Origin: Leptolyngbya sp. SIO1E4
GTDB taxonomy: Bacteria > Cyanobacteriota > Cyanobacteriia > Phormidesmidales > Phormidesmidaceae
NCBI GenBank assembly: GCA_010672825.2
Contig: JAAHFU020000005.1
Coordinates: forward strand, 186,001 to 250,000
Length of the DNA stretch: 64,000 nt
Direction: 5' to 3'
The notes under the pieces: generated by a model
What the model was told of the DNA's origin: nothing
What the model saw: the letters and a program-made list of their open reading frames with translations, nothing else
Database searches by the model: none
Part shown: positions 1-64,000 of the stretch, in pieces
How the letters are laid out: every line of letters starts with the position of its first letter
Numbering within the stretch: the stretch's first letter is position 1
Position numbers and translations under genes: made by a program

Positions 1-1
1 G

Positions 2-295
2 CTCATCGGCAAGCCTCGGCTAGTCGGTTATGCTCTATATCGCGTTACAGAGGCCGAAGAAATTCCCTGGCATCGCGTCATTAATGCCAAAGGTGAAGTG
101 TCGCGATCGCCCCACAGAAACGGAATGGATTATCTACAGCAGACTTTACTAGAAGAAGAAGGCATTCAGTTTAACCCACAGGGAAAGCTCGACCTCAACA
201 CCTATCGTTGGATCGCTGATCCAGAACTTTTGGACGCAGCACTTGAGCGTGTCCAGACAGCGTTGAATGGAGAAGGCGAGAGAGAAGAGGATTAA
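2..295 (+). CDS. MGMT-family alkyltransferase-like (ATL) protein, 5' truncated
   Basis: The open frame enters from the left edge and ends at TAA 293-295. It reads through a helix-turn-helix-type segment to the motif PWHRVI, then SRSPHRNG and a short tail. In O6-methylguanine-DNA methyltransferases the motif is PCHRV, with Cys as methyl acceptor. Trp in that place is the hallmark of alkyltransferase-like proteins, which bind alkylated guanine and recruit nucleotide excision repair without repairing it themselves. Only about 97 C-terminal residues are inside the window. The family call rests on the motif; the in vivo role is inferred. Confidence 0.8.
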   Translation, partial: LIGKPRLVGYALYRVTEAEEIPWHRVINAKGEVSRSPHRNGMDYLQQTLLEEEGIQFNPQGKLDLNTYRWIADPELLDAALERVQTALNGEGEREED

Positions 296-494
296 GGGAT
301 GGGGCGATGGGGAAATAGGGAAATGGGGGAGACACATCACTTTTGACCTCTACCGACGACTGCCCACTCCCAACGTCTCTATCCCCTGACATGCCTCTCT
401 CCATTCCTTCTCCACAACCCATAGAAATTGGATCAAAAACGTGCGATCGCTAGATCAACCCGGTAGCCTATGCGTGGAGATCAAAGAGCACAGC

Positions 495-1970
495 ATGAGC
501 ATTCAGACGCCAGAGTGGGTCAAGCACGCCGTCTTCTATCAAATTTTTCCTGACCGATTTGCCCGGACTCACCCCCCTATCAATCGCCCTGAAATGGCTG
601 TTCCCTTAGAACCGTGGGACAGCCCTCCAACATTATCTGGGTACAAAGGCGGTGAGCTTTGGGGCGTAATCGAGAAACTCGATTATCTACAAGAGTTGGG
701 AATCACAGCACTGTATTTCACCCCTATTTTTCAGTCTGCGAGCAACCATCGCTACCACACCCACGACTACTACCAAGTTGACCCACTGCTAGGGGGCAAT
801 GAAGCCTTTGCTGAGTTGTTAAATGCCGCCCATCAACGAGACATGCGGGTGGTTTTAGATGGGGTGTTTAACCATGCTAGCCGCGGCTTTTTCTATTTCA
901 ATGACATTTTAGAGAATGGGCCTAACTCTCCCTGGCTAGACTGGTTTAAGGTTGAAAACTGGCCCTTGTCCGCCTACGACGGCTCAAAACCAGCGAACTA
1001 CAGTAGCTGGGTTGATAATCGTGCTCTACCCCAGTTCAATCATGCCAACCCAGCCGTGCGGGAATACCTCATGCGCATTGGCGAATACTGGATTCGTCAG
1101 GGGGTAGATGGTTGGCGCTTAGATGTGCCCTATGAGGTGCAAGAGCCAGGTTTTTGGCAAGAATTTCGCGATCGCATCAAAGCCATTAACCCAGAGGCTT
1201 ACATCGTGGGTGAGATTTGGACAACCGCACAAGCATGGCTCGACGGCACCCAATTTGATGGGGTCATGAACTATTTGTTTACGGGGCCAACGTTAGCGTT
1301 TACGGCAGGCGATCGGGTCGTCATGGACTATGTAGAATCTCCTGCTTACTATCCCTACCCAGCCCTAGATGCCGCAGGCTACCGCGCCAAAATAGAAGAC
1401 TTGTTAGCGCTATATCCCTGGGAGATTCAGCTAACGCAGCTCAATCTGCTCTCTAGCCATGACATTGCCCGTGCCCTCAGCGTGGTCGGGGATGATCAGG
1501 CCAGTCTGGAACTAGCCGTCCTCTTGCAAATGACCTTTCCAGGAGCCCCCAGCATCTATTACGGAGATGAAGTTGGGCTCAACGGCGGGCTGGATCCGGA
1601 TTGCCGTCGAGTTTTTCCTCCAGAAACCGAGTGGAATCAAACCCTTTTAGACCACCACAGGACACTCACCCACCTACGCCATCGCTATATAGCCCTGCGA
1701 ACTGGGCGCTACCTACCCATCCTGACGCAAGGACACCTGTATGGATTTGAGCGGCAAGGAGAAAAGGAATCCCTGATTGTTCTCGTCAATGCGGGTGAAG
1801 ATGCAGCCAAACTTGACCTTAAAACCATAATTAAGGGCCCAACTAAGGGTTCTCAGAATCCGGTTCAGGTTCTGTATGGCCCGGTGACGTTAACGCAGAC
1901 AGATGATCAGGGTGCTGGCTGGATAGCGCTTCCGGGTCGCTCAGGGGGGGTTCTGGAACGGCTTGTTTAG
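495..1970 (+). CDS. GH13 alpha-amylase family glycosidase (neopullulanase/cyclomaltodextrinase-like)
   Basis: 491 aa. All four conserved GH13 regions are visible: DGVFNHA (about 122-128), GWRLDVPYE with the nucleophile Asp210, IVGEIW with the acid/base Glu240, and LLSSHDI with Asp323. The early WVKHAVFYQIFPDRF and the KLDYLQELGITALYFTPIF strand resemble maltogenic amylases and neopullulanases, but the usual N-terminal CBM34 domain is absent. It probably acts on alpha-1,4/1,6 glucans or maltodextrins in the cytoplasm, as no signal peptide is seen. I chose ATG 495 because family similarity starts there; an in-frame ATG-like start at 441 would add 18 unmatched residues. The 3' end overlaps the convergent antiporter gene by about 128 bp. 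Confidence 0.88.
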   Translation: MSIQTPEWVKHAVFYQIFPDRFARTHPPINRPEMAVPLEPWDSPPTLSGYKGGELWGVIEKLDYLQELGITALYFTPIFQSASNHRYHTHDYYQVDPLLGGNEAFAELLNAAHQRDMRVVLDGVFNHASRGFFYFNDILENGPNSPWLDWFKVENWPLSAYDGSKPANYSSWVDNRALPQFNHANPAVREYLMRIGEYWIRQGVDGWRLDVPYEVQEPGFWQEFRDRIKAINPEAYIVGEIWTTAQAWLDGTQFDGVMNYLFTGPTLAFTAGDRVVMDYVESPAYYPYPALDAAGYRAKIEDLLALYPWEIQLTQLNLLSSHDIARALSVVGDDQASLELAVLLQMTFPGAPSIYYGDEVGLNGGLDPDCRRVFPPETEWNQTLLDHHRTLTHLRHRYIALRTGRYLPILTQGHLYGFERQGEKESLIVLVNAGEDAAKLDLKTIIKGPTKGSQNPVQVLYGPVTLTQTDDQGAGWIALPGRSGGVLERLV

Positions 1971-3057
1971 GCGCTTTCATTGTTAATCCCCGCGGGCGCC
2001 GCAGCACAATCGTCAATAATGTAACGACCGTCAGGGGAATGACAAACAGCAACATGACATTGCTAAAGAACCCAAGCTGATCATGACCAATAGCATCGAG
2101 TCCTAGATAAGCCGTATAGGCTACGTAATAGCTAATGAAGAGCAGCCCTTCCCAGCGAGAAATCCGATTGCCGGTGTAAAAGATAGGCAAACACGCGATC
2201 GCAACCGCCAACATGATGGGAAGATCAAACCGCATGGCAGCTGCAGACACCGGCACTCCAGAAATCGTTGCCGTTACCCCTAAAACAGTCAAAATATTAA
2301 AGATATTGCTGCCGATAACATTACCCACTGCAATATCCCGCTCTCCTCGGTAACACGCCACAACAGAGGTTGCCAACTCAGGCAGAGAGGTTCCAATAGC
2401 CACAATTGTCAATCCAATAATCAGTTGGCTGACCCCCATTGCTTCGGCAAGAGAGGTTGCTCCATGCACCAGCATCTTAGCCCCCACCGTGAGCAACCCC
2501 AGGCCTACCAGCAACAGCACCACATGTCGAACAACTTTTTGCCAGGTACGCTGTCCAAACTGCCCATACTCCTGAGCGTACTCTGCCTGTATCTCAGCAT
2601 CAGACTCTCTTCGACTCTGAAATATGAGAAACCCGGTGTACAAGATGCTCCCCGCAAGCAAGATCACACCATCCACCTGATTCAGTTGACCGTCTAGAGA
2701 AAATATCAGCATCAGGACCGTGACACCGATCATGATCGGGACATCCAACCGAATCAGCTGTTGAGCCACAGTTAATGGAAACACGACAGAGGCAATCCCC
2801 AACGTCATCAAAATATTGAAGACATTGCTGCCAATCACATTTCCCAGCGCAATCTCCGCTTGCCCCAGTAAAGAAGCTTGTACACTGACAGCCAATTCTG
2901 GCGCGCTGGTGCCATAACTCACAACTGTGAGACCGATGACCAGAGGAGATAGGCCAATGATGGTAGACAACTTAGCGGCTCCACGGACAAATCCCTCAGC
3001 CCCAACTATGAGGAGCGCCAAACCAAACAATAACGAAACTAAAACGGCAAAACTCAT
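1843..3057 (-). CDS. CaCA-family calcium/sodium antiporter (YrbG-like)
   Basis: 404 aa integral membrane protein with about ten hydrophobic segments. The two signature alpha repeats are clear: GTSAPELAVS followed by GNVIGSNVFNI in the N-terminal half, and GTSLPELATS followed by GNVIGSNIFNI in the C-terminal half. These form the cation-binding site of Ca2+/cation exchangers in the inner membrane. A hydrophilic C-terminal tail of about 45 residues rich in Pro, Ser and Glu follows the last membrane segment; this tail is what overlaps the amylase gene on the other strand. The transported ion (Ca2+ with Na+ or H+) is inferred from the family. Confidence 0.9.
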   Translation of the reverse strand: MSFAVLVSLLFGLALLIVGAEGFVRGAAKLSTIIGLSPLVIGLTVVSYGTSAPELAVSVQASLLGQAEIALGNVIGSNVFNILMTLGIASVVFPLTVAQQLIRLDVPIMIGVTVLMLIFSLDGQLNQVDGVILLAGSILYTGFLIFQSRRESDAEIQAEYAQEYGQFGQRTWQKVVRHVVLLLVGLGLLTVGAKMLVHGATSLAEAMGVSQLIIGLTIVAIGTSLPELATSVVACYRGERDIAVGNVIGSNIFNILTVLGVTATISGVPVSAAAMRFDLPIMLAVAIACLPIFYTGNRISRWEGLLFISYYVAYTAYLGLDAIGHDQLGFFSNVMLLFVIPLTVVTLLTIVLRRPRGLTMKAPKQAVPEPPLSDPEALSSQHPDHLSALTSPGHTEPEPDSENP

Positions 3058-3386
3058 AGCAGAGTAAAACGAGGCGGGTGATTAAGACGGGTAGATGGGA
3101 AGCCCTGCGACGCAGATTCCAAGGGAAACTGCATGTAAAGCGGCCTGTCAACAAATGCGCGATGGGTCAGCGACTGTTGTAGAGCCACTAACCTCACTAT
3201 CTCAGCCAAAGGCATATTCAAGATGTGGAGAATTATCACTAGCGGTTCCAGGTGAATGATGAGGTCTGAGTAGTCCCACGCCTATCATGCTAGGCTAAAT
3301 CCCCATCTTGGCACCGTTTTCCTGAGATATAGATTGCGTATATCGGGGATTTGACTCACTGTAGCTGATCAATTTTTGAGCCTTTT

Positions 3387-3965
3387 ATGTTGCTTGCTCC
3401 TTGGCGTTCTCCTTTAGCCCGTGCCCTACACCGCAATCGCAGCCGTCCATACAGCCGGTACCCTCAGCTGGCTACGGTTAGACCCAATGGACGACCAGCG
3501 AATCGCACAGTTGTGTTTCGAGGATTTCGACCAGAAACAAACTGCCTTATCTTTGTGACCGATATTCGCAGTGCCAAGATACGGCACCTGAGAGAAAATC
3601 CTACTGCTGAGTTGTGCTGGTACTTTCCCCAAACGCGTGAACAGTTTCGCTTCGGTGGAACAGTCCAGGTGATTACCCAATCAGCAACGGATCAAGTCTC
3701 CTGCCAGGTCTATCAACAGGCTTGGGAGGCGTTGTCTGCCAAAGCAAAACAGCAATTTGCCTGGCCTCATCCTGGGAAAGCCAGAGCAATAGATGCATTT
3801 AAGGAAGTTCCCCTTGATTCTCAGAAACCACTCGATATGTTTGCAGTTCTGGTACTTGATGCCGATACCGTTGATCACCTAGAGCTTAAGGGGAACCCAC
3901 AAAATCGTCACCAGTATCGGCGTCATACAGAGGGTACTTGGGAGGTATTGTCGATTAATCCCTAA
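3387..3965 (+). CDS. Pyridoxamine 5'-phosphate oxidase-related FMN-binding protein
   Basis: 192 aa. The N-terminus (PQLATVRPNGRPANRTVVFRG) is the split-barrel flavin-binding start typical of the cyanobacterial Alr4036-type PPOX-like family. It continues with LIFVTDIRSAKI and AELCWYFPQTREQFR, and the C-terminal half carries VLVLDADTVDHLEL and a final arginine-rich NRHQYRR strand. It is likely a cytoplasmic FMN protein; whether it oxidises pyridoxamine phosphate is not shown. It stands alone, preceded by about 145 noncoding bases. Confidence 0.8.
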   Translation: MLLAPWRSPLARALHRNRSRPYSRYPQLATVRPNGRPANRTVVFRGFRPETNCLIFVTDIRSAKIRHLRENPTAELCWYFPQTREQFRFGGTVQVITQSATDQVSCQVYQQAWEALSAKAKQQFAWPHPGKARAIDAFKEVPLDSQKPLDMFAVLVLDADTVDHLELKGNPQNRHQYRRHTEGTWEVLSINP

Positions 3966-4044
3966 AAATCATCACCACAAAAGATCGTCACATCAACAAA
4001 ACCCATACACTCAACTGGGTAACAGCAACCACCCGTTGCGCAAT

Positions 4045-4782
4045 TTAGATGCCAGCGCCATCTAGAAATTCAGTAATCACCCGATCTTCAAGGCGACAGC
4101 TTTTTTGAGGGGCAGCGCTGACCAGCGCTGGCTGCTCTCTATCTGCTTTCACCATTTCAAGCTGCTGCTCTAAGGCTTCGATGCGATCAACTAAGGTTCG
4201 AATAACCTGAGCCTCTGAGTCAGGTAAGCGGCCATGCTCTAGGGGGCCAACGCGCTCTCCAGCTCGGTAAACAACTCTGCCAGGAACACCGACTACGGTG
4301 CAATCAGACGGCACTTCACGAAGCACAACTGAACCCGCCCCAATCCGGACGTTATTGCCAATTTGAATATTGCCGAGAACCTTTGCCCCAGCGCCTACGA
4401 CCACATTTTCACCCAAAGTTGGGTGACGCTTGCCAGACTCTTTGCCAGTTCCGCCCAGGGTGACCCCTTGATAAATCAGACTGTAATTTCCGACAATGGC
4501 AGTCTCGCCAATGACAACCCCCATCCCATGGTCGATAAATACGCCGTGACCAACAGAGGCCCCCGGGTGGATTTCAATCCCGGTCAAAAACCGGCCAACA
4601 TGGGACACAAGACGGGGAATGAATGGCAGACCTAAGTTCCAGAGCCAATGGGCTAGCCTGTGCAGTAAAAGTGATTGCAGGCCAGGATAGCAAAACATCA
4701 CCTCTAACCAGTTGCGGGCCGCTGGATCGCGTTCAAACACGATTTGGAAATCAGCCCGCAATGCCTTAAACCCCTTAAACAC
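4045..4782 (-). CDS. cysE: Serine O-acetyltransferase
   Basis: 245 aa. It makes O-acetylserine from L-serine and acetyl-CoA, the first step of cysteine synthesis. The N-terminal helical part ([20 protein letters not shown]) is followed by left-handed beta-helix hexapeptide repeats. Visible active-site elements are [11 protein letters not shown] (His72), FIDHG (Asp84-His85) and [14 protein letters not shown]. The length is that of the short plant/cyanobacterial-type enzyme, with an acidic coiled tail after GVPGRVV. It is separated from the upstream gene on the same strand by a clear terminator (4795-4826), so it should have its own promoter. Confidence 0.95.
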
Positions 4783-4794
4783 AGGTATAGCCTC

Positions 4795-4826
4795 AAAAAA
4801 GACACACTAGGAACTATCCTAGCGTC
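4795..4826 (-). terminator. Rho-independent terminator of the 4849-5340 gene
   Basis: Read on the minus strand: GAC, GCTAGGA, loop TAGT, TCCTAG, GTC, then a run of six T. The stem is a perfect 6-bp CTAGGA/TCCTAG core extended by an outer GAC/GTC. It lies between the end of the secreted-protein gene and the start of cysE. Confidence 0.8.
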
Positions 4827-4848
4827 TGTTTCGGCTTAGAGAAATGCC

Positions 4849-5340
4849 CTATTCTGTCGCCGTCAGCGTGTAGCTGAATCGCTCTCCCTGCTCGTGAGCA
4901 CCCACCCAGATACGATAAGTACCCGCCTGCCAATTTTCGTGGGTTACTTGAGCATCTAAATTGCTGCGGCTAATATCCTGTCCGCAGTAGACTGTATTGT
5001 CATTGGGCCCTTGAATGAGCAACGTTGTATCTTGGCCGCTATCTACCGTAATCGTGAGGTTAGGAAAATCGCTTTCGAGGGTCAAGATATGGTCTGGATT
5101 GGTATCTGCGTATCCTGTGCAAAAATTACCATTTGCATCGCTGCCTGCAATATTTGAGAGGGCAAAGGAACCCACGGTGCGCCCGCCTACGCTCGCTGTT
5201 GTAGGTGGATAGGCAGACAGCGTGATTCCTTCAAAGTTGGCAGATTGCGCAGCCACAGGATAAGCACTTAGTAACATAGTCAGGCTCCCTAAAAGAAACA
5301 GGGAGCGACGAAGCCTGGGGTTCGTCGAGAAAGTCATCAT
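4849..5340 (-). CDS. Secreted protein with pre-peptidase-like beta-sandwich domain
   Basis: 163 aa. A signal peptide is clear: RLRRSLFLLGSLTMLLSAYPVAAQS, with likely cleavage after AAQ near residue 32. The mature part has FCTGYADTNPDHILTL, LTITVDSGQDTTLLIQGP, YCGQDI and AGTYRIWVGAHEQ. This is the pattern of small PPC-like (pre-peptidase C-terminal-like) domains found in cyanobacterial exported proteins, with two Cys probably paired. The function is unknown. It is monocistronic, ending in its own terminator. Confidence 0.7.
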   Translation of the reverse strand: MMTFSTNPRLRRSLFLLGSLTMLLSAYPVAAQSANFEGITLSAYPPTTASVGGRTVGSFALSNIAGSDANGNFCTGYADTNPDHILTLESDFPNLTITVDSGQDTTLLIQGPNDNTVYCGQDISRSNLDAQVTHENWQAGTYRIWVGAHEQGERFSYTLTATE

Positions 5341-5566
5341 CTAAATCCTCACAATCCAACAATGTAGTCTTCCCTAAAGGAGCACAATTTTAAGTAGTTA
5401 AAGTACTCCCTCATCATTTTCATGGTGGCGTAGGGAGTGGGTAAGAGCACACTGTAATAGGCAGGATTGTAAAGTGTCCTTAAGCGCACAGTTGATTCTA
5501 AACGGAAGGTCGTGTACAGAGCAATTAACCCTGTTACGCTTTGAGCGTAATCGCTTTTGAAGAAGC

Positions 5567-5728
5567 ATGAGCCTACTCTTCTCAATCGTCTTAATCGCGA
5601 TCGCCTGCCTCATCTCTCAACTGGTAGATGGCTTACCTCATTTTTGGCATATTTTCTCAATAGCTCCCCTGTGGCTGATCGGGATTGTTGCCGCTAGCAT
5701 AGTCGCTTGGTTTGTCAGCGATCCTTAA
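5567..5728 (+). CDS. Small membrane protein, 53 aa
   Basis: A short frame from ATG 5567 to TAA 5726-5728 encodes a protein with two hydrophobic segments (LLFSIVLIAIACLIS and PLWLIGIVAASIVAWFV) joined by a short polar loop (QLVDGLPHFWH). Codon use is normal for the region and HIP1 sits inside the gene. It meets the convergent bactofilin gene with a 4-bp overlap of stop codons. The function is unknown. The call rests on the membrane-protein pattern and the tight packing. Confidence 0.55.
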   Translation: MSLLFSIVLIAIACLISQLVDGLPHFWHIFSIAPLWLIGIVAASIVAWFVSDP

Positions 5729-6153
5729 GGATTCAATGTGGGCGTATCAACAGTACCGTAAAGTTCTGGCAACTCCCTCGAAGGTGGCAAAGTCTTGGCA
5801 TCTCGCGTTTCGATGTAGCCCATATAATAGGCTCCCGCTTCAATTTCTAAGGCACCTGCTACAACATCGCCTTCTAGACGAGCTGTGCGGCTCAAGGTGA
5901 TCTTGCCTTCTGCGATCACGCGAGCCTTGAGAACCCCTTGCACCATAATATTCTTGGCCTTCACTTCAGGCCCTTCAACGAGTCCAGTAGATGAGATTTC
6001 TAAATCACCCTGCACTTCAACAGTCCCATGAATCACACCATCTACCCGAACCATGCCTTCTGCATGCAAAATCCCCTCAAACTCTGTCTTCTGGCTGAGA
6101 TATGTCAATAAGGGTGCTGATTTGCGCCTGAACATATGTAATGGTTGCCTCAT
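5725..6153 (-). CDS. Bactofilin (polymer-forming cytoskeletal protein)
   Basis: 142 aa. The core is a right-handed beta-helix of short repeats: TEFEGILHAEGMVRVDGVIHGTVE, GDLEISSTGLVEGPEVKAKNIMVQG and GKITLSRTARLEGDVVAGALEIE, matching the bactofilin (DUF583) family. Bactofilins polymerise without nucleotides at the membrane and organise wall or envelope processes. The start may be the second Met (MFRRKSAP) at 6135. An unstructured tail ends in TPTLNP. Confidence 0.88.
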   Translation of the reverse strand: MRQPLHMFRRKSAPLLTYLSQKTEFEGILHAEGMVRVDGVIHGTVEVQGDLEISSTGLVEGPEVKAKNIMVQGVLKARVIAEGKITLSRTARLEGDVVAGALEIEAGAYYMGYIETRDAKTLPPSRELPELYGTVDTPTLNP

Positions 6154-6798
6154 CTAACCGTTAGACTTACACACTCGCCACACAGAATAAAAGTACCCTC
6201 TCGTCTGTGCTTAGGTAGCACCCCGAACTGCAAGCTATCGATAAAGCATACAAGGAAAATGATAAAAGTCACGATCCTTTTATTGTCGACTTCAGGGGCA
6301 AGATAAGTTTTGTATTCCTGAATACAAGCTCATGGATGTTTGCTAGTAGCAGTCCATTTCAAGCTGTCGGAGATTGATCCCTAATGACTCTGTCTGTATT
6401 CTGAAAATTCTGAGTCTATTTCTTTACGTTCAATACGGAAGCCCGTTTGAAACCAAAGAAAAACCTTAAAAAATCGCATAGATTAGTAATTCTTGGGATC
6501 AATATAAAGAAAGGAAGTTCTAAAAAAGATTAGTGGCCTTACTGTCGCTATTTCAATGTCTTCTGACGCCAGCTTTATCACGTTAGGGAAGAGAAGATTT
6601 GGGGCAAAATATTTGAGGCCGCCGGGGTCATTAGCTCAGCCGATTCTGGTGGCCACGAACGGTTTCAGATATCTTGCGACACGTGACATAAAGGATGGGG
6701 ATCTGTGCTGACAAGCCTTGGTGCTTATCAGCATGGTGGCTAGGGGTAACTTCTTTTCGGAATTTAGGGATCAGCTCTTTAAAAATTCGGGGTTAATC
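6154..6798. other. Noncoding stretch upstream of the OCP-N-like gene
   Basis: About 645 bases without a convincing gene. It contains a perfect dyad, TTGTATTC-ct-GAATACAA, at 6310-6327, and A/T-rich sequence at 6450-6530. A long 5' leader or a small RNA is possible, but I recognise none. Confidence 0.5.
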
Positions 6799-7272
6799 AT
6801 GGCAGCAGCAAATTTAACAGTCAATCTTGAGAATGCGAATATTCAGTTTCAGCAGGCAAGTGCCCAAACCAGACTAGTGGTTTTGTACTATTTAGCAAAA
6901 CAACTGCATCAAGCATCTAAAGCAGCAACGCCGAGTGCATTGTTTTCGCAAAAAGTACAGGCCGTGATTAAGCATGTCCAACAATTGCCCAAAGAAGAGC
7001 GGCATGAAGCCCTGCAAGAAATCTTGGCAGGAGCGCCCACCCGTCTGACGGAGGCATATGAGGCCTTAGATACCAATATGAGAATGGCTTTTTGGTATCG
7101 GGTAGCCAACAGCCGTCGAGGTGATGTTCTCCTTTCTAAGTCTCTGTATCAAGAGCCGAGCAGTGGTCAAAGGGCTTTACTGGCTGATCTGGCAAGCCGT
7201 GACTCTAACGAATTGGTCTCATTTCTGCACGAAGCCGTTGCTGATAAGGCAGTTGCTTATCGCTGCCGATAA
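6799..7272 (+). CDS. Orange carotenoid protein N-terminal-domain-like protein
   Basis: 157 aa from ATG 6799, preceded by GGGG; the frame is open further upstream but without similarity. The all-helical sequence follows the OCP N-terminal layout. AQTRLVVLYYLAKQL aligns with the DQLALIWFAYLEMG helix. RLTEAYEALDTNMRMAFWYRVAN aligns with the helix that carries the Trp110-Tyr111 carotenoid-contacting pair (FWY retained). The other pair (Trp41/Tyr44 in OCP) appears as Tyr and Ala, so carotenoid binding is uncertain. There is no C-terminal NTF2-like domain. It might be a helical-carotenoid-protein relative or a divergent protein of unknown role. Confidence 0.5.
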   Translation: MAAANLTVNLENANIQFQQASAQTRLVVLYYLAKQLHQASKAATPSALFSQKVQAVIKHVQQLPKEERHEALQEILAGAPTRLTEAYEALDTNMRMAFWYRVANSRRGDVLLSKSLYQEPSSGQRALLADLASRDSNELVSFLHEAVADKAVAYRCR

Positions 7273-7328
7273 AGAATTCGTATTTGAATAACATCTCAGC
7301 AGCATTCCAGCGGTGAAACTGCTTGTGG

Positions 7329-7360
7329 TCGGGGTCTGGTGTTGTCAGGCCCCGATCATC
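7329..7360 (+). terminator. Possible terminator hairpin between convergent genes
   Basis: TCGGGGTCTG and CAGGCCCCGA form a 10-bp stem with one G-U pair and a 7-nt loop, lying between the OCP-N-like gene and the rhomboid gene end. The T-tract is weak (TCATCGTTATGG). Confidence 0.4.
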
Positions 7361-7391
7361 GTTATGGTCTGCTTTATAGCTGCTTGGGCAA

Positions 7392-8093
7392 CTATCTTCT
7401 TGGATTCATCAGCCCAAACATAGGCCCCAAAATTGCACCAAAAACGAATCCCCCTGCATGGGCCCAGTAGGCAATACCGCCTTCAGCCATCCCAATATTG
7501 GCAGGGGCATTCAGGCTAGCAAGTCCGTAGGCAGCCTGCTGTAGAAACCAGATGCCCAGATAAAACACGGCGGGAATTCTAATCGGCAGAAAAAGAAAGC
7601 CTAAGGGCACAATGGTCAGAATGCGAACGTCGGGAAAGCGAAAGATGTAGGCACCCATAACGCCGGCGATCGCCCCACTCGCTCCCAGAGAAGGAACCTC
7701 TGAGAACATCCCAAAATACCATTGCGCTAGTGCTGCTAACGCACCGCACACTAGATAAAACAGCAGAAACCGGATATGACCTAACTGCTCTTCAACGTTG
7801 TTGCCAAAAATCCACAGGTACAACATGTTGCCCCCCACATGTAGAAACCCAGCGTGGATGAATTGTGCAGATATCAGGGTAAACCACTCGTGAGCAGTGA
7901 AAAGGGTGAGATCACCCCCTTGAAAACTTGCCGTCAACTGTTCGGGAACAACTGCCCAGGTGCGGAAAAAGGTCATCAGTTCTATGGGCGATAGGGTGAG
8001 CTCATAAAAGAAGACCACAACATTGATCGCAATCAGCCCATAGGTAATGTAGGGCGTGATTTTAACTGGGTTTTCGTCACGGATAGGAACCAC
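7392..8093 (-). CDS. Rhomboid-family intramembrane serine protease
   Basis: 233 aa with about six membrane segments. The rhomboid features are present: FIHAGFLHVGGNMLYLW (the HxxxN region before TM2), GASGAIAG with the nucleophile Ser139, and YWAHAGGFVFG with the catalytic His212. It cleaves transmembrane helices within the membrane; the substrate is unknown. The start is GTG at 8091-8093, giving VPIRDENP, the typical rhomboid N-terminus in this clade. Confidence 0.9.
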   Translation of the reverse strand: MVPIRDENPVKITPYITYGLIAINVVVFFYELTLSPIELMTFFRTWAVVPEQLTASFQGGDLTLFTAHEWFTLISAQFIHAGFLHVGGNMLYLWIFGNNVEEQLGHIRFLLFYLVCGALAALAQWYFGMFSEVPSLGASGAIAGVMGAYIFRFPDVRILTIVPLGFLFLPIRIPAVFYLGIWFLQQAAYGLASLNAPANIGMAEGGIAYWAHAGGFVFGAILGPMFGLMNPRR

Positions 8094-8375
8094 ACTGCAC
8101 CGATAAACGCAAGTATCCGCAACATATCAGAAAGATGACCAAGGAAACTACTGTCCTTGGAAAGATGCGAAGTGGATAGCTTTTCATCCGTTATCACGTA
8201 CCTTGGTGCAATATCTGAACTGCCTATGGCATGCCCTGGTTAAATACAATACAGATTGAAGGGCATAAGCCCTATGTCCTGCGGTTTTGTACTCCTTAGA
8301 TGTGTGTACCCCTTAGATGAATGAGAAAAGCAGTAGATTCTGCATGAGTCGTTCTGGATTAAAGGGAGTGTTTCT

Positions 8376-9500
8376 TTGATCGTCTCTAACCACAGCCAGC
8401 TCGATAGTCACTTTATGCGGCAGTGTCTCCAATTGGCCAGTCAGGCAGCGGGGCAGACTTCGCCTAATCCGATGGTGGGGTCTGTCATCGTAAGCCAAGG
8501 GACCGTCATCGGAGAGGGCTATCATCCTGGGGCGGGTAACCCCCACGCAGAGGTTTTTGCCCTGAAGGCAGCGGGCGATCGCACCCCAGGTGCCACCCTT
8601 TATGTGAACCTTGAACCCTGTAACCATACCGGGCGCACCCCTCCTTGCACCGAGGCGATATTGGCAGCGGGCATTGCCCGGGTGGTGGTTGGCATGGTTG
8701 ATCCTGATCCGAGGGTATCCGGCAGTGGCATCGAGCGCCTGCGTCAGGCAGGCATCGCCGTAACCGTTGGCGTGGAAGAAGCGGAGTGTCAAAGCCTGAA
8801 TGAAGCGTTTGTTTACAGCGTTCAACACCAGCGGCCTTTCGGAATTCTGAAATATGCCATGACCCTAGATGGCAAGATTGCAGCCAGCAGCGGCCATAGT
8901 GCCTGGGTAACCAGCCCTGAAGCCAGGGCTTGGGTGCATCGTTTGCGAGGACGCTGCGACGCCATCATCGTAGGTGGGCAAACGGTTCGCCAAGACAACC
9001 CACAGTTAACGACACACGGACAGAGCGATCGCACGCCACTCCGCGTGATCATGAGCCGCAGCCTAACGCTACCCCCAAAAGCCCATCTCTGGCAGACAGA
9101 AGTAGCCCCCACCGTCGTATTGTGTGAGCCCCAAAGAGATCCCGAGATGCAAAAGCACTTAGAGAAATCAGGAGTGCACGTGATTGTGCTCCCAGTTCTG
9201 GATCCTCTTACGGTTCTAAACACTCTCCACAACCGTGGACTGCGATCAGTCCTGTGGGAATGTGGCGGGCAATTATCTGCCCAGGCGATCATTCAACATT
9301 GTGTTCAAAAACTATGCGCCTTCATCGCACCCAAGGTAATTGGAGGCACAGGAGCCCTTACGCCCATCGGAGAATTGGGGTTTCTAAAAATGACAGATGC
9401 CCTCCAGTTAAACACTGTCACCACCGAATCCGTTGGCCCTGACATCTTGGTACAAGGGTATCTACCGGAGACTCAATCAGAGACAGAGAACTCTCGATAG
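8376..9500 (+). CDS. ribD: Bifunctional riboflavin biosynthesis deaminase/reductase
   Basis: 374 aa. The N-terminal deaminase domain has the zinc site HAEV (His57) and EPCNHTGRTPPC (Cys82, Cys91). The C-terminal reductase domain has GILKYAMTLDGKIA and AIIVGGQTVRQDNPQLT. Together they convert the GTP-cyclohydrolase II product to 5-amino-6-ribitylamino-uracil phosphate. The TTG start at 8376 is chosen because GGGAG (8364-8368) lies 7 bases upstream; the first ATG at 8415 would still keep the catalytic parts. The last 28 bp overlap the convergent thioredoxin gene. Confidence 0.93.
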   Translation: MIVSNHSQLDSHFMRQCLQLASQAAGQTSPNPMVGSVIVSQGTVIGEGYHPGAGNPHAEVFALKAAGDRTPGATLYVNLEPCNHTGRTPPCTEAILAAGIARVVVGMVDPDPRVSGSGIERLRQAGIAVTVGVEEAECQSLNEAFVYSVQHQRPFGILKYAMTLDGKIAASSGHSAWVTSPEARAWVHRLRGRCDAIIVGGQTVRQDNPQLTTHGQSDRTPLRVIMSRSLTLPPKAHLWQTEVAPTVVLCEPQRDPEMQKHLEKSGVHVIVLPVLDPLTVLNTLHNRGLRSVLWECGGQLSAQAIIQHCVQKLCAFIAPKVIGGTGALTPIGELGFLKMTDALQLNTVTTESVGPDILVQGYLPETQSETENSR

Positions 9501-9865
9501 GTACGAATACGGGTCTGCTCTAGGGAATAAGCACTAAAATTCAGGCTCTGCACGTAGCCCGCCAGCGCAGATCTTAAATCGTCTCTCCCTCGAAACCCCT
9601 CTAAGCGATGGCAAACATCGCCGTTACGGAAAATCATGAGCGTTGGTAGTGTTGTGAGCCGATACTGATTAGCAAGTTTGAAATTTTCATCTGCATTCAC
9701 ACCGACTACCCGCAGTTGGCCTAACCATTCTCCCTGCAAGTTCTGAAGTAGGGGCTCAACTAGCCGACATAATCCGCACCAGGGAGCCCAAAAATGAACT
9801 AAAACCGGAATCGGTGACTCTAAGACCTCGGTCGCAAAAGTCGATTCGTTAGTCGTTAAGGACAT
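9473..9865 (-). CDS. Thioredoxin-family protein
   Basis: 130 aa. The fold and redox site are visible: VLVHFWAPWCGLCRLVEP, with an active-site CGLC (Cys30, Cys33) in place of the classical CGPC, and a cis-Pro in TTLPTLMIF. The C-terminus extends about 20 residues past the usual thioredoxin end. It probably works as a cytoplasmic disulfide reductase; the changed CxxC middle suggests a shifted redox potential, which is an inference. Confidence 0.88.
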   Translation of the reverse strand: MSLTTNESTFATEVLESPIPVLVHFWAPWCGLCRLVEPLLQNLQGEWLGQLRVVGVNADENFKLANQYRLTTLPTLMIFRNGDVCHRLEGFRGRDDLRSALAGYVQSLNFSAYSLEQTRIRTYREFSVSD

Positions 9866-10179
9866 GGGTTTATTAACGAGCGCATACCAAAAAATGCTTT
9901 TGGGATCATTGTATAGGAGGAAGGCACCTCTATCAGTCAGGCAGCAGACATTTGTCGGCTTCCCGTAACATCGAGAAAGCTACAAATTATTTAATTAAGC
10001 ATTTCTACCCGCTTACGTATCCATCAGCCTTTTGCTTGATCCTGCACAAGATAGAGTTGTTTTTCTTTGATCAGCCCACGATTTTGTCGATTAGATTTTG
10101 CCTCAATCATGGGTTCAATCCAGAACTTTTATCTTCCCTGGCCCCTTACACCCTGCTATTTTTGACTGATTTTAGAGGC
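9866..10179. other. Gap between the thioredoxin and NnrU genes
   Basis: About 314 bases. An open frame from 9952 runs through it and into the NnrU gene on the other strand, but it looks like no known protein. I see no RNA gene or clear promoter. Confidence 0.4.
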
Positions 10180-10896
10180 TTACCAATTGACTTGCTGAGA
10201 GAGTTGGATAAGTTTGGGGTGCGCCCACCAAAAACCAAGCACAAAGATAGCGACTCCCACATAGGCAGGCCGCAAGAATTCTTGCCATTTCAGGTGCTGG
10301 CGTCCCTGCGCTACCGCCAGGAAAGGAATCACGGACGTTCTGGCTTTAACTGCCTCAAAAGCCTCCCCATATCGTGACTGCCAGCGGCGATCGCCATGCC
10401 ACACGGCAAACAGGTGATGGGCAATCAGCCCAGCAGAGGTCACCACCATAAACGTGGTTCCTAACCAGAGGGTATGAGCAATACACCAAATAACCTGTCC
10501 AACCATTTGAGGATGGCGAGTAATGCGGATAATACCCGTTTCATAAAGATGGACTTGAGGTTTCTCGATCGCAGCAACCTCTAACAGATTAAACGTCGCG
10601 GGATACAAGAACACAAATGAGAGGGCTGAAACCATCCAAACCCCTGGCACCATGCCAGGAACCCCTTGTACATTCCAAAGTCGCAAGCCATCGTAGCGGT
10701 GAGCAATAAAGTAAACAATCAGGACGCTAGCCAAGGGAATGCTGACCAATGCAAACAATACCCGGTAGGCTCTTGCCCCAATCAGCTTCTCTCCCTTCGG
10801 ACGTAATGCCGCTAAGCCACTGTGGGCGATCGCAAACACGATTAAAAGACCCAGCATGATGCCATGACTGGGGGTTAACCAAGACAAAGATGCCAT
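10180..10896 (-). CDS. NnrU-family membrane protein (15-cis-zeta-carotene isomerase-like)
   Basis: 238 aa with about six membrane helices. The conserved stretch TGIIRITRHPQMVGQVIWCIAHTLWLG carries the His residues that bind heme in Z-ISO, the plant/cyanobacterial zeta-carotene isomerase belonging to the NnrU family. A second motif is HLFAVWHGDRRWQSRYGE. A role in carotenoid isomerisation is plausible, but the family also includes proteins linked to denitrification, so the exact substrate is an inference. Confidence 0.82.
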   Translation of the reverse strand: MASLSWLTPSHGIMLGLLIVFAIAHSGLAALRPKGEKLIGARAYRVLFALVSIPLASVLIVYFIAHRYDGLRLWNVQGVPGMVPGVWMVSALSFVFLYPATFNLLEVAAIEKPQVHLYETGIIRITRHPQMVGQVIWCIAHTLWLGTTFMVVTSAGLIAHHLFAVWHGDRRWQSRYGEAFEAVKARTSVIPFLAVAQGRQHLKWQEFLRPAYVGVAIFVLGFWWAHPKLIQLSQQVNW

Positions 10897-11078
10897 AGTG
10901 TCGAAACGGTTCTCACTGCAGTAATCAAAGCTAAGAATTCAGAAAGCTCAGACTCCAGATATTCAAATACCCAAACTCAGAAGAGAATGATGGCCGTCTT
11001 CTGGCTTCTTTCTGGCTACTCCAAATTCTTGCCTAGCCAGACTTGTTTGGCTAAGCGACGCTTCTCTATCCTAGGGGG

Positions 11079-11840
11079 TTACTGGACGATTAAAGCTAGC
11101 GCGATTGCGACAAGCGCCCCTACGGTCGTATTCACAATATTGACGAGCTCGTTGGTTAGCCAAGGTACTGACTCTTGCAACGTCGCACCAATCACACTCT
11201 CAAAGTTGGTAGCGATAAAAGCGGCAACCAAGCAAACTAAGACCCCTACTCCAGTGATCACCCCCATTCCCCAAGCGCTGCCAGCAATCACTGCCGACCC
11301 CAAAATGCCTGCCAAAGTCCCTTCTAAGCTAATTGCCCCCTCAGTGCCGGGGGCAACAGGCTGCAACGTCGTGATCAGAAAAGTCCGTTTGCCATAAGCC
11401 TTGCCAACCTCACTAGCGGTCGTGTCTGACAGCTTGGTGCTGAAGCTAGCCACATATCCTAAGTACAGCAGCGGTATCCAGGTCGCTGAAAGCGGGAAAA
11501 CGCCACTACTCACGATGGCCACCCCAAGGGCACATACCGTTGCGGTCAAAGCTGATCCCCAGACATTCTCCGGGCCTCGGGCCCCCGATCGTTTTTCCGC
11601 AATCCCTGCCGCCTCTTTTTCCGCCATGCCGATACGGGTTACCCCTGAGCCAATCAAAAAGTAGAGCATCACCACGCCATAGCCTTGCCAGCCTAAGCAG
11701 CCCCAAACAATGACGCCCAGCCCCCAAGCATGGAAATAACCCGCCGGGGTTAAAAGCTTTTTAGGCAGTAGCCAAGCGATCGCCAGCAGCAGCGTATTAA
11801 TGGCACTTGCGACTACCCAAGGATTCATCGCTATCGTCAT
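11079..11840 (-). CDS. DUF92 (TIGR00297) integral membrane protein
   Basis: 253 aa, with six or more hydrophobic segments. The family motif FSTKLSDTTASEVGKAYGKRTFLITT, followed by PVAPGTEGAISLEGTLAG, is clear. The plant homologue VTE6 is a phytyl-phosphate kinase acting in tocopherol/phylloquinone recycling, so a prenyl-phosphate role is likely. Function is inferred from family only. Confidence 0.85.
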   Translation of the reverse strand: MTIAMNPWVVASAINTLLLAIAWLLPKKLLTPAGYFHAWGLGVIVWGCLGWQGYGVVMLYFLIGSGVTRIGMAEKEAAGIAEKRSGARGPENVWGSALTATVCALGVAIVSSGVFPLSATWIPLLYLGYVASFSTKLSDTTASEVGKAYGKRTFLITTLQPVAPGTEGAISLEGTLAGILGSAVIAGSAWGMGVITGVGVLVCLVAAFIATNFESVIGATLQESVPWLTNELVNIVNTTVGALVAIALALIVQ

Positions 11841-11898
11841 GGCACACGTCTGTAGATCAACAAGTAGCTGTCACAACTCTAAAAGCCAATCAGCTACA

Positions 11899-12393
11899 TC
11901 AGGCATCTCCAAAGCGTTTCCGAATATGCAGGCAGTTGCGCTGGTCGGCTGTTTTGGAATACTCAACAATATCAGCCACCCGATACATGATCCTCAACCC
12001 CCGCCCCCCTTCTGAGTCAGGTGTTGTCGTCTGTAGCTTGCGCTTCAGCATAGCTTGAAAATCAAAGCCTGGCCCCCTGTCCCAAATTTTCATATCGAGA
12101 TAGTCAGGGGTGACAGTCATTTCAATTTCGATCGGGGTCTCTGGCGGCAACCCAGCATGGGCATGGCGCACAACGTTTGTAAAGGCCTCGATCAAAGCCA
12201 GCTGGCATTGCAGCCAAATTTCCTGCGGAATTGGCAAGTCGTGAAAGCCATCAAACCAAGACAGAACGCCCTTAAGGGCTTCCGGGTCTGTTTGTGCTTC
12301 ATAACTGTTCTGCTTCAGAATGCCCAAGGATTCAATCACAGGTGAAGATAAGGATCTCTCACATAGTATCGAGAGGTTACAGGTCGAGTTCAA
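11899..12393 (-). CDS. Anti-sigma regulatory factor (RsbW-like ATP-binding kinase)
   Basis: 164 aa. It is a stand-alone GHKL ATPase: N box EAFTNVVRHAHAG (Asn73), G1 box WDRGPGFDF (105-112) and G2 box GGRGLRIM (129-136). Such proteins phosphorylate an anti-sigma-factor antagonist and hold a partner regulator; cyanobacteria carry many. No partner gene is adjacent. The longest start is TTG 12391-12393; a shorter GTG start about 18 codons in is possible. Confidence 0.82.
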   Translation of the reverse strand: MNSTCNLSILCERSLSSPVIESLGILKQNSYEAQTDPEALKGVLSWFDGFHDLPIPQEIWLQCQLALIEAFTNVVRHAHAGLPPETPIEIEMTVTPDYLDMKIWDRGPGFDFQAMLKRKLQTTTPDSEGGRGLRIMYRVADIVEYSKTADQRNCLHIRKRFGDA

Positions 12394-12492
12394 AAAAGAT
12401 GCAGCAAACTCAACAAAAGCTGCCCAAAGTCGAGGGATATTACAACTTCTTCAAAGAAAATTGTCATGCAATACCAACAAAAGGGCGATCGC

Positions 12493-12521
12493 TTGACAAA
12501 AAATCTCCGGAACCGTATATT
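12493..12521 (+). promoter_or_regulatory. Sigma70-type promoter for the riboswitch-DUF4278 transcript
   Basis: TTGACA at 12493-12498, an exact 17-bp spacer, and TATATT at 12516-12521. The expected start near 12528 puts the riboswitch at the very 5' end of the RNA. Confidence 0.7.
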
Positions 12522-12539
12522 TAGATACAGAAAGCAAAA

Positions 12540-12604
12540 CGTTCATCCTTCGCATTTCTTGCACAAGGACGGAAGTAGGGAATTGACTCCCGAAGGAACG
12601 CGCC
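12540..12604 (+). ncRNA. Glutamine riboswitch (downstream-peptide/glnA class)
   Basis: The sequence has the class layout: 5' strand CGTTCATCC, a loop, GGACGGAAGTAGGG, a second arm GGG...CCC closed over AATTGACT, then CGAAGGAACGCG closing on CGTTC. CGTTC pairs with GAACG and ATCC with GGAC/GGA, leaving the conserved purine-rich core GGAAGTA and GAAGGAACG. This class binds L-glutamine and in cyanobacteria precedes short ORFs or glnA-regulating genes. Here it lies 47 bases before a 56-codon gene, downstream of a consensus promoter. Motif recognised by eye. Confidence 0.85.
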
Positions 12605-12650
12605 TCTTTCACTTCACCAACAAACCCGTTGTACATTTGAGGCGAGAACT

Positions 12651-12821
12651 ATGAGCTTACGTTATCGCGGTGCCGACTACGAGCCCACTTCAACCAACTT
12701 TGAATTTACTGAAGAAGTCATTGGCCACTATCGTGGTGCAGTTGTAACCCGCCGGGTTGCAAAGAACGCTCCACACCAAAACCTTCATGGTCTGACTTAT
12801 CGCGGTGCCAAAGTACGCTAG
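12651..12821 (+). CDS. DUF4278 small protein
   Basis: 56 aa, too short for most gene finders. It contains three copies of a Y-R-G-A pattern: LRYRGADY at the start, GHYRGAVV in the middle and LTYRGAKVR at the end, typical of DUF4278. GAGG lies 8 bases before ATG 12651. It is the sole gene behind the glutamine riboswitch, so its expression probably follows nitrogen status, and the transcript ends at a strong terminator. Biochemical function is unknown. Confidence 0.85.
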   Translation: MSLRYRGADYEPTSTNFEFTEEVIGHYRGAVVTRRVAKNAPHQNLHGLTYRGAKVR

Positions 12822-12871
12822 CACCTGATGAATTCGGCAATATAGTCTTTTGACAATTGTCAAAGGTTTTG

Positions 12872-12900
12872 AAAGGCATCCAATCGGGTGCCTTTTTTTT
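12872..12900 (+). terminator. Rho-independent terminator of the DUF4278 transcript
   Basis: AAAGGCATCC, tetraloop AATC, GGGTGCCTTT: a 10-bp stem with one G-U pair, followed by eight consecutive T in all. It closes a compact promoter-riboswitch-ORF-terminator unit. Confidence 0.9.
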
Positions 12901-13129
12901 ACCTTGCTTTTGGATAGATTCTTGTTAATGTGGGAGGGCAATGACACAGTAAGCCTCACACTTTACATCTGGCAATTTCAGCTAACAGTATCCAGCAAAA
13001 CTCATTTGTGTCAGGGCCTCCAATCCTTCACGCAGATACCCTTATCTGTTAAGCCATGCTTGAGTTGCTAGGCTGCCAGGGCAAAGCATAATGGGGCAGC
13101 ATAACTGTAATGGGGAGTGCCGCTAGGTT

Positions 13130-14521
13130 ATGGCCATAGCATCAGGGCTGTTCTTGGTATCCAGTACGATCGCAGGCTTTGGGCTAGGCTGGGCACTGCA
13201 TAAGTTGTGGGGTCAACCCTCCCCTTCTATAAAAATTACCTCCCGGCTTGACCGAGATCATCCAGACCTTGTCTATAAAGATACCGAGCGATCTATCCAG
13301 TCATCTACCGGTCATTTTCCCACTCCAGACAAACCGTCACACACGCCTCGTCCCTCTGCTTACGCCCTGCTGCAGCAAGCTCCCGTAGGCTATTTAGAAG
13401 TTGATAAAGAGAACCAGCTTTTATGGAGCAATCCCCTTGCTTGCCAAATGTTGGGGATTCCCTACGATGACGCCGACAACCCCACCCCCCCTAGGCTCTT
13501 ATTAGAGCTTGTGCGATCCTATGAGTTAGATCAGCTCATTGAAATGACCCGTCAAACTAAGACATCTGTTCAAAAAGACTGGGTCTTGAATTTTGTTTCT
13601 CTAGATCCTATCAACCCCCATGAAGGGGTTGCTGCCCCTCTCAGAGGCCATGGAATTCCGCTAGACAATAACCATGTGGGCGTCTTCCTAGAAAATCGTC
13701 AGGAAGCACAAACTCTGCTGCAACAGCGCAATCGATGGACTTCAGATGTTGCCCACGAACTCAAAACACCACTCACCTCTATTCGCTTAGTGGCAGAAAC
13801 TTTGAGAAGTCGCGTTGATCCAACGCTAACCACCTGGCTAGATCGACTGCTCAACGAAATTCTACGTCTCAGTAACTTAGTTGAAGACTTGCTCAACTTA
13901 AGCCGTCTGGAGCGTAGCGGCGGTACTGGACTAACGCTTAAACCAGTTGAGCTTCCGCACTTACTGTTTGCTGCTTGGCAAAGCTTAGAACCTTTAGCAG
14001 AAGTCAAACAGGTGGAGATTGCTTATGAAGGCCCGACTGAGCTCATCGTTAATCTTGACGAAACCTTGATACACCGGGTTCTCATCAACCTGATGGACAA
14101 TGCCATCAAATACAGCCCTCAAAAAGGCACCATTTTTGTTCGAGCCGGATTTTGTCAAACAGAGAAAGCAGTTACCCAAGAGGGGCAGCCGACTCAATTG
14201 CTCTTTATTGATATTGTTGATGAGGGGTCAGGCTTCCTTGAAAACGATCTCCCCTACATCTTTGATCGCTTTTACCGGGCAGACCCCTCTCGTTCACGTG
14301 TCTTTACTGGCATAGAGTCCGACTTGCCTGATCCTGAAAAAATCGTAGGTCGATCTCGGAATAGCGGAACAGGCCTGGGATTAGCGATCGTGCAGCAAAT
14401 CACTGAAGCTCATGGAGGCACCACCCAAGCCCGGAATCATCCTGAAACTGGGGGCGGATGGCTCACCATCTCTATTCCAGTAACCCCTGTCTCCCTCGAA
14501 AATATGTCACTGACTCAATAA
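13130..14521 (+). CDS. sphS: Sensor histidine kinase, SphS/PhoR-like
   Basis: 463 aa. One N-terminal membrane segment (about 5-27), a variable linker, a PAS-like domain (about 77-190, from YALLQQAPVGYLEVD), HisKA with SDVAHELKTPLTS (His209), and HATPase with NLMDNAIKYSP, a DEGSGF G1 box and GTGLGLAIV. This layout and the HisKA wording resemble the cyanobacterial phosphate-sensing kinase SphS. No response regulator gene is adjacent, so the phosphate role is an inference and the symbol provisional. A short insert lies between the F box and G2 box (SRSRVFTGIESDLPDPEKIV). Confidence 0.8.
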   Translation: MAIASGLFLVSSTIAGFGLGWALHKLWGQPSPSIKITSRLDRDHPDLVYKDTERSIQSSTGHFPTPDKPSHTPRPSAYALLQQAPVGYLEVDKENQLLWSNPLACQMLGIPYDDADNPTPPRLLLELVRSYELDQLIEMTRQTKTSVQKDWVLNFVSLDPINPHEGVAAPLRGHGIPLDNNHVGVFLENRQEAQTLLQQRNRWTSDVAHELKTPLTSIRLVAETLRSRVDPTLTTWLDRLLNEILRLSNLVEDLLNLSRLERSGGTGLTLKPVELPHLLFAAWQSLEPLAEVKQVEIAYEGPTELIVNLDETLIHRVLINLMDNAIKYSPQKGTIFVRAGFCQTEKAVTQEGQPTQLLFIDIVDEGSGFLENDLPYIFDRFYRADPSRSRVFTGIESDLPDPEKIVGRSRNSGTGLGLAIVQQITEAHGGTTQARNHPETGGGWLTISIPVTPVSLENMSLTQ

Positions 14522-14721
14522 ATTAGCTTTCAAAGAAGAATTTTATGAGAGAACAGATCGCTGCGTAACGACCCTGACTGACTTTATGTTTTTCTATTAC
14601 GCATAGTGAAAACTTACCTAAGAAAGGTTTATTGCCGTTGCAGGATCCTTACGCTGAAAGTGAGTTAGCCCATCACTATCAACCCTTAGGTACTCAGTAC
14701 CTCAACACAAGGAGACATTCT

Positions 14722-14844
14722 ATGAAACGGACTTCTACCCTGAGACGGCCTCTGGCTATACACCCTTTAGCCTGGCAAGTATTTCGTGATTCCATAATCA
14801 CAACGTTTGGTTTCCTTGCAGTTGTCTTCCTGTTATTTCTATAG
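14722..14844 (+). CDS. Small membrane protein, 40 aa
   Basis: ATG 14722 is preceded by a good ribosome site (AAGGAGA). The product has a basic N-terminus (MKRTSTLRRPLAIHP) and one hydrophobic helix (IITTFGFLAVVFLLFL) that ends at the stop. The longer open frame upstream lacks any ribosome site. Unknown function; it resembles small single-helix thylakoid or envelope proteins only in layout. Confidence 0.55.
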   Translation: MKRTSTLRRPLAIHPLAWQVFRDSIITTFGFLAVVFLLFL

Positions 14845-15112
14845 CTGGCACGTTTATCAATCGCTGGCAGCCACCGTTGCTAGAAATTTCAGGGCATTTC
14901 GCTCCATGTCTATTGCACCCTATCTGCTTTCTGATACCCACGATTAAACCTGGGTCATCTTTGTCTGATGTGAACCCCAGCCAGAGGTGACGACTCCTTC
15001 ATTCAACCCGTTTGTCCGAAAAGACTTTGCAAAATTGCCCAGGAAGGCTTTACAAACGTTCCTCGGTTCCAGAGCATAGAGAAGGTTATCCGCATGTTAG
15101 GAGCTGGTATCT

Positions 15113-15562
15113 GTGGAACGCACCTTTATCATGATCAAGCCCGACGGTGTTCAGCGTGGGCTGGTCGGTGAAGTTATTAGTCGGTTTGAGCGCAAAGGCT
15201 TTACCCTTGTCGGCATGAAGTTCATGGCAGTTTCCCGAGAGCTGGCGGAACAGCATTATGGCGTACATCGCGACAAGCCTTTTTTCGCGGGGCTGGTTAA
15301 TTTCATAACCTCTAGTCCTGTTGTCGCGATGGTCTGGGAAGGGGATAACGTCATCGCTTCTGCGCGAACACTCATTGGGGCAACCAACCCTATTTCTGCT
15401 AATCCGGGTACCATTCGGGGTGATTATGGAATCACCATTGGTCGAAATTTGATTCATGGCTCTGATGCCGTTGAAACAGCCCAGCAGGAAATCGCCCTAT
15501 GGTTCAAGGAGCCTGAGATGACTAGCTGGGAATCCTCCAGCAAAGATTGGCTCTACGAATAA
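15113..15562 (+). CDS. ndk: Nucleoside diphosphate kinase
   Basis: 149 aa. It transfers the gamma-phosphate from ATP to other (d)NDPs. Starts [19 protein letters not shown]; the phosphohistidine lies in RNLIHGSD (His115); full family length ending in SSKDWLYE. The start is GTG 15113 with AGGAG about 12 bases upstream. It is followed by its own terminator. Confidence 0.97.
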
Positions 15563-15651
15563 GCTAGGTTCATTGAGTTTTGAGATTTTCCTGAGGAATC
15601 GGTGCTTGCCCTTTAGGAACTTGCCTGTTTCTAGGGGTGCGATCGCTGAAG

Positions 15652-15702
15652 CAGCTAGAGAAGCAAGGTTCATTAGAGCCATTTCTCTAGCTGTTTGTTT
15701 TT
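15652..15702 (+). terminator. Rho-independent terminator downstream of ndk
   Basis: CAGCTAGAGAA (15652-15662) pairs perfectly with TTCTCTAGCTG (15683-15693) across a 20-nt loop, followed by TTTGTTTTT. Confidence 0.8.
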
Positions 15703-15777
15703 AAGGACTAGCCTAAATAATCCGTTTTGCCCTATTATGATTATTTGTGGATAAAATCAAGCATCCTGGAGAAGCTC

Positions 15778-16014
15778 ATGGCCCGTAGTTGTGACCTGAC
15801 TGGTAAGAAAGCCAATAACGCCTTTGCCGTTTCCCACTCACACCGGCGGACAAAGCGCTTGCAGGAAGCCAACTTACAGACTAAACGGGTTTGGTGGCCT
15901 CAGGGTAAGCGGTTTGTTAAGTTACGCTTGTCTACAAAAGCAATTAAGACCCTAGAAAAGAAAGGCATTGAAGCAATGGCTAGGGAAGCAGGCATCAACT
16001 TAGCTAAGTACTAA
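15778..16014 (+). CDS. rpmB: 50S ribosomal protein L28
   Basis: 78 aa from ATG 15778: [21 protein letters not shown], then [19 protein letters not shown], the L28 signature. It is part of the large ribosomal subunit. The open frame extends 17 codons further upstream, but the family starts at MARSC or similar. The length is that of cyanobacterial L28. Confidence 0.95.
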
Positions 16015-17533
16015 GCGAGCCAAACATTTAGCAACTCGACTTTGGGCTTTGAGTCGATGCTTGCCTCAGAAGGCAAGGCAAGTTTATATACACTGACTGC
16101 ATTTTTCCATCCTCAGATGCAGTCAATGTATCTCTTCAGCTCAGTAATGAAAAATGCACCCCCTCCAAGCAAAGTCACCCCTAATTGTCAGTTTCAGGAA
16201 GTTGAGCAGTTAAGCTCAATATCGGAATAGGTTCAAGCTTACTGGGTTAAGTCCTTCTGTCCATTTTTTGTCGCATGATTACGCTGACGGTGTGTTGCAG
16301 CTAAGATGCCACCGGTCACTGACAACGATTGCTCAAGTCTTACCCATGTAAACGTGAGTTCGACGGCACTATTTTGACTCCGTTTGTCCCTCACCCGTGA
16401 ATGAATCGCGGGTTCATTGAGAAAGTCTACTCAGCATGGACTTGGAAGTCAGATCGATTATCTACAGTTGACTTGCAGGCAGATGGACAACGGAGTCCAA
16501 GACTTCCTCGAACCGATGGGATGTCAGGAATCGGCGTTAATGCAGAGTCAGTGGGCTACCAAAACCTGTTGACGTGTGTCTATTGTTGCCGTGTAATCTG
16601 GTTTAGGCTGCTATTAACTGTCTACTTAGGCTAACGAGTTAACCTGTAATGAAAAACCTGCCTTTATTGGCAAATAGACAAAATCGCTAATGGAACAGTA
16701 GCGTTTGCGTAGCGATCGCACCGAATCAGTTAATCAATCCTTTATCTATTTGAAGGGTAAGTGTATTTACAGGCAAATATGCCTTAATAGCTGAAAGAAC
16801 AATTGTCGAACAGCCTTTAAATAGTTTAAAGTAAATACTATTAGCGTGCATCTATACATTTACTGAATTTAAGGCATCCCCGACGGTAATCCTGGGAATT
16901 GTTTGTCCAGCCAGTGCTCCGTTGTCGCAGTTATTTGATGGATGTGCTTGAAAGAGTCTCAGGGTGTAGCAAGAAACTAAATCAGGCACAGGCTTTCCCG
17001 TAAGCGCTAGAGTCAGAGTCTACATTTCTCAATTTATGCAATTGGGTCACAGGAATTTGCTGTTTACAGAGCTGCTAAGATGCCAGCCTGATGCTGTCGA
17101 ACAGGCTGCTTTTGTTTCTGCGTTGTTCCCGTTCTTTCCTTTCTGGCCAGATGTTTAAGAAGCTTCAGCTAGTTTGAAAACATCTTCCAACTTGCAGAGT
17201 CTATCAACACAGGATTTTTCGATTACTGATAGCGTCTGTCGATATAGGGAGTTTCATTTCTGAAAGAGACTCATCTAGCTGTTCTTCCAGACGACCTTCT
17301 GAAGGAAACGTCAGGTTAAATCACAGACTATCCCAACCTCATTTACAGCACGACCAACTCCCGTTTATTCAGGCATAGTGTTGGGAACTTAGAGTAGCTT
17401 ATCTAGCACTGATTTCTCTGTATAGCGATAAGTAGCTCTGTCAATCTACGTTACCCAATGGTTAGGCGTCAGGCTCTATTTTAACCTTAGCAGCTCAGAT
17501 CCTCGATGATTTTTGTCGCAAGAATTTCCCTTT
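16015..17533. other. 1.5-kb stretch with no recognised gene
   Basis: Longest gene-poor part of the window. Only short frames that look like no protein were found on either strand. Near 16041-16062 TCGACT and AGTCGA form a weak hairpin after rpmB, and CTTGCC/GGCAAG lies at about 16067-16085. I see no tRNA, rRNA, tmRNA or RNase P motifs. It may be a degraded region or may hold small RNAs. Confidence 0.5.
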
Positions 17534-18334
17534 ATGTTTATGGAAGCAATACGCCAGAAATTAGCAATAGGAACTAACCTTGACAAGGTTCAAAGGGAAT
17601 ATCACGCCTACCTAGGGTTTTATCTAAAACCTAGGCCTATCAAGCAGGTGCGTGTTGCCATACTTGCTCAAGGTCGCACTGGCAGTACGCTGCTTGAGAG
17701 CCTGCTATGTTCAACCAATCAATTTCAATGCAATGGTGAACTTCTCTCTCAATTCAATAGCCCTTTTCAGTGGAAAATCGTATCTCCGTTCAGATATGTA
17801 GGTGGTTTATCAAGACTGTCAGAAAGTAACTTTATTTTTCATATAAAACCTTACCACTTAACCAAGGAACAAGGGATCAGCCTGTCACAGTTTCTGAAGC
17901 AAATTGCTTCAGATGAGTGGAAGATAATCCATTTGTGCAGAGAAAACAAGGTGATGCATGTAATCTCTAACATCATCGCATTGAAGCGTGGAAATTATCA
18001 TAAACTGGACGACAGAAAAGAAAACTTTCTGCTGGAAATAGATACCCAGGATTTTGTCAAAAGAGTTCAAAATAAGATTCAGTACGACAAGCTTGAAAGA
18101 GAGTGCTTACGTTCTTTAGAGCATATTAGAGTGGTCTATGAAAATCATCTAGAGAATCCACGCTTACATCAGAAAACAACTAACATGATTTGCGCTCATC
18201 TTGGAATTCCCAGTGGGCCTGTCAAAACAAATTTGCGAAAGATAAATACCCATGCGTTAAGGGATATTGTCAAAAATTATGATGAGTTAGAACGCTGCAT
18301 CATCGAAAACGGATGGGGCTACTTCCTGCCCTAA
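17534..18334 (+). CDS. Sulfotransferase-family protein
   Basis: About 266 aa. The 5' PAPS-binding loop AILAQGRTGSTLLESLL lies near the N-terminus, followed by the family pattern FIFHIKPYHL, WKIIHLCRENKVMHVIS (the 3'-phosphate-binding Arg and downstream Ser) and RVVYENHLENP. It likely moves sulfate from PAPS to a carbohydrate or other acceptor. The start is uncertain: TTG 17513, ATG 17534 and ATG 17540 are all in frame, none with a good ribosome site. A+T content is higher than in its neighbours. It lies next to the hps cluster, which suggests decoration of exported polysaccharide, an inference. Confidence 0.72.
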   Translation: MFMEAIRQKLAIGTNLDKVQREYHAYLGFYLKPRPIKQVRVAILAQGRTGSTLLESLLCSTNQFQCNGELLSQFNSPFQWKIVSPFRYVGGLSRLSESNFIFHIKPYHLTKEQGISLSQFLKQIASDEWKIIHLCRENKVMHVISNIIALKRGNYHKLDDRKENFLLEIDTQDFVKRVQNKIQYDKLERECLRSLEHIRVVYENHLENPRLHQKTTNMICAHLGIPSGPVKTNLRKINTHALRDIVKNYDELERCIIENGWGYFLP

Positions 18335-18457
18335 TCCTCCTTAGTTCTATTCAATTAAAACCTAATAATGAAGCTGCAGCAAAGAGGGTAATTACTGAGG
18401 CCCTGTCCTGGAAACAGGTTCAAATACTTCTAAGTTCCGTCAAGATGCTGCAAGCGC

Positions 18458-18548
18458 TATAGCTTAGTAAATTTTTTCAAGTACATCTCGTTTGTTCGAG
18501 GGGAACAGAGAATAGGCTGTGCTTGATTCGCCTGAATCTTGCTGTATA
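18458..18548 (-). repeat. Dispersed TATAGC repeat, degenerate copy
   Basis: About 91 bp beginning TATAGC and ending GCTGTATA. The inner segments AAGTACATCT and GGCTGTGCTTGATTCGCCTG match the reverse complement of the copies at 31185 and 52632, with many changes. Confidence 0.55.
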
Positions 18549-18617
18549 ACCCACACCAAACACTCAGAGATACAGCTTTAACAGCAAGCATTCAGCTAGC
18601 CAGAAAAGCTAAACAAT

Positions 18618-18650
18618 AAAAAAGTCTTCAACAAAGACTCCATTGAAGAC
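18618..18650 (-). terminator. Rho-independent terminator of the hps operon
   Basis: On the minus strand GTCTTCAA and TTGAAGAC form a perfect 8-bp stem with an 11-nt loop, followed by six T. It sits 28 bases after the stop of the last pseudopilin gene. Confidence 0.88.
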
Positions 18651-18677
18651 TATGCCTAGCCAATCATCAGATCGCTA

Positions 18678-19214
18678 CTAGTCGTCATTGTTCTCTAAAA
18701 GTGCTGCTTCAATTTCAGCACAGTCGTCATCAGAGCCAGACACCACACCACCAATGAGAGAAAGGGCTGCCACACAGTGAGGGCGATTAGTATTTTCAGA
18801 AACCACATTAATAATGAAAGTTTCGTCAACGACGCCCTGATGGCCAAACGCAAAATTCTCATCAACGGCAGTGGTTTCCAGGGTAATCAATCCTGGGCGT
18901 AGGTCATCCTCAACGAGTGTAATTTCTCGAAGACCCTCGGAGACACTTTCGACAGTGACGGTTGGGATATCAGCTTCAACATCAATGGTTATCGTCTGAG
19001 TCTCGCGCTTCACACGGGCATCGGTTTGCGCTTGCTCCAGCACTTGTCGCAGCTCACCCTGCACGGCCTGCACCTGCCGATTGGCTCGGTAACGAACCCA
19101 GTTAGGAGCCGCGATCGCAGCCAAGATGCCTACGATAATTAGCACCACCAAAATTTCTAGTAACGTGAAACCAGCATCAGCAGCATTTGGTTGAGTTAGA
19201 AGTCGGCGTTTCAT
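18678..19214 (-). CDS. GspH-like pseudopilin (last gene of the hps cluster)
   Basis: 178 aa. A type IV prepilin leader precedes the processing site: ADAGFTLLEILVVLIIVGILAAIAAP, with cleavage after Gly and N-methylation of Phe expected, and Glu at position +5. The rest is a GspH/FimT-like globular domain with two late Cys. It would be processed by PilD and join a type IV pilus/type II secretion-like pseudopilus. It is 38 bp downstream of the previous pseudopilin gene and may correspond to HpsD of the Nostoc hps locus, but I am not certain. Confidence 0.83.
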   Translation of the reverse strand: MKRRLLTQPNAADAGFTLLEILVVLIIVGILAAIAAPNWVRYRANRQVQAVQGELRQVLEQAQTDARVKRETQTITIDVEADIPTVTVESVSEGLREITLVEDDLRPGLITLETTAVDENFAFGHQGVVDETFIINVVSENTNRPHCVAALSLIGGVVSGSDDDCAEIEAALLENNDD

Positions 19215-19252
19215 GGGTTTAGATAAGGGCTAACGGGCAGTTGATGAACTTA

Positions 19253-20257
19253 TTAGTTGTCGGGGTTATAACCGATGATGCCTTGTACAAAAACCCCCGT
19301 CCGTAGGGTCGGAAGCAGGCTATTCTCATTCAGAGCAGCGGTTCCTAGTCCCACGCTGCTACCCTCACGAGGCTCAAAATCGCCTCTCAAAAAGAGTTCC
19401 AGGTTTTGGTTGTCTCGGCTACCCTCCACCGTGCCCCCGGCAACAGCCGCACGGACACAAGCAAAAAAGCTCCTAGAGGTGTCAGGGTCAGCAGGAATAC
19501 GAACTAGGTCAGTCGCTTCACAAAGGGGGGCATCATCATCAATTGCCGTATCCTCCGGATTAGCAACAAAATCAACCAACACCGCAGACTGTATGCCCAA
19601 CTCACCCGCGTTGCCGGCCACTGGTTCCCGCAGGAAATCAGCCGCCCCAGTCGCATTAAATGGGCCTTCGCCAGCGTAGCCTTCTTCCAATGTGGAGGCG
19701 TCCGTATACTTGGGCAGTTCATGGCGAATCAAGCGCGCTTGGCCGTCCCACACTACATCACCTTCCCCATTGGGGACTATTTCATACGCCACCAGCGTGT
19801 AGTAGCCTCGACGCTCAAGCAGATTCAGACATTGCTGTTCAAGGTCATCTGCAAATGCCCCACAGTCTGCTGGCAGGTTTGCATCCTCCTCAAAGTCTGG
19901 TCGCCAAAACGCAAGAATGACATTTTCGATGTTATCTATAGTGACGTCATCTAATACCTGAATTGGAGCAGGCCAGTCACCTGTGTCAGGGTCTGGCACA
20001 TACACATATATCGCCTCAGCAATATCAGAGGCGATATATTCCAGCGCCCGCTTCATGTCTCGCTGGGTATTGTCTACTGCGGTTTCCCGACGCTCTATCT
20101 TGAGCATTTCGGTAACGATAAACATCAACCCAGAAATAATCACGCTGCCGATGACCAATGCAATCAAAAGTTCTATCAGCGTAAAACCTGATGAACGAGG
20201 CTGATCACTGTGAGATCGACGTAAAAACTGCCGTTTTAACCATCGCGAAACCGTCAT
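19253..20257 (-). CDS. hpsC: Pseudopilin HpsC (hormogonium polysaccharide secretion)
   Basis: 334 aa. Prepilin N-terminus SSGFTLIELLIALVIGSVIISGLMFIV, with the conserved Gly-Phe cleavage site and Glu+5, then a PilW-like extended domain (RDMKRALEYIASDIAEAIYVY). Acidic residues are abundant. Position in the cluster (third after the large HpsA-like protein and HpsB) and the architecture support HpsC. These minor pilins help secrete the polysaccharide needed for gliding motility in filamentous cyanobacteria. Confidence 0.75.
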   Translation of the reverse strand: MTVSRWLKRQFLRRSHSDQPRSSGFTLIELLIALVIGSVIISGLMFIVTEMLKIERRETAVDNTQRDMKRALEYIASDIAEAIYVYVPDPDTGDWPAPIQVLDDVTIDNIENVILAFWRPDFEEDANLPADCGAFADDLEQQCLNLLERRGYYTLVAYEIVPNGEGDVVWDGQARLIRHELPKYTDASTLEEGYAGEGPFNATGAADFLREPVAGNAGELGIQSAVLVDFVANPEDTAIDDDAPLCEATDLVRIPADPDTSRSFFACVRAAVAGGTVEGSRDNQNLELFLRGDFEPREGSSVGLGTAALNENSLLPTLRTGVFVQGIIGYNPDN

Positions 20258-20281
20258 GGCTGAGCTTCTCCCTTAAGGTGC

Positions 20282-21070
20282 TTAATCACAGGTCAGTCCC
20301 CTAGAGACTGGATCCACTCCTTGATTCTCGAAATATTCACACAAGGAGTTGTCTTCTTCACTGCGGACAATCGTGGTGTAAACCACTGCCAAAGGGGCAA
20401 AGCGATACCCATTACCCCGATCATCGCGAGCCCTATTAGTGATACCTGCAGAAGCCCGTTCAGTATTGAGCTCCGTCACAGCGACATCAGCCGTGCCATC
20501 ATCAGCCGGGTCTCTAGTGGCATCGTAAGCATAAACCCGCACCCCCATATCAAACGCAGCCAGCTCTCCACTGGGCGCAGCAAAGCTGTTGACGCGATAG
20601 GCCTGAACAGCAAAGTCAGCTTCACCGTCACCATTAATATCAACCGAGCAAGCTTCATCACTGGCAGGCTGGGCTGCTGCGCCCTCACAACTGTCATTAT
20701 CCAGCCTCAGAAACCTGCTTGGAGCACCCACTGTAGTTGCAGCAACATCGCCCGCATCCAACGGCAAGAAATCTTCTCGCACAGCAGCCACACCGCCTGC
20801 ACCGAGATCTTCAACAGAGCCCAGCTCCATCACGACCCGTGCCTTGTCAATAGCATCCTGGGCAAGTTGTGAAGCTTGCTCGGCCTTTTGACTCTGGACA
20901 CGGGTGGCGACAGCCAGCACAAACGCCGGTGTAATGGCCGAAACAGTCAGACCAATCACAATAATGGCCACTAATGTTTCAAGCAGGGTAAGCCCCCCCT
21001 CGTTCGCTGTTGTTTTCAGCCATTGCCGCATTAAACGCCTGATGGCTAACCGGTACTTCTGAATCTGCAT
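20282..21070 (-). CDS. hpsB: Pseudopilin HpsB (hormogonium polysaccharide secretion)
   Basis: 262 aa. Prepilin-type N-terminus NEGGLTLLETLVAIIVIGLTVSAITPAFVLA, where Leu replaces the usual Phe after the cleavage Gly. A soluble domain follows with paired Cys (DNDSCEG, DEACSVD) and the stretch DINGDGEADF, an EF-hand-like calcium loop pattern. It lies 23 bp after hpsA and 24 bp before hpsC, so all are one operon. Confidence 0.75.
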   Translation of the reverse strand: MQIQKYRLAIRRLMRQWLKTTANEGGLTLLETLVAIIVIGLTVSAITPAFVLAVATRVQSQKAEQASQLAQDAIDKARVVMELGSVEDLGAGGVAAVREDFLPLDAGDVAATTVGAPSRFLRLDNDSCEGAAAQPASDEACSVDINGDGEADFAVQAYRVNSFAAPSGELAAFDMGVRVYAYDATRDPADDGTADVAVTELNTERASAGITNRARDDRGNGYRFAPLAVVYTTIVRSEEDNSLCEYFENQGVDPVSRGLTCD

Positions 21071-21093
21071 CGCTACGCCCCTTTAACTCCCTG

Positions 21094-24000
21094 CTAGTTA
21101 CAGTCTGCGCCATCGTCTATTCGATCGCCGCTTCCGCGCCTTGCGCAGCGCAGCAGCTTAATGTACTCATCATCGATAGGAAGCTCTTTGTACAGCTCAC
21201 TACGGGGGGTACCGACCGAGACAAACCGAGAGGATATTGGTGGCTGCTGTGCGTACTGCAGGGCTACGTCATATCCCCAAACCCGATCAGGGGGCCAGAA
21301 GTGGCCAATATTAAGGGAGCCAGCTGCAGGAACGTCATCGAATTCCCAAGCTTCCATGTCATAGGGGCCAGTGGAGCTATGACTAAATGCCAACTGGAAG
21401 AAACCGCCCGCAATCTGCAGCTCTGTATCTTCCCAATACTCGTTAAAGCGAGGGAAGTTGTGCAGTCCTCCATAGATTTGCCCAGGTCGTGAAGGCACAA
21501 TGCCACTGATGATCAACGCGTTAATCGTCGTGGGGCTGGCTGGCGGCAAGTTATTCCGACGATAGCCTTGGGATATCGCATCATCGAACTCAATGTAACT
21601 ATATGTAGGCTCAAGCTCGGAACCATCTTCGAAATACGCAACACCATTGCGGTCAAAATAAACTGATGACTCAGGTGCATTGTTGTTGGCGTTCCGCGGA
21701 GCATTGGGATCTTCCCGCAGCAACTCCTCAGCAGTCGGCACCTCTTCAGCGTTGTTGGCAGGGCGGTTCATATTTTGGAAAGAAACCTCGCCAATGCCGT
21801 CATTATTTTCGAATTGAAAGACGCCAGTGTCTCCACCTGGGTCTCCTGCGGCATCACTGGCATAGCCAGCTTCTACAAAGCCATCTTTAAAGTCATTGGA
21901 GAACAGGTACACGGCATCCCCTAAGACCTCCGTTGCCCGCCATTTATCGTCGGCAGGCGCTGCAAACACGTCATTCGCATTGTCAGCAGTCCGCCCATAG
22001 AAAGCGTTGTAGAAAATACCCCCAGCCTGATCGCCCGTGTTGGGATCTTGCTCAAAAACCTTAGGCGTTGTGAATTCCTCTTCGAGGGTGGGGGCTGTTT
22101 CGGTGTGCAGGTTGAAGTCGCCCTGAATCGCCACAGCACTATCTGAGATAAAGGTCAGACCAGATACAACCGTGTCAGGTCGACCAAAATCTGCACCTTC
22201 CCTCAGACGGAAGCCGTAGGGCTTCCTCATCGGGTCAGGCACGTAATCTACTGGCTTAAGACTAATCAGGTGATCTGTACTCAGGGGTGGATCTTTCCAA
22301 TCAAGTACACTTTCCGCTGTCTGCAGATAACAGTTACCACCTGCATAGGTTGCGTACGTAGCATAGTTACCACAAGTTGCAAAGTTGCCATCGGTAGGAC
22401 GAACAATATTGTCTTCGCGAACCGCATCTTCACGGAAGGCGTAGGTGAGACCAAAGCGCTCATTACCGTCCACATCCTGACCGGTAAACCAGGAGGCAGC
22501 AACGTTGTTGTTCGTCATGAGCTCACCAACGTGGAGATCTAACAGGCGAATCGCCATATTCTCTCGACCGCTGTAGACAACTTTATCGAGAATTGAGACC
22601 CCAAAGCCGTCAGGAGTTCCACCAATGGGATCTGTTACGACCAAATCCCAAGGACGATCATCCGGTGTGTTTGCATCGCCCCACTCAATGTCAAACGCGT
22701 CTTCTGACTCAGCAGCAGGGTTCGGTAAATCAAAACCATCTGCCGTGTGGGGGGAATAGGCCGCAGCGATCGCTGCATAGTTAACAACTGCAAAGTTGTT
22801 ATTTTCGCCGTAGTTTGTAACGGTTTGGGCAATGTAGTCTTCGGTTGCAGGCTGCGTTCCCCCACCGCTACTATCATGAGCCGCGGTTGGGAAGATGTAA
22901 TATAGGGCCGGATAGTGAGGGCCTTGACACATTGCGATGGCCAAGCTGAGCGCATCATCCTCACTCAGAGAACCACCATATTCGGCATTTAGAGCTTCTG
23001 GGTCACAGTAGGTCGTGTAAGGCCCATCAGCCGCTGTATACGTTGCCAAGTCACCACCTGACAAGTCATATTCATGCGCTGCTGCATCGTAAGTACCGGT
23101 AAAAGCACCCACTGCATCTGGTAGACCAGAAGTGTTAAACCCGAGTTGACGATCTCGCTCAACTCCCCAATAGTGCCAGCCGATGTCCAGCAAAAGCTGC
23201 TGTTCAAGCTCATCATCAGGATCAGCAGCATCCCCAAGCGCGGCTTTCCAAGCGGTGACTGATTGTTCCGCCAAGTCAGGGTTGACCGCATAAGCAGCCG
23301 TTAGAGCAGTTCCCAAATCAGCAAAAGCTTCGCCACCAAAACCGTTCGTGACCGCTTCAGTGTATTCTCCGTATACAGCATCAATGTTGTATGCCAGCAG
23401 TGCCAGGGTACAGGCAGCCGTATCAAGGGTGGAGTCGTCGGCAATACTAGCGTTGCCTTCCCCCTCTACCTGAACCCGCCGCAGCGTGGAAAAGTCGCCC
23501 CACATTGCCATATAAGGGAAGGGATGCACATTGCCATCTTGCTCTGGCGTAAATGAAGGTGCCCCACCCAAGGGATCTCCAGCAAAGTTCGCCAGGTTGT
23601 TCAGTGCTGTTTGGATGTTGATGTCCCCTCGATCAACAGGGTCAAATTCCCAACCGTTGGTGCCATTCCCGGTCAAGAAGTCCAACATTACATCGCCGTT
23701 GTCAATCCTTTCACGGAAGGTCCGGCTGTTGGCAACGGTTTGATAGGTGCCGTGGTGGGCGGTGGTAGCAATACACACAGCTGGTGTTCTTCCGCCGCCT
23801 GGTGTTTCGTAGTGATACACCACCATGCCCTGCACCGCTGCCAAATTATCTCGCAGGGACTTGCGCTGATACCGCTCGCCTCTGCGATCGTCATCTGGGA
23901 GGGCATCTGGCGGATACAGCGGATCGCTGTTTTCGGCAATGGCACCGCTGACCGGGCTGTAGCTCCAGCCGTTGACGTTACCGAGTTCTAACCGCTGCCC

Positions 24001-25557
24001 CACAATAAACCGAGTGCCCGTTTGCACGGCCTGACGTTCCCAGAAACCATCTAGCCCAATATTTTCGTTAGTCAACCTAGGGTTAGCTGCAATGTCGGTG
24101 CCAATGTTGGTACCAGCTGGAATTTGGCCGCCGGCATTGTCGTCATACACCTTTTTGGGGCCGTAGCGGTCATCGGCTCGATAGGTGTCATCCAAAGAAA
24201 TGTCAAAGGGTTCGTCTTCACCAATATTACGAACTCGGTCTGGGAATTCATCTCTAGGATCCTTATCTCGATTCCAGCTGTCAGCATTAACGTGTTGAGA
24301 AACATCGTTTAATTGCAGCTGAATCGGATCTAGATAGATATCACCGACTGTAGCCCCATTGTCGACGCTGTCTGTGTTTCGATCCAGACCTCTGACATCG
24401 GGGTTTTCTGGGTCACCAGCGTCGTCAACGTGAATAGTTGCATCCCGGTTCATCAAGCCTGCATCAGCATTCCCTGAAACCAGCTGCCCTTGAAAGCCAG
24501 TGTCTGCATTGAGAGCCCCTAACGTCAGCTCAGAAGCCTCAGGATCGTACGCACAGGATGCGGTAGAGCTGATCATGTAGGCATTAAAGTTGTTTGCCAT
24601 GAACAGGCTGCCCTGGGTATGCATGGCACCGTTCCAGTTAAACTCTGGACCAGGAGTGGCCTCCAGGTCATATCGGAACCAGGCACCCCATTTATTCCCC
24701 AAGGAGGCATCGCGAATTTGCTGAAACTCTAGGGTGCTGACAGTATTCTCAATATTGCGATCATCTAAGTCGGTGGCAAACACATCCACCTGAAAGGTTT
24801 TCTCGGCTTTTAGAGCGCTAACGCGAGACCACCCTTCTCCACTAATGGGTTCTTCCTCAAGGTCTCCCTCTTCGCCTCGCACACAGGGGTCACTAGCCTC
24901 AGCCGTAAGCGGACTGTTGCGAGCGACCAGAGCCCCTGCTTTTTCAGCTTCAGTGTTGCTGAAGCCAATGTTGCCATTTTGGTGATCTACCAGGATGGAA
25001 TAGACGACCACCTCACTATCTGCTACTTCACCATCCCCATTAACATCTGCATTAAAGACCCAGGCATTATCCAGAATGTTGTCACCATCCAGATCGATGC
25101 GTTCTTCGTCTTCTAGGGTGTAAATGTCATCGTCTAACGCCTGAATTGCCAACCGATCATACGCTTCCCCAGTGAGCATATTGGGGGTAACAGCCCTCAA
25201 CAAATTATCAAGGGCATTACTGGGGGGCACTTTAGGCGCAGGGCGACCGTCGCGGTTCATCAGGTACTCCAGTTTGGCTTTGGAGCGATCAACCGCAGGA
25301 GTACCGGCATTCACGATCACTTGCTGTTGCCGCTCCACAGCGACTTGGCTGCTGCGGCTATATGCCCGATAAGTCAGGGCTCCGGCAGTCAGCGTCACCA
25401 TCAGCACCAGCAACACCGTTGTTGGGAACACAAACCCCGCTTCAGCAGTGCGTCGCCGACGCAACCTAAATAAGAGCCGAAACAGCCCTTGCATAACTCT
25501 CTTCACCAGTAGCCAAAGCATCCCCTGGCGATGTCGCATACGACGATGAGAAGACAT
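21094..25557 (-). CDS. hpsA: HpsA-like large prepilin-related surface protein
   Basis: 1487 aa, first gene of the operon. A long basic N-terminus (many Arg) leads to one hydrophobic segment, EAGFVFPTTVLLVLMVTLTAGALTYRAYSR (about 38-70), which looks like a prepilin-type membrane anchor. The very large outside part contains EF-hand-like loops (DLDGDNILD, DVNGDGEVADSE near 155-180). It matches hormogonium polysaccharide protein HpsA in size, N-terminus and neighbours. HpsA is needed for hormogonium polysaccharide and motility; its precise action is unknown. Confidence 0.78.
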   Translation of the reverse strand: MSSHRRMRHRQGMLWLLVKRVMQGLFRLLFRLRRRRTAEAGFVFPTTVLLVLMVTLTAGALTYRAYSRSSQVAVERQQQVIVNAGTPAVDRSKAKLEYLMNRDGRPAPKVPPSNALDNLLRAVTPNMLTGEAYDRLAIQALDDDIYTLEDEERIDLDGDNILDNAWVFNADVNGDGEVADSEVVVYSILVDHQNGNIGFSNTEAEKAGALVARNSPLTAEASDPCVRGEEGDLEEEPISGEGWSRVSALKAEKTFQVDVFATDLDDRNIENTVSTLEFQQIRDASLGNKWGAWFRYDLEATPGPEFNWNGAMHTQGSLFMANNFNAYMISSTASCAYDPEASELTLGALNADTGFQGQLVSGNADAGLMNRDATIHVDDAGDPENPDVRGLDRNTDSVDNGATVGDIYLDPIQLQLNDVSQHVNADSWNRDKDPRDEFPDRVRNIGEDEPFDISLDDTYRADDRYGPKKVYDDNAGGQIPAGTNIGTDIAANPRLTNENIGLDGFWERQAVQTGTRFIVGQRLELGNVNGWSYSPVSGAIAENSDPLYPPDALPDDDRRGERYQRKSLRDNLAAVQGMVVYHYETPGGGRTPAVCIATTAHHGTYQTVANSRTFRERIDNGDVMLDFLTGNGTNGWEFDPVDRGDINIQTALNNLANFAGDPLGGAPSFTPEQDGNVHPFPYMAMWGDFSTLRRVQVEGEGNASIADDSTLDTAACTLALLAYNIDAVYGEYTEAVTNGFGGEAFADLGTALTAAYAVNPDLAEQSVTAWKAALGDAADPDDELEQQLLLDIGWHYWGVERDRQLGFNTSGLPDAVGAFTGTYDAAAHEYDLSGGDLATYTAADGPYTTYCDPEALNAEYGGSLSEDDALSLAIAMCQGPHYPALYYIFPTAAHDSSGGGTQPATEDYIAQTVTNYGENNNFAVVNYAAIAAAYSPHTADGFDLPNPAAESEDAFDIEWGDANTPDDRPWDLVVTDPIGGTPDGFGVSILDKVVYSGRENMAIRLLDLHVGELMTNNNVAASWFTGQDVDGNERFGLTYAFREDAVREDNIVRPTDGNFATCGNYATYATYAGGNCYLQTAESVLDWKDPPLSTDHLISLKPVDYVPDPMRKPYGFRLREGADFGRPDTVVSGLTFISDSAVAIQGDFNLHTETAPTLEEEFTTPKVFEQDPNTGDQAGGIFYNAFYGRTADNANDVFAAPADDKWRATEVLGDAVYLFSNDFKDGFVEAGYASDAAGDPGGDTGVFQFENNDGIGEVSFQNMNRPANNAEEVPTAEELLREDPNAPRNANNNAPESSVYFDRNGVAYFEDGSELEPTYSYIEFDDAISQGYRRNNLPPASPTTINALIISGIVPSRPGQIYGGLHNFPRFNEYWEDTELQIAGGFFQLAFSHSSTGPYDMEAWEFDDVPAAGSLNIGHFWPPDRVWGYDVALQYAQQPPISSRFVSVGTPRSELYKELPIDDEYIKLLRCARRGSGDRIDDGADCN

Positions 25558-25989
25558 AGCAGTCCACCCCTATAGCAAGTCAAAGTGACAAACAGAACTC
25601 AAAAGACGAAGCACTGAGACATTCGGCAGCCCCTATGGTAGCTGACCAAGTGCAAAACCAACCTGAATGACTCGCGCTGCAAGATTTCCTGTAGACACCG
25701 ACCCTGTAAGCGTACTTAACAACGGTCGGCTATCTGTAACCCCGATGGCACCTTGACCAACCCTTTACAGATATAAATGTTTTGTAAAACACCCTAAGGT
25801 ACCTTACTAGGTACATAGGCTACCCGCCATTGTTAACAAAACGATCAGAGAGCGTCAAAACTTTTAACCATTGAGCAACGAGTGGTTTACCCGTCCTGAA
25901 ATTATAGACCGCGTGTGGTTTGGGTTACGCTAGCGCTGCATCTAAGCCCAATCTTAAGCCTGATGCTGCATTAAAGCTTTTCAGAGATT
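25558..25989. other. Intergenic region upstream of the hps operon
   Basis: 432 bases that should hold the hpsA promoter and the downstream end of the ABC gene, both read leftward. I see the dyad-rich segment AAGGTACC...TAGGTAC near 25796-25814 but no clear -35/-10 pair. Confidence 0.4.
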
Positions 25990-26985
25990 TTACGGATGCT
26001 GGGGTGGTTTTGTCGATCCCTGGCGTCGTTGCTGGATCTGCGCCATAAAAAAATCTTCTAAGGTGGGACGCGCTAATTTAAGGCTGACGACCGTGCCTCC
26101 CATGCCCCGCACGCTGGATAAAAAGTCATACGGCTCACCATTTAGAACCCCTTGCCATAGCCCTCGTTGAAACTCCAGCGAAGACAGCCACTTCTGTAAC
26201 ACCTCTAAATTCCCCCCGCGCCCCTGCACTGCGTAGTGGGCAGAGGTGCCTAACAGTTCGTCTAGAGAACCTGTGCATAGTAACGAACCTTGATCTAGCA
26301 ATGCGACGCGATCGCAGATCATCTCAACGTCTGACAACACATGGCTATTAAAGAAGATGGTCTTGCCCTGATCTTTCAGCGACAAGATGACCTCTCGCAT
26401 GCGATACCGCCCCATCGGATCAAGCCCCGACATGGGCTCATCTAAGAACACCACTTCTGGATCATTCATTAACGCCTGCGCCAACCCAATGCGCTGCAGC
26501 ATCCCCTTGGAGTACTTTTTGAGCGGTTTTTTGTGAATGGTCTTGGGTGCTAGACCAACAAGATCCAGCAAAGCTGGAATGCGCTGCCGTTGTTCTGCTG
26601 CAGAGAGTCTAAATAGGCCCGCCGTGTACTTTAGAAACTCTGGGCCGGTTAAGTGGTCATAAAAGTAAGGATTTTCAGGCAAATAACCCACTCGATGCTT
26701 AACCTGGCGATCGCCCACTGGTTGATCCAGCAACCGTGCTCGTCCGCTAGTTGGGCGAACAATACCTAACAACATTTTTAAGAGCGTTGTTTTACCCGCC
26801 CCGTTAGACCCCAACAACCCAAAGGTTTCACCCTGGTAAACCGTCAGGCTACAGTCTTGCAGCGATGTCACCAACTGGTTGAGCCAAAACCCCGTACGGT
26901 AGATTTTAGTCAGGTTTTGGGTTTGCACAACAGCCGTCTCAGACGACGTTTTGGTTTCTAGAAAAGAAGGGACAGGAGCACTCAT
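25990..26985 (-). CDS. ABC transporter ATP-binding protein (drug/antibiotic-type export)
   Basis: 331 aa. Walker A GLLGSNGAGKTTLLK (56-70), ABC signature KYSKGMLQRIGLAQAL, Walker B PEVVFLDEPMSGLDP and the H-loop NSHVLSD are intact. The C-terminal 100 residues form the extra domain of CcmA/NatA-type exporters. No membrane subunit is adjacent in the window, so the partner permease must be elsewhere. Transport substrate unknown. Confidence 0.9.
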   Translation of the reverse strand: MSAPVPSFLETKTSSETAVVQTQNLTKIYRTGFWLNQLVTSLQDCSLTVYQGETFGLLGSNGAGKTTLLKMLLGIVRPTSGRARLLDQPVGDRQVKHRVGYLPENPYFYDHLTGPEFLKYTAGLFRLSAAEQRQRIPALLDLVGLAPKTIHKKPLKKYSKGMLQRIGLAQALMNDPEVVFLDEPMSGLDPMGRYRMREVILSLKDQGKTIFFNSHVLSDVEMICDRVALLDQGSLLCTGSLDELLGTSAHYAVQGRGGNLEVLQKWLSSLEFQRGLWQGVLNGEPYDFLSSVRGMGGTVVSLKLARPTLEDFFMAQIQQRRQGSTKPPQHP

Positions 26986-27104
26986 CGCAATCTAGCTATC
27001 TGTAAGGCTAAACAATAGAATCGCCCTAATCACACAAACGATACCGCCTAGCCAGGGTTGACTTGTCCTAAACTTGTCTCAAGGTTACCGAAAACCGCAC
27101 CGCT

Positions 27105-27257
27105 ATGAACCGTTCTAAAATTATCGCGATCATCACCGGCGCTCTATCCCTGCTGTTGGCCGTGGGATATCTGCTGCTAGTACAGCTCCTCGACTTTAGG
27201 GGGGAGATGTTGCCAGCCCCAATGGGCATACTTCATTACAGCTTCTTTCTGAATTAA
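27105..27257 (+). CDS. Small membrane protein, 50 aa
   Basis: ATG 27105 to TAA 27255-27257. One hydrophobic helix, IIAIITGALSLLLAVGYLLLVQLL, is followed by DFRGEMLPAPMG and a short aromatic tail. Codon use fits, and HIP1-like sequence is within the gene. It reads away from the divergent ABC gene across 119 bases. Unknown function, but the conserved-looking tail suggests a true gene. Confidence 0.62.
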   Translation: MNRSKIIAIITGALSLLLAVGYLLLVQLLDFRGEMLPAPMGILHYSFFLN

Positions 27258-27460
27258 TTGGGGATAGTGACCTCTACATAGGGAGCAGCTTGGTGATTTA
27301 TCCATCGAGTTGCGGATTTCTGGGGTGCTTAAACGGCTTACAAACGGTGTGTCGTATCAGCTCAGCAGCATCAATTTTCTGGGATGCCCCTGACTCATGG
27401 GGTCGGATCGCGACCGAAGCTGTTGCAAGATAACATAAACGACTGGTATGGGGGAATCTA

Positions 27461-28351
27461 ATGGGGCAAAAACCAACTCTCGTTCCCCGAAGAATCTGGA
27501 TATTGTGGCTGCAAGGTTTATCGGAAGCCCCCTTCATTGTCAAGAAATGCGTCAGTTCTTGGGTGAAAGAAAATCCAGAGTGGGAGGTCGTTGTTTTAGA
27601 TTCAAGCAATTTGAATCAATACATCTCGCTAGATTTACCCAATCAGAGCCTCAAGCAGCTTTCTTTGAATCACCGGTCTGACTTGATTCGCGTACAGCTG
27701 CTGTCTAAATACGGTGGGATTTGGGCTGATGCTACAGCATTTTGTGTCAAGCCGTTAGACGATTGGATAGACGACTACACTAACTCAGGATTTTTCGCCT
27801 TTTACAAACCGGGTCGAGACAGAATAGTGTCTAGCTGGTTTATTGCTTCTAGCAAAGGCTGCCCCATCGTTACAAAGCTGGGAGAGCAGTTAGCTTTATT
27901 TTGGTCTAAGAATACTTTTAATATTAATGGAAAATTACAGAGAAAATTGAGAAGACCCCTAGAAAAAGCTTTAGGCGTGAGTGTCATTACAACTCGACTC
28001 TGGTTTTCATTCTGGGTCATCAAACTACTTAAAATATACCCCTACTATATTTTTCATTACATGTTTGAAAGGTTGGTTTCAAGCGATCGTGACTGCCAGG
28101 CTATTTGGAATCACACTCCCAAGATTAGCGCTGATGGCCCTCACAAGATCAAAAGACTGGGTCTTTTTTCTCCTATAGATGAAGAAATCAAGCATGATAT
28201 TGATACAAAGCGGATACCTGTGTATAAATTGACATGGAAGTACGATCCAAGCCAGTACTCATCTGCATCAGTGCTCTACTATCTGATTCAAGGTAGAGAC
28301 TGTCACGCATCTCACCTGAGAGAACTGAACCAGGCGCCAGAAGCCCTGTAG
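27461..28351 (+). CDS. Capsular polysaccharide synthesis-type glycosyltransferase
   Basis: 296 aa. It starts with PRRIWILWLQGLSEAPFIVKKCVSSW and WEVVVLDSSNLNQYI, then HRSDLIRVQLLSKYGGIWADAT, the DxD-type nucleotide-sugar site of the GT32-like/Caps_synth family. This family adds sugars in capsule or surface polysaccharide synthesis. It lies about 2 kb beyond the hps cluster and 120 bp before a sulfotransferase, so a surface-glycan role is likely. Low G+C relative to neighbours. Confidence 0.78.
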   Translation: MGQKPTLVPRRIWILWLQGLSEAPFIVKKCVSSWVKENPEWEVVVLDSSNLNQYISLDLPNQSLKQLSLNHRSDLIRVQLLSKYGGIWADATAFCVKPLDDWIDDYTNSGFFAFYKPGRDRIVSSWFIASSKGCPIVTKLGEQLALFWSKNTFNINGKLQRKLRRPLEKALGVSVITTRLWFSFWVIKLLKIYPYYIFHYMFERLVSSDRDCQAIWNHTPKISADGPHKIKRLGLFSPIDEEIKHDIDTKRIPVYKLTWKYDPSQYSSASVLYYLIQGRDCHASHLRELNQAPEAL

Positions 28352-28487
28352 CGTAAACTCTGCCTTCAATACAAGGCACTCATCTATGGGGTTAAAGAGA
28401 GTGGCAGGGCTAATAGTAAATAAGCAGCTAAATCTCAAGTATTAGTAATACACGTTGAATCTCAAGTAAATCTTGCTCCTGAAATCC

Positions 28488-29276
28488 ATGAAAGCTAGTG
28501 ACAATCTTAATGATGTCGTCAATTCGGTCAAATACTCAATCCAAGAAGCGCTTGGATTTTCTGCATACCATGTTTTGCCGAAGCGAAATGTTGTCTGTCT
28601 GGTTTCTTCAATGCGAGCTGGATCAACGCTTTTAAAGGCTCTGATTGGGCAAGCAGAAGATGTTAGCCATCTACCCGAATACGATTTTTCTATTTTGAAT
28701 TCTTTTTCCAAAAATCGGGCCTATTACATATTAGTAAAATCTATCGCCGAGAAACACATCATCCTTAAGAGACCTCGATGGTTCGAGGACGAAGATTATC
28801 CAGCGGCACCTCCGCTGGACTGTCAATTTATTGTCCTATTTAGGGATGCACAAGAAGTTGTCAATTCTTTGATGAAGCGCTGGCCCGACCTGACTAAAGA
28901 GCAAGCGATTGATTATTGGTGTGAAACATATTCTTCTATTCTTGAACGGCTAAAATATTTGCCGCAGAATAAGGTCTGCTATACGAGCTATCAAGACTTA
29001 TTAGAGGATCCGAAGCAAACAACCGCTAGACTCTTCAAGTTTATGGGCTCAAAGCAAACGACGGGAGTTTCGGAATATGCCTTTCCGAACTCTGGCAAGT
29101 GGGAATGGGGTAAAGATGACGGCAGTCAAAACATCTTTACAATGTCAGTTCAAAATTCCAAAAAGGAACGTCGTACTCAACCCGACACTGATAGTTTTGG
29201 AGCACATGCAATCGCTGTTCAAAAACTGAATGAGCAGTATGACAGGCTGATTCAGCAGAGCCGGAATTTGTTCTAG
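28488..29276 (+). CDS. Sulfotransferase-family protein
   Basis: 262 aa from ATG 28488. The PAPS loop is VVCLVSSMRAGSTLLKALIG (Arg43-Thr47), and the 3'-phosphate-binding segment is CQFIVLFRDAQEVVNSLMKRW. Later YTSYQDLLEDPKQTTARLFKFMG is the typical sulfotransferase C-terminal helix pattern. Likely transfers sulfate to a glycan. It follows the glycosyltransferase gene in the same direction and resembles the protein at 17534 in fold but not closely in sequence. Confidence 0.78.
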   Translation: MKASDNLNDVVNSVKYSIQEALGFSAYHVLPKRNVVCLVSSMRAGSTLLKALIGQAEDVSHLPEYDFSILNSFSKNRAYYILVKSIAEKHIILKRPRWFEDEDYPAAPPLDCQFIVLFRDAQEVVNSLMKRWPDLTKEQAIDYWCETYSSILERLKYLPQNKVCYTSYQDLLEDPKQTTARLFKFMGSKQTTGVSEYAFPNSGKWEWGKDDGSQNIFTMSVQNSKKERRTQPDTDSFGAHAIAVQKLNEQYDRLIQQSRNLF

Positions 29277-29440
29277 ACACTCGAGCAACTCTTAGGCTCT
29301 CACAGTCCAAATTTCATCCTTTGAAACTCTAAGCTACCTGCCCATGGCTACAGCTTCTGGCTATGCCTCCCAACGAACTGAGACAAGCACTTTTATCCTT
29401 TTCAGCTTCTAAATACGTTTGGGCTAAAAACTACAAGGCA

Positions 29441-29536
29441 TACAGCCTTGTTCAGTTGAATCTAGGATATCCGGGTCAAGATAGGGTCTAGGGTTTGGAG
29501 GCTAGGGTGTGCTCGATTAGCCTGCATAACGCTATA
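29441..29536 (-). repeat. Dispersed 96-bp TATAGC repeat
   Basis: Reverse-orientation copy, starting TACAGCC and ending GCTATA, exactly 96 bp like the copies at 31185 and 52632. The outer end sits in a palindrome CAAGGCATACAGCCTTG whose arms differ from, but are compensated like, CCAGGCTATAGCCTGG of the 31185 copy. Confidence 0.85.
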
Positions 29537-29614
29537 TTCCGTCAGCAACTTCCGGCTGCACTCCCGGTTGTCACACTTGATAGGATTGTAGGATTGTCAG
29601 AAAATTTAACCCCT

Positions 29615-29863
29615 TTAGAAATAGTCGGGATCGCGCTCTGGTTCTACCATTACAAAGTTGGAAGGATCGAGCAAGTATCGTAACACTTCTGTTTCGAGCC
29701 GGTTAGTCTGGTAAGGCTCAAGGACATCAGCATGACGAAGAGCCGCAATATACCCTTCTAAGTAAAGGCGTAACTCTTCAGTGCGGTATCCTCGATTCCA
29801 GTGATCGACTAGGGAGTCGGTAATGCGTTGATAATACCGAACGGATTTAGCATCCTGAAGCAT
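29615..29863 (-). CDS. Conserved cyanobacterial small protein (DUF6761-like)
   Basis: 82 aa, helical: KSVRYYQRITDSLVDHWNRGYR, LRLYLEGYIAALRHADVLEPYQTNRLE and EVLRYLLDPSNFVM. The wording matches a cyanobacteria-restricted family that I recall as DUF6761. Its function is unknown. Monocistronic. Confidence 0.72.
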   Translation of the reverse strand: MLQDAKSVRYYQRITDSLVDHWNRGYRTEELRLYLEGYIAALRHADVLEPYQTNRLETEVLRYLLDPSNFVMVEPERDPDYF

Positions 29864-30189
29864 AGTAGCTGACTGATCTCACCTAGGATGTAACTTTGAA
29901 AACGCCCCTCTAGCGAAAGACAAAAGCGATCGCCCTGTGAGGTTGCAAAGCACCACATTCCTGTTACTTATACACTTTACCGGTCTTGCACCCAAATGGG
30001 TAGGGCAATCTCCCCCCCAAAGACCGATGTTTCTAAAAGTCACCCTGCAAGCGATCGCATTTCACCAAAATCTTTGATTTAATAGATGCAGCCCATTGGA
30101 CGAGGCAGGAGTAACGGCAGCTACAAAATTCTTAAAAGGGCTTTGCTAATGTTAATCCCATTCTGGTGGATCTTGGGTCAAGGAGATCT
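29864..30189. other. Intergenic region upstream of the response regulator
   Basis: 326 bases between two divergent genes. It contains two HIP1-type sites and the ribosome site AGGAG (30181-30185) for the next gene. No other element recognised. Confidence 0.4.
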
Positions 30190-30954
30190 GTGGGCACAGC
30201 GATTATTCAAGTAGTTGAAAGTAACCCCCATTTGCGATCGCTGTTGAGTTGGCACCTGCAACAGACTGGCTATCGGGTCTATCAGTCCGCTGATGTTACC
30301 CGGGCTCGTGATACTTTTCAGACTCATCAACCAAATTTGGTTATTTTAGACGCCCAATTCCCGGAGGGTAACAGTCTGGAATTTTGCCGATGGATGTTTC
30401 AGCAGGGGCAGACCTATGTGTTGCTGCTCTCTGCCCGCAATACTGAGACAGATATTGTAGCTGGCTTGAAAGCAGGTGCTGATGACTACCTCACCAAGCC
30501 CTTTGGGATGCAGGAGTTTTTAGCACGGGTAGAGGCGCTTACACGCCGCTTAAGTCGGTTGAATGCGCCTGCTTCTCTCACCTATGGCCCCTTAAACATT
30601 GATCTGGTGCAGCGGCGAGTCCGCTACCGGGGCGCTTACATTGACCTGACCCCACAGGAATTTAGTCTGCTCTACGTTTTAACTCAGGCTAGGGGAACCC
30701 CACTCAGCCGTAGTGACCTCCTTCAGCGAGCTTGGCCTGACGAGATTGATAACCCCCGCACAGTAGACACCCACATCCTGTCTCTCCGCAAAAAAATCGA
30801 GGCCGATCCACGCCAGCCCAGCATTATCCAAACCGTGCGTAATGTGGGATACCGGTTCAATGTTGATCGTCTGGTTAACGACATGGCTCTGCAAAATCAG
30901 GGAAATGGAGCACGTTCAATGGCAACGGCATCAACGCTACAAGCACCCCGCTAG
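30190..30954 (+). CDS. OmpR-family response regulator
   Basis: 254 aa from GTG 30190, which AGGAG precedes by 4 bases; a start 8 codons upstream is also open. Receiver domain: phospho-acceptor Asp54 in LVILDAQFP, Ser81 in LLLSARN, Lys103 in YLTKPF. The usual acidic pair before the first helix is reduced to Glu10-Ser11 (VVESNPH). The C-terminal winged helix is complete (LTPQEFSLLYVLT, VDTHILSLRKKIE, VRNVGYRF). A tail of about 30 residues follows. No kinase adjacent, so signal unknown. Confidence 0.87.
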   Translation: MGTAIIQVVESNPHLRSLLSWHLQQTGYRVYQSADVTRARDTFQTHQPNLVILDAQFPEGNSLEFCRWMFQQGQTYVLLLSARNTETDIVAGLKAGADDYLTKPFGMQEFLARVEALTRRLSRLNAPASLTYGPLNIDLVQRRVRYRGAYIDLTPQEFSLLYVLTQARGTPLSRSDLLQRAWPDEIDNPRTVDTHILSLRKKIEADPRQPSIIQTVRNVGYRFNVDRLVNDMALQNQGNGARSMATASTLQAPR

Positions 30955-31108
30955 TTCTTAACCTGTTGAGATATGAAGAAAGTGGATAGGCAAATGGGTA
31001 GATGGCGAGTGGGATGAGGAGCTGGGAAGGAGCTTTGCAGTTTGAGCTTGAAATTGCTTCTGCCACCTGATGTTTACCTTTGCCTACCTGCCGCCTTTCA
31101 CAACAATG

Positions 31109-31169
31109 AACCCGAGCATGCTGGGCTATTGGCATTTGCGATCGCCCTAATCTCCAGCATGCTCGGGTT
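31109..31169. repeat. Perfect 16-bp inverted repeat (hairpin)
   Basis: AACCCGAGCATGCTGG at 31109-31124 and its exact complement at 31154-31169 around a 29-nt loop that holds a HIP1-like site. It is 150 bases past the response regulator gene and 15 bases before a dispersed repeat copy. The short T run after it (GGGTTTACC) makes terminator function uncertain. Confidence 0.7.
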
Positions 31170-31184
31170 TACCTCAGGCAGTCT

Positions 31185-31280
31185 TATAGCGGTATGCAGG
31201 CTAATCAAGCACACCCTAGACCCCAAACCCTAGACCCTGTCTTGACCCAGATGTACTGGACTCAACTGAACCAGGCTATA
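31185..31280 (+). repeat. Dispersed 96-bp TATAGC repeat
   Basis: Full copy: TATAGCGGTATGCAGGCTAA at the left end, a central block with repeated CCCTAGACCC, and CTGAACCAGGCTATA at the right end. Nearly identical to 52632-52727. The right end is the centre of the palindrome CCAGGCTATAGCCTGG. Confidence 0.9.
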
Positions 31281-31292
31281 GCCTGGCAGAAA

Positions 31293-33293
31293 CTAAGTTG
31301 ACAGGTAGGTGTAATGGTTGAGGCTGTGCTCGTAGTGCTGCAGAAGCAGTTGCGCCTCCTCAATGGTGATTGTGCCGTCTTGTAGGGCATATTCGGTGCG
31401 ACGCCGGATATTTTCGATCAGGTCTTCAGAGTCATATTGCACATAGCTCAACACCTCAGTCATGGTGTCTCCTTTCACCACATGCTCGATTTGGTAGCCT
31501 TTGGGCGTCATGTGAATGTGCACTGTGTTGGTATCGCCAAACAAGTTGTGCAGGTTACCCATAATTTCCTGATAGGCTCCGCCCAGGAACAGCCCTAAGT
31601 AATAGGGTTCATCTTGGACGAGGGGGTGGAGCTCTAGTACAGACTTAACATCCCGCAGATCAATAAACTGGTTGATTTTGCCGTCGCTATCACAGGTCAG
31701 GTCCGCCAGGGTGGCTCTGCAGGTAGGTTCTTCGTCTAGTCGATGAATCGGCATGATGGGAAATAGCTGATCGATCGCCCAGGCATCGGGCACAGACTGA
31801 AACACCGAGAGATTAATGTAATAGATAGAGGCGAGGCTCTTCTCCAAATCTTCTAGATCATCGGGAACGTAATCTTCGTTGCGTACCAGGTCTAGAATGC
31901 GGCGGCAGCAAGCCCAATACAGACTTTCAACTTTGGCACGCTCGGTGAGGCTAAGATAGCCAAAGTTAAAGAGGCTGATGGCTTCTTCTTTGAACTGCTC
32001 TGCATCGTGATAGGCCTCTTGGTAATTTTTGAGGTGGATAGAGACATAGGTGTCGTAGAGTTCCCGCAGAAGGGCGTGGTCAGTCTCTGTAGGGGGCTCA
32101 ATATCTGGACTCTCCAAAATATTGCTGGTGCCCAAGACATCAAATACTAAGACCGATTGATGGGAGGCGATCGCCCGCCCGCTTTCACTAACCAGGGTCG
32201 GTACTGGCAAGTTGCGGCTTGCGCAGGCTTCTTTCACCTCGGCGACTACATCATTGGCGTAATTTTGAATGCTGTAGTTTTTGGAAGCATGAAAATTAGT
32301 TTTAGAGCCGTCGTAGTCTACTCCTAACCCACCGCCCACATCCAGATAACCCATCTTTGCGCCCAGGGCTGAGAGTTCCACATAAATCTGGCAGGCTTCT
32401 CGCAGGGCGTCTTTAATGACGCTGATAGAAGAAATTTGAGATCCAATATGGAAATGGAGCAACTGTAGGCAGTCCAGCATGTCTGCTTGTTTCAGGCGTT
32501 CTACCGCCGTGAGGACTTCAGGAATGGTCAGGCCAAATTTGGCGCGATCGCCCGCTGAGCCTCCCCAACGCCCGACTCCTTTGCGGCAGAGCTTGGCGCG
32601 TATCCCCAGGAGCGGGCGAATCTTGAGGTGACGACTGGCGGCAACTACCAGCTCCACCTCTTCCAGCTGCTCTAGCACGATAATTGGGGTATGCCCTAGC
32701 CGTTGGCTCAGCATCGCTGTTTCTAGATATTCGCGATCCTTATAGCCATTGCAAATTAACAGGGCCCCTGGGGTATTTAAGGCGGCGAGGGCAATGAGCA
32801 GTTCTGGCTTGGAGCCAGCTTCTAATCCAAACTGATGGGGTTGTCCAAACCGCACCAGATCTTCAACCAGGTGCCGCTGCTGGTTGCACTTTACGGGGAA
32901 GACCCCCCGGTAAACGCCGTTGTAGTTATAGCGAGCGATCGCACGGGCAAAGCAGGCATTTAAGCGTTCAATGCGGTCTTCTAAAATATCGGAAAAGCGA
33001 ATTAGGATAGGGAGCCCCAGGTTTCGACGTTTGAGCGCATTCACAAGTTCATAGAGGTCGAGGGAGCCCCCGCGATCGCCTTTGGGAGAGACGGTCACAT
33101 GGCCAGCGGCATTAATTGAAAAATACGGATCGCCCCACCCCTGAATGCGATAAAGCTCTTCACTTTTTTCGATAGGCCAATGCCGGTGAGGAGGGGGCGC
33201 TTCATGGTCTGCCTTTACCTGCGATCGCAGTGCTTGGAGCATTCTTTCACTCGATTGCTGAGCTGTTTCCATGGTGCCAATCCCTCTGTTCAC
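31293..33293 (-). CDS. speA: Biosynthetic arginine decarboxylase
   Basis: 666 aa. PLP enzyme that makes agmatine from arginine for polyamine synthesis. N-terminal fold-III barrel with the PLP lysine in GVFPVKCNQQRHLVE, FGLEAGSKPELLIAL, and LHFHIGSQIS; C-terminal beta domain with PYYLGLFLGGAYQEIMGNLHNLFGD. Normal full length. Start ATG 33291-33293 (MNRGIG); the family's conserved part begins about 45 residues in. Confidence 0.95.
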   Translation of the reverse strand: MNRGIGTMETAQQSSERMLQALRSQVKADHEAPPPHRHWPIEKSEELYRIQGWGDPYFSINAAGHVTVSPKGDRGGSLDLYELVNALKRRNLGLPILIRFSDILEDRIERLNACFARAIARYNYNGVYRGVFPVKCNQQRHLVEDLVRFGQPHQFGLEAGSKPELLIALAALNTPGALLICNGYKDREYLETAMLSQRLGHTPIIVLEQLEEVELVVAASRHLKIRPLLGIRAKLCRKGVGRWGGSAGDRAKFGLTIPEVLTAVERLKQADMLDCLQLLHFHIGSQISSISVIKDALREACQIYVELSALGAKMGYLDVGGGLGVDYDGSKTNFHASKNYSIQNYANDVVAEVKEACASRNLPVPTLVSESGRAIASHQSVLVFDVLGTSNILESPDIEPPTETDHALLRELYDTYVSIHLKNYQEAYHDAEQFKEEAISLFNFGYLSLTERAKVESLYWACCRRILDLVRNEDYVPDDLEDLEKSLASIYYINLSVFQSVPDAWAIDQLFPIMPIHRLDEEPTCRATLADLTCDSDGKINQFIDLRDVKSVLELHPLVQDEPYYLGLFLGGAYQEIMGNLHNLFGDTNTVHIHMTPKGYQIEHVVKGDTMTEVLSYVQYDSEDLIENIRRRTEYALQDGTITIEEAQLLLQHYEHSLNHYTYLST

Positions 33294-33713
33294 GATAAAA
33301 ACGGGGCGCCTTTGTCAGGCAACGGTAGACTTATCTATCAATACCCTTTTGCCCTAGGCTCCTTTTTATTTCTGTTCAGGGTAACAGGGTGTAGCGTTGG
33401 TCCTAGCCAAAATTGCACCCAAATCAGCATTTTGCGGCCAAAAGCTGTCTGAGGCAACTTGTTAACTCTCTTGCTTCAACCCTGGATGGCCCCTAAATCC
33501 ACCAATTCTGATACTGCTGGGGAACTTTCGACCCTTGATTGGGCAAATATAGACTCTTTAAAAACAGTTTCTCCCAATTTTGGGGAACAGGAGGGGATCC
33601 TATTTTATTCGTGCAAGCGCTCTATTGACTGAAAAGGCAGTCAGGACAGATTTTGGGATGGCGTTTTTTTGCATAGCCATGAACGGGGACTGGCTCCACA
33701 TGTCTTGACGGGG
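33294..33713. other. Intergenic region upstream of speA
   Basis: 420 bases that should hold the speA promoter, read leftward. TGACTGaaaaggCAGTCA at about 33625-33642 forms a short hairpin. No gene seen. Confidence 0.4.
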
Positions 33714-34670
33714 CTAGCGCTTTTTCTTCTTTTTGCTCTTTTTACCAGATGTTTGAGGGCCACCGAAGCCTTTTCGAGGGTCTTGGTTGACCTGGGATTG
33801 CTGGGATGTCAGCATGTCACCAAATTCAGGAGGCTTGCTAGAGGGAAACATTCTAGGATCAAGGGGGAGCCCTCGGGAAAACGCATCCGGTTTTCTCATG
33901 CGCTCAAGGGTTGCTAAGGTTGCCCGCATCTCGGCTAGAGCAGGCGGCATTCGAGGGGTGAGTTCTGCTTCGGTGAAGTCAGCCTTTGTCTTGAGCCCCA
34001 AGTCAATTTGCAGCTGTGCCCACGTGCCCGAATAAAACTCATCCACCCGTTCAGCTTGATAGGCAGCTTCAATAATTGCCAGGGATTCCGTGGCAGCATT
34101 GAGCTTCAGTAACGCCGCAATTAAGCTCGCATTCACCGAGTCATGATTTTGTTCATATCCTTTCAGCACATCATTGATCAGCGTGATGCTGCGATCGCGG
34201 GCTTCTGGGAACGTCTCTGCGATTCGCTGCAAGCTCTCAACCAGAGTGATTGAAGTAACGTCGTTTGAGGCTTCTGTTTTGATAGCAGCCCCCAGCGATT
34301 CGATGATAGGCGGGCCAATCAGCATCAGCACGTCGGGAAATTCTTCCCAGGCCCAGTCCAGGTCATGGCTCTTGAGAAAACCGATGGCCGCGTCTAAAAA
34401 CTCCATCGCTTGTAATTGCCCCAAGGCTCGCCAGGCGTGAATCGGCCCCCATACGGCTAACTCTGGGTCAAGTTCTGCATCCAGTTCTGGAGACCCTTCA
34501 TCTGGATTGAGCGTTAGCAGCAGTTCATCCTGCATGAGAGCGAGGAGGTCTGGAATGTGCGCCTCCGTGAAACCAAATTCGCCAATGTAATTGGGCCACT
34601 CTTCTGGATCAACCGGTTGACAATTGGTGTAGCTAAGCAGCTGGGAAACCGGGGATTGATAGGTTTGCAT
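33714..34670 (-). CDS. Conserved helical protein with lysine-rich tail
   Basis: 318 aa from ATG 34670 (MQTYQSPVSQLLSY). The sequence is acidic and helical, with HEAT-like stretches (VWGPIHAWRALGQLQAMEFLDAAIGFL; DVLMLIGPPIIESLGAAI), resembling DUF1186-type proteins. The last ten residues are nearly all Lys. A longer start at 34748 would overlap the preceding hydrolase gene. It follows that hydrolase on the same strand by 29 bases, so co-transcription is likely. Function unknown. Confidence 0.68.
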   Translation of the reverse strand: MQTYQSPVSQLLSYTNCQPVDPEEWPNYIGEFGFTEAHIPDLLALMQDELLLTLNPDEGSPELDAELDPELAVWGPIHAWRALGQLQAMEFLDAAIGFLKSHDLDWAWEEFPDVLMLIGPPIIESLGAAIKTEASNDVTSITLVESLQRIAETFPEARDRSITLINDVLKGYEQNHDSVNASLIAALLKLNAATESLAIIEAAYQAERVDEFYSGTWAQLQIDLGLKTKADFTEAELTPRMPPALAEMRATLATLERMRKPDAFSRGLPLDPRMFPSSKPPEFGDMLTSQQSQVNQDPRKGFGGPQTSGKKSKKKKKR

Positions 34671-34699
34671 GATCAGGGCCTGTGTAATTGGGGACAAGG

Positions 34700-35755
34700 C
34701 TAGCCGGTCTGATCTATCCACTCTAAAACACGATTCCAGGCCCACCAAGGGTCAGAGTCACCGGCGATCGCCTGTCCTTTCCGGCTACTGATATACCCCA
34801 CATGCCCTCCCTGAGGGGTCAGTCTTAAATCTATGGCAGTGTTATCAGCACAGGCGGCTTGTAGGTCAGGCACCAGTTCGGGGGCAAAAAGCGGATCATC
34901 AGCAGCGTAAAGAATCAGCGTTGACTTGCTCAGATGGGGCAAAAAAGGCAAGGGGCTGCTGGCCGTGTAATAGGCTTCAACGGAGGTAAACCCGAGACGA
35001 TTAATGACCAATTCATGGTCGAAGCCCCAAATACTGTCCGCCCGCTCGATAGCAGCGGGGTCAAACTCGCCAGGGTGAGTGTGGTGGAGTCTCCACGCGA
35101 GGCGATTGAGTTCGCGGGCAATTGCCTTTTCAAGGTAGCGTCCGAGGGGATGGGCGATTAAGTAACGTAGCGATCGAATTGAATCAACGCTGGGGCAAAT
35201 GACTGCACCCCCTTGAATCTCCTCTGTCGCAATATTCGCAATCCCTTCTACTGCCTGAGCAGTTTTAATACCCCACAGCGCCAATTGCCCCCCCAGCGAA
35301 TATCCCGTAAACCAAAAGGGAGCCGGGCACCCTAACGGTTTGGATTGAGCGGCTATCTGCACAAAGTCGACCCCCTCATACAGACCATCGGAGGTTAGCG
35401 TGGGCGACAACTCCGCCGTTTTGCCATGGGCGCGCCAATCAAACAGCACAACCGCATAGCCCCTGGCAAAGGCTTTTCTGCCCAGAATGCGCAAAAACCA
35501 CTGATTGTCTAAATTCCCTGTAATGCCGTAAGTTCCGACAATCGTTCCTTTGGGGCGAGGCGGAATGGCCACAATGCCATAGAGGGGGACACCGTGGGCA
35601 CCGGAGAAAACATGACTTTGATAAGGAGGAGCTGGCTCAGGGGTATATCGCTGCCAATGCTGGCTAGCGATTTTGGCCACGTATAGGGTCATCAGCAGAC
35701 CCGATTGCAGATACCAGGGCGGCAAAAATGCTGTCATCACAGGGTAGGTACACAA
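34700..35755 (-). CDS. Alpha/beta-fold hydrolase (YheT/EMB8-like)
   Basis: 351 aa. Hydrolase core: GTYGITGNLDNQWFLRILG, FDWRAHGKT, nucleophile elbow WFTGYSLGGQLALWG (Ser), and a late LTPQGGHVGYIS with the catalytic His. It resembles the YheT-type esterases of unknown substrate. An alternative start at the second Met (35737) fits. Forms a probable two-gene unit with the gene downstream at 33714-34670. Confidence 0.82.
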   Translation of the reverse strand: MCTYPVMTAFLPPWYLQSGLLMTLYVAKIASQHWQRYTPEPAPPYQSHVFSGAHGVPLYGIVAIPPRPKGTIVGTYGITGNLDNQWFLRILGRKAFARGYAVVLFDWRAHGKTAELSPTLTSDGLYEGVDFVQIAAQSKPLGCPAPFWFTGYSLGGQLALWGIKTAQAVEGIANIATEEIQGGAVICPSVDSIRSLRYLIAHPLGRYLEKAIARELNRLAWRLHHTHPGEFDPAAIERADSIWGFDHELVINRLGFTSVEAYYTASSPLPFLPHLSKSTLILYAADDPLFAPELVPDLQAACADNTAIDLRLTPQGGHVGYISSRKGQAIAGDSDPWWAWNRVLEWIDQTG

Positions 35756-35815
35756 AGGCCAAGATTTTCTTAGGGTCGCACATTGTGCCTACTGTCGGGA
35801 TCCTGAAGGGCCTAA

Positions 35816-36076
35816 CTACGCTTCCTCAGAGTCAGACTCTGCAATGATGCCCAGTGCTGTCCGGCTGTCTTCGAGTTGCCGCCACAGGTGTTTGAGCTGC
35901 TGCCACGCTTCTACTGGGGTAATTTTGCCCCCGGTTTCGAGACTACAAATTGTATTCACCCGCAGCGAAAATTCTTGCAGGTTAGCATTAAAGGCAAGAT
36001 TTTGAGGGGTAAAGCGCCCGTAGTAACGACTGCGGGGCGCAAGAAACTCATTATTATGGGGATCTTGAATTGTCAT
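35816..36076 (-). CDS. Conserved cyanobacterial small protein (DUF7219-like)
   Basis: 86 aa. FLAPRSRYYGRFTPQNLAFNANLQEFSLRVNTICSLETGGKITPVEAWQQLKHLW is a conserved pattern that I recall from a cyanobacterial family of unknown function (DUF7219). Mostly helical, acidic tail. Monocistronic and divergent from the next gene. Confidence 0.72.
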   Translation of the reverse strand: MTIQDPHNNEFLAPRSRYYGRFTPQNLAFNANLQEFSLRVNTICSLETGGKITPVEAWQQLKHLWRQLEDSRTALGIIAESDSEEA

Positions 36077-36205
36077 GGTGCACCTGTATTAACTGCTGTC
36101 AGCCTTAAGAGGACAACAAGCATCTGAGTGAATTTCCATTAAAGCAAATACTTCTTAACCTTGCCTTAACCTAGCCTTTAATGACGGATTTGAATCCTAT
36201 TGACA

Positions 36206-36643
36206 ATGAAACTTATGAACAGACCCCTCAGCATTACGCTCGTGGCGATCGCTCAGCTAATCGTCAGTAGTCTTTCTCTGGTGTCTGGCATCTTCCTGAT
36301 GCTGCTTGTAACTGGGGTTCTGCAGGTTTTCTCGCAGGATCTGACAGGTTTATCGCTTTATCTCAAAGGGCTAGTAGCGCTAGGATTTGCCATCAGTTTA
36401 TGGGGGCTAATTGCGACCTACGGTCTGTGGACCCTAAAACGTTGGGGATGGATAGGATCTCTTCTATTTCAAGGGCTGTGCATCGCCAATAACGGTCTGG
36501 CCCTGTTAGCGGGTCAACCCCTTTCAGCGGGCGTCTATTTTTCCGCCGCGCTGGGTACGAGTCTAATTGCGGCTTTATGCCTGCCCAGCGTCCGAGCGGT
36601 GTTTCTGCTGAACGGCACTGAGTCGGATATGGCGGCTTCCTGA
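36206..36643 (+). CDS. Membrane protein of unknown function
   Basis: About 145 aa. Four hydrophobic segments: ITLVAIAQLIVSSLSLVSGIFLMLL, LKGLVALGFAISLWGLIATYGLW, WIGSLLFQGLCIANNGLALLAG and AALGTSLIAALCLPSV. The start is either ATG 36206 or ATG 36215. No family recognised with certainty. Confidence 0.7.
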   Translation: MKLMNRPLSITLVAIAQLIVSSLSLVSGIFLMLLVTGVLQVFSQDLTGLSLYLKGLVALGFAISLWGLIATYGLWTLKRWGWIGSLLFQGLCIANNGLALLAGQPLSAGVYFSAALGTSLIAALCLPSVRAVFLLNGTESDMAAS

Positions 36644-36763
36644 AGTGTCTTTGGGATAGGGATGGCGGCAGTCATGGTGGGGGCGCTCGCCTCGTCTCTC
36701 ATCTCCTATTCAGCTTTCTACGATTCCCTAGAATAGGACAGTTCCCCTTAACGCTTCCTTGCC

Positions 36764-38152
36764 ATGCCCACCCCCTGTTTGTTGATTATCGGCCTGGACT
36801 GTATGGAACCGTCGCTGGTTTTTGATCGCTGGCGGCAAGACTTACCCAACCTAAGTCAGCTGATGGCCCAGGGCAGCTATGGGCAGTTGGAAAGCAGCAT
36901 TCCGGCAATTACGGTACCGGCCTGGAGCTGTATGATGACGGGTCGAGATCCAGGAGAGCTGGGTATTTATGGATTTCGCAATCGGCGCGATCGCGATTAC
37001 CACAGTATGGGGATTTCTGACGGGCGCGCCGTGAAGTTTCCTCGCCTATGGGACATTTTAGGAGAGGCAGGCTGGAAAGTAGCCGCGCTGAGTGTGCCTG
37101 GAACGTCCCCTCCCTATGCGGTCAACGGAAGCCTGGTTTCTTGCTTTTTGACACCGGGGGTGGAGGTGCCCTTTACCCATCCCCTCGAACTTGCCGTTCA
37201 AGTTCGAGCCTGGATGCCTGACTTTATGATGGATGTGCCCAACTTTCGCTCGGATGACAAGGCGCGCATTCTGGAAAATCTCTACAAACTCTGCGATCAA
37301 CGGTTCACGCTGGCAGAGAAACTGATCGCCCAAGATGAACCAGACTTTCTCATGCTGGTTGATATGGGGGTCGATCGCATTCACCACGCGTTTTGGAAAC
37401 CAATGGATCCTCGCCATCCCCAGTATGAATCGGATTCCCCCTTCGCTGAGGCCATCCATGATTACTACATCTATGTAGATCGCCGGGTAGGTGACCTGCT
37501 CAACCACTGTGATGATGACACTGCGGTGTTAATTGTGTCCGATCATGGGGCCCAGCCCTTGATGGGGGGCATCTGTATTAACGAGTGGTTAATGGCTAAC
37601 GGCTATCTGACACTCAAAGAGGCCCCTGCAGAACCGATGCCCTTAGACAAAACTGAGGTGGATTGGAGCCAGACTCAAGTCTGGGGGGCCGGAGGATACT
37701 ACGCTCGGATCTTTCTAAACGTGAAAGGGCGAGAGCCCGCAGGCACCGTCACCATGGCCAACTATGAAGCCCTGCGAGATGAACTCACAGAGAAGCTGTC
37801 TCAACTCAAAACGCCTGAGGGCCATCCTTTGAAGGTCAAAGTATTCAAACCCCAGGAGATTTATCAGAAAGTGCGGGGGCGAGCGCCAGATTTAATCGTA
37901 TATTTTGACGACTTAGCGTGGCGTTCAGTCGGCAGTGTTGGCATTGGCAACCTTTACACCGTAGAAAACGATACGGGTCCTGATGATGCTAACCACGCTC
38001 CTTTTGGCTTGATGATTTTCTACGATCCGCGATCGCCAAAACACGGCCAAGTGCTTGAGGGAGCACAGCTTTACGACATACTGCCAACATTGCTTCAGCG
38101 CTACGACATTGAGGCACCGAAGGATCTCAGAGGTAAGGTGCTGGCTATCTAA
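36764..38152 (+). CDS. Alkaline phosphatase superfamily protein (type I phosphodiesterase-like)
   Basis: 462 aa. Metal-site features: LLIIGLDCMEPSLVF at the N-terminus, AITVPAWSCMMTGRDPGELGIYGF with the nucleophilic Thr/Ser region, MGVDRIHHAFW, and IVSDHGAQPLMGGICINEWL. This is the arrangement of type I phosphodiesterase/nucleotide pyrophosphatase-like proteins. No signal peptide, so cytoplasmic; substrate unknown. Confidence 0.87.
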   Translation: MPTPCLLIIGLDCMEPSLVFDRWRQDLPNLSQLMAQGSYGQLESSIPAITVPAWSCMMTGRDPGELGIYGFRNRRDRDYHSMGISDGRAVKFPRLWDILGEAGWKVAALSVPGTSPPYAVNGSLVSCFLTPGVEVPFTHPLELAVQVRAWMPDFMMDVPNFRSDDKARILENLYKLCDQRFTLAEKLIAQDEPDFLMLVDMGVDRIHHAFWKPMDPRHPQYESDSPFAEAIHDYYIYVDRRVGDLLNHCDDDTAVLIVSDHGAQPLMGGICINEWLMANGYLTLKEAPAEPMPLDKTEVDWSQTQVWGAGGYYARIFLNVKGREPAGTVTMANYEALRDELTEKLSQLKTPEGHPLKVKVFKPQEIYQKVRGRAPDLIVYFDDLAWRSVGSVGIGNLYTVENDTGPDDANHAPFGLMIFYDPRSPKHGQVLEGAQLYDILPTLLQRYDIEAPKDLRGKVLAI

Positions 38153-38269
38153 AAATATCCAGGCGGAAATCCCTACTCGGGAGGTAGAAAATCCAGATTG
38201 TAGGGCTGGGCGTGTAAAGTTACATTTATTTACATTAGTCCCCCTTATCAATTGCATCATTAAAAAATA

Positions 38270-38467
38270 ATGTCTCAAGGAATCAAGTCGCCCTCCCCGG
38301 TTCGCTGGCGCAAACTTCTGGTGAAAGGAACGTTTTGGTTATCCTCTGAAATTGTTTTGGGTCTGATGGGTGTAGATACCCTGGCGGACTACAGCGAATT
38401 TTTGATCCAGAGCCGAGTCGCTAGCCACGTGAGTGAGGCGATCGCAGCCGTCACGACCTTGATGTAA
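38270..38467 (+). CDS. Small membrane-associated protein, 65 aa
   Basis: Starts MSQGIKSPSPVRWRKLLVKG, then the amphipathic/hydrophobic stretch TFWLSSEIVLGLMGVDTLADYSEFLI. HIP1 lies near the end. Spacing of 117 bases from the phosphatase-like gene. It looks like a conserved small cyanobacterial protein; function unknown. Confidence 0.6.
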   Translation: MSQGIKSPSPVRWRKLLVKGTFWLSSEIVLGLMGVDTLADYSEFLIQSRVASHVSEAIAAVTTLM

Positions 38468-38472
38468 CCAGC

Positions 38473-38577
38473 TGATAAAGCCGCTTGCATCCAGATAAAG
38501 GACACCCTAGATCCCAAACCCCAAGCCCTATGCCCTGTCCCAATCAAGATGTCTCGGATTCAACTGAACTAGGCTCA
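38473..38577 (+). repeat. Dispersed TATAGC repeat, degenerate copy
   Basis: About 105 bp. ACACCCTAGATCCCAAACCC, GCCCTGTCCCAATCAAGATG and ATTCAACTGAACTAGGCT match the 31185 copy, with an expanded central block and decayed ends. Confidence 0.7.
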
Positions 38578-38578
38578 G

Positions 38579-39241
38579 CTACGAACCCACCGATCGCTTA
38601 CGCAGGTACAAGGGCACCAGGGAAAGCAGCGCTAAAAACCCCAGGGCCATCGTGAGAGGCCACAGCCCCTCACCTTGAATGGCTTCTAGCCCGGCTAAGC
38701 CGATCCAGGTGTAGGCCACTGTGCCTGGCGCAATACCAATAAGCGTGCCGATAGCGTAAGCCCCTACCGACACTGATGTCAGGCCAAACAGAAAATTGAC
38801 CAGGTTAAAGGGCGATAAAGGGGCAAATCGCACCGCCAGAACGCAGTTAAAGGAGTGGGTATCCATGACTTTGTCAATCTGACGAAAGGCTCGATGCTTC
38901 GAGAAGCGATTGCGAAACCAGTTTTTTAGCAGATACCGCGCCACCCAAAAGGCTGCGATCGCGCCCACCGTGGCTCCGATGAGGGACCACAGTGACCCCC
39001 ACCACAGGCCAAACTTAGCCCCGCCCACAATCACTAACAGCGTTCCGGGAACCCCCACCATTGTGGCTAAAACATGCGCCGTCAAAAAGACTGGCACGGT
39101 CCACGGCCCTAAGGAGCATAAGGCTTCGAAGAGAGCCTGAGGGTTCAGCAGTAAATCGATATGGTGCCAGAGTAAGGCCAAAATTAGGCCCAGGAGTACC
39201 GGCAGCCAAAAGTAGCGCTTGCGAAACACGGAAAGATCCAT
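38579..39241 (-). CDS. TVP38/TMEM64 (VTT-domain) membrane protein
   Basis: 220 aa, about five to six membrane helices. The VTT/SNARE-associated pattern is visible: GTLLVIVGGAKFGLWWGSLWSLIGATVGAIAAFWVARYLL, then VLAVRFAPLSPFNLVNFLFGLTSVSVGAYAIGTLIGIAPGTVAYTWIG. Family members are DedA-related, possibly lipid scramblases or transporters. Downstream of a paralogue and arsS on the same strand. Confidence 0.88.
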   Translation of the reverse strand: MDLSVFRKRYFWLPVLLGLILALLWHHIDLLLNPQALFEALCSLGPWTVPVFLTAHVLATMVGVPGTLLVIVGGAKFGLWWGSLWSLIGATVGAIAAFWVARYLLKNWFRNRFSKHRAFRQIDKVMDTHSFNCVLAVRFAPLSPFNLVNFLFGLTSVSVGAYAIGTLIGIAPGTVAYTWIGLAGLEAIQGEGLWPLTMALGFLALLSLVPLYLRKRSVGS

Positions 39242-39353
39242 TGCTTTGCGAGTTAATCAGAACGTGTCAGGAAGATCAGGAACGCCATCAGGTAGAAACC
39301 TATATTCAGTTTGAGTTCGGCTTGAGAGATCAGGCCGATGGGGGCAGGGTTGA

Positions 39354-40163
39354 TTATTCGCTGATGGCGACCTCGCTGCTTTCTCCAATGCTGGGGACAG
39401 AAGCTTGCAGCGCTTTGCGGGCAATGCGGGTGACATAAACCGTGACCGCAACTGTGGCAATAAAGGCAATGATGCGGATTGTCCAGGTAATGGTTGGGTT
39501 ACTGGGCGTTTCTCCAGCCCCTAGGGTTGCGAGGTTACCTGCCAGAGACCCCAAATAAACATACATAATGGTGCCAGGCAGGATACCCGTTGTTCCTAAC
39601 ACGTAGTCTTTTAAAGATACTTTGGTTAGCCCTAGCGCATAATTGAGCAGATTGAAGGGGAAAGCGGGGGACAAACGAATTAGGAAAATGATTTTGCGCC
39701 CTTCATTAGCGATAGCTTCATCAATCGCCCTAAACTTGTCGCTATTGGCAATTTTGCTGCTAACCCAATCCCTCGCTAAATAGCGCCCTACCAGAAATGC
39801 TGCCGTTGCCCCCAACATGGCACCGATGAAGACCAGCAACGATCCTTTAACGACCCCAAATACAACCCCGGCACCCAGCGTCACCACTGAAGCCGGGACA
39901 AATGCAACCGTGATGACGACATACAAAATAAGGAAGGCAATGGGGGCGATCGCCCCTAAACTCTCAATCCAGGCAAGGGCATTCACCAGTTGAGTTTGCA
40001 GCTGGCCAAAGAACCCCTGACTGGCCTCACCAGCGGCCTCCTGAGCCAACACAGGCAGTGTAGAGAATACCCAAGCAGCCAGCATGGTAAAAAGACTCAG
40101 TCGCAGCAGACGGTAAGACCGTTTATTCAAGCATACGCGAATTCGGGCAGTCAGGAAGTTCAT
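39354..40163 (-). CDS. TVP38/TMEM64 (VTT-domain) membrane protein, paralogue
   Basis: 269 aa. It resembles the downstream gene: VTLGAGVVFGVVKGSLLVFIGAMLGATAAFLVGRYLARDW and FLIRLSPAFPFNLLNYALGLTKVSLKDYVLGTTGILPGTIMYVYLG. The N-terminus is longer, with a membrane segment and a polar linker (EAAGEASQGFFGQL). It lies 140 bases after arsS and 112 before its paralogue, so one operon is likely. Confidence 0.88.
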   Translation of the reverse strand: MNFLTARIRVCLNKRSYRLLRLSLFTMLAAWVFSTLPVLAQEAAGEASQGFFGQLQTQLVNALAWIESLGAIAPIAFLILYVVITVAFVPASVVTLGAGVVFGVVKGSLLVFIGAMLGATAAFLVGRYLARDWVSSKIANSDKFRAIDEAIANEGRKIIFLIRLSPAFPFNLLNYALGLTKVSLKDYVLGTTGILPGTIMYVYLGSLAGNLATLGAGETPSNPTITWTIRIIAFIATVAVTVYVTRIARKALQASVPSIGESSEVAISE

Positions 40164-40303
40164 GGGTTTCTGTCCTCAAAAATTATGGCAAGCAAGGATG
40201 CTGATTTCTGGCATTTATGGAGGAGCCATTCGCTGCTCCATCGAGATCCTAGATTCGTGTGCTCAAATCTCTTCCTGAAGTTGCCCCCAAAACTGACAAG
40301 CAG

Positions 40304-41314
40304 TTAAGTCAACGCACCACCACAGCTTGAACCACTCCCAGCGGTACAGCCATAGCAATAGGAACGGGTCTGAACAGTTTCGATGATATCTAGAGTTCCT
40401 TGTTTAAGGAATGTCTCTACGGTTAGGGGGGTACCATCTGGCAACTGGGCAGGTACGCCTGACATTTGATTAAAGTCACAGTCATAAACATTACCGGTAT
40501 AGTCGATCGACAGTTCGTTACGGCACATCAGCCCTGCGACGGTTGCAGGATTATGGTTTTGAGCCAGAAACTGGGTGTAAGGGGCCAATAACCCTCGATG
40601 TTCTAAATGAAATCGGGTGCGACCAATGGGCAAATTGGTGATGGTCAATAATTGGTTAAACGTAATTCCAAAATGTTGTGAAAGATACTGTTTATAGTCG
40701 GCTTCTAAAGCCCCTTGGTTAGGGGTGAGTTTAAAGGTTGGGCGGGTAGGAATCGGCGGATTGTACACCAGATCGAGGACTAGATCAGGGTGCTGACCGT
40801 AGCCTAAAGCATTGAGAGTTTGCAACGCCCGAATAGAAGCGTCATAAACGCCTTGACCTCGCATTGTGTCTACATTGTCTTGCAAATAGCACGGCAATGA
40901 AGCCACGACCCGCACTTGATGACGAGCAAAGTACTCTGGTAAATCGGCAAACCCGGGTTCGAAAAAGATAGTCAGATTGGAGCGCACAATCACGGCTTTA
41001 CCGTGCGATCGCGCCTTCTCTACTAGGGGCCGAAAGCCATAGTTCATTTCCGGCGCACCACCGGTGAGATCAATGGTTTGGATTTGTGGAAAGCGATCGA
41101 TGAGCGCCAATAACTGTTCCAACACCCTGTGAGATAGCTCTTCTTTGCGATGAGGGCCAGCTTCTACATGACAGTGGCTGCAAGCCAAGTTGCAGCGACG
41201 ACCCAGGTTAATCTGCAAAACGCTAATAGAACGCTTTGTCAACGGCGCTCCCAACGTCTCCTGAAAAGAGCGTACCGAAGAAGACAGCTGAGATTGCTCA
41301 CGAGATAAAACCAT
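40304..41314 (-). CDS. arsS: Arsenosugar biosynthesis radical SAM protein
   Basis: 336 aa from ATG 41314. The radical SAM site is LGRRCNLACSHCHVEAGP (Cys41, Cys45, Cys48). The family's C-terminal Cys-rich domain follows: MCRNELSIDYTGNVYDCDFNQM and SYCYGCTAGSGSSCGGAL. ArsS attaches the adenosyl part of SAM to dimethylarsinous acid, forming arsenosugar precursors. An upstream in-frame start at 41419 adds 35 unmatched residues. No arsM is seen next to it in the window. Confidence 0.88.
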   Translation of the reverse strand: MVLSREQSQLSSSVRSFQETLGAPLTKRSISVLQINLGRRCNLACSHCHVEAGPHRKEELSHRVLEQLLALIDRFPQIQTIDLTGGAPEMNYGFRPLVEKARSHGKAVIVRSNLTIFFEPGFADLPEYFARHQVRVVASLPCYLQDNVDTMRGQGVYDASIRALQTLNALGYGQHPDLVLDLVYNPPIPTRPTFKLTPNQGALEADYKQYLSQHFGITFNQLLTITNLPIGRTRFHLEHRGLLAPYTQFLAQNHNPATVAGLMCRNELSIDYTGNVYDCDFNQMSGVPAQLPDGTPLTVETFLKQGTLDIIETVQTRSYCYGCTAGSGSSCGGALT

Positions 41315-41442
41315 GGGTGCTTCAAGTCCGTTAGGGGGTATCCAGAAAAGGCCTTTGGATAATAACCTGTCTCTAGGCAATAAGATGCTCACAGCTGCAC
41401 GATTTGGCTGCAGCTTCATTCAACGGATGTGACCTGAATATT

Positions 41443-41496
41443 CCCTGAGAAGACGACAGGAACTCCCTGAGTTTTGAAATCAGGAATTTCTCAGGA
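41443..41496. promoter_or_regulatory. Repeated CCTGAG operator-like motif before the two-component operon
   Basis: CCCTGAGAA at 41443-41451 and CCCTGAGTT at 41465-41473 are 22 bp apart (two helical turns). The inverted match TTCTCAGG is at 41488-41495, 40 bases before the kinase start. OmpR-type regulators bind such spaced direct repeats, so autoregulation is plausible. Confidence 0.45.
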
Positions 41497-41536
41497 TCCC
41501 TTGTTACCGTTGAGAACAGTTCAATAGGGATGCTAC

Positions 41537-42982
41537 ATGGCCTGGTTGCAACGCCTAGTACCCAAGACTTTTCGGCCACCGGATTTCAATTCCATCCGGT
41601 TTCGGTTAACTGCAGGGGTTGTTTTAGCATCGGCGGTAGGCATTGGGAGTCTCGCTGGCTGGATGAGTTGGCGCATGCAGCATCTGATGCTGAATGGGCA
41701 CAGACAGTCGGTGCTGACACTGTCTCAGCGGTTTAGCGAAGATGTCGCCCTTTACCAAGAAATGATGTCTACCCAAGAGGCCATGCAGAAGGTCATCGAC
41801 CGTCGGGCCTTGGGAGATACCGCCATTTGGGTGCGATCGCCGGAGGGCATCCCCGTGGCGCAATCTGACACCCTATCAATGGGTTCCTGGCAAGAAACAG
41901 GCTTAACAGAAGGCTTAAAGGCGCTATCCGATGAAACCCAGTTAGAAATTCAACTCATTAGCGACCATTATTTGGTGGTCTGCGTCAACCCTCTGATTGT
42001 GGACGGAGAAACCATCGGAACGCTGTTTGTCGTAGAAGACATCACGCAAAATCAGCGCACTTTTATCGCCATGACGCGCACCTTACTTTTGGTGAGCGGC
42101 AGTGTCATTCTGCTCTTAGCAGGGTTGATTGCCCTGTACGTGAAGCGATCCTTACATCCCCTACAGACCATCGGCTGTCAGGTTAAAGACGTAACGGCCG
42201 CCTCTTTGAATGAAACTCGTCTACAGCTAGACAAAACCCCCACGGAAGTCAAGGAACTGGCCGAAGCCCTCGACCATACTCTGAATCGCCTGGCTCAATC
42301 TTGGGCACAGCAGCGGCGACTGGTGGGGGATGTTTCCCACGAACTCCGTACCCCTTTGACCCTGGTGCAAGGCTATTTGCAAAGTACCCTGCGCCGCTGC
42401 CAAACGCTGACCGAGCCCCAACGAGATGGGCTGGAAACCGCTGCCTCTGAAACGGATCGCACAATTCGCATTTTGAACGATTTGTTAGTGCTGGCACGCG
42501 CTAGCATGGGGCATCTTCATCTAACCCTAGAAAGGGTAGACCTCAAAGAAATGGTTTTGGAAGCAGTCGCGATGGCAGACGCCACAGGGAGTCGGGTAGA
42601 GGCAGACATTAAAACGGCTCCCCTCTGGGTACGGGCTGATGCCAGTGCGCTGCGGCAGGTGCTGGTCAATCTTGTGGATAATGCGCTGAACTACTCCACC
42701 CCTAGCCAAGTGGTCACGGTTCAACTTCAACAACAGGACAAACAGGCCACTGTTCGGGTCAGCGATCGCGGTCGGGGCATTCCCCTGGCTGAACAAGCAG
42801 AGATTTTTGAGCCTTTCTATCGGGTAGATGTTGATCGTTCTCGCACCACGGGTGGCACAGGCTTAGGGCTCTCGATTGCCAAAACCCTGGTGGAAACAAT
42901 GCAAGGAACTGTAAGTGTCCAGTCTAAGCTGGGTGAAGGCAGCACCTTCATTGTGCAACTGCCCATTTGTCAAGGAGTATGA
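41537..42982 (+). CDS. Membrane sensor histidine kinase
   Basis: 481 aa. Two membrane helices (about 24-46 and 183-203) enclose an outside sensor loop of about 135 residues. HAMP follows (204-255), then HisKA with VGDVSHELRTPLTLVQGY (His268), N box NLVDNALNYS, DRGRGIP and GTGLGLSIAK. The response regulator starts 3 bases after the stop. Domain order is classical; stimulus unknown. Confidence 0.9.
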   Translation: MAWLQRLVPKTFRPPDFNSIRFRLTAGVVLASAVGIGSLAGWMSWRMQHLMLNGHRQSVLTLSQRFSEDVALYQEMMSTQEAMQKVIDRRALGDTAIWVRSPEGIPVAQSDTLSMGSWQETGLTEGLKALSDETQLEIQLISDHYLVVCVNPLIVDGETIGTLFVVEDITQNQRTFIAMTRTLLLVSGSVILLLAGLIALYVKRSLHPLQTIGCQVKDVTAASLNETRLQLDKTPTEVKELAEALDHTLNRLAQSWAQQRRLVGDVSHELRTPLTLVQGYLQSTLRRCQTLTEPQRDGLETAASETDRTIRILNDLLVLARASMGHLHLTLERVDLKEMVLEAVAMADATGSRVEADIKTAPLWVRADASALRQVLVNLVDNALNYSTPSQVVTVQLQQQDKQATVRVSDRGRGIPLAEQAEIFEPFYRVDVDRSRTTGGTGLGLSIAKTLVETMQGTVSVQSKLGEGSTFIVQLPICQGV

Positions 42983-42985
42983 CCC

Positions 42986-43660
42986 ATGAAGCCCAAAATT
43001 CTGCTGGTAGAGGATGAAGAAAAACTCGCCAAGTTCATTGAAATGGAGTTGGGGTATGAGGGTTATGATGTCACCGTTGCCAACGATGGGCTGTCGGGCC
43101 TGATGGCTGCCCGAGACACCGAGCCAGACTTAGTCTTACTCGACTGGATGATGCCGGGGTTGTCTGGCGTTGAAGTCTGTCGTCGCTTACGGTCAACGGG
43201 CTTTAAAGAACCCGTCATTTTGCTCACGGCTAAGGACGATATCTCTGACCGGGTGGCTGGATTAGATGCCGGGGCCGATGATTATGTCGTCAAGCCCTTC
43301 AGCATTGAAGAACTGCTGGCGCGGGTCCGGGCGCATCTGCGCCGCAATCAGCCCCAAGAAGTGGATACCCTGCAGTTCCAAGACCTGACGCTAAATCGCA
43401 AGACCCGCGAGGTGAAGCGAGGCGATCGCAGTATTGAACTCACCGCGAAAGAATTCGATTTGTTAGAGTACCTGATTACCCATCCAAGACAGGTCTTAAC
43501 CCGCGATCGCATTCTGGAAGAGGTCTGGGGATACGACTTTATGGGAGACTCCAACATTATTGAGGTATACATTCGCTACCTCCGGCTCAAGTTAGAAGCA
43601 GAGAGCGAAAAGCGCCTGATCCAGACTGTTCGCGGCGTCGGATACGTTCTGAAAGATTAA
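42986..43660 (+). CDS. OmpR-family response regulator, partner of the upstream kinase
   Basis: 224 aa. Receiver: acidic pair in LLVEDEEKLA, Asp53 in LVLLDWMMPG, Lys103 in YVVKPFS. Winged helix: IELTAKEFDLLEYLI, NIIEVYIRYLRLKLE, IQTVRGVGYVLKD. Transcribed with the kinase; its stop overlaps the next start (TAATG). Confidence 0.93.
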   Translation: MKPKILLVEDEEKLAKFIEMELGYEGYDVTVANDGLSGLMAARDTEPDLVLLDWMMPGLSGVEVCRRLRSTGFKEPVILLTAKDDISDRVAGLDAGADDYVVKPFSIEELLARVRAHLRRNQPQEVDTLQFQDLTLNRKTREVKRGDRSIELTAKEFDLLEYLITHPRQVLTRDRILEEVWGYDFMGDSNIIEVYIRYLRLKLEAESEKRLIQTVRGVGYVLKD

Positions 43661-44223
43661 TGCCCGGTCACTTTGATATTATCCTCATCGGCCCTATGGG
43701 GGCTGGTAAATCAACGGTTGGGACCCTGCTAGCTCACCAGTTGGGGCTGCCGCAGTGCTCAATGGATGAGCAGCGATGGGCCTATTACATAGAAATTGGC
43801 TACGACGAAGCACTGGCAAAACAGAAACGCGAAACTGCAGGGGCTTGGAGCGTTAATCAATACTGGCAGCCCTTTGAGGCTTATGCCGTAGAGCGGTTGC
43901 TGTCAGACCATAAAAACTGTGTGATTGATTTTGGTGCGGGTCACTCTGTCTATGAGGATCCTCTTTTGTTTCAACGGGTTCAGCAAGCATTAGCCCCCTA
44001 TCCTAACGTTGTGCTTTTACTGCCCTCCCCTGATTTAGAAGAGTCACTCCAGATTCTGAATGAGCGCAATAAGCCGATGCCCGATGACATTCTGAAGATG
44101 AATGAGCACTTTGTTCAGCATCGCTCAAATTACGAACTGGCCAAATTTACGGTGTACACAAAAGCAAAAACCCCCCAGGAAACTTGTGATGAAATTTTAG
44201 GGCTAATACAGTTGCCATCCTAA
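43660..44223 (+). CDS. Shikimate-kinase-like P-loop protein
   Basis: 187 aa. P-loop IILIGPMGAGKSTVGTLLAHQLGLP and then CSMDEQRWAYYIEIGYDEA, as in shikimate kinase, but the inserted helix and the later VIDFGAGHSVYEDPLLFQRV are not those of the true AroK. It probably phosphorylates a small molecule. Translationally coupled to the response regulator (one-base overlap), which is an odd partner and suggests regulation rather than aromatic synthesis. Confidence 0.72.
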   Translation: MPGHFDIILIGPMGAGKSTVGTLLAHQLGLPQCSMDEQRWAYYIEIGYDEALAKQKRETAGAWSVNQYWQPFEAYAVERLLSDHKNCVIDFGAGHSVYEDPLLFQRVQQALAPYPNVVLLLPSPDLEESLQILNERNKPMPDDILKMNEHFVQHRSNYELAKFTVYTKAKTPQETCDEILGLIQLPS

Positions 44224-44382
44224 AGACCATCAACGCTTCTGACAGATATATAGCGAAAGGCAAAAAGCAGAAAGCAGAAGGCAGAAATCAAACCCTTACT
44301 GCATAAGGATTTCAGGGAATCTGAAGAAGCCCCATTCCCCTACGATAAAATTAGGTGAAGCCTTACAAGATCATCCCATGTC

Positions 44383-45285
44383 ATGCTGGAGAGGCGTCCT
44401 GTCGCGATAGACTTTGCTCAAGAGGGAGGCACTTTGCAAATGCATCCTCTGGGCGCTCTTTTATCTAGCCATGACCAAAACTGGGGTGATGTTTACCTGC
44501 AGTATTATCATTATCCACCTGATGAGTTTTCAAGGGTTGCCTTTAAACAGCATCTAATCGTGATTCATACGGAGGTATCTCCGTCTGTTCATATAGAGCA
44601 AAGGACAGATGGACACCTTGAAACCGGTCAATTGGGTATTGGGGACATTATTATTATTCCAGCGGATGTTCCTTACAATGCTCGATGGGATTTAGAACAC
44701 GGGTTCATCCTGCTTGGATTAGAACCCAAAACCTTCGCGTATCATGCCCTCAGAAAAATTGAAAAAGATAGCATTGAATTAACACCTCATTTTGCCAAAG
44801 CTGATCCGTTAATTCATGGAATTGGACTGGCCTTAAAAACAGAAATTGAATCCAACGGGTTAGGGGGCAGACTTTATCGAGACGCTCTCACAAGTACCCT
44901 CCTCTCTCATCTCTTACGTCATTATTCTGCTCAAAAACCCGAGATTCAAGCACTCAAGGGTGGACTCTCCAGGTCTAAGCTCAAGCAGGTGATAGACTAC
45001 ATGACCGATCACCTGTCTGAAGATTTACCGATGCAGGCGATCGCTGAACAAGCCGGCATGAGCCAGTCTCATTTTTTTAGCGTATTTCGTCAAAGCACCG
45101 GTTTATCGCCCCATCAATATCGATTAAGACAGCGCATCGAACGGGCACAAGAACTCTTGCTGCACAGTGAATTATCCATTGCTGAAATCTCGATATCGGT
45201 GGGGTTCTACGATCAAAGCCACTTAGCACGTCACATGCGTCGATTGCTGGGTGTGACACCAAAGCAAGTGCGTCAGCGAGTCTAA
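44383..45285 (+). CDS. AraC-family transcriptional regulator
   Basis: 300 aa. N-terminal cupin-like sensor domain (LGIGDIIIIPADVPYNARWDLEHGFILLGLEP). C-terminal AraC double helix-turn-helix: EDLPMQAIAEQAGMSQSHFFSVFRQSTGLSPHQY and LSIAEISISVGFYDQSHLARHMRRLLGVTPKQVR. It likely controls nearby membrane genes (45426 and 45893), an inference from position. Confidence 0.9.
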   Translation: MLERRPVAIDFAQEGGTLQMHPLGALLSSHDQNWGDVYLQYYHYPPDEFSRVAFKQHLIVIHTEVSPSVHIEQRTDGHLETGQLGIGDIIIIPADVPYNARWDLEHGFILLGLEPKTFAYHALRKIEKDSIELTPHFAKADPLIHGIGLALKTEIESNGLGGRLYRDALTSTLLSHLLRHYSAQKPEIQALKGGLSRSKLKQVIDYMTDHLSEDLPMQAIAEQAGMSQSHFFSVFRQSTGLSPHQYRLRQRIERAQELLLHSELSIAEISISVGFYDQSHLARHMRRLLGVTPKQVRQRV

Positions 45286-45425
45286 CGCACTTACTTTGGC
45301 GTCACATTCAAACCCCGTAGAAATATCCTCAACGTCAGAGAAACCTCCAAGACTGAGGAGGGAACTGTCATGCAGAATCAGAAACGTCGCAGGCACCCTT
45401 TCCCAACAGTTAGGAGGAAATCACG

Positions 45426-45710
45426 GTGTTAAACACAGATTATTTTCAAACTGAGACTTGTGAGCAGCGTCAGGCATTCATCACTGACCCAGCAGTGACT
45501 CCACCAGTATCAAAACCCACTATCAGCCAAGAAAAGGGGTACGTTGCATTAGCGAGCTGGCTATTTTTAATGGGCGCTTTAATCTTTACGGGTGACTCTA
45601 TACTAGAGGCAATTGAAAGTCTCTCATTACAGTCTATTTTACATCTGTTAGCAAGTTTATTCTTTACGGTTGGGTCTATTCTCTTCATACCCACCCATCA
45701 AAACTTGTGA
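45426..45710 (+). CDS. Small two-helix membrane protein
   Basis: 94 aa, start GTG 45426 with a strong ribosome site (AGGAGG) about 9 bases upstream. A polar N-terminus is followed by two hydrophobic segments, LASWLFLMGALIFTGDSIL and ILHLLASLFFTVGSILFIP, in the manner of YrhK-like domains. Unknown function. Confidence 0.65.
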   Translation: MLNTDYFQTETCEQRQAFITDPAVTPPVSKPTISQEKGYVALASWLFLMGALIFTGDSILEAIESLSLQSILHLLASLFFTVGSILFIPTHQNL

Positions 45711-45892
45711 TCTAGAGCTTAGCTCACTCGTCCTTGCTATCGGGATATCTAAAACCTGTGTAAAAGTGCAATCGATTACGCCTTTTATATCTCTAAGCTT
45801 CTCGTAACAGAGAGCATGGACGCGAAGATGCTCCATCTCTAATAGCTCGCCCACTGCTTACGTCTCGACTTGAATACATTTCAAGGTATTTG

Positions 45893-47272
45893 ATGATGCC
45901 TTCAATTTTTCCTCGATCAAAAGTACGGTTAGAAATCAAAGCGTTTCTGCAACTTGCAATTCCGTTAGCCAGCGCCCAAGTGGCTCAGCTGGCAACCGGG
46001 TTTGTTGACACCATTATGATGGGGCATTTGGGACGAGAAACGCTAGCTGCAGGGGCACTCGCTTCAATCACATTTTTTGCTCTGGTGGTGACAGGGGGTG
46101 GGGTTGTCATGGGTGTCAGCCCACTCGTCGCAGAAGCCTACGGAGCCGGTCGTCAAACACGAGTTTCACAGATCGTGGCACAGGGGGGGTGGCTGTTGTG
46201 GTTTCTAACAGTTCCCACCATGTTCTTGATCGCTCATATCGATACGGTTATGAATCAGTTGGGACAAGCTGCCGCAACCGTAACCCTTGCCAACGTCTAT
46301 CTGGATATCATGCTCTGGGGGTTTTTCCCAGCCATAGGGTTTGCCATGCTTCGAGGGGTGGTGTCTGCCCTCTCCCACGCTCGCCCAGTCATGGTGATAG
46401 TGACGGCAGGAACGCTATTCAATATTGTTGGTAACTACGTTTTAGGATTTGGTAAGTTTGGATTTCCTCGGATGGAACTCGCTGGACTTGCTTTAGCCAG
46501 CATTCTCACGCTTTGGGGAATGTTTTTAGCCTTAGGGGTATACGTTGTAAAATACCGGCAGCTCAAACCCTATCACTTGTTTCAGGATTTGCATCGTTTC
46601 AGGCCTCAAATCTTTTGGCAACTGCTCCGCATTGGGGTACCAATTGGCATATTTTCTGCCTTGGAAATTGGGGTTTACACAGTGATCACTTATCTTATGG
46701 GGGTGCTAGGAACGGATGTCTTGGCGGCCCATCAAATTGTCTTTCAAACCATTAACGTAATCTTTATGGTGCCGTTGGGCATGTCCTATGCAACCACTGC
46801 CCGTGTGGGCCAATGGCTTGGACAACAAAATCTTGAAGGGATGCGGCGAGCGGGGTCCGTCAGCATTAGCCTCAGTGTTGGCGTGATGTTAACCTTGGCG
46901 ATCGCACTGCTGCTCTTCCCTGAATCAATAATCGGGCTGTATGTCGATATCCGTAACCCAGACAATGCCTCCATGCTGACATTAGGCATCCCTATGCTGA
47001 TGGTTGCCGCGACAGCCCAACTTTTCGACGGCGTGCAAAAAGTCGCTTATGGAGCGCTGCAAGGGCTGCAGGATACGCGTATACCCACCATCATCAGTTT
47101 TTTAACCTACTGGTGTATCGGATTAACCAGCAGCTATTTACTCGGGTTTCGCTGGGGTCTTGGAGGACTTGGGCTGTGGTTAGGAACCCTGATAAGTGTT
47201 GTGATTGCAGCCGTCAGCTTCGTTTGGCGCTTTTACAGCTTGACCTCAAAAATGCAGCTCTCAAAATTCTGA
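45893..47272 (+). CDS. MATE-family multidrug efflux transporter
   Basis: 459 aa, twelve hydrophobic segments. Characteristic N-terminus LAIPLASAQVAQLATGFVDTIMMGHLGRETLAAGALAS, and the matching second half MGVLGTDVLAAHQIVFQTINVIFMVPLGMSYATTARVGQ. Exports cationic compounds by H+ or Na+ exchange. Follows the AraC regulator in the same direction. Confidence 0.93.
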   Translation: MMPSIFPRSKVRLEIKAFLQLAIPLASAQVAQLATGFVDTIMMGHLGRETLAAGALASITFFALVVTGGGVVMGVSPLVAEAYGAGRQTRVSQIVAQGGWLLWFLTVPTMFLIAHIDTVMNQLGQAAATVTLANVYLDIMLWGFFPAIGFAMLRGVVSALSHARPVMVIVTAGTLFNIVGNYVLGFGKFGFPRMELAGLALASILTLWGMFLALGVYVVKYRQLKPYHLFQDLHRFRPQIFWQLLRIGVPIGIFSALEIGVYTVITYLMGVLGTDVLAAHQIVFQTINVIFMVPLGMSYATTARVGQWLGQQNLEGMRRAGSVSISLSVGVMLTLAIALLLFPESIIGLYVDIRNPDNASMLTLGIPMLMVAATAQLFDGVQKVAYGALQGLQDTRIPTIISFLTYWCIGLTSSYLLGFRWGLGGLGLWLGTLISVVIAAVSFVWRFYSLTSKMQLSKF

Positions 47273-47296
47273 TTGCCCGAGCGTAGGCCCTCAACG

Positions 47297-48064
47297 CTAC
47301 GAAAGCTGGGCTAACAGACGCTCTCCTTGACGAATAAACCGTTGATTTTTGCGGTACTGAAACTGGGTGGAGCTTTTGATTTTAATAATCATGGTTTCCA
47401 GGGTCTCGCGGGCCTGGGCAAAGTCCCCTTGCTGCTGATAAATCTGGGCCAGCATCAGATAAATCGGGGGATGGCTCCAAGATTTAATATGCTGCTGCAG
47501 ATGGGCCTGGGCAGCTTCAAAATTTTCCATCTGATAGAGCACCTGACCATAGGCTAAGGACGCATCACCATAGGAAAACTCAGGCTGTATGGAGAGGAGA
47601 GTTTTCAGGTGTTGGCGAGCCGCATCTAAAGCCTGCTGATCTATCGCGACACAGGCAGCTCCCCACAGTGCTTTAACGTTGTCAGGTTCTCTCTCCAGGG
47701 CTGTACTGTAGGCTTGCTCAGCGGCCTCCAAATTTCGCATTTGGTAATGGATATCCCCCAACTTCATATACTGGTGGGCCTTACCAATGTTTCTAGCTTC
47801 TGCCTCTGCCTGCCAAAGGGCATTACGCAGCCGACCTCGACTGACCCAGGGCATGTTACTCAACGCATTGGGATGATTGGGTAACCAAACAATAAAAAAG
47901 TACAGCCCGGCTCCAATTACATTGAGGAAAAGCATAATCCAAATCCAGGTGTAGCCACTGCGAGTTCCATTTTTGAGGCAGTCATAGAGCATCCAAATCC
48001 AAAAAGCCGTACCCAGTAGACTCAAAGGCCCCAGAACGCTATACATTGCAGAGAGTAACGCCAT
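47297..48064 (-). CDS. TPR protein with N-terminal membrane anchor
   Basis: 255 aa. Two membrane segments at the N-terminus (LSLLGTAFWIWMLYDCLKNG and YTWIWIMLFLNVIGAGLYFFIVWL) resemble the PLDc_N short anchor. At least four TPRs follow (for example YMKLGDIHYQMRNLEAAEQAYSTALEREPDN and PPIYLMLAQIYQQQGDFAQARETLETMI). Likely a scaffold on the membrane. Confidence 0.85.
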   Translation of the reverse strand: MALLSAMYSVLGPLSLLGTAFWIWMLYDCLKNGTRSGYTWIWIMLFLNVIGAGLYFFIVWLPNHPNALSNMPWVSRGRLRNALWQAEAEARNIGKAHQYMKLGDIHYQMRNLEAAEQAYSTALEREPDNVKALWGAACVAIDQQALDAARQHLKTLLSIQPEFSYGDASLAYGQVLYQMENFEAAQAHLQQHIKSWSHPPIYLMLAQIYQQQGDFAQARETLETMIIKIKSSTQFQYRKNQRFIRQGERLLAQLS

Positions 48065-48311
48065 GGTTATCAGGAGAAAAGCTGCAGTTAGGACAATATC
48101 TGAATTCAGATTCAGATGTGAGAATTACTGAAAATTGCTCACCTTCAGGTTACCCGTTCACCTAAGGGTGAGACCATCCTCTCACTGCGGCTTTGAGGGC
48201 TTGGATAGGGGTTCAAAAAGCTGCCAGATAAGACCATCGTCCCAGCGTCTAAGCGTGCTCCAAAGAATAAATTGTCCAGGAACCCGGTTTCTCTCAAACC
48301 CCAGGCATTCT

Positions 48312-48851
48312 CTAGTTAGGCTTTGTCGAAACGGGCTCTGATTGCGGGATGATTGTTGACCTGGACGACGCTAAGACCTGTGCACGCTGAGGGGTTGTGA
48401 GTAACTTGCCCCACGCTTGATTGTAGGGATGAACAGCAGTTGTGGGTTGGTTACCACACATCAATAATCGGCCTTCATTTGCCCACTGAAAAATGGATCC
48501 CTCCAGGTTTAAGACCCTTTTGAACCCTAAGTGCTGTAGGTTTTCAGCCAAGCGAGCAGAACGATACCCCACGGAACAATAGGTCACGATCGCCCGCTCT
48601 CGATTGAGATTGGCGGCACAGGCGGCTGCCACAGTCGTAATATTTTGAGCCCCCATTAAATGACTGACAGCAAACTCATGGGGTTTACGCGTATCAATGA
48701 TTTGGGGAAACGTTTCGGGATGCTGCAGCCACTGGGCAAGGGTTTGGGATGTTATGTGTGTAACGGTTGGAAACTCATAGCGAATTCGGCTGTTGATGTA
48801 GAACCAAATGAGTTGTTGGCTGATCCCCTGTTTCGAAATCATCATGATCAA
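48312..48851 (-). CDS. Rhodanese-like domain protein
   Basis: 179 aa. Single rhodanese domain: FPQIIDTRKPHEFAVSHLMGAQNI and the active-site loop IVTYCSVGYRSARLAENL (Cys92), then GFKRVLNLEGSIFQWANEGR. It probably handles sulfane sulfur. The C-terminal 35 residues are polar. Confidence 0.87.
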   Translation of the reverse strand: MIMMISKQGISQQLIWFYINSRIRYEFPTVTHITSQTLAQWLQHPETFPQIIDTRKPHEFAVSHLMGAQNITTVAAACAANLNRERAIVTYCSVGYRSARLAENLQHLGFKRVLNLEGSIFQWANEGRLLMCGNQPTTAVHPYNQAWGKLLTTPQRAQVLASSRSTIIPQSEPVSTKPN

Positions 48852-48898
48852 TGATGCGTCTTGAGTCGATTTGCGCGCATCGCCTTATCCCCACCTTC

Positions 48899-48980
48899 TA
48901 TGGCTTTGTTCAGTTGAGTCCAGTACATCTTGGCCAAGACCGGGTCTAGGGTGTACTTGATTAGTCTGCATACCGCTATA
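48899..48980 (-). repeat. Dispersed TATAGC repeat, 14-bp deletion variant
   Basis: 82 bp, reverse orientation, from TATGGC to CCGCTATA. It matches the full 96-bp copies except that one of the two CCCTAGACC units has been lost. Confidence 0.85.
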
Positions 48981-49099
48981 TATTTGACTCATACACCTGT
49001 TCCCCCATGACTGATTCTGGGGGCGTTGCTTTCGCCGCTTGCTTGAAAGCGGCTATGACTGAGCCTATCTGTGTATGGATGTATCGATCGACCGGTAGG

Positions 49100-50149
49100 T
49101 CACAGATCGGGTAAATCCATAGAAAGAATACTATCGATCGCCTCAGGCATTTCAGAGTTTATTTCAGGCGAGTTTGCAGGAGTAGGTTTCGTGACTTCAG
49201 CAGGATGGGAGCGCACCTGAACGGGAGGGGTTGGAGCCTTAGCCGCTGGCCTATTCACCGCGATCGCCTGGGCGATCGCCCGCTGCCGACGGGCCTGATC
49301 TTGCGTGATCGTCTGGACAGAATTCCCCAACCCAGGTGCATTCCAACGACCGGTATCTGGGTCTAAAAACGACCGCGTGCGAGCCCACACAATGGCTTCT
49401 TGACCCTTTAACCCCATCTTTTTCGCGTCAGATAACCAGTCAAGGTAGCCCCGATCCAGGGCTGCGATCGGGGCCTGGTTGGCTAAATCAATGCCATTCA
49501 AAACCTCCTCTGAGGTCAGATTCAGGGCTTTAAGAGAGGCTAAACGATGCAATACTTGGGCTTGAGATTTCAACCGTTCTAGCTGTTTTTGATCCGCTTC
49601 CTCAGGGGAACGCGCGCCGTGTTGATAGGAAAACGTGCCTTGATTCCAAGCCTGATTACCAGGATCCACATGGCCATAGTAGGCCAGGGTTCTCTTACCA
49701 TCTGGGGTGCGCGTCCCTTCTGCACTCCCCACCGCACGAGCCACTAGAGAGTCTGCTTCCCCTACAAAGAGATGGGCGACTGCTGGAGGAAGTGGGGGCG
49801 GGGGTAGTTTAGCCGAAGTCCCTGTCCCCACGGGAACGGGAACCGGCGGCGGCGGTAATGGAACCGCCTCTACCGCATCGGCAGCGGCTGGCGATGTCTC
49901 ATCAGGAAAGTTGTGTATAGCCGGAACCCCCATCTCAGAAACCACGAGGGGTGGGGCAAAGCTCAGCAAATGCGCATCAGCAGCAATCGAGACCGGAGGC
50001 GGCGGGGAGACCGCGATCGCAGTGGTCATTGCATCGCTCATTGCACCGCTCTCAAACTCGATTAAGATATCGGCGGCTTGGCTGCTATTACCCCACCCAC
50101 AAAAGACCAAAGCAGGCACCCCAACCGTTGCCCAACGCCATGGCTGCAT
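49100..50149 (-). CDS. Secreted proline-rich protein of unknown function
   Basis: 349 aa from ATG 50149, which GGGGAGA precedes by 6 bases; an upstream in-frame start exists. Signal peptide: WRWATVGVPALVFCGWGNSSQAA. Then a Pro-rich region (PLPPPPVPVPV, KLPPPPLPP) and a folded domain, VARAVGSAEGTRTPDGKRTLAYYGHVDPGNQAWNQG, which resembles a lysozyme/transglycosylase-like start but without clear catalytic proof. Candidate envelope protein. Confidence 0.65.
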   Translation of the reverse strand: MQPWRWATVGVPALVFCGWGNSSQAADILIEFESGAMSDAMTTAIAVSPPPPVSIAADAHLLSFAPPLVVSEMGVPAIHNFPDETSPAAADAVEAVPLPPPPVPVPVGTGTSAKLPPPPLPPAVAHLFVGEADSLVARAVGSAEGTRTPDGKRTLAYYGHVDPGNQAWNQGTFSYQHGARSPEEADQKQLERLKSQAQVLHRLASLKALNLTSEEVLNGIDLANQAPIAALDRGYLDWLSDAKKMGLKGQEAIVWARTRSFLDPDTGRWNAPGLGNSVQTITQDQARRQRAIAQAIAVNRPAAKAPTPPVQVRSHPAEVTKPTPANSPEINSEMPEAIDSILSMDLPDL

Positions 50150-50357
50150 ATTAATTCTCCCCCCAAAAGCGATCCGACTAGAGCATCCAATGCGATCGTC
50201 AGGCATAGAAAACATGGATCCACAACGCCAGCCTTACAGCCACGATGCCCTGGGAACCAGTCTATACAGCACCATCAAAATAGTTTATTTGTACTATTAT
50301 AGTGACATGAAATTTCTCCGTAAAAATCCTTAGCAATCTTTGGCTGCTGGGCAAGGA

Positions 50358-50400
50358 GAAATGCCGCTATCCCTCTTCCCAAAAGGGATAGCGGCATTTC
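50358..50400. repeat. Perfect 16-bp hairpin
   Basis: GAAATGCCGCTATCCC (50358-50373) and GGGATAGCGGCATTTC (50385-50400) are exact complements around an 11-nt loop. There is no T-tract on either side, and it is not at the end of a gene, so terminator use is doubtful. Confidence 0.8.
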
Positions 50401-50470
50401 ACACAAGGCATGCGATGAAAAATGAGAGCGCCTCAACAAAACTTCATAGAAAAAAAATTTGTTTTTTCCC

Positions 50471-50575
50471 ACTTCCACACCTTGTCCACAGGTTTCCTCC
50501 AGGTTTTCCACAGGGGAATTCGAAATCACGCCTCATTTCGTGCCGCTGTGGATTTTGATGAAGGGAGTTTCCACA
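50471..50575. other. DnaA-box-like cluster (candidate replication origin)
   Basis: Nonamers: ACTTCCACA 50471, TTGTCCACA 50482, TTTTCCACA 50504, TGTGGATTT (reverse) 50547 and GTTTCCACA 50567. The third fits the TTWTNCACA consensus exactly; two others have one change. Five sites within 105 bp next to A/T tracts is the layout of oriC. No dnaA or dnaN gene is in the window. Confidence 0.5.
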
Positions 50576-50853
50576 GTGTGATCCCCGCCTTGCGATTGAA
50601 GGATTGTAACAAGATGGCTCGTGTAACCCAGATTCTCTCGTTGTATACACCCTCACAAAACGGATTTAAGAATTTTTTTCGACATTGACAGCATTCGGTG
50701 GGTGTAGGCAGAATGATGCGACTGGAAGACGTTGCGCCTGTGAAGGCGGTGGCTGAATTTCCCTGGATGCCAGGGGTAAGAGGTTTCACCCACTTCATGG
50801 AGGTGCTGCTTTTGGTTGTTTGCGTTTGCCTATGGTGATGAAAGGAGGATTGG

Positions 50854-51057
50854 ATGAGCGGTCCTATGGTTAGCTTGTTGGTAGAAGTTCCAGAGGAACT
50901 TCACGAGTCTCTACAGCGATATCTCGATACTCATCCGGCCTGGAATCAGCAGCGTGCTTTCTGCGCTGCACTGTCCCTATTTCTGATGCAAAACGGTGGT
51001 GGAGATCGCCGTGTTAACCGCATTTACTTGGACACGCTGTTTGATTTCGCGGCTTAA
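50854..51057 (+). CDS. DUF2811 small protein
   Basis: 67 aa. LLVEVPEELHESLQRYLDTHPAWNQQRAFCAALSLFLMQNGG is typical of the cyanobacterial DUF2811 family. It resembles a ribbon-helix-helix/antitoxin-like short fold, but its role is unknown. Strong ribosome site AAAGGAGG before ATG 50854, and a terminator right after the stop. Confidence 0.83.
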   Translation: MSGPMVSLLVEVPEELHESLQRYLDTHPAWNQQRAFCAALSLFLMQNGGGDRRVNRIYLDTLFDFAA

Positions 51058-51064
51058 TTGGCTC

Positions 51065-51106
51065 AAAGCGGGCGCTGTTCAGTCGAGGCTGAGGTTCCCG
51101 CTTTTT
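51065..51106 (+). terminator. Rho-independent terminator of the DUF2811 gene
   Basis: AAAGCGGG (51065-51072) pairs with CCCGCTTT (51097-51104); the T run is TTTTT. It begins 8 bases after the stop codon. Confidence 0.8.
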
Positions 51107-51251
51107 AGTCTCTAATTACAGAAAATTTGGGGTGGTAATTAATCGTGACTGTTTTTACCGACAGGGTTCTATTTTGGGGCTCAGCGTTTAGGATGAGAGC
51201 GATTGGCTGGGTTCTTGCCCGCCTGGAATAAGGCTGTTCAAGCCTCGCAAG

Positions 51252-52565
51252 GTGTATCAATTAAGTGGCCTCCTGGGGACGGTATGGCTTTTCCCAGGGG
51301 GTCATGCAACCCCGTTATTAACAGGCTCCAGTTTTGCCGTGACTTCTCAATTTGCTAAGACCGTCAACAATAAGGTGCTTTGGGCCCAGGTCTGGGGGCT
51401 TGCCACCGTTCAAGGGGCGATCGCCCTCCTCTGGGTGATTTACAACCTTTATCTGGTAGATCTGTTGAGCCGCTTGGGGTTTTCAACAGCATTAGCGACG
51501 GCGTTGTTGATTGTGGAAAACCTCCTGGCGGTTGTCATGGAGCCATTGATGGGGAGTCTGTCAGATCGGCTGCAGCAGCAGCTTGGCACGCGATTTCCCC
51601 TGGTTAGCTTAGGGGTTATCCTCACGGTAGGGGCGTCTGTGGCGATACCCGTCATCGCGCTCGCAAGCCCAGAAACAGCCCTCCGGTGGGTTTTGCCCCT
51701 GATGATGGTGGCTTGGGCCTTAGCCATGACGGTATTCCGCAGTCCGGCTTTGTCTCTGTTAGGGCGTTATGCCTTTGGTACTCGCTTACCCCAAGCAGCC
51801 AGCATCCTGACCCTGGTGGGCGGAGTCGCTGGGGCCATGGGGCCTTTAGCCGGTCAGATCATGTTGGGCTGGGGGCCGATGGTCACTTTTATTGTTGGGT
51901 CTGTGGTGTTGCTGCTGGCAGCAGCGGTGCTGCGGCTCTTTCAGCCCAATGTGAGTCTGGCAACAGCGTCAGCAGAGGAGTCGGCTGCGATCGCAGCCCA
52001 ATCTGTTATTTCTTGGCAGCGGCTTTCACTGGTCTTTGGAGCCGGGGTCGGGGTGACCTTGGGGTTCCGGTTGTTGATGCTGCTGTTTTCTCGGGTGTTG
52101 AATAGCCAGATACCCAATGCTAATGTCAGCCTCGTGATGGGCAGTATTTTCATTGCTTTGGCGCTCACAGCCATTCCAGCAGGTACTCTGGCTATCCGCC
52201 TGGGTAATCGGCGAGCCATGGTGCTCGGGCTAGCAGGCATGGCCCTGGTTTGTGTCTTGATTGGGGTTGTGCGGCAAAATACCATGGCCGTTGGGTTAGC
52301 CTTTTTGTTTGGGGCGACCTTCAGCTTGGTTTCTAATGGCACGATTCCTTTTGCGCTCTCGATGGTTCCCGCCCCAAAAGCAGGCTTAGGCACCGGCATC
52401 TTTTTTAGTGGAGGTGCCGCTGCTTCATCTTTATTTGGGGCGATCGCGGAAACGTTGCAGGCAATGCCGCCCAGCGTAGGCACCTTATTAGGGGTTTCGG
52501 CCTTGTTGATTGCCGGTATTTGTATTGCTCGCGCCCCCCGTCAACGGCTTCTCGCATCTTCCTAA
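51252..52565 (+). CDS. MFS transporter
   Basis: Up to 437 aa with about eleven to twelve membrane segments. Starts with ATVQGAIALLWVIYNLYLVDLL and the MFS loop motif EPLMGSLSDRLQQQLGTRFP; the second half has LAIRLGNRRAMVLGLAGMAL. The N-terminus is uncertain: GTG 51252 gives 30 residues unlike the family; GTG 51339 begins closer to the first helix. Substrate unknown. Confidence 0.85.
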   Translation: MYQLSGLLGTVWLFPGGHATPLLTGSSFAVTSQFAKTVNNKVLWAQVWGLATVQGAIALLWVIYNLYLVDLLSRLGFSTALATALLIVENLLAVVMEPLMGSLSDRLQQQLGTRFPLVSLGVILTVGASVAIPVIALASPETALRWVLPLMMVAWALAMTVFRSPALSLLGRYAFGTRLPQAASILTLVGGVAGAMGPLAGQIMLGWGPMVTFIVGSVVLLLAAAVLRLFQPNVSLATASAEESAAIAAQSVISWQRLSLVFGAGVGVTLGFRLLMLLFSRVLNSQIPNANVSLVMGSIFIALALTAIPAGTLAIRLGNRRAMVLGLAGMALVCVLIGVVRQNTMAVGLAFLFGATFSLVSNGTIPFALSMVPAPKAGLGTGIFFSGGAAASSLFGAIAETLQAMPPSVGTLLGVSALLIAGICIARAPRQRLLASS

Positions 52566-52631
52566 AGTGAGAACGATTCTGGGGGTTGAGTTCTGGAAAT
52601 ACCGTCTGAGGGCAGTGCGTCTTGGTCAAGA

Positions 52632-52727
52632 TATAGCGGTATGCAGGCTAATCAAGCACACCCTAGACCCCAAACCCTAGACCCTGTCTTAACCCAGATG
52701 TACTGGACTCAACTGAACAAGGCTATA
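52632..52727 (+). repeat. Dispersed 96-bp TATAGC repeat
   Basis: Full copy, 96 bp, TATAGC to GCTATA, differing from 31185-31280 at only a few positions. Placed in the spacer between the MFS gene and the end of the secreted-protein gene. Confidence 0.9.
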
Positions 52728-52795
52728 GGGGCTGGGGTCACGCTCTACAGACACAAAACCTGCCCTGACCAGCGTTTTGTTCGCGAGCAAACGGC

Positions 52796-53773
52796 TTAGA
52801 AGTCAAGAAGAACGGGTAAAGCTCCAGTGAAGACTGGCAGATGCACTTCTCCCCGCTGCTCAAAAGATTCCACAACAATCGTCCCTTCCAGTTCTGTCTG
52901 GTTGGTTAATGTGGCAAACGGTGCCAGCAGCGAACCATGGAAAGCGTTGTTGAACTGCAGTGTTTCCGCTTCGTAAAAGTGCCAAATCACATTTTGCTGA
53001 ACCGCATCATCAACTAAAGCCCCCACCATATTGCCCTGGGTCCAATCAGCTGATTCACCGCCGACATTAATGATGATGGTTTCTGAGCCGTTGCGGTTGA
53101 GCTCAATCTGCTGGGTTTTGCTGCTGAACAGTTGGTCAGCCTCAATGTGGAAGATGGCGACCTCAGCGCCTGAGGCATTAAATTGCACAGCCCCTGGCTG
53201 TTGGTCAGGGACAACCACTTCACTATTCGTTTCCAAATTGACTAGCTGACTAGAAAGATTTAGCAGAAACGTTTTCAGCTCATCGAATTCACCGATAAGG
53301 GTGCTGCTTTGAGTTTTGCTGCCCCCGCCATTGGCGTTGACAATCGCATTCAACGTGCCACCATATTCCAAGCCGGAACCATTGTTTACCTGCTTCGGAT
53401 TACCGTTAATGTCTCCAACAACTTTTAACCCAGTGCCATTCAGCGGAGCAAAGGAACCGCTAGGCGCACATTTGATGCAGAAACTCGCAGAACTGCCATT
53501 TAAATCACCCCCGACAAAAGCACTTCCTTCAACTTCAGAATTGCTAGATAAGTCTTCAAATACCACTAAGTTATAAGTACTTAAAGAAAATGCCGGAGTC
53601 TCTGCTCCAACTTCGATCTCCACATCAGAAGCGCTGTCCACCTCTTCGAATGCCGCGGAGTCAACTAAGTCTAAAAAAGGGGCTTGAGCGATCGCAGGCA
53701 ATGTAGCCACAGCCAAAGTTGTGATCATCGCTGTTGCTAGATATGAAGCATTCCATTTAAAACGCATAACCAT
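52796..53773 (-). CDS. Choice-of-anchor A secreted protein (no PEP-CTERM end)
   Basis: 325 aa. Signal peptide (ATAMITTLAVATLPAIAQA). The choice-of-anchor A domain begins FSLSTYNLVVFEDLSSNSEVEGSAFVGGDLNG and continues with CIKCAPSGSFAPLNGTGLKVVGDINGNPKQVNNG, and ends VHLPVFTGALPVLLDF with no sorting signal. It is a paralogue of the next gene upstream; an acidic insert (SAAFEEVDSASDVEIEVGAE) follows the signal peptide. Probably exported, function unknown. Confidence 0.82.
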   Translation of the reverse strand: MVMRFKWNASYLATAMITTLAVATLPAIAQAPFLDLVDSAAFEEVDSASDVEIEVGAETPAFSLSTYNLVVFEDLSSNSEVEGSAFVGGDLNGSSASFCIKCAPSGSFAPLNGTGLKVVGDINGNPKQVNNGSGLEYGGTLNAIVNANGGGSKTQSSTLIGEFDELKTFLLNLSSQLVNLETNSEVVVPDQQPGAVQFNASGAEVAIFHIEADQLFSSKTQQIELNRNGSETIIINVGGESADWTQGNMVGALVDDAVQQNVIWHFYEAETLQFNNAFHGSLLAPFATLTNQTELEGTIVVESFEQRGEVHLPVFTGALPVLLDF

Positions 53774-53913
53774 AGAGTTTCTACATAACTGTTCCTAACA
53801 TAAGGGGTGAAATACCTACGCACGTAAAATAGGCGTAAACATTCTCCGTATTTTCTTTGATTTTTGGCTAAGGCATGGATAAATATGCTTTTTAACGCGG
53901 CGTAAATGCAACC

Positions 53914-53955
53914 AAAAAAGCTGTGTAGGACGAGTAAACAGTCCTCCTACACAGC
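53914..53955 (-). terminator. Rho-independent terminator after the PEP-CTERM gene
   Basis: On the minus strand GCTGTGTAGGA, a 14-nt loop and TCCTACACAGC form a perfect 11-bp stem, followed by six T. It separates the two paralogues. Confidence 0.88.
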
Positions 53956-53992
53956 CCCAAGTCAATAAGCCGGGATGCACTTGATAGGGTTC

Positions 53993-54997
53993 TTACTGAG
54001 TCAATTGACCACGATTACGCTTGAGAACAGCGCCAAAGCCGAGAACCGTCATGAGACCCAGGATAGTTGCCGGTTCAGGGACAGAGACAGGGTCGGTTTC
54101 AGGCTCTTCTGGACGGGGCACAAACACAGGCAGTTCACCTGTGAAAGTCGGTAGATGAACCTCACCATTTTGCTGCAAAGACTTAACAACAATGTTGCCT
54201 TCTAACTCTGTCTGATTAGTCAGATGCGCCAGCGGAGCCAAAAGAGAACCGTAGAGCGCATTGTTGAACTGTAGGTTCTCAGCTTCATAGAAATTCCAGA
54301 TAACCTTTTGCTGGGTGGCATCGTCCACTAAGGAGCCCACCATGTTGCCTTGGTTCCAGTTAGCAGAAGTCCCACTGACGTTGATGATGGCTGTTTCAGA
54401 ACCATTCAGGTTGAGTTCAATCTGCTGAGTCTTGTTACCAAAAAGCTGGGAGACATCGATGTTAAAGATAGCCGTTTCAGCACCAGAAGAGTTGAAGCGA
54501 ACCGCACCGGGTTGTTGGCCAGGTATGACTACACCACTGTTAGACTCCAGCCCAGCTAGCCCAAGGGAGGTATCTTGCAGGAACTTTTCGAGCGCATCAA
54601 ACTCGCTGGCCAAGTCACTGTTCTGAGTCACAGTGCCGCCGCCATTCGTGTTGATATGGGCGTTGAGATTACCGCCATACTCAACATTTGCACCATTGTT
54701 TACATTTTTTGGAGTCCCGTTAATATCCCCCACAACTTTGAGGCCATTGCCGTCAAAAGGAGTAAAGTCACCGCCAGCAGAACACTTGATACAGTAATTA
54801 GAAGAATTGCCGTTTAAGTTGCCACCAATAAAGGCGTTTCCTTCCACTTCAGAATTACTGTAGACGTCTTCGAACACGACTAAGTTGTAATCACTGAAAG
54901 AAAAAGCCTGGGCTGCAGCTGCAGGCATAACCGCGATCGCAATTGCAGTTGTGATCGTGGTTTTTACGTAATTAAAGTTGAAGCGCATGAGACTCAT
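53993..54997 (-). CDS. Choice-of-anchor A protein with PEP-CTERM sorting signal
   Basis: 334 aa. Signal peptide, then FSFSDYNLVVFEDVYSNSEVEGNAFIGGNLNG and matching domain. C-terminus VPEPATILGLMTVLGFGAVLKRNRG is a typical PEP-CTERM (VPEP, hydrophobic helix, Arg cluster). It is more than half identical by eye to the downstream paralogue, indicating tandem duplication. Surface or exopolysaccharide-linked protein. Confidence 0.88.
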   Translation of the reverse strand: MSLMRFNFNYVKTTITTAIAIAVMPAAAAQAFSFSDYNLVVFEDVYSNSEVEGNAFIGGNLNGNSSNYCIKCSAGGDFTPFDGNGLKVVGDINGTPKNVNNGANVEYGGNLNAHINTNGGGTVTQNSDLASEFDALEKFLQDTSLGLAGLESNSGVVIPGQQPGAVRFNSSGAETAIFNIDVSQLFGNKTQQIELNLNGSETAIINVSGTSANWNQGNMVGSLVDDATQQKVIWNFYEAENLQFNNALYGSLLAPLAHLTNQTELEGNIVVKSLQQNGEVHLPTFTGELPVFVPRPEEPETDPVSVPEPATILGLMTVLGFGAVLKRNRGQLTQ

Positions 54998-55570
54998 ACT
55001 CTAGCTGAACAATTTCCAGCTTAGAACTTGAAAAAAAAGAATATCCAAGCAAAATACGGATCTTTCTTGTTGTTTCAGTGAAGATACTCGCGCTTTTTCC
55101 TAATACGAATTTCCCGTATTGTTTCAGTAAAGATTGCAGATCTTTTCCTGTAGAGTTTTTTTACATCAGTGGATTCAGTTGCCGTAGCTGTTAGCTTGGC
55201 AAGTCAACAGGCTGTGATAGCGCCTGCAACAGCTGCCCATTTCCCGCTACGATGCTGGGTGGATTCTCACTCCCCTCAAAAACCACCTGCGATACCTGCA
55301 GGATTCAGGACGTGCTCAAAACACGGTTCCTGCTTTTCCAGAAATCCAGAGAAGCGATCGGCACTTAATTGCCGGGGTGCCTGCGCTTGCTGGGGATCTG
55401 ACATGAGGCGATGTCACAGACAAGGGCTGCAACGAACCCTCTGGTTCAGCACGATGAAACCGATGCTTCGCTACAGCTGCGACGGAGTCACTTTGGCTGT
55501 TCTCCTTAAAGGAGCGTGTGTAAACGGCAGCGCGATCGCGCAGATATGCTACTGTAGGCAATGACTATAG
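54998..55570. other. Noncoding region upstream of the PEP-CTERM gene
   Basis: About 570 bases. Direct repeats TTGTTTCAGTGAAGAT (55070-55085) and TTGTTTCAGTAAAGAT (55119-55134), 49 bp apart, lie 70-140 bases upstream of the gene start, probably in its promoter. The frames at 55169 (plus) and 55316 (minus) look like no protein. Confidence 0.5.
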
Positions 55571-55644
55571 CGGGATGTAGCGCAGCTTGGTAGCGCACTT
55601 CGTTCGGGACGAAGGGGCCGGAGGTTCGAATCCTCTCATCCCGA
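55571..55644 (+). tRNA. tRNA-Pro (anticodon CGG)
   Basis: 74 nt, full cloverleaf: acceptor CGGGATG/CATCCCG with discriminator A, D arm GCGCAGCTTGGTAGCGC, anticodon stem CTTCG/CGAAG with loop TTCGGGA, T arm GGAGGTTCGAATCCTC. Anticodon CGG reads CCG. No CCA is encoded. It marks the left edge of the accessory region. Confidence 0.95.
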
Positions 55645-55886
55645 TTCTTCTAAACCCTACTGCGGTCGCGCCTTGTGTCTTACGCATCAACCTTTTGATG
55701 ACGCTTGCATGTTGTCAACAAGGGGGAGAGGTTGGTCACTGTTGGGCGTCTTTAGACGGATAAGTGGTAGGAAATTGGTCGGAAACGATGAGCTGTTTTG
55801 ACTCCGGTCACACCCCTTTGCGGTTTCAGGAAACAACCCCAGAGAGTGTCTTGTTGAAGCGGAAAATCACAAGATCACCCTGAGAT

Positions 55887-56177
55887 TTACTCTTTGGGCA
55901 AGTATTTCACGAGAGCTTTCATCACTTCACCAGGACGAGCTTGCAGCGGGTTCGTTGCGGTAGGCGCGGGCAGAAAGTCTGTCCATTCAAAGACTTCAGC
56001 GAAGCGGTGATGGTGAAGGCTATGGACGATCGCGTTCACAGCTTCTTTGGAACCGATCACGAGAAGCTTGACGGGTTCGCGATCGCTTCTGGGATAGGCG
56101 TGAAGCTTGAGCGAGAGTTCAATACCGACCGTTTCAGGAAAATCGGAGGTACTTGAGAGGAAGGCTTGCGTTTGCAT
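55887..56177 (-). CDS. Hypothetical protein, divergent from the XRE gene
   Basis: 96 aa from ATG 56177 (a GTG at 56195 would add six residues and overlap the operator-like repeats). VGIELSLKLHAYPRSDREPVKLLVIGSKEAVNAIVHSLHHHRFAEVFEWTDFLPAP has a beta-alpha layout and looks conserved. Function unknown; it probably shares control with the divergent regulator gene. Confidence 0.55.
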   Translation of the reverse strand: MQTQAFLSSTSDFPETVGIELSLKLHAYPRSDREPVKLLVIGSKEAVNAIVHSLHHHRFAEVFEWTDFLPAPTATNPLQARPGEVMKALVKYLPKE

Positions 56178-56186
56178 AACAGGAAT

Positions 56187-56253
56187 GTCAACCACTAGGA
56201 CGTCTTGAAGATGTTAGTCGTCCTTTAGGATGTCTGTCAACCAATAGGATGTT
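56187..56253. promoter_or_regulatory. Repeated operator-like motif in the divergent promoter
   Basis: GTCAACCACTAGGACGTC at 56187-56204 and GTCAACCAATAGGATGTT at 56236-56253, 49 bp apart, with a third TTAGGATGTC at 56225-56234. Likely binding sites of the XRE regulator encoded just downstream. Confidence 0.55.
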
Positions 56254-56286
56254 TGAGGCTTGCTGATTCTCTGACAGGATGAGTCT

Positions 56287-56523
56287 ATGGGAAAGGCGGG
56301 GCAAGCACTTAAGCAGGTTTTGGAGGAGTACGGCATTAGCCAGTACAGTCTCTCAGTCGAAATGGATGTGGAGCGCAATAACGTTTATCGCTGGGTCAAT
56401 GAGAAGCGTGACCCCACGGCTGAAACTGTGGTTGAAATTGTTCGAGCACTGAAAAAGCTAAATCCTGAAGCTTCAAAAGCTTTCGTAAATCACTATCTTG
56501 GTGATGAAATGGAGGGTATTTGA
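56287..56523 (+). CDS. XRE-type helix-turn-helix regulator
   Basis: 78 aa. Five-helix Cro/CI fold: LKQVLEEYGISQYSLSVEMDVERNNVYRWVNEKRDPTAETVVEIVRAL. The rest is short and acidic. Typical of small phage or toxin-system repressors. It faces repeated motifs in its own promoter, suggesting autoregulation, and stands first in the accessory gene row. Confidence 0.85.
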   Translation: MGKAGQALKQVLEEYGISQYSLSVEMDVERNNVYRWVNEKRDPTAETVVEIVRALKKLNPEASKAFVNHYLGDEMEGI

Positions 56524-56763
56524 AAATATACATTAGTATAGGAGTTAGATTGCTCTCCAAAAGTCACTCAGCCCAATTTCGACCACCAGATTTTCAGGGG
56601 GTTGGAGACACGATCCTTTTCCCAAACTCTCTCAACCATAAGGCATCAGCATTTTTATGGGATTTGTCTCACCCTGTAGTGATGCACTAACACATTAGTT
56701 GATTCATGATGATTGCTTCTATCAGCACTAAAGCATTCAAATATTTCGTCAGAAAGCTATAGC

Positions 56764-57810
56764 ATGAGAAATAGTTATTTGATATTAAATTCAATCTTCA
56801 AAGAAGAAGAAAACAAAAATAATGAGTTTAAGAAATTAGATTCTAAAAGGCCTAGCAACAGAATCATAAATCATGCTGAACAGTATATAGTTTGTTTTTT
56901 GAATGCTTCGGTTTCCGGAAATCTCTATATAGGTATAGATGACGATGGTAAAGTTGTAGGTGTCTCTTTGTCTAGAGAAGAAAGAGATAGAATTTCTCGA
57001 CAGATTCCAGAGAAGTTGAGAAGTTTAAGGCCTAGTATTTTGCCTTCGTTCTATGATGTAAATTTCATCAAAATCTTCAATTCAAATAAGTCAGTTATAT
57101 CTGATCTTGTCGTAATTCATATACACGTTCGTAAGATAGAAGAGGAGGACCTTTACCTTACATCAGAAGGAGATCACTGGCTTTATAAGACAAGCGGTGG
57201 AAGCGCTTATTTAAAGGCAGGCTCAGCTTGCATGAAGCTTACTAAAGATGAAGTTCCTCGGGAAATACGCAGAAGAAAACTGAAATACTGTCAGAGGGAG
57301 CTAGAAAAAATAGAAAAAGAGATTTGTGCCAACCCAAATGATAAAAAATTATTAAGGAGAAAGATAGAGATTGCAAAACTAATGGGAGATGTTGAAACTG
57401 TGGAAGAAGCTTTCAACTGTTTACTTAGTATAAGTCCTACAAGCACTCAAACTACAGTTGAACATGCATCAACCCTTCAAAGCTTAGGAAATATTGAAGG
57501 AGCATTACAAATTCTTAATAATGCCCTTATCGAAAACACAAATAGCCCTAAAATTCTGAAAAGCAAAGGGTCTATAATGCTTGGACTGGATAAAGCTGAT
57601 GAAGCGTTGGAAATTTATCAAGAAGCTCTGAAACTAAGCCCTGAAGACTACACAATAATTACGCAGATAGGAATTATTTTGCGTGACATAGGAAAATATG
57701 GTGAAGCAATAAAGTTTTTTAATTTTGCCCTTTCAATATCGCCACGTTATAGGGCAGCAAAATATGAAAGAGAAAAAACATATTCCAAGCTATATACTGG
57801 TCTTGTTTAG
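56764..57810 (+). CDS. AlbA_2 (Schlafen-type) domain protein with C-terminal TPRs
   Basis: 348 aa from ATG 56764. The N-terminal half has the AlbA_2 pattern: NEFKKLDSK, an invariant-looking AEQYIVCFLNASVSGNLYIGIDDDGKVVGV, and the later WLYKTSGGSAYLK. The C-terminal half (about 190-348) has TPR-like repeats, e.g. PKILKSKGSIMLGLDKADEALEIYQEALKLSPED and YTIITQIGIILRDIGKYGEAIKFFNFALSISP. A+T rich, unlike the core genome. It ends about 70 bases before the retron RNA, so it may be the retron's effector or accessory gene; this is inference. Confidence 0.72.
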   Translation: MRNSYLILNSIFKEEENKNNEFKKLDSKRPSNRIINHAEQYIVCFLNASVSGNLYIGIDDDGKVVGVSLSREERDRISRQIPEKLRSLRPSILPSFYDVNFIKIFNSNKSVISDLVVIHIHVRKIEEEDLYLTSEGDHWLYKTSGGSAYLKAGSACMKLTKDEVPREIRRRKLKYCQRELEKIEKEICANPNDKKLLRRKIEIAKLMGDVETVEEAFNCLLSISPTSTQTTVEHASTLQSLGNIEGALQILNNALIENTNSPKILKSKGSIMLGLDKADEALEIYQEALKLSPEDYTIITQIGIILRDIGKYGEAIKFFNFALSISPRYRAAKYEREKTYSKLYTGLV

Positions 57811-57832
57811 ATGTATATGGAATACTATACAT
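57811..57832 (+). terminator. Weak hairpin after the AlbA_2-TPR gene
   Basis: ATGTATA and TATACAT form a 7-bp stem directly after the TAG stop; a second hairpin (ATTCGT/ACGAAT) follows. The T-tract is poor, so it may be an attenuator or nothing. Confidence 0.3.
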
Positions 57833-57878
57833 TCGTTTCGTATGACGAATCCGACTTGATTATGTTAGTCTTGACCAT

Positions 57879-58008
57879 GTACTTACTTATCGGATATTGA
57901 TTTCCGTTGTCGATACTGCGACGGTGTATTCTTACGTTAGCTTTATGCCTGCCGGGTTCGCCCAAGCTAGCCCTGGTGCGTTAAGCGGGAATATCTGCAA
58001 GTAAGTAC
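57879..58008 (+). ncRNA. Candidate retron msr-msd RNA
   Basis: 130 nt just before the reverse transcriptase. The ends are exact complements: GTACTTACTT (57879-57888) and AAGTAAGTAC (57999-58008), as the a1/a2 arms of retrons. GATATT (57893) and AATATC (57990) extend the helix. Inside, a small stem CCG-TCG/CGACGG (57904-57924) fits msr. A longer hairpin, GCTT/AAGC plus CCGGG/CCTGG (57940-57986), fits msd; alternatively TAGCTT/AAGCTA with a GGG-TTCG-CCC tip. Confidence 0.68.
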
Positions 58009-58025
58009 TCTCCTAATTTTTTCAT

Positions 58026-59120
58026 ATGGAAAGTAGAAGTGATTTTCTTCAACCCCTCTTGTATGAGAGTTGTGAAGAGCTAGCCAAGTCCTTTAAGAGT
58101 CTCAAATCTCCTAGAGGACTTGCTAGTCTATTAAAAATTCCATACGAGTACCTCGTTTATTACGTTTATAGATTTCCGCAAGATAGAAAATACAGAGCTT
58201 TCAAGATATTGAAAAGTTCTGGAGGACATAGAGCGATTTTAGTGCCAAATAAATCTTTAAAGATTGTTCAAAGAAAACTGAGCCAGGTTCTTTATTCTAT
58301 ATATAATCCGAGGCCTTGCGTACATGGGTATGTACCGGGAAAGAGTATTATCACCAATGCCAAATCTCATACAAGACGAAAGTTTATCTTGAATATTGAT
58401 ATAAAAAGTTTTTTCAAATCTATTAACTATGGGCGTGTTCGAGGACTGTTTATTGCTAAACCCTACTGTCTTAATCCTCCGGTTGCAACTTTCATAGCAC
58501 AAATCTGCTGTCATGAAAATCACTTACCTATTGGAGCACCAACCTCACCAGTGGTTTCGAATCTTATCTGTTCCAAAATGGATAGTGAGCTCCAAAGATT
58601 TGCTAAAGAACATGGATGTTTCTATACAAGATATGTAGACGACATGACTTTTTCAATAAATAAGAAGAACCTACCCTCTGCACTCATTGCAAATCATGGG
58701 CCAGGTTTCTCTGAAGTCGTTTTAGGAAATCAGTTGAGGGAAATAATAGAAGAAGATAATGGATTTCAAATAAACTCTTCAAAAATCAGGCTCCGTCACT
58801 ATACTCAAAAACAAGAAGTAACAGGTTTGACTGTCAATAAGTTTGTCAATGTAGACCGAAAATATATTCGGAATTTACTTGCAACTATTCATGCCTGGGA
58901 AAAGCATGGTTTTCAAAACACTATAGATATGTATATGAAAAAATATGCAAAGGAATCGGTGTTACCAGGAAAAGAAACGCCAAATTTTTTGAGTTACTTA
59001 CGCGGAAAAATCGAATTTGTCGGCAGTGTGAGGGGAAAAAATGATTTGACTTATAAGAAATTGCTAAATAAGTTCTTTGAGCTCAAAACCAGAGACTCAA
59101 AGATGATTCGAGGTATTTAG
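58026..59120 (+). CDS. Retron-type reverse transcriptase
   Basis: 364 aa, RT only, no fused domain. Motifs in order: NAKSH (111-115, the retron NAxxH), FILNIDIKSFF with Asp124, LPIGAPTSPVVSN (167-179), active site YVDD (203-206), and VTGLTVN (265-271, the retron VTG motif). It would make msDNA from the RNA upstream, 17 bases away. Strongly A+T rich. Retrons with an accessory protein act in anti-phage defence; this type's effector must be found among its neighbours. Confidence 0.9.
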   Translation: MESRSDFLQPLLYESCEELAKSFKSLKSPRGLASLLKIPYEYLVYYVYRFPQDRKYRAFKILKSSGGHRAILVPNKSLKIVQRKLSQVLYSIYNPRPCVHGYVPGKSIITNAKSHTRRKFILNIDIKSFFKSINYGRVRGLFIAKPYCLNPPVATFIAQICCHENHLPIGAPTSPVVSNLICSKMDSELQRFAKEHGCFYTRYVDDMTFSINKKNLPSALIANHGPGFSEVVLGNQLREIIEEDNGFQINSSKIRLRHYTQKQEVTGLTVNKFVNVDRKYIRNLLATIHAWEKHGFQNTIDMYMKKYAKESVLPGKETPNFLSYLRGKIEFVGSVRGKNDLTYKKLLNKFFELKTRDSKMIRGI

Positions 59121-59171
59121 GACTCCTTTTTAGTCGACTTCTACAAGCTAAGACTAAAGAGTGGTGAAATT

Positions 59172-59492
59172 TCATTGATGTTTAATTTTCCATCTTGTTC
59201 TGTGCCATCTTAAACTTTCCAAACTCGGCATAAACTCCAGCTCCCCCGTCAGGTGAAAGAACGGCAAAGCAATATTGGAATAGTGATCACTTGACACAAA
59301 ACGGTGCCAAAACTTGAGGAAGTTTGCCGTCAATTCTGGCGACAAGTAAATTTCGTTACGGTAGAGATTTCCTTGCTCAAACAAGTCGATCATAGCGAGT
59401 AGCAAGATAGGCTTGTGTGGTGCTACACCTCTTGCTCTATCCACTCGTAGATTTGCAAACTTCTTTGCATAATGCTGCAAACCTTGTGTCAT
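59172..59492 (-). CDS. HNH endonuclease-like N-terminal domain, short or truncated
   Basis: 106 aa. LQHYAKKFANLRVDRARGVAPHKPILLLAMIDLFEQG and FVSSDHYSNIALPFFHLTGE match the N-terminal (ScoMcrA-like sulfur-recognition) domain of HNH restriction endonucleases of about 300 aa. Here the frame stops soon after and no HNH motif follows in any frame leftward before the RT gene end. It could be a decayed gene, or an independent binding domain. Faces the RT gene tail to tail. Confidence 0.6.
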   Translation of the reverse strand: MTQGLQHYAKKFANLRVDRARGVAPHKPILLLAMIDLFEQGNLYRNEIYLSPELTANFLKFWHRFVSSDHYSNIALPFFHLTGELEFMPSLESLRWHRTRWKIKHQ

Positions 59493-59501
59493 AGACCTTA
59501 A

Positions 59502-59738
59502 TCAATCTAGCGTAGTCTCAGTAAGCACAGTTACGTAAGTGTCATACGCTTCTACAAAGTACGCAGGTGGAACAAGAACGTCATCCGTACTAGAAATATT
59601 TTGGATGTCGTCTAACCTACCAGGAAGCGATCGGCCTACTAACACCGCTAGTGAATTCTTGCAAAGATGATCTGTCCACGAGTGTAGGCAAGCCAACCGA
59701 TTTTCCTCTGAAACTATGAAGGAATTGTCACCACCCAT
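59502..59738 (-). CDS. Small hypothetical protein before the HNH-like fragment
   Basis: 78 aa, 9 bases upstream of the HNH-like gene on the same strand, so likely co-transcribed. ENRLACLHSWTDHLCKNSLAVLVGRSLPGRLDDIQNI and VPPAYFVEAYDTYVTVL give no family that I recognise. Could be a real partner or part of a broken longer gene. Confidence 0.4.
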   Translation of the reverse strand: MGGDNSFIVSEENRLACLHSWTDHLCKNSLAVLVGRSLPGRLDDIQNISSTDDVLVPPAYFVEAYDTYVTVLTETTLD

Positions 59739-60242
59739 CGGATCAGCTCGTAAAAATAGTCCCTAGAGTCAGCGTAAATTCCGGCAAGACATCTTCCCCT
59801 GATAAGCTTTCAGGATTTTGCAAAACTGCGACTTCCAGAGGCTGCTTAGTCGGTGGAAGCTACATTGGTCAGAGCTGTGGGCCAGTGAGCCTAAACGCTA
59901 GGAAATCGCGACGCTTGCTCAGCAGTAGTGAGATCGCCTTAAGCAGATCGAATAACCATCGCGCTCATGGCTAATGTAAATTATTAGCTAGTTGAACCCC
60001 AGAGGCTGGTCAAGAGATTCTTAACTAACAGCTTCGTGACTGCGACCAAGGTTGGAGGCGTCGGGACTCAGCTCTTTAGGTTCAGAGAGCCTCGCCAAAT
60101 CCATCTTTGTTGATGAAGTTTTGAACCTTACGCATCTATGATCTGCTGCTCAGATGCTTATAGATGTGAGCCTCCGAACACCTGAGCGTTGTATCCAGTG
60201 AAGGGCCTAGAATAAAGTAAGGTTGTCAAAGGGTGCAGCTTA
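59739..60242. other. 504-bp gap in the accessory region
   Basis: No gene recognised on either strand. The sequence is not repeated elsewhere in the window as far as I can see. Confidence 0.4.
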
Positions 60243-60518
60243 ATGAATGAAGAGGGCAAGTCAAAGAACGAGATAGTTAGAGAAATCATCACGCCTGAAT
60301 CAGTGGGGCAGGCAGGATCTGAAGATTTGGATTCCGATCGCTCTCCGACAAAAACAGAACGAGATACGCCGGAAATTACGGATACCCCACCGGTTCCCCA
60401 AACGGAAACTGTCCGGGAGCTGATCACCCCTGAAACCTTACAGCAAGGGACAAGTGGAGATGATGATAGATCGCCGACAAAGACGGAAAGAGATCTCTCT
60501 TCAGACAAAAAATCGTAA
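60243..60518 (+). CDS. Small disordered protein with internal duplication
   Basis: 91 aa, very hydrophilic. Two similar units: VREIITPESVGQAG plus DRSPTKTERD (residues about 12-40) and VRELITPETLQQGT plus DRSPTKTERD (about 57-84). It has no hydrophobic core and is probably unfolded or folds on binding. The opposite frame is open but looks like a shadow. Function unknown; it lies before the LuxR-type gene. Confidence 0.55.
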   Translation: MNEEGKSKNEIVREIITPESVGQAGSEDLDSDRSPTKTERDTPEITDTPPVPQTETVRELITPETLQQGTSGDDDRSPTKTERDLSSDKKS

Positions 60519-60640
60519 CTGCTGAGAAACTTTGGGGAATCCCCAAACATTCAAGCTTCCCCAAACGGTGAAACAGTTGTTGTCAGCGGTTTTGAGGCTG
60601 ACTCAGAGTTATTGGCTTTAGGGTAGTTCCCTTACCGAAT

Positions 60641-61261
60641 ATGGAGTTAACGCTACCTCATGTTCGGCAAATGACTCAAACTCTCCTCAAACAGCCAAAT
60701 GCATCTGCTCAATATTTTAAGAAAAGAGCTCAGTATGCTTTGTTGGCCTCTGTCCTTGAAGGATTTCCTGAAGGAACTTTAATTCTTACCGTCGATGGTC
60801 AATTGCGACTGGCTAATAAGCGGGGCAGGCAGCTCTGCCGACAGATAGGCGCATTTGCAACTGAGCAATCACCGTCTGGGCCTCTTGGAGAGATTTGCAG
60901 GTATCTCGTAGAAAGTAGGGAACTCTTTCCCGATCAAAATCTGGAAATCTCCCAAGAGCTTCGTCTCGACGAGACGACACTTCAAATCCGAATTCAATGG
61001 TTCCAAATTGACGATGAAGACGAAGCCTGCCTAATGGTCAGGTTAGAAGATCGAGCGCAGTCTTTTCTTACTGCAGCGTTCTATGAGGCTCAGCAATACA
61101 GCCTAACGGAACGAGAAACAGAGGTGTGGCTGCTGAAAAGGTCTGGAATTGGCAATAAGGAGATTGCCGCAACTCTCTTTATTTCGATTAACACTGTCAA
61201 GCGCCATATCAAGCATATTTATGCCAAGCGTGAGCAGATGCTTGAGCTCAATCCATCGTAG
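60641..61261 (+). CDS. LuxR-type transcription regulator with PAS-like domain
   Basis: 206 aa. N-terminal PAS-like part (LEGFPEGTLILTVDGQLRLANKRGRQLCRQIG) and C-terminal LuxR helix-turn-helix (LTERETEVWLLKRSGIGNKEIAATLFISINTVKRHIKHIYAK). No receiver domain. It could control the CHAT/nSTAND genes that follow. Confidence 0.87.
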   Translation: MELTLPHVRQMTQTLLKQPNASAQYFKKRAQYALLASVLEGFPEGTLILTVDGQLRLANKRGRQLCRQIGAFATEQSPSGPLGEICRYLVESRELFPDQNLEISQELRLDETTLQIRIQWFQIDDEDEACLMVRLEDRAQSFLTAAFYEAQQYSLTERETEVWLLKRSGIGNKEIAATLFISINTVKRHIKHIYAKREQMLELNPS

Positions 61262-61600
61262 GACAAGCTTTTAGTGAAGGACGCTTAATCAAAATAAATG
61301 GTTATCAGCAAACCTATCTTTACCCTTCTTGTCGCTTACCTGAATAGGTCACATGAAGAAATATTGTTTACAACAGGGTAAAGACCTCCTTAGCCAGCAA
61401 AAGTTCTAGAATCCTTATGTGATCTCTGTTTTAGCTAGTGACCAAAGGGTGTACCTGCAGGCGTGAAGTGTGTAACCCAAAGGTACCCCTAGGGGTAATA
61501 TCACGATCTAGTAATCTCCCGTAGGATCCATAAAGATCTGTGAATATGACGATATCTACTTCATCTGTGATGAGGTCAGTTTTTATCAGGGTGATGCTAT
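61262..61600. promoter_or_regulatory. Upstream region of the CHAT/nSTAND operon with palindrome
   Basis: 339 bases without a gene. A perfect 14-bp palindrome TACCCCTAGGGGTA (61484-61497) lies about 105 bases before the CHAT gene. The related strings CCAAAGGGTGTACC (61443) and CCAAAGGTACC (61477) look like a repeated operator. Confidence 0.45.
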
Positions 61601-62626
61601 ATGGCTAAAATTAAAATTTTAATTCTGACTGCCAATCCTCAAAACACCAATGCTCTACGGTTGGGTGAAGAGGTGCGCAATATTGAGGCAGAGTTAGAGC
61701 GGGCGCACAATCGAGATTGTTTTGAACTGGTTAGCCAATGGGCCGTTCGGGTAAATGACCTGACGAGAGCTTTGCTAAAGTACAATCCGCACATTGTTCA
61801 CTTTTCCGGCCATGGTGGAGGTGAACATGGGTTAGCTCTTGAGAATGATGCAGGGAACACACAACTAGTTTCAACAAAAGGACTCACGCAACTTTTTGAA
61901 CTAGTTCGTAACAAGGTCAAGTGTGTCTTTTTAAATGCTTGTTATTCAAAGGTTCAGGCTGAGGCTATTCACCAACATATTGACTGTCTGATCGGGATGT
62001 CTAAAGCCATTGGGGATCGAGCCGCCATCCAATTTGCTGGCCAGTTCTATCAAGCTTTAGCAGCAGGCAAGTCCTTTCTATTTGCCTACGAAGCTGCCAC
62101 AGCAGGACTGGATTTATCTGGCAGTCATGAATCGACCACACCAGTTCTGTTGACCCGCAATGAAGATGAAGATCCCTTCGGGATTTTGCAAACCAAATCT
62201 GAAACGTCACCAGAAATTACCCAACCCCCAATGCCTGCACCGCAGTCCCAAAGCATTGGCAACATCACCATCAGTGGCAATAGCAATGCCTTTACCAATG
62301 TTCAATCTGGGGGCGACGTAAATCTTACACGGAGTCAAAACCAGGAGCAAGCAAGCAATTCTGATTTGGAAGCAGCTTTAGCGGCCATCGCAAATCTAAA
62401 ACAGAACATTGCTGCCACCGAAGACCTCAACCCTATTGAGAAGGCTACGGTCGAGGTACCAATCTCTATGCTGGAGACTGAGTTACAGAAACCTCAGCCT
62501 GATAAGAGTTTGATTGATCAGGCGATCGCAGCCCTCCAGAAAAGCTTAAACGGCGTGGTCACATTGGCCGAGCCGGTAGCAAAGGTTGCCACTCTTGTCG
62601 CAAAAGCTTGGGGAGGATTGCCATGA
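61601..62626 (+). CDS. CHAT-domain caspase-like protease with amyloid-like motif
   Basis: 341 aa. Caspase-like dyad: HIVHFSGHGGG (His71) and CVFLNACYS (Cys114); Rossmann-like start IKILILTANPQNTNALRLGEE. After the protease, a Pro-rich linker leads to SIGNITISGNSNAFTNVQSGGDVN (about 218-241), a glycine/asparagine strand repeat, then a helical C-terminal part. The stop overlaps the next start (ATGA). Likely the effector of a STAND-type immune or cell-death system. Confidence 0.85.
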   Translation: MAKIKILILTANPQNTNALRLGEEVRNIEAELERAHNRDCFELVSQWAVRVNDLTRALLKYNPHIVHFSGHGGGEHGLALENDAGNTQLVSTKGLTQLFELVRNKVKCVFLNACYSKVQAEAIHQHIDCLIGMSKAIGDRAAIQFAGQFYQALAAGKSFLFAYEAATAGLDLSGSHESTTPVLLTRNEDEDPFGILQTKSETSPEITQPPMPAPQSQSIGNITISGNSNAFTNVQSGGDVNLTRSQNQEQASNSDLEAALAAIANLKQNIAATEDLNPIEKATVEVPISMLETELQKPQPDKSLIDQAIAALQKSLNGVVTLAEPVAKVATLVAKAWGGLP

Positions 62627-64000
62627 ACCCTAAAAATTTCGATGAGGTACCCCTAAGCCAACAACAATCCCTAGGAGATATCAAGATTGATGGTGATGGC
62701 AACACTATCAATAATTTCCAAGCAAAGCAAATCATCGTTAATTCGAATTCTGATAAAGAAATTAGAGTCCAAGAGCAACTTGACACCAAATCTCCCTATA
62801 AAGGATTGGAAGCCTTTGACCTATATGATAGAGACCGCTTTTTTGGTCGTGATCAACTTTGCAATCAATTAGTTGATGAATTGAATAAAACAAACTTAGT
62901 TTTGTTATTGGGTGCATCTGGTAGTGGCAAGTCCTCAATAGCAAAAGCAGGTCTTATTCCACATTACTTAAAGAAATACAGCAACAACTTTTTTGGACTA
63001 GTATTTACGCCAGATCAAGATCCCTTTGAGGCACTCTATAGCAATCTAAGCAATCAAAAATATACTCAATCTGAATCTTCGATAGCCAAAAAGGCAAGTA
63101 AGAAGACATTATGTCAAGTAGTTGGCAAACTAAAGAAATCCAATGAATTTTGGCTTATCTTTATCGATCAATTTGAAGAGATTTTCACTACAAGCGAGCC
63201 AGAAAAACGAGATGCTTTTATTTATAGTTTAGTAGAACTTAGTGACAATTACAGGAATGATTCTAATCTCAAGATTATAGTTGCTATGCGGTCTGACTTT
63301 TTAGATCGACTCGACTCAAACCCTGCCAATCTTCTAGCTAGAGCTACTGAGGGGCATCGCCCGTTGATTACGCAGATGCATCAGGATGAACTTCGTTTAG
63401 CTATAGAGAAACCTGCGGCCCAGCATGGGGTTAAGTTTGAAGTTGGCCTAACAGAGGAAATAATCAAATCTGTACAAGGTCAAGCAGGATATTTACCGCT
63501 ATTGCAATACACGCTTGATCTGCTTTGGGTAACAGAGGGGATACAGGAGCATAATCGGACTTTACATATTAATACTTACCGTAAATTGGGTGGAGTACGC
63601 GAAGCGTTAAAGCAACGGGTAGATGAGATATATAATACCTTATCTAAACAAGGAAAGTTAGCGGCTAAACGCATTTTCCTAAAGCTCGTAGAAATTGGAG
63701 GTGATGCTGAATCAGTTACCGAGTGGCAAACTGTACGGCGAAGAGCAACTTTGTCTGAATTTACTGATGTGATCGAGAAAAAGGTCTTGGTGAAGTTGAT
63801 TAACGCTAAGCTCCTAGTGAGTGATTCTGATCTATCAAAAAAATCTAAAAGCGAAAAAACAAACCTTAAAATTTCTACAGTAGAAGTTGCTCATGAAGTT
63901 TTGCTCACTTGTTGGCCACTCCTAAATGATTGGATTAAAGAGAATCGACAAAATATTGCTCTCTATAACCGATTAAAAGAAGATGCAGCTCATTGGAAAA
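62623..64000 (+). CDS. nSTAND1-type NTPase, 3' truncated by the window
   Basis: 459 residues visible, open to the edge. N-terminus: LGDIKIDGDGNTINNF (about 17-32), matching the CHAT protein's motif. Then SPYKGLEAFDLYDRDRFFGR, Walker A LLLGASGSGKSS (Lys103), Walker B-like FIDQFEEIF (182-188), and the sensor VAHEVLLTCWPLLNDWI. WD40 or similar repeats usually follow in this family, beyond the window. Translationally coupled to the CHAT gene by a 4-bp overlap. It should act as the sensor ATPase. Confidence 0.87.
   Translation, partial: MNPKNFDEVPLSQQQSLGDIKIDGDGNTINNFQAKQIIVNSNSDKEIRVQEQLDTKSPYKGLEAFDLYDRDRFFGRDQLCNQLVDELNKTNLVLLLGASGSGKSSIAKAGLIPHYLKKYSNNFFGLVFTPDQDPFEALYSNLSNQKYTQSESSIAKKASKKTLCQVVGKLKKSNEFWLIFIDQFEEIFTTSEPEKRDAFIYSLVELSDNYRNDSNLKIIVAMRSDFLDRLDSNPANLLARATEGHRPLITQMHQDELRLAIEKPAAQHGVKFEVGLTEEIIKSVQGQAGYLPLLQYTLDLLWVTEGIQEHNRTLHINTYRKLGGVREALKQRVDEIYNTLSKQGKLAAKRIFLKLVEIGGDAESVTEWQTVRRRATLSEFTDVIEKKVLVKLINAKLLVSDSDLSKKSKSEKTNLKISTVEVAHEVLLTCWPLLNDWIKENRQNIALYNRLKEDAAHWK

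Follow-up and report, generated by a model that had tools for sequence, protein, structure and literature searches.

A conserved, putatively doubly controlled unit for a stand-alone DUF4278 protein in Leptolyngbya sp. SIO1E4

A short unit in the filamentous cyanobacterium Leptolyngbya sp. SIO1E4, lying within the 64,000-nucleotide stretch of DNA analysed here (the window), combines an NtcA-type box, a glutamine riboswitch and a gene for a 56-aa DUF4278 protein. Judged by sequence, the whole unit is real and conserved, and it is a new example of an already known kind, comparable to Prochlorococcus PMM1846. In the best model, to which we give a probability of roughly 0.75, the unit would be repressed by NtcA, switched on in translation by glutamine, and its product would be a free DUF4278 module within the brake programme of nitrogen assimilation. 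The regulatory part of this model is strongly supported by the conserved predicted elements, and it looks as if the 56-aa protein would be made only when both nitrogen and glutamine are plentiful. Cyanobacteria hold back nitrogen assimilation by small proteins, and the presence of DUF4278, in the order of this strain, as the common N-terminus of a glutamine synthetase (GS) brake and of long PirA, mostly together with glutamine riboswitches and NtcA-type boxes, makes the role of stand-alone DUF4278 testable. The DUF4278-PirA fusions, the arrays with one riboswitch per cistron and the hydrophobic micropeptides described below are more worth following than the unit itself.

Layout of the unit

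An earlier sequence-only reading had placed a consensus promoter with a 17-bp spacer, a riboswitch, a small DUF4278 ORF and a terminator within 410 bp (12493–12900); this extent proved correct, and the promoter, the ORF and the terminator were all recovered where claimed (Table 1). The NtcA-type palindrome and the anti-SD/SD pair are additions to that reading. The unit is better described, on the predicted elements, as doubly controlled, by an NtcA-type box as well as by the riboswitch.

Table 1. Features of the DUF4278 unit and its 3' neighbour (window coordinates)
Feature	Position	Strand	Basis
Sigma-70-type promoter, TTGACA-17-TATATT	12493–12521	+	11/12 consensus positions
NtcA-type palindrome GTATATTTAGATAC, over the -10 element (repressor position)	12515–12528	+	predicted; conserved placement
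Type 1 (glnA) glutamine riboswitch aptamer	12538–12604	+	RF01739, 58.1 bits
Anti-SD CGCCTC, immediately 3' of P1	12601–12606	+	complementarity to SD
SD region GAGGCG, 6 nt ahead of ATG	12639–12644	+	complementary to anti-SD
Stand-alone DUF4278 gene, 56 aa, three YRG motifs	12651–12821	+	ORF and PF14105
Intrinsic terminator: stem-loop 12871–12896, then T-run	12871–12900	+	terminator scan
PAS-HisKA-HATPase sensor kinase gene, conserved 3' neighbour, separate transcript likely	13130–14521	+	domain matches, PAS just under cut-off

Overall, 1.5 kb of sequence has 4 promoter-like sites where shuffles give 1.8, and the exact hexamer pair with its spacing, a pattern modelled on this very site, is found a single time in the 64 kb, with 0.01 expected. 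Terminator-like sites in general are no more frequent than in shuffles (2 against 1.4 expected). Matches to Phe_leader and ctRNA over the terminator are below their gathering scores and were taken as chance. Carriage by a phage or plasmid was rejected, phage and plasmid records giving no match at E 0.01; among viral contigs there were 26 pattern matches, none of them confirmed.

Riboswitch and expression platform

The sequence-only reading had named the riboswitch 'downstream-peptide/glnA' and proposed an Rfam covariance search with a score below threshold as the contrary outcome. The glnA model (RF01739, type 1) is matched over its full length (1–53 of 53) at 58.1 bits (gathering score 35; E 3.2e-10), which excludes a chance or degenerate riboswitch, whereas Downstream-peptide (RF01704, type 2) is not among the matches up to E 0.5. 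Only the glnA half of the name is thus retained, and the aptamer is predicted to be a glutamine-responsive one of the type 1 class.

For comparison we used 132 distinct riboswitch contexts from 162 loci, taken from the best search matches and from 60 regions hand-picked among the matches listed, which are therefore not a census. Their class labels are regex-based; L127 is misparsed, L085 and L103, labelled 'other', resemble micropeptide variants, and L145, which lies at the edge of its contig, could be a long gene cut short. Anti-SD and SD can form at least 6 Watson–Crick pairs in 91 of the 132 contexts, compared with 2.1 after shuffling of the SD region, while the remaining 41 fall short. Within the stand-alone DUF4278 class such pairing is found in 46 of 48 contexts, the exceptions being both units of L162; in L139 and L140 the two sides have changed in a compensating way (CGTTCCT/AGGAACG). 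The mean pairing run of 5.69 is above all 300 random re-pairings of leaders (mean 5.49, maximum 5.62), by a margin that is narrow because most leaders share one sequence.

In the window leader, the helix between the complementary anti-SD and SD is present in both the MFE and the centroid structures, with a pair probability of about 0.56 in the unconstrained fold, and the leader overall does not exceed shuffled sequences in stability (z 0.54). The bound state was approximated by enforcing P1 and keeping the four bases after it unpaired, which by design already disrupts some of the helix; the SD is then freed in its 5' half (about 0.8) and paired elsewhere in its 3' half. A platform able to hide the SD is thus present as a predicted and conserved helix, the switching itself being only modelled, and the fold and proxy results together make a translational glutamine-ON switch plausible, not proven.

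NtcA-type palindrome

NtcA recognizes the consensus GTAN8TAC, and NtcA is encoded in the SIO1E4 genome (385 bits). The window palindrome, GTATATTTAGATAC, fits this consensus and spans the -10 hexamer, i.e. it lies over the core promoter. By itself it is not beyond chance: bare GTAN8TAC has 10 matches in the 64 kb against 5.94 expected, and 10 of 100 shuffles reach that number. Its meaning comes instead from a position that is conserved across riboswitch contexts. A perfect GTAN8TAC ends 5–23 nt before P1 in 98 of the 132 contexts and is absent there in 34; with one mismatch permitted, the count rises to 113 of 132. Single-base shuffling of the upstream 45 nt, repeated 200 times on the 131 contexts that have 100 nt or more of upstream sequence, gives a perfect site in 0.66 contexts on average and in 4 at most. 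By class, the palindrome is found in 39 of 48 stand-alone DUF4278, 42 of 49 long DUF4278, 14 of 29 micropeptide and 3 of 6 other contexts, and the nine stand-alone cases without it comprise seven internal units of arrays, L019 (one mismatch) and L145. Since 56 of the 98 palindromes are overlapped by a TANNNT hexamer and 37 reach 9/12 promoter matches, a -10 box within the palindrome is common, not universal.

Proposed mechanism

Under nitrogen limitation, NtcA with 2-oxoglutarate would occupy the palindrome over the -10 element and block transcription. When ammonium is plentiful and 2-oxoglutarate low, NtcA would depart, and an mRNA of ~370 nt, as estimated from the promoter and the terminator, would be made. 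Without glutamine, CGCCUC 3' of P1 would pair with the SD GAGGCG and keep translation off. In glutamine aptamer structures the folded aptamer engages the tail 3' of P1, and with glutamine it would take up this tail here as well, freeing the SD for translation of the 56-aa protein. The net logic would be an AND of two nitrogen-excess signals, NtcA release and high glutamine; gifB has been described with the same AND (PMC6316151).

The DUF4278 protein and its orthologues

The small, arginine-rich window protein matches PF14105 (DUF4278) with 47.8 bits against a curated cut-off of 25.3, and 19 residues are invariant across 37 aligned proteins. Up to E 0.1 it matches no NCBIfam family, both the IF7A domain and PirA (NF050139) being absent, and it has no sequence match among solved structures up to E 1. 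An AlphaFold model built with 37 rows has a mean pLDDT of 73.1 and a low pTM of 0.35, with a more confident hairpin at about residues 19–37; Foldseek found nothing in the PDB that matches it at E 0.001. The window product is, as predicted from these comparisons, a free DUF4278 module without an effector domain.

A scan of named genomes identified 36 orthologous loci from 30 assembly accessions, including those of Leptolyngbya, Nodosilinea, Halomicronema, Oscillatoria CS-180, Phormidium and cyanobacterial MAGs; the stand-alone DUF4278/riboswitch units of Leptolyngbya, Nodosilinea, Halomicronema and their relatives are orthologues of the window unit with 47–79% identity. Both riboswitch and palindrome are present in 33 of the 34 loci with at least 150 nt upstream. 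The exception, L198, comes from a MAG that is labelled as PVC group. Over the aligned range its protein does not differ from the one of Nodosilinea P-1105 (L196), so the contig is probably misbinned. A profile of the subfamily matches 78 of 242 class genomes at E 1e-6, and matches of at least 79 bits are confined to the own family, the best outside it reaching 66.6 bits.

DUF4278 fusions in the glutamine regulon

The SIO1E4 genome has five glutamine riboswitches and nine DUF4278 genes, and at all five riboswitches a GTAN8TAC ends 9–15 nt before the aptamer. They precede the window gene, two DUF4278-IF7 fusions of the IF17 type (150 aa, NF052599 86.3 bits against 70; 168 aa, 73.1 bits against 70 in the genome search), one DUF4278-PirA fusion and one 38-aa hydrophobic micropeptide. 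The DUF4278-PirA gene (L005, C1:1675178-1675588; 137 aa, NF050139 53.5 against 50) has its glutamine riboswitch accompanied by an NtcA-type box and is the sole PirA match in the genome. IF7 without DUF4278 is encoded elsewhere in the genome (67 aa, C2:2027752, 99.2 bits). Five further DUF4278 genes (C1:599991, C5:315052, C6:29543, C4:294094 and C4:294725) have no glutamine riboswitch match; GTATCACTTGATAC begins 75 nt upstream of the one at C1:599991.

Glutamine synthetase is held back by IF17-type proteins, and PII-activated arginine synthesis by PirA. Each of the 49 long DUF4278 proteins scanned behind riboswitches in the own order matches either IF7A (36) or PirA (13) at E 0.001, and phmmer with their own segments gives the same split with none unassigned. 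PirA is matched in 58 of 63 order genomes, in 55 above the cut-off. Among the 30 best-scoring PirA loci, three near contig ends are not readable (L199, L207 and L226), and in 27 of the 27 readable ones a DUF4278 motif, recognized as a motif rather than by Pfam, lies in frame upstream of PirA; a riboswitch is present in 26 of these, L201 being the exception, and a perfect palindrome within 260 nt in all but L201 and L228 (25). For the class as a whole, 66 contexts were drawn from 65 loci, of which 40 were hand-picked among the matches listed, and these yielded 65 proteins after exclusion of L240, which has no ORF; 54 match PF14105, 26 IF7A and 10 PirA at E 0.001. Short IF7-like proteins without DUF4278, recognized by eye, lie immediately behind glutamine riboswitches at L231 and L243.

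DUF4278 is thus an N-terminal module that two nitrogen brakes have in common, and the window gene encodes this module in its free form. In the case of extended PirA, Bolay 2021 could not exclude a false annotation and called its function elusive (PMC8092223); the conserved fusions argue against misannotation for the own order. No report of DUF4278-PirA fusions was found in the titles and abstract openings of the literature searched, and the primary riboswitch paper (Klahn 2018) may mention either these fusions or the micropeptides.

Hydrophobic micropeptides and other riboswitch outputs

The fifth riboswitch of the SIO1E4 genome (L004, C8:84667-84780, minus strand) precedes the 38-aa hydrophobic micropeptide, which is not a DUF4278 protein. 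Altogether 29 of the 132 contexts lead to hydrophobic peptides of 38–53 aa, which are probably single-span membrane peptides. Homologues at E 4e-4 or better occur in 49 of 63 order genomes, and in the class a match at E 0.001 is present in 38 of 242, with a stop codon inside the matched range in some of them; three examples searched against Pfam and NCBIfam had no match. Glutamine riboswitches also precede an 89-aa protein at L148, L149 and L152 in the own family and at L234 in another, the latter alike by eye, and one example of it had no Pfam or NCBIfam match. Outside the own order, a family of soluble-looking proteins of 49–51 aa, alike by eye, is found behind glutamine riboswitches at L239, L247 and L292.

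Function of the free module

The sequence-only reading called the role of the DUF4278 peptide unsettled, and this holds for stand-alone DUF4278 proteins in the review literature (PMC6316151). According to the same source, the N-terminus of IF17 is DUF4278, which is dispensable for GS inhibition and stabilises the protein. The likeliest role of the free module, tentatively proposed from these two properties and from the shared sequence and held at clearly less than even odds, is therefore that it modulates the stability, turnover or partnering of the fusion brakes. A broader and more doubtful reading is that DUF4278 could be the portable marker of a single brake programme gated by glutamine and NtcA, in which the IF7 fusion would brake GS, the PirA fusion would brake PII-dependent arginine synthesis, the free protein would set the lifetime or partnering of both, and the micropeptides would form a further arm without DUF4278. 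If this were true, one small protein would tune several brakes at once.

Nearly as likely as a module role, though on the doubtful side itself, is that the free DUF4278 protein is an IF-like enzyme inhibitor in its own right and not a partner of the fusions. It is small and arginine-rich, its controls are of the same kind as those reported for gifB, and the idea has been raised for Prochlorococcus PMM1846 (PMC6316151). However, the DUF4278 part of IF17 is not needed for GS inhibition (PMC6316151), and the window protein lacks any NCBIfam match to E 0.1, whereas 49 of 49 long DUF4278 proteins scanned in the order match IF7A or PirA.

It is unlikely that the peptide acts on the adjoining PAS histidine kinase and thereby ties glutamine status to a PhoR/PnpS-like two-component signal. 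In 25 of the 36 orthologous loci the DUF4278 gene is followed, in the same orientation, by a homologue of the window's kinase gene with 53–63% identity to it, but this homologue is missing from the available flank in the other 11 (2 of which have <150 nt downstream), and within one order such a neighbourhood may be inertia. Moreover, a terminator separates both genes in the window, and the kinase, which resembles PnpS/PhoR, is below the cut-offs of all 25 NCBIfam families among the matches listed.

The tandem arrays of the stand-alone gene bear on how the riboswitch acts. Four relatives' genomes hold two or three tandem units (three each at L167, L164 and L048, two at L162), whereas the window holds one. 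Each cistron of these arrays has its own riboswitch, a palindrome within 45 nt is found at the first unit only, and the gap from stop codon to next aptamer is 2–21 nt in seven of seven internal units. Such short gaps leave little space for an internal promoter or terminator, which suggests a single mRNA whose cistrons each have a translational switch of their own. The arrays thus argue for translational over termination control and offer a clean natural setting for the study of the former. A looser case is L287, where two riboswitch genes are 223 nt apart and the second has no palindrome within 45 nt. It is very improbable that the riboswitch controls transcription termination: a terminator does exist, but it is the sole terminator-like site on the plus strand in 12000–13500 and comes after the gene, and both the anti-SD/SD pairing and the riboswitch per cistron speak for translation. 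Least probable of all is a regulatory or dual-function RNA with an incidental ORF, as might be suspected from the shortness of the unit and from picocyanobacterial yfr6, first predicted as a noncoding RNA (PMC2864571), given the 19 invariant residues in 37 proteins, the curated domain and the SD placed 6 nt ahead of the ATG.

Comparison with known systems

The gifB (IF17) unit of Synechocystis PCC 6803 also combines a type 1 riboswitch, NtcA repression and an N-terminal DUF4278 (PMC6316151), but its product carries an IF7-type C-terminal domain that the window protein lacks. A counterpart in kind is PMM1846 of Prochlorococcus MED4, likewise a stand-alone DUF4278 protein (7 kDa) with a glutamine riboswitch and an NtcA motif (PMC6316151), so that the class is known, as the sequence-only reading had it; picocyanobacterial aptamers are described as type 2 (Downstream-peptide) in the same source, whereas the window aptamer is type 1. 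The pirA gene (ssr0692) of Synechocystis likewise encodes a small NtcA-repressed regulator of nitrogen excess (PMC8092223). Its domain is missing from the window protein but, in the SIO1E4 genome, is fused behind DUF4278 at another locus.
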